8,163 nucleotides of DNA from a bacterium (GTDB taxonomy: Bacteria > AUK180), in assembly GCA_030622125.1 (NCBI GenBank), contig JAUXGM010000097.1, positions 1 to 8,163 on the forward strand, written 5' to 3'. The notes beneath the pieces are model-generated. The model did no database searches, was not told the origin of the DNA, and worked only from the letters and a program-made list of their open reading frames with translations. Numbering within the stretch: position 1 is the first letter of the stretch; each line of letters begins with the position of its first letter. Positions 1-8,163 of this stretch are shown here, one piece after another. Made by a program: the position numbers and the translations under genes.

Positions 1-1779
1 ATGAGTGATATAAACGAGGGTCCCGTAAAAATTGTACTATCTCCGCAAAATGATCAAATATTCTATATCTTAAAAAGCGGAAGCAATAAGATCTATGTTG
101 CAGATGCTCGTGCAAGTTGCGGATACGAATTTCACCCCGTAGTTTATGTTTTTAAAGAAAATTTGACCGAGAATTATTATGATTTTGCTTTTACAACAGA
201 TTATAATACAGGAGATTGGATACTTGGAGCGGTAACCGATCAACGAAATCTTGAACTCTATGACATAACAACCAGTGAAACATATCCGAGTTTCATTAGT
301 AGTAAAAATTTTAGTTCACTTTCAAATAGTGAGATATGTAGTTCGATCACCGGGGATCCGGTAGACAGATCGCTTTACCTTGCTATTCCGGATGCCGGAA
401 AGATATTGCTGCACCAATCTACAATATTAGGAGACGATTTCTCTCCTACAAATTTAGAAAATGTTGATAGACCCGAAAAAATTTACGCCTACAATGATAA
501 ACTTTACATAACCGTTCCGAATATTGGAATAGAGATATATCCGGCGGGAGGACAGTTTTTACAGCCGAGAATAACTACTCATATAGAGAACGATTACATT
601 AAGTTTATACCGATTGATAATACTTATATCGGATTCAATGAATACGGCACCTGTGTGATTTACGATCCGCTTTTTCCTATACCGAAAATAATTTCCACTT
701 TCGTTGCACCGAGTGAGATATATTTTAATTCTACTTTTTCAGATAGAATAACTTATGCAAAAAGATCGGGAACAAATGAATTTGCAATAAAAAACTCAAA
801 AGTTATAACAAAATATCACCTTGAAGGAAATACACCTATTATGGATCTTCAAATCCCGGTAAATTCTCCAGGAAAAGCTGATATTGCTTATGTCGGGGAT
901 AATATATTTTATCCCGTTCCTTTCGCGATTAAGGTCTATGACTGCACAAGTTCAAACACCTCATTTATCCCGCTTAGCGGCACGCCGGATCGTTTGTTGA
1001 CGGATAAAACACCGGGAGGTGAACTTCTCATTGGTGCTTATACGGGAGGATCAGATACTTTATTTATTATAGATCCTTATGGAAAAAGTGTTTTATATGA
1101 GGGACAAGCTCCCGATTATATAAACTTTAGACCTGAAACTATGTGTATAAGCAGTATAAATAACCAACTGTTTTTTTTACCTAATATTCCCAGTAATAAG
1201 ATCGTTATAATTGATTATGTTGATCCCTCTAATCCCGCGCACAAGAATACTATTTCCAACGAAAGAGATGTTCTGCAACTTGGAACATCGCAGGACAATG
1301 TTGTCTATACCGATTATGACGGGAGTAACCATTATATCCACTTTTTACGGCTGGATAAAAACGGGAATGTTGTAAATGATGATGTCTATCCATACACAGG
1401 TACTTATGATGGTTTTAATACCCTTTTCTTTACTTTTAACGATAAACTTGCCATACCATTGGGAAATATGAACTATGTGATCGCTGAATATACCGGCGGA
1501 CCATCTTCTGATAGTTATGATTATTATCCCTATCCGAATCCTACCGATGGTATTGTAAATATTGCAAATTTAGGAACGGGAACAAAAATCCGTCTACTTT
1601 CTTCGGATGGCTGGGAAATAGATCATTATCAAATGGATTCGGATGGGATTTTTACGATTGACCTTAAGAATATTAACGACACCTATCTCAGTTCGGGAAG
1701 ATATATGATCATCCTTGATATGCCGGATGAGAATAAGCCGATTGTAAAAGCCGTTTATTTCAATAGGGAAAGGAGGTAA
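1..1779 (+). CDS. Secreted beta-propeller-like protein with T9SS type A-like C-terminal sorting domain (N-terminus possibly missing)
   Basis: The frame is open from base 1 to a TAA at 1777-1779 (592 codons in view). Most of it is built of short beta-strand units resembling YVTN/SMP-30-type propeller blades. A local motif of the form LY-[LI]-x-[IV]-P followed by an Asn/Asp-Gly turn and another strand occurs at residues about 123-138 and 166-181, with a looser copy at 388-405; the first two are 43 residues apart, a blade-like spacing. From about residue 506 to the end there is a sorting-type domain: YPYPNPTDG (509-517), an Ig-like strand pattern, then SSGRYMIIL and a basic tail. In FCB bacteria such domains direct export by T9SS and surface anchoring. 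No signal peptide follows the ATG at base 1, yet T9SS cargo needs one, so the true start probably lies left of the window, or the start is wrong. A ligand or enzymatic activity cannot be assigned; it may be an adhesin or scaffold. It is translationally linked to the next gene. Confidence 0.72.
   Translation: MSDINEGPVKIVLSPQNDQIFYILKSGSNKIYVADARASCGYEFHPVVYVFKENLTENYYDFAFTTDYNTGDWILGAVTDQRNLELYDITTSETYPSFISSKNFSSLSNSEICSSITGDPVDRSLYLAIPDAGKILLHQSTILGDDFSPTNLENVDRPEKIYAYNDKLYITVPNIGIEIYPAGGQFLQPRITTHIENDYIKFIPIDNTYIGFNEYGTCVIYDPLFPIPKIISTFVAPSEIYFNSTFSDRITYAKRSGTNEFAIKNSKVITKYHLEGNTPIMDLQIPVNSPGKADIAYVGDNIFYPVPFAIKVYDCTSSNTSFIPLSGTPDRLLTDKTPGGELLIGAYTGGSDTLFIIDPYGKSVLYEGQAPDYINFRPETMCISSINNQLFFLPNIPSNKIVIIDYVDPSNPAHKNTISNERDVLQLGTSQDNVVYTDYDGSNHYIHFLRLDKNGNVVNDDVYPYTGTYDGFNTLFFTFNDKLAIPLGNMNYVIAEYTGGPSSDSYDYYPYPNPTDGIVNIANLGTGTKIRLLSSDGWEIDHYQMDSDGIFTIDLKNINDTYLSSGRYMIILDMPDENKPIVKAVYFNRERR
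1771..1777 (+). promoter_or_regulatory. Ribosome binding site of the barrel-CsgG fusion gene, embedded in the end of the upstream gene
   Basis: AGGAGGT lies 4 bases before the ATG at 1782. The AGGAGG also encodes the last two Arg codons of the preceding gene and its final T begins that gene's TAA, so ribosomes finishing the first gene stop directly on the initiation site of the second. This fixes the start at 1782 and supports co-translation of the pair. Confidence 0.85.
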
Positions 1780-1781
1780 TA

Positions 1782-3197
1782 ATGAAAAAATTCACAATAT
1801 TATTTATTTGTTTGATTTTTACAATTACCATTTTTTCCGAATCAAGAGAAGAAGGTAATTCCGATATTTTGATACCATCCGATGGAATGATACTTTCAAC
1901 CGCCGGTGGAATTGCATCTGAAAATCCAATGGCTTCAATCTTCTTTAATCCGGCACTGATCTCCAATCTTAAAATGAGGTATAATGTTAGATTTTCCTAT
2001 TTTAACGGTCTGTTTGAAGGAACAGAGATACAGGATATAAAAATAGGTCTGAACCCATTGAATAAGATCTATTTATATTTGAGTTACACGAATTTCAATA
2101 ATCCGAATTTTGATATAACCGATGCAAGTGGAAACATACTATATGAAGATAAAAGTATAGCCGGCAACAGTTTTATTAAATTTGCTCTATCATATAAGTT
2201 AAAAAATTTTTCAGCAGGTATTGAATTTTCTGATTATGGACTTACTATTGTACAATTTGAAGATGGAACCGTCAAAGAAGATACACAATTATTATCTGTT
2301 GGATTGACATATCAACTAAAAAAATATTTTTTCGGTTTGTCTATGATGAATGATATTGTTCTTGGTGATGGCATTACAAAAGGAGCAGTAAATTTAATGG
2401 CGGGAACAAGATTTTTAGAAGATAATTTGAGATTAAACTTCATTTTTTCACGGATGACGGAAAGGGATTCATATAATGCAAGAGGAGGTCTTAGTGCCGA
2501 ATATCTCATTTCAAATATAATATTTTTAAGGGCAAGTTATTTTGACGGGATCAATCTTATGTCGGATGGTCTATATTTTGGTCTTGGCGTAAGATATAAA
2601 GACATTGACATTGATTATACTTTTTCATTCGGAGAATTGGGAACATACCATTATATCTCTGTTGAATATGGATTTAAACCATTATATGATGAAGAGAAAA
2701 GTATTTCAAAACCGGCAAAAAAGAAGAAAGTAAAAATTAAAAGAATCGTAAAAAGAAAAACACCGAAAACAAAACCGGTACCGCCTCTCAAAAAAATACT
2801 CTGTGCAGTACTCGATTTTGAGGGGAAAAATATGACGAAAGAAGATGCCGAGATCATCACCGATTTTGTAAGGCAGGATATGATAAACTCAAAATACTTT
2901 AATGTTTTGGAGAGAAGTGCGATCAATCAAATAATGGAAGAGGTTCAATTTCAGCAAACCGGATGTACATCAGCAGAATGTGCAATTCAAATCGGTAAAG
3001 TACTCGCGGTAAAAAAAATGGTTGTCGGGACTGTTTCAAGGCTTGGAAAGAAATACTTTATTACGGTTAGAATGGTGGATGTTGAGACATCGCAAATTGA
3101 TCTTGCTACATCAATAGGAATTGCCGCACCGATTGAAGAACTCCCATCCCATGTTAATAAACTTATTGAAAAAATGATAGGAAGTTTGAATAATTAA
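1782..3197 (+). CDS. PorV/PorQ-like outer-membrane beta-barrel fused to a CsgG/LpoB-like domain
   Basis: This 471-residue protein has four parts. Residues 1 to about 19 are a signal peptide (MKK start, hydrophobic core, cleavage near FSES). Residues about 30-300 are a beta-barrel with alternating aromatic strands; its start (STAGGIASENPMASIFFNPA) matches the AGGA...NPA signature of PorV/PorQ and FadL-like proteins. Residues 306-338 are a linker with 16 Lys/Arg in 33 positions, ending in a Pro-rich stretch. Residues about 339-471 are an alpha/beta domain of the CsgG/TolB-N/LpoB type: strand CAVLDFEGKN, helix, NVLERSAINQIMEE, then TGCTSAEC with C395 and C400, IGKVLAVKKMVVGTVSRLGKKYFITVRMVD. In known families PorV shuttles T9SS cargo, whereas CsgG-like domains form secretion pores or activate cell-wall synthases. 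I infer that the soluble domain hangs into the periplasm. The gene starts 2 bases after a T9SS-type cargo gene, suggesting a partner role. Its exact function is unknown to me. Confidence 0.75.
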   Translation: MKKFTILFICLIFTITIFSESREEGNSDILIPSDGMILSTAGGIASENPMASIFFNPALISNLKMRYNVRFSYFNGLFEGTEIQDIKIGLNPLNKIYLYLSYTNFNNPNFDITDASGNILYEDKSIAGNSFIKFALSYKLKNFSAGIEFSDYGLTIVQFEDGTVKEDTQLLSVGLTYQLKKYFFGLSMMNDIVLGDGITKGAVNLMAGTRFLEDNLRLNFIFSRMTERDSYNARGGLSAEYLISNIIFLRASYFDGINLMSDGLYFGLGVRYKDIDIDYTFSFGELGTYHYISVEYGFKPLYDEEKSISKPAKKKKVKIKRIVKRKTPKTKPVPPLKKILCAVLDFEGKNMTKEDAEIITDFVRQDMINSKYFNVLERSAINQIMEEVQFQQTGCTSAECAIQIGKVLAVKKMVVGTVSRLGKKYFITVRMVDVETSQIDLATSIGIAAPIEELPSHVNKLIEKMIGSLNN

Positions 3198-3232
3198 GTA
3201 TTTTTGAACACACCCAAAACAGAGGTTAAAAA

Positions 3233-3901
3233 TTATTCTTCTTCTATTGTAATTCCTTCAAGAAGGAATTTATATGTTATTTTGACATCAACATCATCAA
3301 CTGCGGTTTCTCCCTGCATTGCCGGTGTAAAAACACAGTTCTTCGCACCATTCATTGCTGCCTTATCAAGTATATCGGAACCACTTGTTTTACTGAGTAT
3401 TACTCTCGTTACCTGTCCATTGTTATCCAATGTACAAATAACATCTACCAACCCTTCAAGCCCCATTTCCTTTGCGATCTGCGGGTATTCGGGAATTGCT
3501 TTTTTAATGATCATCGGAGGAATAATTGCACCTATATCACGTAGATTTTGAAGAGTTTTATCTTCATCTTCAATAATCTCTTCGGGAATTTCCGGTAACG
3601 GTTCATCTTTTCTTGGATCGGGGACGGCTTTTGGTATTGCCCGATTTCTCGGTCTAAATATATTGTCTTTTGTCCTTTTTATTTTTTTATCTTCCAATTT
3701 TTTCCTCGGAATAGTATATTTAATAGGTGTGAATACTTTTCTTTTCCCATGCTTATATATCTGGGGTTTTTTCTTAAATTCTCTAATGCCGACAAATAAT
3801 ACTACATGTATTAAAAGTGCAAGGATTAAAGCAATAATAGAAGTTTTCTTTTCAAATCTTCTTTCTTCAATAAGCTTTTCCTTGATAAGATCTATCATCA
3901 T
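3233..3901 (-). CDS. tonB: TonB energy-transducing protein
   Basis: The 222-residue protein couples the ExbB/ExbD motor to outer-membrane receptors. Residues 1-19 are cytoplasmic and charged. Residues about 21-39 form the single membrane anchor and contain H32, the likely counterpart of the essential membrane His of E. coli TonB (H20). Residues 40-127 are a periplasmic linker that is strongly basic up to about 98 and acidic from 99 to 114. Residues about 130-213 are the TonB C-terminal domain (PEYPQIAKEMGLEG, strand VDVICTLDNNGQV, then NCVFTPAMQG and VDDVDVKITYKF). It carries two cysteines, C156 and C189. The start is the first of two adjacent ATGs: AGGAGT at 3907-3912 sits 5 bases upstream. 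It is the last gene of the receptor-exbB-exbD-exbD-tonB unit, 12 bp after the second exbD. Confidence 0.93.
   Translation of the reverse strand: MMIDLIKEKLIEERRFEKKTSIIALILALLIHVVLFVGIREFKKKPQIYKHGKRKVFTPIKYTIPRKKLEDKKIKRTKDNIFRPRNRAIPKAVPDPRKDEPLPEIPEEIIEDEDKTLQNLRDIGAIIPPMIIKKAIPEYPQIAKEMGLEGLVDVICTLDNNGQVTRVILSKTSGSDILDKAAMNGAKNCVFTPAMQGETAVDDVDVKITYKFLLEGITIEEE
3251..3270. repeat. Perfect short hairpin at the 3' end of tonB, possible terminator for the opposing + strand unit
   Basis: AATTCCTTC and GAAGGAATT form a perfect 9-bp inverted repeat around a 2-base centre (or 8 bp with a CAAG tetraloop). It lies inside the last codons of tonB and 53 bp past the stop of the + strand barrel gene. 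On the + strand it is followed by a modest T-rich stretch (TATATGTTATTTTG); on the - strand no T-tract follows. It could therefore end or stabilise the + strand transcript, but the weak U-run makes this only a candidate. No better terminator is seen in the 35-bp gap between the convergent genes (3198-3232). Confidence 0.3.
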
Positions 3902-3906
3902 AAGTG

Positions 3907-3912
3907 ACTCCT
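3907..3912 (-). promoter_or_regulatory. Ribosome binding site of tonB
   Basis: On the - strand AGGAGT lies 5 bases before the ATG at 3901-3899 and falls in the 12-bp gap after the second exbD stop. Spacing favours the first of the two tandem ATG codons, though initiation at the second would change the protein by one residue only. Confidence 0.7.
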
Positions 3913-3913
3913 A

Positions 3914-4354
3914 TTAATTTTGTGGAAGTTGGAATTCTTTGTCAAAATCGATCAATGTCTCCTCTGTTGATTGAAATGCAATCTTTTCCACTCCACCTAT
4001 GAGAACCTGATCAATGGTATCCACTAAATACTTATATGGTGCCGTAGGTTCCACTTTGATAACTACAAAAACATCCGGTCTAATAAGTTTCATTGTTTGT
4101 ACAGTTGTCTTAATTTCCTCAAAGGGTCTCTCTTGCCCATCTATTTGTATACTGCCATTGGCAAAGACAGTGATCTCAATATTTTTCTTGCTTAATTCAA
4201 CTTCATTAACAGAATCAGGCAATTCATATTTCAATCCGGCTTCTTGAGAAAAGACAGTTGTTAACATAAAGAATATAATAAGCAAAAAAGCAATATCCGA
4301 CATTGAAGAAGCAGGTATTTCAGTAGATGCTTTCGCTCGTCTTTTTATCTTCAT
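3914..4354 (-). CDS. exbD: ExbD-type biopolymer transport protein (second copy)
   Basis: This 146-residue ExbD/TolR protein is a rotor or stalk subunit of the proton-driven TonB motor. It has a short basic cytoplasmic N-terminus, one membrane helix at about residues 19-36 (SDIAFLLIIFFMLTTVF), and a periplasmic domain. D20 at the helix start corresponds to the proton-carrying Asp of the family (D25 in E. coli ExbD). The periplasmic part ends in an extra acidic tail (about 129-146) that the first copy lacks. Its ATG overlaps the stop of the preceding exbD as ATGA (4351-4354), and AGGTGAG at 4358-4364 is a plausible ribosome binding site inside that gene. Its N-terminal segment is nearly identical to that of the neighbouring copy while the rest is divergent. 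A TolR role is possible in principle, but the context with tonB and a receptor favours ExbD. Confidence 0.92.
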   Translation of the reverse strand: MKIKRRAKASTEIPASSMSDIAFLLIIFFMLTTVFSQEAGLKYELPDSVNEVELSKKNIEITVFANGSIQIDGQERPFEEIKTTVQTMKLIRPDVFVVIKVEPTAPYKYLVDTIDQVLIGGVEKIAFQSTEETLIDFDKEFQLPQN

Positions 4355-4770
4355 TTTCTCACCTTTTTGTAATTAACGGCAAGAGCAACCTTATTCACAT
4401 AGCCTTCCTGTACCTTATCTAATATTTCTTTTATTACAGAATAAGGAATACTTTCATCTGCTTTTAGAACTACATAGGTATTTGGTTTTCTCATTCTTTC
4501 AGCCATAATAAGTGCTGAAAGCTGTTCTAATGCAATTGGTTTTCCCTCGAGTGCAATGATGCTACCATCGCTCCCCTTTTCAATTGCAACATGAATAACC
4601 GTTTGTTCCAATACTTTTGGTTTTGTTGCTTCGGGAAGGGAAATATCAAGTCCTTGTTCCTTATTAAAAACAGTTGTAATCATAAAAAATATGATAAGTA
4701 AAAAAGCAATGTCCGACATTGCCGAAGCAGGTATTTCAGTAGATGGCTTGCTTTTGGTTTTTACCTTCAT
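4351..4770 (-). CDS. exbD: ExbD-type biopolymer transport protein (first copy)
   Basis: A 139-residue ExbD/TolR protein with the usual plan: basic N-terminus, KPSTEIPASAMSD, a single membrane helix at about 19-36, and a periplasmic domain (about 40-139) ending in basic residues. D20 is the expected proton-translocating Asp. The start codon overlaps the exbB stop by one base (TAATG, 4770), and no strong ribosome binding site is seen close by, so translation is probably coupled to exbB by re-initiation. It lies directly before a second exbD with a 4-base overlap. Two ExbD paralogues next to one ExbB suggest a mixed ExbD pair in the motor rather than two independent systems, because only one exbB is present here. 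Confidence 0.92.
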   Translation of the reverse strand: MKVKTKSKPSTEIPASAMSDIAFLLIIFFMITTVFNKEQGLDISLPEATKPKVLEQTVIHVAIEKGSDGSIIALEGKPIALEQLSALIMAERMRKPNTYVVLKADESIPYSVIKEILDKVQEGYVNKVALAVNYKKVRK

Positions 4771-5432
4771 TACTTGCTTAACTCCATTTCCTCAATGACC
4801 TCTAATAAAACATTAGAGGATTCCTGAATATCCATCGTGAATCCATCCAACATATTTATGAAGATATTATACATAATAAGTGCCGGAGCTGCAATAGCAA
4901 GACCGGTTGCTGTTGTGATCAATGCTTCAGAGATGCCTCCTGCAACAATAGTGGGATCGCCCAATCCACTTTTTGCAAGATTTCCAAAGGCACCGATCAT
5001 ACCGGTAACGGTTCCAAGAAATCCAAAAATAGGCGCCAAGCTAACAACGGTTGCAAGCCATACCAATCCCTTCTCTAATTTAGAAAGCTCAACAGCCGCT
5101 GCTGCCTCCATTGTTTTCTCAACCATATCTCTTTTTTCCTGAGATTTGATCTTTAAGGAAGAAATTTTTTCAAGGTCCTTATACTTTGTCAGTCCTTCAT
5201 GAACAACTGCTGCAATTGGTCCGTTTGTTTTTTCACAAAGATCCAAAGTGCTTTCAAGATCTTCTTTTTCCAAAAGCTCAATGACCATTCCCAAAAATTC
5301 TTTTGTGTTGATCCTCTTTTTAAGATAGGTGATCAATCTTTCAAAGAACATAAATAATGCTAAAAGTGATAAAATCAATAGCGGCCACATTATTGGTCCG
5401 CCCTGCTTAAAATAATTAAATAATCCACCCAT
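4770..5432 (-). CDS. exbB: ExbB (MotA/TolQ/ExbB proton channel family)
   Basis: The 220-residue protein is the membrane stator-like pentamer subunit that surrounds ExbD and powers TonB. It has a first membrane helix at about 14-36, a cytoplasmic helical domain at about 40-115, and two further helices at about 122-150 and 165-193. Family signatures are clear: FGFLGTVTGMIGAF (136-149), with T141 matching T148 of E. coli ExbB, and GGISEALITTATGLAIAAPA (165-184), with E169 and T174 matching E176 and T181. An upstream in-frame TTG at 5438 would add two residues, but AGGAG (5439-5443) abuts that TTG directly, whereas it is 6 bases from the ATG at 5432. I therefore take the ATG. It begins 15 bp after the receptor stop and overlaps exbD by one base. 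Confidence 0.94.
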   Translation of the reverse strand: MGGLFNYFKQGGPIMWPLLILSLLALFMFFERLITYLKKRINTKEFLGMVIELLEKEDLESTLDLCEKTNGPIAAVVHEGLTKYKDLEKISSLKIKSQEKRDMVEKTMEAAAAVELSKLEKGLVWLATVVSLAPIFGFLGTVTGMIGAFGNLAKSGLGDPTIVAGGISEALITTATGLAIAAPALIMYNIFINMLDGFTMDIQESSNVLLEVIEEMELSK

Positions 5433-5438
5433 TGTCAA

Positions 5439-5443
5439 CTCCT
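5439..5443 (-). promoter_or_regulatory. Ribosome binding site that decides the exbB start
   Basis: On the - strand AGGAG is followed immediately by TTG ACA ATG. With zero spacing to TTG and 6 bases to ATG, normal ribosome geometry selects the ATG at 5432-5430 and not the TTG at 5438. Confidence 0.8.
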
Positions 5444-5447
5444 TTTA

Positions 5448-7823
5448 TTAAAAACTAATATCTACACCGGCTTTTGCCCTTGCCGGCGTGCTATAAAATT
5501 TTGCAGAACCATCCTCCCAGACATCCGTAACATTTTTCGTATCAAAAATATTTGTAATCTCAAGATATATCTTGTATTTTAAACCAAACCATTTAACATT
5601 ATTGAAATACTTCCAAACGGTTCCATCAATTCTTTTATAAAGAGGGTATCTTGCATCATTGGTCAACCCCTTTTTGCCACCGTCTACAGAAGTATAGGGT
5701 TTGCCTGTGTGGAAATATCCAATCAAACTGGCCCCGTAACTTGCACTTTCATACCCGAATTGAAAGGTAAGATTATGCGTAATATCCCAATCTAACGGAA
5801 ATTCTTTCGGCGGTAATACATCTATTGAAACAAAGGGATCTGATGAGGTTCCCTTTGCATCGGATAAAGTATAGGCAAGCCGCCAATAGTAATGGTTGGA
5901 AAATCCCTTTGTAAGTTGAAGTTCAAACCCCTGTGCATAAGAATGATCAACATTCATCGGCATAGGTCTATCGCTGCCGCTTAACCTTGAATTGCCTGCA
6001 ACATACTTGACAAGATCACTTGTATTTTTATAGTAGGTAACAAGATCCAACTTTAAAACATCAGAGAGAAGATAGGTAATTCCATATTCGTAACTAACTG
6101 CATTTTCGGGATTCAGGTATTGATTATTGCTTTGATCCTTATATGACTCGTATTTCTCTTGCAAAATATACATCATCGGCGGTGCCTGATAGAAGATACC
6201 ATAAGTGAATCTAAATTTTGCCCTGTCCGTTATTGCAAATGAAACAAAACCTCTCGGTGAAAATTGTGAAACGGAATATTGTCTCCTATCATACCTAACA
6301 CCGATATTCATAACAAGATCCTGGTCCCAATCCATATAATCACGAACATAAAATGCCTGTTCGTCAACATATCTGTGATATATATCAGTGGATTCCCAAT
6401 CGGCACCGGGGTAATATACATTAAATGATCTGAGATCATAGTAACTATAAGCAAGCCCCGTCTTTATCTGATGAATACGATTGATCTGATTGACGGCATC
6501 TATCTTTACGGTGTATTGTGTGGATGTTCTGTCTGCATAAACAGGATAATCCCAACTGTACGGATCGTATTCAAATTCATATTCACTTAGTTCTTTATCA
6601 TGTACCTTTACCGATAAACCATTTTGGAATCTATATAAGAATATCTGATAAAAAAGATTCCCGGATAATCTATGTGCCCATTCAAGGTTTAACTGATTGT
6701 TCGTCTGGTGTTGTGTCGGCTGATGTTCTGCGGTTGGCGTTGTATTATATTTTTCAGTACGATAATTAATATCGGCAACCGAATACTGAAAACCAAATTT
6801 TATTTTGATCTTCGGATTTATTTTCAAGGTGAGTTTTGAAGCTGTGTCAATATAATTTCTCCAATCCCAGTTAAGAAAACCCGTTGAATATTCCTTGTCG
6901 AAACTTATCGGATAATCGGGATCGGAATATTTCGGATCAGCTCTCCATTTATAATCTCCGATGAATTGTGAACCGGATGTATAGAAAGATAAGAACGGAT
7001 AACCTCTTTTCTGTTTAAAGATTGATATCGGTCCGCCAAGTTGCCAATTAAGGTCTTTATCTCCCATATTTGCATTTTTCCAAACTAATTCGCCTGTATA
7101 GTAAGATAGACTGCCTGAATACTTTTTCCCGCCTTCCTTTGTAACAACATTTATTATCCCTGAAAGTGCGCCACCGTATTCTGCGGAATAACCGCCGGTC
7201 TTAACGGTCATTTCCTTAATGGAATTCATATTCAAATTTCCGCCGAAAGTACCTGTTATAGGATCCCTAATGGTCATACCGTCAACCATATAGTTAACCT
7301 CATCATCCCTGCCTCCTCGAATATGAAGTTGTTTTCCATCACCTATTACCCCGGGTACGGTTTGAGCCATTGCGAACATACTACCAACAGGTACATTTTC
7401 CATTTCCTGTGCCGAAATATTATGTTCGGTTGCTCCCTTAGATCTCTGGATCTTTACGACTCTTTTGTCAACAACCTTAATAATTGTTTTTGAAGCGATC
7501 CCCTTTTTCAATCTTATCGGAGATTCCGTTGAAACGCTATCAGCAGTAACGATCACATTTTCTCTCTCCTGGATACCATATTTTGCATGTTCAACTCTGA
7601 GCGTATAAAAATCCACAGATAGACCCGAGAAGAAATACTCCCCCCTTTCATCCGTTGCCTGTGAAATGTCCAATTCCTTGATGGTAATCTTTACATCCAT
7701 AATCGGATTGCCTGTTGCATCATCTAAAACAATGCCTCTAATTCCACCGGTATTACCGGCATAAGTAATGACACCGGTAAAAAGTAATATTATTATTGCG
7801 AGAAACCTGAAAGCACTCTTCAT
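5448..7823 (-). CDS. TonB-dependent outer-membrane receptor with N-terminal CarboxypepD_reg-like domain
   Basis: The 791-residue protein is an outer-membrane gated channel. Residues 1-22 are a signal peptide (cleavage after TYA). Residues about 27-107 form a CarboxypepD_reg-like Ig fold (IRGIVLDDATGNPI, TDERGEYFFSGL, YTLRVEHAKYG). Residues about 110-230 are the plug: ISAQEMENVPV, LHIRGGRDDEVNYMVDGM (166-183), then GGYSAEYGGALSGIINVVTK (210-229). The rest is a beta-barrel of many aromatic-rich strands, ending in a C-terminal Phe as is usual for Bam-assembled barrels. The segment between the Ig fold and plug (about 112-125) is where a TonB box should lie, but no classical box is obvious. There is no SusD-like partner next to it, so it is not a typical glycan-uptake pair. 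The substrate is not readable; iron complexes, vitamins or peptides are all possible. It is the first gene of the tonB operon, with its own strong promoter and ribosome binding site. Confidence 0.94.
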   Translation of the reverse strand: MKSAFRFLAIIILLFTGVITYAGNTGGIRGIVLDDATGNPIMDVKITIKELDISQATDERGEYFFSGLSVDFYTLRVEHAKYGIQERENVIVTADSVSTESPIRLKKGIASKTIIKVVDKRVVKIQRSKGATEHNISAQEMENVPVGSMFAMAQTVPGVIGDGKQLHIRGGRDDEVNYMVDGMTIRDPITGTFGGNLNMNSIKEMTVKTGGYSAEYGGALSGIINVVTKEGGKKYSGSLSYYTGELVWKNANMGDKDLNWQLGGPISIFKQKRGYPFLSFYTSGSQFIGDYKWRADPKYSDPDYPISFDKEYSTGFLNWDWRNYIDTASKLTLKINPKIKIKFGFQYSVADINYRTEKYNTTPTAEHQPTQHQTNNQLNLEWAHRLSGNLFYQIFLYRFQNGLSVKVHDKELSEYEFEYDPYSWDYPVYADRTSTQYTVKIDAVNQINRIHQIKTGLAYSYYDLRSFNVYYPGADWESTDIYHRYVDEQAFYVRDYMDWDQDLVMNIGVRYDRRQYSVSQFSPRGFVSFAITDRAKFRFTYGIFYQAPPMMYILQEKYESYKDQSNNQYLNPENAVSYEYGITYLLSDVLKLDLVTYYKNTSDLVKYVAGNSRLSGSDRPMPMNVDHSYAQGFELQLTKGFSNHYYWRLAYTLSDAKGTSSDPFVSIDVLPPKEFPLDWDITHNLTFQFGYESASYGASLIGYFHTGKPYTSVDGGKKGLTNDARYPLYKRIDGTVWKYFNNVKWFGLKYKIYLEITNIFDTKNVTDVWEDGSAKFYSTPARAKAGVDISF

Positions 7824-7828
7824 TATGT

Positions 7829-7835
7829 ACCTCCT
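7829..7835 (-). promoter_or_regulatory. Ribosome binding site of the TonB-dependent receptor
   Basis: On the - strand AGGAGGT lies 5 bases before the ATG at 7823-7821. It is a full-strength Shine-Dalgarno site, fixes the receptor start and leaves only a very short untranslated leader after the promoter. Confidence 0.88.
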
Positions 7836-7844
7836 ATTTTTTTT

Positions 7845-7873
7845 ATTATACCAAATTTTTTAAATCAAGTCAA
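7845..7873 (-). promoter_or_regulatory. Near-consensus sigma-70 promoter of the receptor-exbBDD-tonB operon
   Basis: Read on the - strand, the -35 box is TTGACT (7873-7868), the spacer is exactly 17 bp, and the -10 box is TATAAT (7850-7845). This is 11 of 12 consensus positions. Transcription should begin near 7838, giving a leader of about 15 bases with the ribosome binding site right inside it. Two 8-base A-tracts 10 bp apart lie upstream (see the next entry). No second promoter is apparent between the operon genes, so all five genes probably depend on this one. Confidence 0.82.
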
Positions 7874-7888
7874 TATTTTTTTTGATTT
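7862..7888. promoter_or_regulatory. Inverted repeat around the -35 box, possible operator
   Basis: AAATCAA (7862-7868) and TTGATTT (7882-7888) are perfect 7-bp inverted arms whose centres are 20 bp apart, about two helical turns. They flank and touch the -35 box of the operon promoter, where a dimeric repressor would block RNA polymerase. It does not resemble a Fur box. In such AT-rich DNA the arms could be chance, so this is a weak call. Confidence 0.25.
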
Positions 7889-7898
7889 TTTTTGTTTT
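7876..7898 (-). promoter_or_regulatory. Phased A-tracts, probable UP element or curved DNA upstream of the -35 box
   Basis: On the + strand two runs of eight T (7876-7883 and 7886-7893) have centres exactly 10 bp apart, and a T4 run follows at 7895-7898. A T6 run in the promoter spacer (7856-7861) is centred 21 bp from the first. Such helically phased A-tracts bend DNA and, just upstream of a -35 box, commonly bind the alpha subunit of RNA polymerase. The role is inferred from position and pattern only. Confidence 0.5.
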
Positions 7899-8049
7899 CG
7901 GAGTATTTCTTCTGAACCTCTTTACCAGAGTCCTCTTTTTATGGGGTACGGAGTTTAATATTGTTTTCCTTATTTCCTTATTAACTTATTTTCTTATTTC
8001 CTTGTCTATATTGTTCTCGGATGGTCTATCGTTATTTAAGGAAGAATCC

Positions 8050-8101
8050 GGGACACACCTCAACTTTCTTGGGACGCACCTGAACATCCGAGGTACGTCC
8101 C
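8050..8101. repeat. REP-like element: imperfect palindrome plus a direct half-copy
   Basis: GGGACGCACCT (8071-8081) and AGGTACGTCCC (8091-8101) form an 11-bp inverted repeat with one mismatch around a 9-base loop. On the - strand the mismatch becomes a U-G wobble, so a hairpin there would be fully paired. A near-identical half-copy, GGGACACACCT (8050-8060), lies 21 bp upstream in direct orientation (10 of 11 identical), and similarity continues into the next AAC. This plan, a GC-rich palindrome in AT-rich intergenic DNA with extra half-units, resembles REP elements mobilised by RAYT (Y1_Tnp) transposases. No transposase gene is in the window. Confidence 0.6.
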
Positions 8102-8134
8102 GCTTGTTTTCTGAGTTTGTATTTGTCTTTTTTT

Positions 8135-8163
8135 CATTGTCAATTGTCCATTGTCCATTGTCA
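8135..8163. repeat. 7-bp tandem repeat (CATTGTC)
   Basis: Four consecutive 7-bp units, CATTGTC, AATTGTC, CATTGTC, CATTGTC, occupy 8135-8162, and an A at 8163 suggests a further unit beyond the window. Only one base differs between units. It is a microsatellite-like array next to the REP-like palindrome; whether the two belong to one mobile unit cannot be told here. Confidence 0.85.

Follow-up and report, generated by a model that had tools for sequence, protein, structure and literature searches.

Why would an outer-membrane barrel that resembles a secretion shuttle carry a second, soluble domain at its C-terminus? This question is raised by a gene in the 8163-base stretch of DNA analysed here (the window), which is an entire contig from the 2.08-Mb genome (192 contigs) of a deep-branching bacterium. 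A sequence-only reading of the window had proposed that the gene joins a PorV-type barrel to a domain of the CsgG superfamily. This gene and its upstream neighbour contain the following features:

1-1779, + strand: partner gene for a secreted protein, truncated on its 5' side at the contig edge, with 592 aa present (tail models)
1507-1755, + strand: T9SS type A-like sorting tail of the partner (YPNPT... GRY...), residues ~503-585 (Pfam, NCBIfam, tail HMM)
1782-3197, + strand: fusion gene, PorV-like barrel plus TolB-N/LpoB/CsgG-fold domain, 471 aa, starting 2 nt past the partner's stop codon
1782-1841, + strand: Sec-type signal peptide, residues ~1-20, without a lipobox Cys (sequence reading)
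1857-1967, + strand: N-terminal hatch helices, residues 26-62, with a conserved NPA motif at 56-58 (alignment and AlphaFold2)
1974-2681, + strand: outer-membrane barrel of 14 strands, residues 65-300 (AlphaFold2; PorV Z 30.1, FadL Z 27.4)
2691-2795, + strand: disordered Lys/Arg-rich linker, residues 304-338 (pLDDT <50 at 304-335)
2796-3194, + strand: predicted periplasmic TolB-N/LpoB/CsgG-fold domain, residues 339-471 (Pfam, AlphaFold2, fold matches)
2964-2981, + strand: C-x4-C pair (Cys395, Cys400), probably a disulfide, invariant in our two alignments (A1 and A2)

The coding sequence is a single unbroken frame with an ATG start, and the AlphaFold2 model of the whole chain, computed from a 16-row alignment (pLDDT 80), contains a folded barrel and, C-terminal of the linker, a compact alpha/beta part (residues 339-470). 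The proposed union of a barrel and a soluble domain of the CsgG superfamily in one chain was thus borne out. Full-length two-domain relatives with 33-50% identity to the window protein were found at 13 loci (L036-L048) in all four other family genomes, and the fusion is kept across the five genomes, which represent four genera, with 1-5 paralogues in each. We therefore rejected an assembly or frameshift artefact. The linker contains 10-17 Lys and Arg residues in most relatives.

The same architecture, which the sequence-only reading had proposed to look for, recurs outside the family in an Elusimicrobia MAG (L067), a Caldiserica MAG (L068) and a distant family, f74 (L128-L132 and L135; L134 has an additional OmpA domain). 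In a sample of 386 genomes, with four candidates scored per genome, single alignments across both halves came from the window's family and f74 among the matches listed. These relatives were reached by alignment-based search; a single-sequence search of the genome contigs gave no match, and no relative was detected in viral contigs. One member of the family, a protein of 739 aa (L066/L049, G001:C13), has a different PorV/PorQ-like barrel and Ig-like repeats, and its C-terminal domain is 67% identical to that of the window protein, suggesting that the domain has been swapped between barrels.

The barrel is closest to PorV. The fold search of the PDB with VIA-align, using the whole model, placed 8gl6_F on top (Z 30.1 over 281 residues), followed by 6h3i_F (Z 30.0) and FadL (Z 27.4). 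The entry 8gl6 is a T9SS complex with the bound CTD of RemA, and in view of this title we take chain F of both structures to be PorV. FadL-like barrels in BAM complexes of Bacteroidota matched at Z 22-24 (for BamG, see PMC12611786). At the sequence level, the NCBIfam model PorV_fam (NF033709) matched residues 43-180 (2e-9) with 37.5 bits, under its cut-off of 90 bits, and the Elusimicrobia relative scored 82.4 bits; phmmer against the PDB gave no sequence match. These results confirm a FadL-type barrel of 14 predicted strands with an N-terminal hatch and PorV as its best PDB match; the assignment to PorV rather than FadL stands as the better match, with the caveat that both share one fold family. 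With an even number of strands and a periplasmic hatch, as known from FadL and PorV, the barrel should leave the C-terminal domain of the chain in the periplasm.

The premise that PorV/PorQ proteins normally end after the barrel does not always hold: 13 of 20 long-ORF hits extend 155-503 residues beyond it, and TPR and OmpA domains are among these extensions. The window's genome itself contains a second PorV barrel with a wall-binding tail (G000:C166, L138:475-2454, + strand; 660 aa), in which a PorV_fam barrel is followed by a coiled coil and by OmpA-like and SPOR-like regions; its gene lies directly behind a gene for a sorting-tailed protein. In a protein of 803 aa from f74 (L134:1244-3652, G219:C88), also encoded behind a tail gene, a PorV barrel is combined with two CsgG/FlgO-like domains and, at the C-terminus, an OmpA domain.

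The C-terminal domain belongs to a superfamily whose members could not be told apart here. Residues 339-439 matched the Pfam models CsgG (PF03783; 1.3e-6; 28.3 bits versus a gathering score of 20.8, covering profile positions 37-102 of 210), LpoB (PF13036; 9.7e-6; 26.0 versus 22.3 bits) and TolB_N (1.3e-4), all above gathering scores, whereas the NCBIfam equivalog for LpoB (TIGR02722) did not reach its cut-off (28.8 versus 110.55 bits). Folded alone from a 28-row alignment, the domain was predicted with a pLDDT of 90.4 and matched TolB-N (Z 13.8; 124 residues, 20% identity), FlgT (13.1), PelC (12.8), LpoB (12.5; 12% identity) and CsgG (12.0). As Z differences below 2 cannot choose among these folds, we treat them as tied, with TolB-N nominally first. 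The earlier designation as CsgG/LpoB-like was thus correct for the superfamily fold and the Pfam hits and has to be widened to TolB-N, FlgT and PelC. Unlike TolB, the fusion protein has no beta-propeller, and its domain is joined to a barrel in the membrane. The window's genome (G000) encodes a TolB-N/CsgG-like domain at eight further places, with varied partners (C27, C119, C151, C157, C26 [L050-L054] and C17); it precedes C-terminal helices in C27 and, according to our reading, a domain resembling formylglycine-generating enzyme in C119.

The fold invites two functional interpretations, both of which we consider unlikely. The domain may act like LpoB, the activator of PBP1B, with the barrel replacing the lipid anchor and the domain crossing the peptidoglycan to stimulate a cell-wall synthase, which would couple surface display to wall growth. 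Indeed, an outer-membrane anchor, a flexible disordered linker and a globular domain of this fold follow each other in the same order in LpoB; yet LpoB is lipid-anchored without a barrel and shares little sequence with the domain, TolB-N, FlgT and PelC match equally well, and the linker has just ~35 residues. Alternatively, the domain may form a ring that clusters barrels or makes a periplasmic collar or pore, as ring formation is known for CsgG, PelC and FlgT of this superfamily and the PelC dodecamer and the LPHT ring are among the fold matches (Z 12-13). Against this, the domain has 133-137 residues compared to ~200 for CsgG (CsgG chain range 48-248), and strands 78-113 of the isolated domain are joined by short turns alone, leaving no room for the two transmembrane beta-hairpins of CsgG. 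A curli-type CsgG secretion pore was rejected on this basis; the protein also lacks the lipobox for N-terminal lipidation and is not encoded in a curli locus.

More informative was the gene upstream, whose T9SS sorting tail had been overlooked in the sequence-only reading. Matches of this tail to curated models were weak (Por_Secre_tail 7.3e-4, 20.2 bits versus the Pfam cut-off of 27; model of the PorZ C-terminus 3e-5), and a lineage HMM trained with the genome left out recognized it with 7.8e-27. A sorting-tailed gene lies directly upstream of the fusion in all 15 family members (window and L036-L049), typically with a 4-nt overlap and otherwise with gaps of a few nucleotides, 2 nt in the window. 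TIGR04183 matched 16 of 21 upstream proteins at E values up to 0.1; the tail at L049 was not reached by the HMM and was recognized from a YPNP motif together with a match to TIGR04183 at the tail position. Tail genes also adjoin the fusions of the Elusimicrobia and Caldiserica MAGs and L128, L129 and L134 of f74, the exceptions in f74 being L130 and L135, with one or two intervening genes, and L131 and L132, which have another barrel type and no tail gene. Applied to the loci (192 ORFs), the leave-genome-out HMM found 18 tails, of which 17 lay directly before a PorV-type barrel, a ratio that is biased because the loci were picked around fusions; a fair background is at least 27 tails per 2-Mb genome, by our estimate ~1-2% of genes. 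Three of these 17 tails precede plain PorV-type genes in the window's own genome (L136-L138), where a plain PorV-type gene at C162 is likewise paired with a tail gene. In a wider sample of 20 ordinary PorV-family genes, we read 14 as immediate followers of a tail gene; this was often PorU itself, which agrees with the retention of PorU by PorV. The pairing of tail gene and barrel gene is well supported.

This constant pairing is left unexplained if the barrel transports hydrophobic molecules in the manner of FadL and the domain is its periplasmic acceptor or regulator. The fold match to FadL, the NPA motif and the hatch helices agree with such a transporter, but PorV is ahead both by fold and by sequence, and the FadL family Toluene_X was not reported for the window protein in the Pfam and NCBIfam profile searches. 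We regard this explanation as quite improbable.

On the complementary strand, convergent to the fusion gene, the window encodes TonB, ExbD, ExbD and ExbB in a row (3233-5438, - strand), next to a TonB-dependent receptor with an N-terminal carboxypeptidase-regulatory-like domain (5448-7823, - strand). A functional link of the fusion to the TonB-ExbD-ExbD-ExbB genes was rejected: they are absent near the other fusions, among the neighbours listed, and we treat them as chance neighbours.

Across 11 non-redundant pairs, tail and barrel distances were correlated (Mantel r 0.77, p 0.0002), and the correlation persisted when the domain was accounted for (partial r 0.73), while that of tail and domain given the barrel was 0.12. 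The tail-barrel value is raised by the joint inheritance of neighbouring genes; yet the barrel and the domain, which are parts of one gene, were less correlated (0.39). On average, barrels were 30%, tails 27% and domains 55% identical, and the better conservation of the domain is expected if its periplasmic partner is shared by the paralogues. The simplest reading of this co-divergence would be that barrel and tail recognize each other and that the domain meets a constant partner. Together with the gene pairing, it suggests that the fusion barrel binds the sorting tail of its neighbour. That the fusion has no working role, the domain being a mobile module parked behind a barrel, is highly improbable: these genomes do contain many copies of the domain, with varied partners, but the fusion is kept across genera and paralogues, with stronger conservation of its domain than of the barrel.

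The machinery for handling such tails is at least partly present. All five family genomes encode a SprA homologue of 1766-1794 aa, which together with its frame neighbours exceeds the cut-off in three of them and reaches 4e-37, below the cut-off, in the window's genome, and each contains 27-43 sorting tails. With its tailed neighbour and these SprA homologues, the proposed connection of the barrel to the T9SS has become stronger. The PorU model matched only tail regions in the family genomes, and the Peptidase_C25 and GldM profiles gave no match there, in searches in which no positive control rang. Lacking matches for GldM and the sortase peptidase in these searches, the system may be unlike a standard T9SS and may possibly work without the usual sortase. 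Without a sortase the tails would remain on the proteins and hold them on their barrels, as with PorU and PorZ.

Taken together, we favour, with a probability of about 0.62, a cognate pair of T9SS cargo and shuttle in which the barrel comes with a periplasmic tether of its own. The first gene would encode a surface protein with a sorting tail, and the PorV-type barrel would receive this tail from the SprA translocon and retain it thereafter, in the way that PorU stays on PorV and PorZ on PorQ. The 35-residue basic linker would extend the domain from the periplasm-facing C-terminus of the barrel, allowing it to dock on a periplasmic partner common to all paralogues, such as cell-wall or envelope machinery. 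As tail-gene adjacency and fusion come together, the probable role of the pair is to hold a single dedicated surface protein and tie it to the interior of the envelope. Retention of the partner at the surface is suggested by this arrangement, and the assignment of the C-terminal domain as the tether is a reasonable inference. A more far-reaching version, tentative and rather doubtful, is that dedicated pairs of type A cargo and PorV without a detectable sortase exist throughout the lineage, their barrels being permanent surface anchors and the conserved domain signalling the surface protein's state or position to a single common machine in the periplasm, which would make the shuttle a trans-envelope coupler or sensor.

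The proposed cognate pair with a tethered barrel has precedents. Tailed proteins are held by barrels in the PorU-PorV and PorZ-PorQ pairs (PMC5562754), and the fusion shares with PorV and PorQ the 14-strand barrel with hatch, the best PDB match and a gene adjoining that of a sorting-tailed protein; in contrast, the known PorV and PorQ stop at the end of the barrel. In F. johnsoniae, genes for type B cargo are followed by those for cognate PorP/SprF shuttles, some with PorE for wall anchoring (PMC9143113, PMC12618676), and in the complex of PorE, PorP and a type B CTD a T9SS surface protein is linked via a barrel to the cell wall (PMC9143113). A link from secretion to the wall is therefore known in another form, and the suggestion that it was undescribed did not hold. 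In both systems the shuttle gene is directly downstream of the cargo gene, and the proposed pair would share with the PorP type a barrel that anchors the cargo and a periplasmic part that ties it inward. However, the fusion has a PorV-like barrel and type A-like tails (TIGR04183), and its periplasmic part is in the barrel chain and differs in fold from PorE, whose chain ends in OmpA; PorP and PorE are two proteins for the task proposed here for one chain. In the literature covered, mostly outside subscription journals, we found no description of a PorV-type barrel and a TolB-N/LpoB/CsgG-fold domain in one chain. The combination of a PorV-type barrel, type A-like tails and a periplasmic part in the barrel chain appears to be new, the idea itself being known from PorP and PorE.

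A single PorV handles all type A cargo in the Bacteroidota studied, and wall anchoring there is the task of the separate PorP and PorE, whereas here the PorV-type shuttle has been multiplied, paired with its own cargo and equipped with a periplasmic domain. If this reading is true, barrels of the PorV type can act as permanent anchors, each specific to its cargo, and connect the cell surface with the periplasm, also in bacteria other than Bacteroidota. The locus would offer a small system of one cargo and one barrel in which to test how a sorting tail selects its shuttle.
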